Shown in pieces: positions 1 to 11,297 of a stretch of 11,297 nucleotides of DNA (positions are counted from its first letter, which is position 1; the number at the start of each line of letters is the position of its first letter). The DNA is from Actinomycetota bacterium (lineage in GTDB: Bacteria; Actinomycetota; Humimicrobiia; Humimicrobiales; Humimicrobiaceae): NCBI GenBank assembly GCA_022865545.1, contig JALHTA010000204.1, positions 1-11,297 on the forward strand, given 5' to 3'. Under the pieces are notes generated by a model. That model had not been told where the DNA came from and ran no database searches. It was given only the letters and a program-made list of their open reading frames with translations. Both the position numbers and the translations under genes were made by a program.

Positions 1-303
1 AAAGAAGTCGATAAAACCACCATTATGATCAGCATGATGGTGCGTAAAAAAGAGATGGGATATCTGGGTATGTTGAATACCTGCCATAATAAGTTTGTTT
101 AATACCCCATTTCCGCAATCGATTAAAAAAGTTTTATCTCCTGCCAGAAGGGCGCTTGCCGCTTTTGAGCGGGAATATCCGCTTAAGGGATTACCGGTTC
201 CAAGGAGTATCCATTTCATAGATACTGGATCGTTTTTAAGAGGATTTATGATAAGTCCATCAAATGGTTTACTCTGGGAGTGTTTTATGTTTTCTACTCT
301 CAT
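1..303 (-). CDS. Metallo-beta-lactamase-fold hydrolase, N-terminal part (cut by window edge)
   Basis: An open frame runs from an ATG at 303 (minus strand) to the window edge, giving 101 codons with no stop. The decoded protein has a beta-strand/Gly segment at residues 32-39 (ILLGTGNP), a strand ending in Asp at 59-64 (FLIDCG) and, at 87-96, THHHADHNGG. This is the HxHxDH zinc-binding signature of the metallo-beta-lactamase superfamily (H88, H90, D92, H93). The pattern resembles the RNase Z/arylsulfatase-like branch, but that is only family-level evidence and the remaining ligands lie outside the window. A GGAAGTGA ribosome site overlaps the stop of the RuBisCO-like gene 7 bases upstream, so the gene is probably translated from the same mRNA. 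About 28 residues precede the fold; an internal ATG at codon 29 is a possible alternative start. In this catabolic context a lactone or ester hydrolase is plausible but unproven. Confidence 0.85.
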   Translation of the reverse strand, partial: MRVENIKHSQSKPFDGLIINPLKNDPVSMKWILLGTGNPLSGYSRSKAASALLAGDKTFLIDCGNGVLNKLIMAGIQHTQISHLFFTHHHADHNGGFIDFF

Positions 304-310
304 ATTTACA

Positions 311-1597
311 TCACTTCCATTTATCCAGGGCTATTCTCAGAGCCTCGTTTCCCTTTTGTTTTGCAAGCTCATCTATATCAGTACCATCTGCAAGGGCTTT
401 AACAGTCTGCATTATAGCCTTTGCACCATGGGCCGGACCCATGGGATGTCCCAGGATCGCACCTCCGACTGCAAGCATTATTTCACTGCCCAGGTCAACA
501 GTTATCCTTCTTGCACTATTCGGGGTTATCCCTCCACCGATAAGCGGCATAGTGGGAAGGACGTCATATAATGGAAGCCTTTGTGCATCAGCGATCTGGA
601 AATATCTTCTTTTAAGGAAAGGATAAGTACTGTAGGGTGAGCTGAACATGCATACATCTGCTCCAGCGATCCTTGCAAGTTTTCCAAGCATCAGGGGAGT
701 TGATATTCCCGTATAAGGGGACTCTGACATTGCACCTACACTGGCATAATGAGCTACCAGTGGAACAGTAATAGCAGGATCTTCGGCCAGAGCCTGAAGT
801 GCTCCCAGTCCTGTCGCCACAAAGTTTACTAAAAGTGCTCCTGCTCCTGCATCTACCGCACGATGTGCGTGCTCTATCATCTTATCCTGCCGGTCCGTTA
901 TATTGACACAATACCTGGCAAGATGCCCCGTTTCCTTCTCTACCTCTCTTGCTGCTTTAGTATAGCTTTTTACCCTTTCAACTAATGGGCCATAAGATGT
1001 GTCTGCAAATAGTTCATCATCCTTTATAAGATCTATGCCACCGGATGCGATCTCTTTAAATATCATTGCACCTTCACCAGGTGTATAACCGAGGCATGGT
1101 TTTATCATATTAAGTACTATTGGTCTTTTTTGGATCCCAAAATACTTATATAGGCGGTCAATTCCATAACGGGGACCCTTAAAATGACTTAAAAACTTTT
1201 TAGAAAATTTAAGATCTATAAGTTTTACCTGGGCCGAGGTAGAGACATCATTTCCAAGAAGCGTAGTAAAGAGCATAGGAAATTGAGCACCAAAGTTTTC
1301 ATCAGGAAATGCGATCTGGATAATATGTGCTGTTTCTTCAGGAACATCACCAGTTAATTCTGCCGGGGGGATATCATAGATCGCAGTAATGCGCCCACCA
1401 TATTTTTTTCTCATTTCATTTGTTATGCCCGGTACGGGAAGCCAGGTTCCAAGTGTCTGGCCGATAGCAAAAGATTTTGCTTTTTCATATATGTCAGCAT
1501 CTTTTGTTGATCTGAAAAAATAGGAGGCAATTATATAGTCGCCTTCATAAGTTTCTTCTGGTAAAGCTAAGGGTTGGATGTTTTCTTCTTTATTCAT
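311..1597 (-). CDS. RuBisCO-like protein (form IV-type, RuBisCO large-subunit superfamily)
   Basis: This 428-residue protein has the RuBisCO large-chain layout: an N-terminal domain to about residue 140, then the TIM-barrel catalytic domain. By alignment of recognisable motifs, the first active-site lysine is kept (IKPCLG, K166, equivalent to K175). So are the carbamate lysine and acidic metal ligands (GGIDLIKDDE: K192, D194, E195, equivalent to K201/D203/E204). The phosphate-binding glycines near 378-379 (VGGAILGHPMG) and N116 and T51/W52 also remain. Several residues needed for CO2 fixation are replaced: K177 by C168, R295 by Y284 (in VAHYAS), H327 by Ser near 319-320, S379 by G354, and the E60 position by Gly; no loop-6 lysine is seen. 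It should therefore bind Mg2+ and do enolisation-type chemistry on a sugar-derived substrate, not carboxylate ribulose bisphosphate. Known RLP jobs include methionine salvage and isoapionate-phosphate breakdown; which applies here is not decidable. Start ATG is preceded by GAGGAG overlapping the upstream stop, which suggests translational coupling. Confidence 0.93.
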   Translation of the reverse strand: MNKEENIQPLALPEETYEGDYIIASYFFRSTKDADIYEKAKSFAIGQTLGTWLPVPGITNEMRKKYGGRITAIYDIPPAELTGDVPEETAHIIQIAFPDENFGAQFPMLFTTLLGNDVSTSAQVKLIDLKFSKKFLSHFKGPRYGIDRLYKYFGIQKRPIVLNMIKPCLGYTPGEGAMIFKEIASGGIDLIKDDELFADTSYGPLVERVKSYTKAAREVEKETGHLARYCVNITDRQDKMIEHAHRAVDAGAGALLVNFVATGLGALQALAEDPAITVPLVAHYASVGAMSESPYTGISTPLMLGKLARIAGADVCMFSSPYSTYPFLKRRYFQIADAQRLPLYDVLPTMPLIGGGITPNSARRITVDLGSEIMLAVGGAILGHPMGPAHGAKAIMQTVKALADGTDIDELAKQKGNEALRIALDKWK

Positions 1598-1606
1598 TTA
1601 CTCTCC

Positions 1607-2917
1607 TCAGTAAATCTTTTCTATCTCTTCTCTTAAGATTTTTACCCAGTTAATAATATTATCCGGATTTTTCCCCAGAGTGTGATTATCCTTCATTATT
1701 ATTTCCACAACACAACCTTTTGTCTTTTTAAGGAAATCGTTGATCTTTTGCCTGATAATTTCTTTATCTATTACTGGCACTGCAAGGACAGCAGGATTAG
1801 GTTTTAAGGAAAATACATAATCATCCTTTAAATTTTCTGCCATTATTTCCAGGTCGGACCATGGGGATACTGAGACCCGTCTCAGGTTTGGTATTCTCTT
1901 TACGATTTCCCATCGCTTATCCAGGGGCTCACAGCACCCATAGCAATTAAGCCCGAATCTTTCAAGCAGGGGTAATTGATAGGGAAAGACAAATTCTTCA
2001 AACATCTGGGGGGACACACTTCCTGTTTCCTGGCTATCACCAAACCCCCACATATCAATTGTCCTGACATGTTCCTTACTAAATCCTTTGGCAGGCAATT
2101 CATCTGTATACCCGAATCCACCAGAGCCGACATAGGTATCAGCATTTAGCGAAAGGAGTCCCTTTTCTTCCAGATAATCTAATTTCGTTAATGTTCCATC
2201 CCTGAGTATAGACATCAGTTGATGGATAAGTTTCGGATTATCAAGCATGTCCAGCATAATATTTTCCAGACCCCTCAAAAACGCGAGGTCCATAGTTAGT
2301 CCAAGTGTCCACCACCATCTGCCGACAAGTCTTATTTTTAACTGGTCCCCGAATATATCATCAGCAATTGCAATGGTATCTTCAGTAGTCTTATGATCTA
2401 CTTTTATTCTGGGATAATGAATTTTTTTCACATCGTGAGTATTCTTAACCGGGGCCTCCCAGACATAAGAACCTCCTCCTGTGCCACCTGATACCAGGGA
2501 ATCCAAACCCCATCCATCATCTGTAAAAGTATATCCTATATCAAAATATGGCTCGGTCACCTTATCATCTTTGATGGACTCCACCCAGAAGATCTCTTTT
2601 CTCAGCACAGCCTCCCATCTTCTTGCAAGGCTGCCGGTGCATTCTATTTTGTTTTCTGTGACTATCTCATTCCAACCATTTTCCGGATCACAAAAGACAA
2701 CCGGTCTTTTAGTTTTAAGCATATCATGGTCTGTCCATAGTTTTCTTTTTTCATCTTCTGCGGGGGAACTGGCAAATTCTGCCACCCTGGCCGCAAGACC
2801 TTTTAGTATTTCCTTATCCTTTTTATTGATGGATAGTTCTTGTCTTTTTGCAGCATTAAATTTTGGTGTACTGCCATAATCTGAGACATTCCACAGGCCT
2901 GTTGCGTTTTCAACCAT
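1607..2917 (-). CDS. Uroporphyrinogen decarboxylase (URO-D) family protein
   Basis: This 436-residue protein looks like the large, divergent URO-D-superfamily proteins of anaerobes rather than the roughly 350-residue HemE. It has an N-terminal extension of about 100 residues with many charged residues, a Trp/Gly-rich middle (GTGGGSYVWE at 146-155, GRWWWTLGL at 199-207), and a C-terminal barrel half with YGCCEP at 326-331 and GCVVEI at 401-406. In cobamide-dependent methyltransferases of this superfamily (MtaA/MtbA type), zinc is bound by an HxC motif plus a later Cys. Here C325/C328/C329 with C402 or H412 could play that part, although the usual His is a Tyr. No haem genes lie nearby, so a haem role is unlikely. 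No corrinoid protein is in the window either. Its neighbours (RLP 9 bases downstream, TIM-barrel isomerase upstream) point to carbon-compound catabolism. ATG start with GGGAG 8 bases upstream. Confidence 0.82.
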   Translation of the reverse strand: MVENATGLWNVSDYGSTPKFNAAKRQELSINKKDKEILKGLAARVAEFASSPAEDEKRKLWTDHDMLKTKRPVVFCDPENGWNEIVTENKIECTGSLARRWEAVLRKEIFWVESIKDDKVTEPYFDIGYTFTDDGWGLDSLVSGGTGGGSYVWEAPVKNTHDVKKIHYPRIKVDHKTTEDTIAIADDIFGDQLKIRLVGRWWWTLGLTMDLAFLRGLENIMLDMLDNPKLIHQLMSILRDGTLTKLDYLEEKGLLSLNADTYVGSGGFGYTDELPAKGFSKEHVRTIDMWGFGDSQETGSVSPQMFEEFVFPYQLPLLERFGLNCYGCCEPLDKRWEIVKRIPNLRRVSVSPWSDLEIMAENLKDDYVFSLKPNPAVLAVPVIDKEIIRQKINDFLKKTKGCVVEIIMKDNHTLGKNPDNIINWVKILREEIEKIY

Positions 2918-2945
2918 TTAAAAGTCTCCCTGTTTTATGGTAATA

Positions 2946-2991
2946 AAAATAGCACCCATTTCTTAATTATATATGAAAAAGGTGCTATTTT
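2946..2991 (-). terminator. Hairpin between TIM-barrel and URO-D genes; attenuator, processing site or weak terminator
   Basis: Perfect 11-bp inverted repeat (AAAATAGCACC at 2946-2956, GGTGCTATTTT at 2981-2991) with a 24-nt AT-rich loop. In minus-strand RNA the stem ends in UUUU and runs into U-A-U-U, so it resembles an intrinsic terminator with an unusually large loop and a short U tract. It sits in the only sizeable gap (86 bases) of the left operon. It could lower expression of the URO-D/RLP/MBL genes relative to the first gene, or protect the end of the first cistron. Confidence 0.55.
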
Positions 2992-3003
2992 ATTAAAAAA
3001 TAA

Positions 3004-3846
3004 TTAAATAATATTTCTTAGCCACTCTACACTTTTCTGCATATTCTCATCGGTTCCGCTGCATTCTACGGAGACTTCGCCATCCCATTTAGTCTCATTT
3101 AAATATTCAATAACCTTTTTGATATTATCAGCATTTACTCCTCCTCCAACAAATGCTTCACTCATAGCTATACCGGTTTCTTCGCCACGGACCGCAGCAG
3201 CAAGCTCAGCTGTTACATCTTTTATATGGCAGTGAGTCAGATACTTACGGAGAGGTTTTAAAACATCCAGAGGTTCCTGGCCGGATATATAGGTATTACC
3301 CGTATCAAGACAAAATCCTAGATATTCTGATTCAAAATGGGAGAAAAGCTTCAGCATAAACTCTACATCATTTGTAAGGGCACCATGGGTTTCAACATTG
3401 ACTATTATTTTAAAATCTTCCGCCCATTTAAGGAGTTCCGTATAATTCTTTACTGCGATCTTAAATGCTTCATCTTTGGTCATGCCATCTTCGATTATTG
3501 CGCTGTCTGTAGTATCCACCTTTTTCGCACCCAGGTCGCTTGCAAATCTTATTGCCTGTTGGGTATAGAAAACGCCTCTCATCGTTCCCATATTGCCCAT
3601 CATCGGGGAAGCCGAGTCTATTTGAGAAACAGGCATTCCCTTGCTTTCCGTAAACTTCCTGATCTGTATGGGATTATCCCACAAAGAGACAGAAGGTTCA
3701 TAACCCAGAGCCTGGACAAAATAAATACCGTAAATCACTCCAAATTCGATATGCTCCAGTTTGTTCTTGGCACCCAGCTCCACACCAGCTTCAAAAGAAC
3801 CGCTTAAAGTCCTGAGATTGTCTGTGTGCATCCCTAATCTTATCAT
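3004..3846 (-). CDS. Sugar phosphate isomerase/epimerase-like TIM-barrel protein (xylose isomerase-like superfamily)
   Basis: The 280-residue length and order of motifs match the AP-endonuclease-2/xylose-isomerase-like family, which handles sugars, keto-sugars and related acids with a divalent metal. The four expected metal ligands are present in the expected order: E152 (NVETHG), D181 (CLDTGN), H207 (HCHIKD) and E261 (SVECSG). A typical GGGVNADNI phosphate/loop segment follows at 234-242, before the last barrel helix. The start ATG has AGGAGGG 8-9 bases upstream, and it is the first gene of the left operon, about 200 bases from the inferred promoter. Family members include isomerases, epimerases, dehydratases and decarboxylases, so the exact reaction cannot be told from these motifs. 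The context of an RLP and a sugar importer suggests it acts on the imported compound or an early intermediate. Confidence 0.88.
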   Translation of the reverse strand: MIRLGMHTDNLRTLSGSFEAGVELGAKNKLEHIEFGVIYGIYFVQALGYEPSVSLWDNPIQIRKFTESKGMPVSQIDSASPMMGNMGTMRGVFYTQQAIRFASDLGAKKVDTTDSAIIEDGMTKDEAFKIAVKNYTELLKWAEDFKIIVNVETHGALTNDVEFMLKLFSHFESEYLGFCLDTGNTYISGQEPLDVLKPLRKYLTHCHIKDVTAELAAAVRGEETGIAMSEAFVGGGVNADNIKKVIEYLNETKWDGEVSVECSGTDENMQKSVEWLRNII

Positions 3847-4010
3847 CGTTGACCCTCCTATTTTTTAATGATTGTGAATAAAAATCCTCAAGTACTATTG
3901 TATTGCTTAAAATGTATTATCGAAATGATTTTTATTTTTGAGTAAATGCTTTTAATTAATAGTGCTACTGAAATATACAATTGACCCTCAAAACTTTTCA
4001 ATGATAAAAA

Positions 4011-4024
4011 ATTCAATATTGAAT
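4011..4024. promoter_or_regulatory. 14-bp perfect palindrome in the minus-operon leader
   Basis: ATTCAATATTGAAT is a perfect palindrome about 20-33 bases downstream of the inferred minus-strand transcription start. It could be a second operator acting as a roadblock. In AT-rich DNA a palindrome of this size may also arise by chance, and no second copy was found. Confidence 0.3.
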
Positions 4025-4050
4025 ATAAAATCTCATGAAAAATCTAGCAC

Positions 4051-4079
4051 ATTATCACATAATAAAGAATTTATGTCAA
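4051..4079 (-). promoter_or_regulatory. Sigma70-type promoter of the left (RLP/URO-D) operon
   Basis: Read on the minus strand, TTGACA (4079-4074) is followed after exactly 17 bases by GATAAT (4056-4051), with the extended -10 dinucleotide TG one base before it. The -35 box is a perfect consensus and the -10 is 5 of 6. Inferred start of transcription is about 4044, giving a leader of about 200 nt. The -35 box ends 8 bases from the left edge of the operator palindrome, so a bound regulator could touch polymerase here (activation) or block it. Confidence 0.75.
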
Positions 4080-4087
4080 TACTTTGA

Positions 4088-4107
4088 ACGTATGTCTGGA
4101 CATACGT
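4088..4107. promoter_or_regulatory. Palindromic operator, copy 1
   Basis: Two perfect 9-bp arms, ACGTATGTC and GACATACGT, flank a 2-base TG centre. The even symmetry suggests a dimeric helix-turn-helix regulator. The centre (4097/4098) lies at the plus-strand -35 box, the usual place for a repressor; relative to the minus promoter it is near -53. The regulator family cannot be named from the site, and no regulator gene is in the window. Confidence 0.85.
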
Positions 4108-4125
4108 ATTTTAATATGTTAATAT
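4097..4125 (+). promoter_or_regulatory. Sigma70-type promoter of the sugar ABC transporter operon
   Basis: TGGACA (4097-4102), 17-base spacer, TAATAT (4120-4125), with an extended -10 TG at 4117-4118. The -35 box is inside the right half of the operator. The predicted start is near 4132, which leaves an unusually long leader of about 230 nt before the ATPase ATG. Confidence 0.78.
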
Positions 4126-4362
4126 AATTTTAATTTGAATATTGATCGGTTAAATTTTATACACGCTTAGTTGTGAATTAAATGTCAAAAATTAAAGGCT
4201 GACTGATGGTGGTGGATAATTTAGTGATCTTGTATTAAAATTATAGAGGGTCGACTTTTGAGGGATAAAAAATCTATATTACTAATTAATAATAATTTCA
4301 CGAAGAAATTCTCTTATTTTCCGCACAGTTGGATGAAGACTATATTGTAGGAGGTAAATCAT

Positions 4363-5853
4363 ATGCCCGAACACTTGATTCTTGAAATGAAAAATATCTG
4401 TAAAGCATTTCCGGGTGTAAAAGTTTTTGATTGTTTTGGATTTGATCTGAGGGAAGGTGAGATCCATTGTGTAGTAGGTGAAAATGGTGCCGGTAAATCG
4501 ACTCTTATTAAGATGTTTTCGGGAGCCCACACACCAGATGATGGAGATATCTATCTTGATGGAGAACTGGTCAAAATACCAGATCCGCGTTCTGCCATGC
4601 AGCTGGGAATCCAGACAATATATCAGGAGCATACACTTTTTCCATTCTTAAGTGTCATGGAAAATCTCTATGCAGGTAATGAGATCTCTAATGGAGTCAC
4701 TTTAAACAGAAGAGAGATGATCAAAAAAACCAGTGGCATACTGGAAGACCTCCACTCAAATATAGATCCGTTGGATATAGTTGGACAACTTGGTAGTGGT
4801 GACCAGAAGACTGTGGAAATAGCAAGAGGTCTGCTTCAGGAATCAAGGATCGTCATACTTGATGAACCTACATCATCTTTTTCCCAGACTGAGATAGATC
4901 ACTTGCTCAGTATTATTAAGAAACTCTCTGAAGATGGGATAAGCATTATCTATATTTCCCACCATCTGGAAGAGGTATTTAAAATAGCAGACAGAGTAAC
5001 AGTTATACGGGACGGGATCAAGATAAATACATATGGATCTGAGGATATTACTGAACAAAAGTTGATAAATGATATGGTCGGTCGCGATGTCTCACTTTTC
5101 TACAAGAGAGATAAAGTACCCATTGGTGATGTCTTGTTTGAAGTTAAGGATTTAAAAGGTAATGGAGTCAAAAATGCATCTTTTTCTGTTAGAAGAGGCG
5201 AGTTAGTAGGAATAGCAGGCATGGTAGGCTCAGGAAGAACTGAACTTGCACAAATACTGTTTGGAGCCAGGAAGGTGGATTCAGGGGAGATCATAATAGG
5301 CGGGAAAAAGGTCAATATCAAGACACCCCTTTCTGCTATTACTAATAATATGTGTTATATTACCGAGGACCGGCAGGAAACAGGTCTTTTCCTACAGCAT
5401 TCTCTTGACAAGAATATTCCCATAGCCAGTTACACACAAACAACAACACCTTTTGCTATACCAGGTGAAGACATAAGACTTACACAAAAATATATTGATC
5501 TACTAAAAATTATAACACCAAGTGTATTCCAACAGGTCATGTTTCTTTCTGGTGGGAACCAGCAGAAAGTAGTTTTGGGAAAATGGTTCGCTACTGATGC
5601 TGACATTTTTATTTTCGATGAACCAACAAGGGGTATAGATGTAGGTTCTAAAGAAGAGATATATAGGATTACTGTAGACCTGCTGCGCCAGGAAAAAGCT
5701 GTGATCATGATTTCCTCCGATATGCCTGAACTAATTGCTATGAGTGATAAGGTAATGGTAATGAGAAACGGAAGCATGGTAGAGGAAATTACAAAAGATC
5801 AAATAAGTGAAGAAAATATACTTAAACACTCGATTGGAGGAAGCATTAAATGA
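4363..5853 (+). CDS. Sugar ABC importer, double-domain ATP-binding protein (RbsA/MglA/XylG family)
   Basis: This 496-residue cytoplasmic ATPase powers import of a sugar-like solute. It has two fused nucleotide-binding domains, as in the carbohydrate-uptake-type-2 family. Domain 1 has Walker A GENGAGKST (39-47), Q-loop Q88, a degenerate signature LGSGDQ (143-148) and Walker B ILDEP with catalytic E168. Domain 2 has the family's usual degenerate Walker A (MVGSGRTE, 287-294), a proper signature LSGGNQQ (395-401) and FDEPTRGID with E420. Length and domain order are normal. ATG is preceded by AGGAGGT at ideal spacing, and the gene overlaps the permease by 4 bases (ATGA), so the two are translationally coupled. 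The substrate is not shown by the ATPase. Confidence 0.95.
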   Translation: MPEHLILEMKNICKAFPGVKVFDCFGFDLREGEIHCVVGENGAGKSTLIKMFSGAHTPDDGDIYLDGELVKIPDPRSAMQLGIQTIYQEHTLFPFLSVMENLYAGNEISNGVTLNRREMIKKTSGILEDLHSNIDPLDIVGQLGSGDQKTVEIARGLLQESRIVILDEPTSSFSQTEIDHLLSIIKKLSEDGISIIYISHHLEEVFKIADRVTVIRDGIKINTYGSEDITEQKLINDMVGRDVSLFYKRDKVPIGDVLFEVKDLKGNGVKNASFSVRRGELVGIAGMVGSGRTELAQILFGARKVDSGEIIIGGKKVNIKTPLSAITNNMCYITEDRQETGLFLQHSLDKNIPIASYTQTTTPFAIPGEDIRLTQKYIDLLKIITPSVFQQVMFLSGGNQQKVVLGKWFATDADIFIFDEPTRGIDVGSKEEIYRITVDLLRQEKAVIMISSDMPELIAMSDKVMVMRNGSMVEEITKDQISEENILKHSIGGSIK

Positions 5854-6884
5854 GATCTACAAATCCGTTTAGAAAAATCACCAAGCATGAGAATTTGCCT
5901 CTTTTCCTGGTACTTCTGGTTATTATTGTTGTAGTAATTTTGGTAGAATTTTTTACGGTGAGAAGCATGAATATTACCACGGTAGCATTCATTAAACCTA
6001 TGAATATCTCAAATGTTCTTCTGCAGGTATCTGTAACAGGGATGTTGGCTCTTTCGATGACATTTATCATGATCTCGGGACAAATCGACTTATCCGTCGG
6101 CCAGATGATGTGTTTTATCGGTACTGGAATGGCATTCTTAATAAAGACTGTAGGAATTAATGAATGGGGAGCAGCAGCTATTGCTATTGTAGTAACAGTA
6201 ATGTTCCAACTCATAATGGGTCTTATCATCTCGAGGACCAGGCTGGAGTCATTCATAGTATCCCTGGGCTTTTTGAGTATATACCGCGGTTTTACATATC
6301 TCATCACAAATGGCAGGGAGATCACCACTGAAGGAAGATTCACCTTCCTGGGGAGGACCTATCTTGACCTTACAGATAATTTCAGGATCGCCATGCCGGT
6401 AATAATATTCATAGCGCTTACTCTAATCGTATGGTTTTTACTCAGGTATACAAAATTTGGCCGGAGGGTATATGCTGTAGGAGGAAATGAGAATGCAGCA
6501 TATCTTGCTGGTATTAATGTAAAGAATTTTAGATTACTGCTATATGGAATTAATGGTGTTTTTATTGCCATTGCAAGCATGACACAGTTATCCAGGCTGG
6601 GTGTAGGAAGTCCGCTTATGGGTGAAGGTAAGGAGATCGAAGTAATAGCTGCCGTAGTTGTCGGCGGTGTTGCCCTGGTTGGAGGCAGGGGAAATGCATG
6701 GGGTACCTTTATCGGGGTACTACTGCTTGGTATTATATCCAATGCACTTAATATTCTTGGTGTTAGCCCGCACTACCAGTATGTAATGAGAGGACTACTT
6801 ATAATCTTTGCCGTATCACTGACATATTTTAGTAGTTTAAGAGCTTCATCTGTCAAAATACAGATAAAGGAGGGTCAAGAGTAA
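5850..6884 (+). CDS. Sugar ABC importer permease (RbsC/MglC/XylH family)
   Basis: This 344-residue integral membrane protein forms the transport channel, probably as a homodimer. Hydrophobic spans are evident around residues 17-36, 60-76, 83-98, 108-127, 182-198, 230-246, 263-278, 284-302 and 310-328. Family signatures are present: SGQIDLSVGQ (76-85), the ATPase-contacting loop GGNENAAYLAGINV (211-224), and GGRGNAWGTFIGVLLLG (278-294). The ATG lies within the stop of the ATPase gene (4-base overlap). A short charged C-terminus follows the last span. Nothing looks broken. Confidence 0.95.
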   Translation: MRSTNPFRKITKHENLPLFLVLLVIIVVVILVEFFTVRSMNITTVAFIKPMNISNVLLQVSVTGMLALSMTFIMISGQIDLSVGQMMCFIGTGMAFLIKTVGINEWGAAAIAIVVTVMFQLIMGLIISRTRLESFIVSLGFLSIYRGFTYLITNGREITTEGRFTFLGRTYLDLTDNFRIAMPVIIFIALTLIVWFLLRYTKFGRRVYAVGGNENAAYLAGINVKNFRLLLYGINGVFIAIASMTQLSRLGVGSPLMGEGKEIEVIAAVVVGGVALVGGRGNAWGTFIGVLLLGIISNALNILGVSPHYQYVMRGLLIIFAVSLTYFSSLRASSVKIQIKEGQE

Positions 6885-6896
6885 AGTATAAAAAAT

Positions 6897-6934
6897 GCAT
6901 CATAACTATGATGCGACAGTTTCCTGCTAGGAAA
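6897..6934 (+). other. Two tandem RNA hairpins between permease and binding-protein genes
   Basis: Hairpin 1: GCATCAT (6897-6903), loop AACT, ATGATGC (6908-6914), a perfect 7-bp stem. Hairpin 2: TTTCCT (6920-6925), loop GCT, AGGAAA (6929-6934), a 6-bp stem. No U tract follows, so this is not a terminator. Such structures commonly mark processing or stabilising points that let the binding protein be made in excess over the membrane parts. That function here is inferred. Confidence 0.6.
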
Positions 6935-6969
6935 AATGTAAAAGGTAAAATATAAAAGGAGGGAAAGTT

Positions 6970-8088
6970 ATGTTAAAGAAGCTATTAATTGTTGTAATGT
7001 GTATAGCTTTACTGGGCTTCATCGGTGTAGGTTGTAAAACAGAAGCAGCCCCGGATGAGGAAGCCATGGAAGAAGAAACAGCCGCTGGAGTCGATCTTAC
7101 TGGCGTAAAAATCGGATTTGTAAACGCAGGTCCAGATGACTATTATGCTCAGTTTGGTAATACCTTTAAGGCCATCGCAGAGGATTACGGTATGGACGTT
7201 ACTGAACTTAACTCTGACTATAAGCCAGAGCAAGAATTAGCTAATGTCCAGGATCTTATTGCAAAAGGTGTTGAAGCCATAGCAGTTATTACTGCAGGTG
7301 CTGAAGGTAGTGCAGCAACTATTGAAGCTGCTAATGATGCAGGCGTACCAATATTCTTTATTGCTGGTAAACCTGCTATTACATCGGGTACTGATCTTGC
7401 AGGACACGTTACAGATAACTTTGTTATCATGGGTTATCAGGTCGGTAAATGGGTTATAGATAATGTTGAAGATCCAGTTGCTGTAAACATACCAGGATTC
7501 CTGGGACAGGGACCAGCTGAAGGCGAGATCGTAGGTTTCGACCTTGCTTTTACAGAAGCCGGATTGGAATCACCATTCCTGACTGCAAGTTCAGAATGGC
7601 AAAGGACTCTTGCTATTCCTATCACTCAGGACCTCGTAATATCAGGTAGGGAATTTAATGTACTGTTTGCATGTAATGAAGAAACAGCCGCAGGTGTTCT
7701 CACTGTATTTGAAGAGCAAAATGTGACTGGTGTAACATTAGTATCATGTAATGGTAAGGAAGAGGGTTGGGCCTGGTTGGAATCAGGTCAAATGTCTGCA
7801 ACATCACCTAATCCGCCATCACTAAATGCTGACATTTCTGTTCAGCAGATAGTAAGGCAACTCTCAGGTGAAGACTTCCTACAGTATCTGCAGATAATGC
7901 CCTGGGACGTACTTACAAAGGATAATCTTGATAAGGCTATTCCATGGATCACAGCAGATTATCTTGCAGGCCGTACAGCTAATGAGTTCCAGTGGGATCT
8001 AGCATTCTATGAAAAAGCTTATACAGATAACGCGGATGTCTTCGTAGATTTTGATGCTAAGCTTGTTGAATATCTAGCAAATAGTTAA
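6970..8088 (+). CDS. Sugar ABC importer substrate-binding lipoprotein (periplasmic binding protein type 1, RbsB-like fold)
   Basis: This 372-residue protein has a lipoprotein signal: Lys3-Lys4, a hydrophobic stretch (5-20) and a candidate lipidated Cys22 in IGVGC. The -3 residue is Gly, so the lipobox is off consensus for most bacteria; looser boxes occur in spirochaetes. A short acidic linker (about 27-41) leads to a two-lobed binding domain starting near residue 44 with GVKIGFVNAG and DDYYAQ. KGVEAIAVITAG and AGVPIFFIAG are the usual strands of the Peripla_BP_4 family. The ligand should be a sugar or sugar-like molecule, but binding residues are not conserved enough to name it. ATG follows AAAGGAGGG. 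It is the last gene of the transporter operon, after the ATPase and permease, and is followed by a strong terminator. Confidence 0.93.
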   Translation: MLKKLLIVVMCIALLGFIGVGCKTEAAPDEEAMEEETAAGVDLTGVKIGFVNAGPDDYYAQFGNTFKAIAEDYGMDVTELNSDYKPEQELANVQDLIAKGVEAIAVITAGAEGSAATIEAANDAGVPIFFIAGKPAITSGTDLAGHVTDNFVIMGYQVGKWVIDNVEDPVAVNIPGFLGQGPAEGEIVGFDLAFTEAGLESPFLTASSEWQRTLAIPITQDLVISGREFNVLFACNEETAAGVLTVFEEQNVTGVTLVSCNGKEEGWAWLESGQMSATSPNPPSLNADISVQQIVRQLSGEDFLQYLQIMPWDVLTKDNLDKAIPWITADYLAGRTANEFQWDLAFYEKAYTDNADVFVDFDAKLVEYLANS

Positions 8089-8097
8089 ATATCGCAT

Positions 8098-8143
8098 GGT
8101 TTAATTAGCAGGGAACATAGCTAACTAGCTATAGCAATAAACC
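8098..8143 (+). other. Nested hairpin in the 3' untranslated region of the transporter mRNA
   Basis: An outer pair GGTTTA (8098-8103)/TAAACC (8138-8143) encloses an inner hairpin ATAGCT (8117-8122), loop AACT, AGCTAT (8127-8132). It begins 10 bases after the binding-protein stop and precedes the terminator. It may protect the mRNA end. The inner loop sequence AACT is the same as in the hairpin at 6897-6914. Confidence 0.45.
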
Positions 8144-8155
8144 AGTGATTCGCTG

Positions 8156-8194
8156 ATATATAGCCTGTAGGTTTTCCTGCAGGCTATATATTTT
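8156..8194 (+). terminator. Rho-independent terminator of the transporter operon
   Basis: A 16-bp stem (8156-8171 with 8176-8191, one G-U pair) with a TTTT loop; the core is TAGCCTGTAGG/CCTGCAGGCTA. It runs directly into TTTT then CTGT. It separates the transporter operon from the second operator-promoter copy 50 bases further on. Confidence 0.9.
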
Positions 8195-8245
8195 CTGTGA
8201 TCTTTATTTCCATATGATCTATGTAAAAAATATAAAACCAGATGA

Positions 8246-8265
8246 ACGTATGTCTGGACATACGT
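8246..8265. promoter_or_regulatory. Palindromic operator, copy 2
   Basis: Identical to the operator at 4088-4107: arms ACGTATGTC and GACATACGT around a TG centre. It covers the -35 box of the promoter in front of the formyltransferase operon, so the two plus-strand operons should respond to the same regulator. Confidence 0.87.
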
Positions 8266-8283
8266 ATTTATATATGCTAATAT
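8255..8283 (+). promoter_or_regulatory. Sigma70-type promoter of the formyltransferase/PEP-hydrolase/Tm-1 operon
   Basis: TGGACA (8255-8260), 17-base spacer, TAATAT (8278-8283), extended -10 TG at 8275-8276. The predicted start near 8290 gives a leader of about 60 nt, far shorter than the leader of the transporter operon with the same promoter. Confidence 0.8.
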
Positions 8284-8350
8284 AAAATACATCATACCAT
8301 TGATTAAAGACTCTTATTATTGTTCTAGCTGAGGGTTAACGGGAGAAGCA

Positions 8351-9274
8351 GTGGATAAGAATATCAGAAAAAAAAGGATAATATTCTTTGGTTCAGAAGA
8401 AATGGACTTCACCAGCAGGCATCTAGATCATTTCCTAAAATTTGACCCTAATATAGTGGGCTTTGTAGTCGATACCCGTGGGGTCCGTTCAACTACAGTA
8501 AGTAAGTCAAGTGCCTTTAAGGATATTATAAAAGTCGCTGAAGAAAAAGATGTGCCTGTGTTTAATCCTGAGACAGTAAAAAATACAGGTCTTGTTGATG
8601 ATTTAAAGAAACTTGATCCGGATGTCTTTATAGTATGCGGCTACCAGTTCTTCCTTCCCGGGGAAATAATAGATATACCTCCAATGGGAACCCTTAATTT
8701 TCATGCTTCACTTTTACCAAGGCATTCAGGAATGCATCCCGGCTTCTGGACAATATATTATGGTGATAAATTTTCGGGAATGGTAATACATTTTATGGAT
8801 GAAGGCATAGACACAGGAGATATCGCCTACCGCTCAAAAATACCTGTAAATTCCGGAGACAATATCGAGGTCCTGTATAAAAGGATCTATGAGACCTGCC
8901 CGGGCCTTATAAAACAATTGATGATAGATATGGAAAATAACACAATTCCAAGGACACCTCAAAACTATTCAGACTATATATATAATTACGAGATCACCGG
9001 TAAAGATTTTGAACTTGATTTCAGGCAGCCTGCCGAGATTCTTATGGGCAGGATAAAGATGCTCCCCGGGAAATTTTATTTTGTCCTGGATGGAGAGAAA
9101 TATTTTGTAGAGGATTGTATGGTTTTTAAAGAACATGTCGATACCAGAAAATTTGAAACAGGGAAGCCATACCGACTAGATGACAAAACATTTTTTGTTA
9201 CTCCAAGGAGCTTTATTGAAATCACCCGTGCAGAAAAAGATGGACAGAAAGTCGATCTATTAAGTCTAATATAA
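8351..9274 (+). CDS. Formyltransferase-family protein (Fmt/ArnA-N-like, 10-formyl-tetrahydrofolate type)
   Basis: This 307-residue protein has an N-terminal Rossmann-like formyltransferase domain (about 8-195) and a smaller beta-rich C-terminal domain (about 215-305), like methionyl-tRNA formyltransferase and sugar N-formyltransferases. The catalytic triad is intact: N116 and H118 in NFHASLLPR, and D154 in DEGIDTGD; the SLLP folate-site motif is at 120-123. The nucleotide-like N-terminal motif reads FFGSEEMDF instead of the usual form of Fmt. There is no peptide deformylase gene beside it, and it sits under the operator shared with the transporter, so it is probably not the housekeeping Fmt. 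It could move a formyl group to or from folate during breakdown of the imported compound. The start is GTG, with GGGAG 5 bases upstream; no ATG fits better. Confidence 0.85.
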   Translation: MDKNIRKKRIIFFGSEEMDFTSRHLDHFLKFDPNIVGFVVDTRGVRSTTVSKSSAFKDIIKVAEEKDVPVFNPETVKNTGLVDDLKKLDPDVFIVCGYQFFLPGEIIDIPPMGTLNFHASLLPRHSGMHPGFWTIYYGDKFSGMVIHFMDEGIDTGDIAYRSKIPVNSGDNIEVLYKRIYETCPGLIKQLMIDMENNTIPRTPQNYSDYIYNYEITGKDFELDFRQPAEILMGRIKMLPGKFYFVLDGEKYFVEDCMVFKEHVDTRKFETGKPYRLDDKTFFVTPRSFIEITRAEKDGQKVDLLSLI

Positions 9275-9343
9275 TAAGTATGTTTTATATAAATTGAGTA
9301 TTTAAACTGTAAAGATTTAAACAATATTCAGGGAGAAGTGATC

Positions 9344-10189
9344 ATGATAAAAAGAACCAGAGAAGAAATAATTGCGGGAATGAGGGATAAGATAAAAAAT
9401 AAAAAACCTATTGCAATGGGAAGCTGTGGAACTGGACTTACTGCAAAGCTTCTGGAAAAAGCTGGTTTTGATGCAGTTTCCCCATTTGGCGGCGGAAAAC
9501 TGAGGAGTAATGGATGGGGCTCCATGTATCAATATTGGCCAGTATATGATGCCAATGGAGAGCTCTATAATCTTTGCACGCAGAGTATTATTCCAATACT
9601 TAAAGGTGATGCATTTGTGCTGGCCTGCATCAATGGCAATGATCCGAACAGGGATATGGGTTTTTTCCTCCAGCAGCTAAAAGATGCTGGTGTTATGGGA
9701 GTCCTAAATGTCCCCTCCATAACTGCCTACGACAAGGATAGTGAGATATACCAGATATTGACCCAGAGCGGCATAACTCTGGAACAGGAGATCAAGGTTC
9801 TAGCAGAAGCCAGGGAGATGGGACTAATAACAGCTACTATGCCCTTTGATATTGAAGATAGTCTAAAGACCATAAAAGAAGCCGATGTAGATATATTTTG
9901 CTTCCATGCCGGCACCACCAAGGGCGGGCTTATAGGGTTTGATACAAAATCCACATTGGAAGATACAGCAAATAGGACTGAAGAAGCAAACAGGGAAGCT
10001 TTAAAGATTAATTCTGATTTGATCCTTTTAAGCCATGGAGCATCTCTGGTAACCCCTGAGGATGGACAGTATATCATGGATAATACCTCATGCCATGGCG
10101 TATTTACCGGCTCTGCCACAGAAAGGATCCCCATTGAAAATGCAATAATGGATATTGCCGGAAAGTTTGCAAATTTGAAAATGAAATAA
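9344..10189 (+). CDS. Phosphoenolpyruvate-hydrolase-like TIM-barrel protein (Tm-1 C-terminal-domain family)
   Basis: This 281-residue protein matches the family called 'phosphoenolpyruvate hydrolase' or 'TIM-barrel signal transduction protein', whose true reaction is poorly established. Family signatures are present: SCGTGLTAKLLEKAGFD (27-43), DPNRDMGFFLQQLKDAGVMG (100-119), NVPSI (122-126), HAGTTKGG (188-195) with the following LIGF, HGASLVTPED (231-240), and FTGSATER (254-261). An in-frame GTG six bases earlier (9338) lies only 2 bases after GGGAG; the ATG at 9344 sits 8 bases from it and is the better start. It lies 69 bases after the formyltransferase with no terminator between, and directly before the Tm-1 partner gene. 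In plants and fungi the two families are fused in one protein, so they probably act together. Confidence 0.88.
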   Translation: MIKRTREEIIAGMRDKIKNKKPIAMGSCGTGLTAKLLEKAGFDAVSPFGGGKLRSNGWGSMYQYWPVYDANGELYNLCTQSIIPILKGDAFVLACINGNDPNRDMGFFLQQLKDAGVMGVLNVPSITAYDKDSEIYQILTQSGITLEQEIKVLAEAREMGLITATMPFDIEDSLKTIKEADVDIFCFHAGTTKGGLIGFDTKSTLEDTANRTEEANREALKINSDLILLSHGASLVTPEDGQYIMDNTSCHGVFTGSATERIPIENAIMDIAGKFANLKMK

Positions 10190-10242
10190 ATTTAAAAAAT
10201 ATTTTTAAGTATATTTATAAAAAAGGAAGAGGGGTGTCAAAA

Positions 10243-11297
10243 ATGAAAAAAAAGATCATTATCCTGGGGTGCATGGATACAAAGGGACAGGAGTATGCAT
10301 TCATAAAAGATATAATCGAGAAGGCTGGCTGCGATACTCTTTTGATCGATGTAGGGGTAATAAACCCGCCAATGTTCAAGCCTGATATAACCAGGCAAGA
10401 AGTTGCCAAAGCTGCAGGCAAAGACTTTGACCAACTGATAAAAGATGGACCTACGCGTGACAAGATCGCTCCTATTATGACCGAGGGGGCAAAGAAAATA
10501 GTAGTAGGTCTGGTAAAAGATAAAAAAGCCGATGGTATAATCGCCCTTGGCGGAACACAAGGCACATCACTTGCCACAGATGCTATGAGGGAACTTCCAG
10601 TAGGGTTTCCAAAGGTCATGGTATCCACAATGGCCTCAGGAGACACATTTAAATTCGTAGGACTCCGTGACATAACGATGATGAACTCTGTAGCCGATAT
10701 TATGGGTCTAAACAGGGTAACAAGGAAAATACTTGCCAATGCTGCAGGAGCCATATGCGGTATGGTAGGAGTGGATAAGGATTCAGTAGTGACTGATAAG
10801 CAGCTTATTGCCATTACAACTGTTGGAGTTACAACTCCCGGAGCCATGGCAGCTAAAAAGGTGCTTGAAGATGCCGGATATGAGACTGTAGTATTCCACG
10901 CAGTAGGTACAGGCGGACAAGCAATGGAGCAACTGGTAAAAGAAGGAGATATAAAGGGTCTACTTGATATAGCTACAGTTGAAGTAATAAACCAGATGCT
11001 TGGAGGATTTCTTGCCGCTACTCCTGAAAGGATGACAGTGGCCACAGAGATGGGCATACCCCAGGTAATCTGCCCGGGAGCTATAGGAGATGTAGTCTTT
11101 GGACCACCCGAAGATATACCAGAAAAATTTAAAGGCAGGGCATATGCTATTCACAGCTCACTGTTTACATGCGTTAGGACTACAGCCGAAGAGGTAAGAG
11201 CGCTTGCCATAGAACAGGCAAAGAGGGTGAATCCAGCTAAAGGGCCGGTAGAATGGTTTATTCCGATGAAAGGTTTCTGTTCCCACTCTGTTGAAGG
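10243..11297 (+). CDS. Tm-1-like / UPF0261 family protein (incomplete at the window end)
   Basis: An open frame runs from ATG at 10243 to the window edge: 351 whole codons, no stop. It matches the UPF0261 (Tm-1-like ATP-binding) family: LGCMDTKGQE at 8-17 (usually LGT-DTKG-E), ALGGTQGTSLAT (101-112), MVSTMASGDT (126-135), DITMMNSVADIMGLN (143-157), VFHAVGTGGQAMEQL (217-231), GGFLAATPER (254-263), CPGAIGDVVFG (277-287), and the C-terminal PMKGFCSHS (341-349). Family proteins are about 400 residues, so roughly 50 residues are missing. GAGGGG lies 8 bases before the ATG; an in-frame GTG at 10234 overlaps that site and is less likely. It is 53 bases after the PEP-hydrolase-like gene and probably in the same operon. 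The N-terminal fold binds ATP in tomato Tm-1; its bacterial reaction is not known to me. Confidence 0.9.
   Translation, partial: MKKKIIILGCMDTKGQEYAFIKDIIEKAGCDTLLIDVGVINPPMFKPDITRQEVAKAAGKDFDQLIKDGPTRDKIAPIMTEGAKKIVVGLVKDKKADGIIALGGTQGTSLATDAMRELPVGFPKVMVSTMASGDTFKFVGLRDITMMNSVADIMGLNRVTRKILANAAGAICGMVGVDKDSVVTDKQLIAITTVGVTTPGAMAAKKVLEDAGYETVVFHAVGTGGQAMEQLVKEGDIKGLLDIATVEVINQMLGGFLAATPERMTVATEMGIPQVICPGAIGDVVFGPPEDIPEKFKGRAYAIHSSLFTCVRTTAEEVRALAIEQAKRVNPAKGPVEWFIPMKGFCSHSVE

Follow-up and report, generated by a model that had tools for sequence, protein, structure and literature searches.

What might an actinobacterium do with a RuBisCO-like protein (RLP), a sugar-type importer and a bacterial relative of the plant antiviral protein Tm-1 gathered at one locus? 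To our knowledge, many RuBisCO-like proteins still lack an assigned reaction. The full metabolic range of RLPs is described as unknown in the available part of one account (PMC7325909). The window, meaning the whole stretch of DNA analysed here, is one entire contig of exactly 11297 bases from a Humimicrobiaceae-type MAG of an uncultured actinobacterium, its assembly rated 92% complete.

Gene content and importer

Gene calls and profile scans recovered ten genes, each where an initial annotation had placed it and each of the family claimed, the URO-D assignment being weak. The minus strand carries an MBL-fold hydrolase cut by the contig end to its N-terminal 101 aa (1..303; PF00753, 34.5 bits), an RLP predicted to be of the enolase/isomerase type (311..1597), a divergent URO-D-like protein (1607..2917) and a PF01261 protein, a xylose-isomerase-like TIM barrel (3004..3846; 82.6 bits). 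The RLP scores 133.7 bits against a PF00016 cut-off of 30.1, placing it among the RLPs (form IV, RuBisCO superfamily). The URO-D-like protein reaches 16.4 bits on PF01208, below the cut-off of 23.9, and carries a YGCCE motif that is invariant across the 29 rows of its alignment, with C328 and C402 as candidate metal-site residues; it matched 5423 of 7999 scored proteins at E<=0.001, and PF01208 was precomputed on four of 120 listed relatives (P0125, P0126, P0136 and P0141). The plus strand carries a CUT2-like sugar-type ABC transporter ATPase (4363..5853; PF00005, with 500.4 bits on the AraG model, below its cut-off of 689), an ABC permease (5850..6884; PF02653, 152.6 bits), a sugar-type binding protein (6970..8088; PF13407, 90 bits), a formyltransferase-family protein (8351..9274; PF00551, 113.6 bits), a PEP_hydrolase-like TIM barrel (PEPH/TBST, 9338..10189; PF09370, 202.6 bits against a cut-off of 33.8) and a UPF0261/Tm-1-like protein whose C-terminus is cut off by the contig end (10234..11295) and whose membership is indicated by both Pfam domains and the fold. 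As the initial annotation held, kinase, aldolase and dehydrogenase genes are absent from the window; because the contig spans only 11297 bases, they may sit past its ends.

Judged from its sequence, the importer is of the sugar type. The nearest solved chains of the binding protein are ribose-type (best E 1.5e-17); ribose itself was rejected as the ligand on alignment to 2gx6, whose Asp-Arg pair, which we take to be ribose-site residues, is replaced in the binding protein.

A palindrome pair and its control signals

A 20-bp palindrome, ACGTATGTCTGGACATACGT, occurs in exactly two perfect copies, both operator candidates, one between the divergent genes (4088..4107) and one upstream of the formyltransferase unit (8246..8265). 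Both are embedded in a 62-nt repeat (81% identical), and 0/200 window shuffles matched the palindrome count. At up to 3 mismatches the assembly (92% complete) held no further site, the pattern read backwards gave 0, and the core GTATGTCNGGACATAC, at 0 mismatches across 229 fetched loci, turned up solely in four pieces of the window itself. A leftward promoter-like site (4051..4079, minus strand; TTGACA-17-GATAAT, 11/12, with TG before the second hexamer) lies beside copy 1, and two rightward sites (plus strand; TGGACA-17-TAATAT, each 9/12) lie at 4097..4125, with the -35 inside copy 1, and at 8255..8283, overlapping copy 2. Promoter-like sites number 25 in the window, where 16.3 (sd 4.6) would be expected, which makes any single match weak evidence.

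The shared operator of the initial annotation stands in that the palindrome is real and suitably placed, but both copies also fall among 8 terminator-like sites (2.3 expected), each as an 8-pair stem followed by a T-rich stretch. This scoring leaves room for an RNA-level role, which may apply most readily to copy 2, 3' of the importer genes. An inverted repeat past the importer genes (8156..8191; 16-nt arms, 94% complementary) separates the binding protein from the formyltransferase; the terminator scan did not score it, and no Rfam family was found at the gathering threshold. The proposal of one locally regulated unit is supported: the two palindromes, found nowhere else in the assembly, link left arm, importer and right operon, and the island seemingly lies under one private switch.

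The RLP neighbourhood and the Tm-1/PEPH pair

Tm-1 lies near the RLP in 41 of 81 loci, compared with 1/20 control RLP/RuBisCO loci and 0/11 URO-D loci; it is on the RLP's strand in 39 of the 41 (median gap 1747 nt), and PEPH is near the RLP in 31/81. The RLP-Tm-1 neighbourhood recurs across several phyla, and the two genes adjoin each other in the cultured Petroclostridium sp. X23 (L015) and Clostridium magnum (L038). RLPs more than 85% identical to that of the window are listed on metagenome contigs of up to 40.9 kb. In L106, whose RLP is the nearest among the fetched loci (70%), importer, PEPH, Tm-1, RLP, TIM and MBL share one stretch, and the MBL gene adjoining its RLP-TIM pair matches the window's fragment at 58%; L064 runs in one direction as importer-MBL-Tm-1-RpiB-TIM-aldolase-GntR-RLP. 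PTS permeases and sugar importers adjoin RLPs of the window's clade, and TIM is found in 30/46 and RpiB in 25/46 window-type RLP loci. Triose- and pentose-phosphate-type isomerases and a class II aldolase were also seen adjoining RLPs elsewhere. Hints about the substrate side come from the sugar importers, PTS, TIM, RpiB and aldolase at RLP loci, and the adjacency in many bacteria hints at an undescribed breakdown route for a sugar-like compound. In the open-licence PMC literature we found no paper joining a RuBisCO-like protein with Tm-1, and no catalytic role for the window's RLP clade or for bacterial Tm-1 relatives.

The initial annotation's conserved system, seven families with RLP, URO-D, isomerase, formyltransferase and Tm-1 among them, was not supported: tblastn at E<=1e-8 detected no homologue of the window's URO-D, PF01261 protein or formyltransferase in the RLP loci searched, with more distant PF01261 proteins near the RLP in L106 and L003. 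Between the two arms, co-occurrence in other genomes is supported for the left-arm RLP with the right-arm families Tm-1 and PEPH.

Of the RLP loci, 76 have 8 kb or more of flanking sequence: 38 carry Tm-1 only, 29 a PTS permease or FGGY kinase only, one both and eight neither, the kinase families covered being FGGY and OiaK. Raw exclusion between Tm-1 and PTS/FGGY is strong (Fisher p 1.2e-12); corrected for the tree it comprises 2-5 opposite and 0-1 same-way pairs (median p 0.25), spanning few independent lineages and underpowered. Because Tm-1 occurs with a PTS permease or FGGY kinase at just 1/76 loci, gene context predicts that Tm-1 may supply phosphorylation in RLP pathways. That Tm-1/PEPH is an ATP-dependent activating enzyme, a small-molecule kinase predicted to replace PTS permeases and FGGY kinases in RLP-based sugar pathways, we consider unlikely as a specific claim. 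If true, it would give a catalytic role to both the RLP clade and the bacterial relatives of Tm-1, and the window would be a fused, privately regulated version of a Tm-1/PEPH-RLP sugar pathway. A role as sugar kinase is weakened by 9mpy, a solved UPF0261 relative whose bound ligand is acetovanillone and not a sugar.

Other kinase candidates were rejected. With one OiaK query, no OiaK-like DUF1537 kinase was found within 9 kb at any of the 76 loci, the window included, and DUF1537 was rejected in that role. Nor does a DUF1537-like fold for Tm-1 appear among the 50 structure matches listed, a result that excludes nothing. The acetovanillone in 9mpy also suggested two-component kinases of the HpeHI type as a match for the Tm-1 pair; the available parts of two papers describe HpeHI as an ATP-grasp and swivel-domain enzyme (PMC12167813, PMC9618137), not UPF0261. 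No paper on Saro_1862 was found in the open-licence PMC literature.

We tentatively prefer to read the window as a composite regulon for the catabolism of one sugar-like compound that the cell imports, a plausible account and not yet a probable one. One repressor, encoded outside the window, would occupy the two identical operators and, with ligand present, would free three units at once: the PF01261/URO-D/RLP/MBL arm, the sugar-type importer and the formyltransferase/PEPH/Tm-1 arm. The importer would carry the compound into the cell, where the Tm-1/PEPH pair would use ATP to activate it or its product, phosphorylation being the simplest case; many related RLP loci lack Tm-1, and there PTS permeases or FGGY kinases could take over this step. 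The RLP, which keeps its metal-carbamate residues and K175, would then act as an enolase/isomerase, shifting a proton on the monophosphate so formed, and not as a carboxylase or decarboxylase. Isomerases of the triose- and pentose-phosphate type and a class II aldolase, presumed to lie beyond the contig, would feed central metabolism, and the URO-D, PF01261 protein and formyltransferase would trim or prepare the substrate.

We favour one regulon because the assembly-unique palindrome pair overlaps matching promoter-like sites and the RLP-Tm-1 neighbourhood is recurrent, with support from the L106 and L064 gene sets, the RLP's residues and tree, and the Tm-1/kinase exclusion. It is weakened by the few independent lineages behind that exclusion, by an OiaX locus (L280) that bears Tm-1 together with the kinase gene oiaK, by the terminator-like scoring of both palindromes and by the putative status of the regulator gene. 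Of the undescribed catabolic system first proposed, the locally regulated unit and the RLP-Tm-1/PEPH link are supported, the seven-family set is not, and the chemistry is a prediction.

Alternatively, and in our view possible if somewhat doubtful, modules have piled up: an importer/PF01261 cassette for 3-keto-sugar elimination and a formyltransferase/PEPH/Tm-1 operon would have come under one control element beside RLP-MBL, with RLP and Tm-1 here serving different pathways. URO-D, PF01261 protein and formyltransferase are indeed separate modules in sister genomes. Importer and PF01261 protein stand together on their own in 6/12 loci (L260-L264 and L268), and URO-D accompanies importer genes in 5/11. 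Five sister genomes hold 80-83% orthologues of the PF01261 protein, in each case with the same type of importer in the stretch retrieved, and in four of the five loci (L260, L261, L262 and L268) a Gfo/Idh/MocA gene lies nearby together with another gene of the PF01261 type, which resembles the gene set for levoglucosan elimination (PMC7676230); family scans at these loci cover L260, and the L263 stretch ends before the Gfo/Idh/MocA point. The genome's own contig C170 holds a Gfo/Idh-PF01261-ADH-GH4 cluster. The label isomerase is doubtful, and 3004..3846 is predicted, with doubt, to encode an isomerase or a 3-keto-sugar eliminase/dehydratase.

The right arm behaves similarly. The formyltransferase-PEPH-Tm-1 unit is found in 2/2 loci, L164 and L165, as FMT-aldolase-E1-PEPH-Tm-1 operons in which E1 is an E1-type TPP dehydrogenase, a pairing that a plain sugar kinase leaves unexplained. 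The formyltransferase scores 129.5 bits on the Fmt model, under the methionyl-tRNA formyltransferase cut-off of 201.5, and has 48-50% orthologues in G010 and G029, every other family match being <=33%. In the Tm-1 tree the window's protein groups (100*) with those of L164, L165 and L193, whose stretches lack an RLP, and the RLP-linked Tm-1s of the same family in L106 and L003 are just 33-35% identical to it; the window's Tm-1 belongs to the formyltransferase-linked branch. This grouping weakens the case for a single regulon and favours separate pathways; against them, a palindrome confined to two places in the assembly points to a single signal and a single substrate, and RLP and Tm-1 are neighbours in several phyla. 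The island shows Humimicrobiaceae-family carbohydrate islands built from movable modules, and the recurrent RLP-Tm-1 pairing makes the reactions of both families testable with few purified proteins.

RLP class and comparison with known systems

Using RuBisCO active-site names that we assign to RLP positions by alignment, the equivalents of K177, R295, H327 and K334 are replaced, with E60 changed to G and K334 to T, and K201/D203/E204 are kept. The RLP falls in a 25-row clade (support 100/100) that excludes the solved MtnW structures 2zvi and 4nas and has lost the E60 and K334 equivalents; these losses make an enolase/isomerase type the fitting prediction for the window's RLP. Identification as MtnW, OiaX or RuBisCO itself was ruled out by model cut-offs, tree and residues.

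Salvage of methionine or of 5-deoxysugars through an MtnW-like enolase is improbable, even though the MtnW model PRK09549 is the best NCBIfam match (325.9 bits) and the RLP resembles 2zvi in Gly at E60, a non-Lys at K334 and Lys at position 125, for it misses both MtnW cut-offs (409, and 513.6 with a score of 279.3), keeps N123 where 2zvi has Lys, and belongs to a clade apart from 2zvi and 4nas that PTS permeases and sugar importers adjoin. L-erythrulose-1-phosphate is broken down by EryH/EryI, a route that TIM and RpiB neighbours would fit. An OiaX-kind decarboxylase of an apiose or isoapionate pathway, suggested by those neighbours and by RLP activities on 3-oxo-isoapionate-4-phosphate described in the available part of PMC6302742, is nevertheless very improbable given a score of 160.5 against a cut-off of 700, the loss from the window's clade of the K334 equivalent, which the OiaX-like L198 and L199 keep, and OiaK-like genes within 9 kb at 0/76 loci.

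Among known systems, MtnW (2,3-diketo-5-methylthiopentyl-1-phosphate enolase) is the closest model by score and shares K166 (K175), K192/D194/E195 (metal carbamate) and K125 along with loss of K334, whereas the window's RLP lies below the cut-offs in another clade, keeps N116 and has sugar-type neighbours. The OiaX/OiaK branch of D-apiose catabolism likewise sets an RLP within a sugar pathway, and one OiaX/OiaK locus, L280, bears Tm-1; the window's RLP, by contrast, falls short of the OiaX score and lacks the loop-6 Lys, and no kinase like OiaK accompanies it. Candidatus Hakubanella (clade UBA1414), likened here by description and not by sequence, belongs to an actinobacterial clade that branches early, and its RLP lies close to a gene with an epimerase domain and to a DeoR sensor domain; the available part of its account calls the function unknown and leaves Tm-1/PEPH unmentioned (PMC7325909). 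The levoglucosan elimination pathway (LgdA, LgdB1, LgdB2, LgdC) resembles the window in pairing a sugar ABC importer with PF01261, two of its proteins being annotated as sugar phosphate isomerases in the accessible text (PMC7676230), and sister genomes add a Gfo/Idh protein; that of L260 scores 399.5 on the LGDH model, missing the cut-off of 650, and the window has no Gfo/Idh gene. Finally, UPF0261 and TBST are reported to co-evolve, UPF0261 being present in 491/504 bacterial genomes with TBST, and the accessible part of that 2016 Tm-1 study names no catalytic role for either (PMC5028733). Both families adjoin each other in the window too, but here they share the locus, and the palindrome, with an RLP and a sugar-type importer.

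Gene content and separate modules

The initial annotation had proposed a single catabolic system, and its genes and families match our gene calls and family scans with two softenings: the URO-D gene is present but its PF01208 score lies below the Pfam cut-off, and the proposed isomerase matches PF01261 but its label has no support besides that match. The island is real, its control palindrome is unique within the assembly, and a RuBisCO-like protein (RLP) of an uncharacterised clade is central to it. The neighbourhood comparison did not bear out a conserved seven-family pathway, the window families occurring elsewhere as separate modules, and we infer the pathway chemistry. The window spans all 11297 bases of contig C91 (assembly of 2.13 Mb in 487 contigs), and the MBL and Tm-1 genes at its ends are both truncated by the contig ends, so the absent kinases or aldolases may lie beyond it.

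Orthologues of the window PF01261 protein were found at 80-83% in five genomes and at 60-63% in six more. PF01261 occurred with an ATPase, permease and binding protein like the window's at 6/12 fetched loci (L260-L264, L268); of the other six loci from this search, four had PF01261 without a comparable importer and two were short contigs with importer genes and no PF01261. Locus L260 carries additional PF01261 genes and a Gfo/Idh/MocA protein similar to levoglucosan dehydrogenase, scoring 399.5 bits against a cut-off of 650. A further cluster in the window's own genome, on contig C170 (L278), holds GH4, Gfo/Idh, PF01261 and ADH genes and is perhaps a 3-keto-sugar elimination pathway.

Importer genes lie near the URO-D protein in 5/11 loci. 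Its neighbours at L170 are MFS and Gfo/Idh genes as well as an importer with an ATPase 56% like that of the window. At L166, L169 and L171 the URO-D-like protein is accompanied by a second PF01208 protein, at L168 and L171 by one resembling L-fucose isomerase, and at L168, L175 and L176 by FGGY-like kinases, with importer genes nearby at some of these loci. Formyltransferase orthologues (48-50% identity) occur in only 2/34 other family genomes, both in one operon type (L164:1350-8268; L165:534-7760) ordered formyltransferase, class II aldolase, lipoyl-fused E1 alpha, E1 beta, PEP-hydrolase-like PEPH, Tm-1 (families scanned on L164). Identity to the window counterparts is 63% for PEPH and 63-64% for Tm-1; the scan of the operon and part of its surroundings showed no separate E2 gene.

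RLP-Tm-1 neighbourhoods and kinases

The association of RLP with Tm-1 is recurrent and appears in no paper searched, the search covering open-licence papers. Co-evolution of UPF0261 and TBST is reported in PMC5028733. Among RLP loci, comprising the best 80 of 228 matched named loci plus stretches from relatives, Tm-1 was present at 41/81 and PEPH at 31/81, as compared with Tm-1 at 1/20 control loci (other RLPs and RuBisCOs) and 0/11 loci around the URO-D protein; several query sequences were used for Tm-1 and PEPH, and several loci in all three sets are short. The best Tm-1 shares the RLP strand in 39/41 loci (median gap 1747 nt), and TIM, RpiB, amidohydrolase, MBL, ComB and DeoR genes also recur. 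Individually, two loci are the most informative: L106 (RLP 70%), where importer-PEPH-Tm-1 and a divergent MFS gene precede RLP-TIM-MBL-PF01261-PEPH-amidohydrolase-PEPH, and L064, with importer-MBL-Tm-1-RpiB-TIM-aldolase-GntR-RLP. Across 35 genomes of the host family, RLP (at least 60% identity) was found in 11, one a fragment, Tm-1 in 12 and both in 7 (Fisher p 0.019, which ignores kinship and MAG incompleteness).

Syntrophomonadaceae-type loci (L021, L053 and others) carry an operon of RLP, PEPH, ComB-like phosphatase, Tm-1 and PEPH, with a glycerol-3-phosphate antiterminator-like gene (PF04309) at six loci. Arylsulfotransferase-like genes lie close to the RLP at L040, L060 and L074 (five cluster members at three loci; PF05935 from one scanned copy). 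Elsewhere, a Tm-1 gene (L280:1763-3040) shares its locus with OiaX and OiaK, which score 549 and 532 bits against cut-offs of 700, and lies beside genes for a class II aldolase and a hydrolase of the creatininase/IolN-like type.

We compared Tm-1 with kinases at the 76 of 86 RLP loci whose flanks reached 8 kb or more (the other 10 were dropped), searching for PTS, FGGY and OiaK, the last of which gave no match at these loci. Tm-1 occurred without PTS or FGGY at 38/76 and PTS or FGGY without Tm-1 at 29/76, with both at one (L020) and neither at eight. The raw Fisher p for this exclusion is 1.2e-12; on the tree Tm-1 changes state only 10 times, and independent pairs gave 2-5 opposite versus 0-1 same-way changes (median p 0.25). 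Read with the tree result, the pattern suggests, but does not prove, that Tm-1 takes the phosphorylating role at RLP loci, and we regard the kinase reading as a testable bet.

The palindrome and the Tm-1 branch

The claimed shared operator stood as an exact doubled palindrome (4088-4107 and 8246-8265), with no further site in the assembly. Each copy overlaps the -35 box of a rightward promoter-like site, the two sites matching each other, and a near-consensus leftward promoter-like site lies beside the palindrome; this overlap and adjacency suggest a candidate site for a putative repressor controlling all three units. No regulator gene was found among the window genes. The same promoter/terminator scan also scored both copies as terminator-like, which would suit a reading at the RNA level.

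In a quick Tm-1 tree (47 mostly RLP-linked rows, with long-branch warnings), the window Tm-1 falls in a 100* group with the L164 and L165 operons and L193, apart from those Tm-1s of its family that are linked to an RLP. The window may thus have re-made the RLP-Tm-1 link seen elsewhere using a different branch of Tm-1; alternatively, RLP and Tm-1 may have only a control element in common.

The RLP and described relatives

The window RLP scores above the PF00016 cut-off and, in a 57-row tree, lies inside a 25-row clade (support 100/100) covering Actinomycetota, Chloroflexota and Bacillota, paired with the L106 RLP (92/96). An RLP 89% identical to window 311-1597 (P0009) carries the name Candidatus Mariimomonas, not an actinobacterium. 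Mapped onto a RuBisCO from the same phylum and given in RuBisCO residue names, the window RLP retains equivalents of K175, K201, D203, E204, H294 and N123, with Cys at K177, Gly at E60 and Thr at K334. Gly at E60 with a non-Lys at K334 occurs in 51/86 full-length RLPs, the remaining 35 having Glu or Asp with Lys. Because the loop-6 Lys is missing, a carboxylate-handling reaction appears less likely, and an enolase or isomerase would be the better guess.

As to described enzymes, the window RLP missed the model cut-offs for MtnW, whose solved structures 2zvi and 4nas fall outside its clade, and that for OiaX. According to PMC7325909, clade UBA1414 has an RLP of unknown function, and PMC6302742 gives a summary of known RLP reactions.
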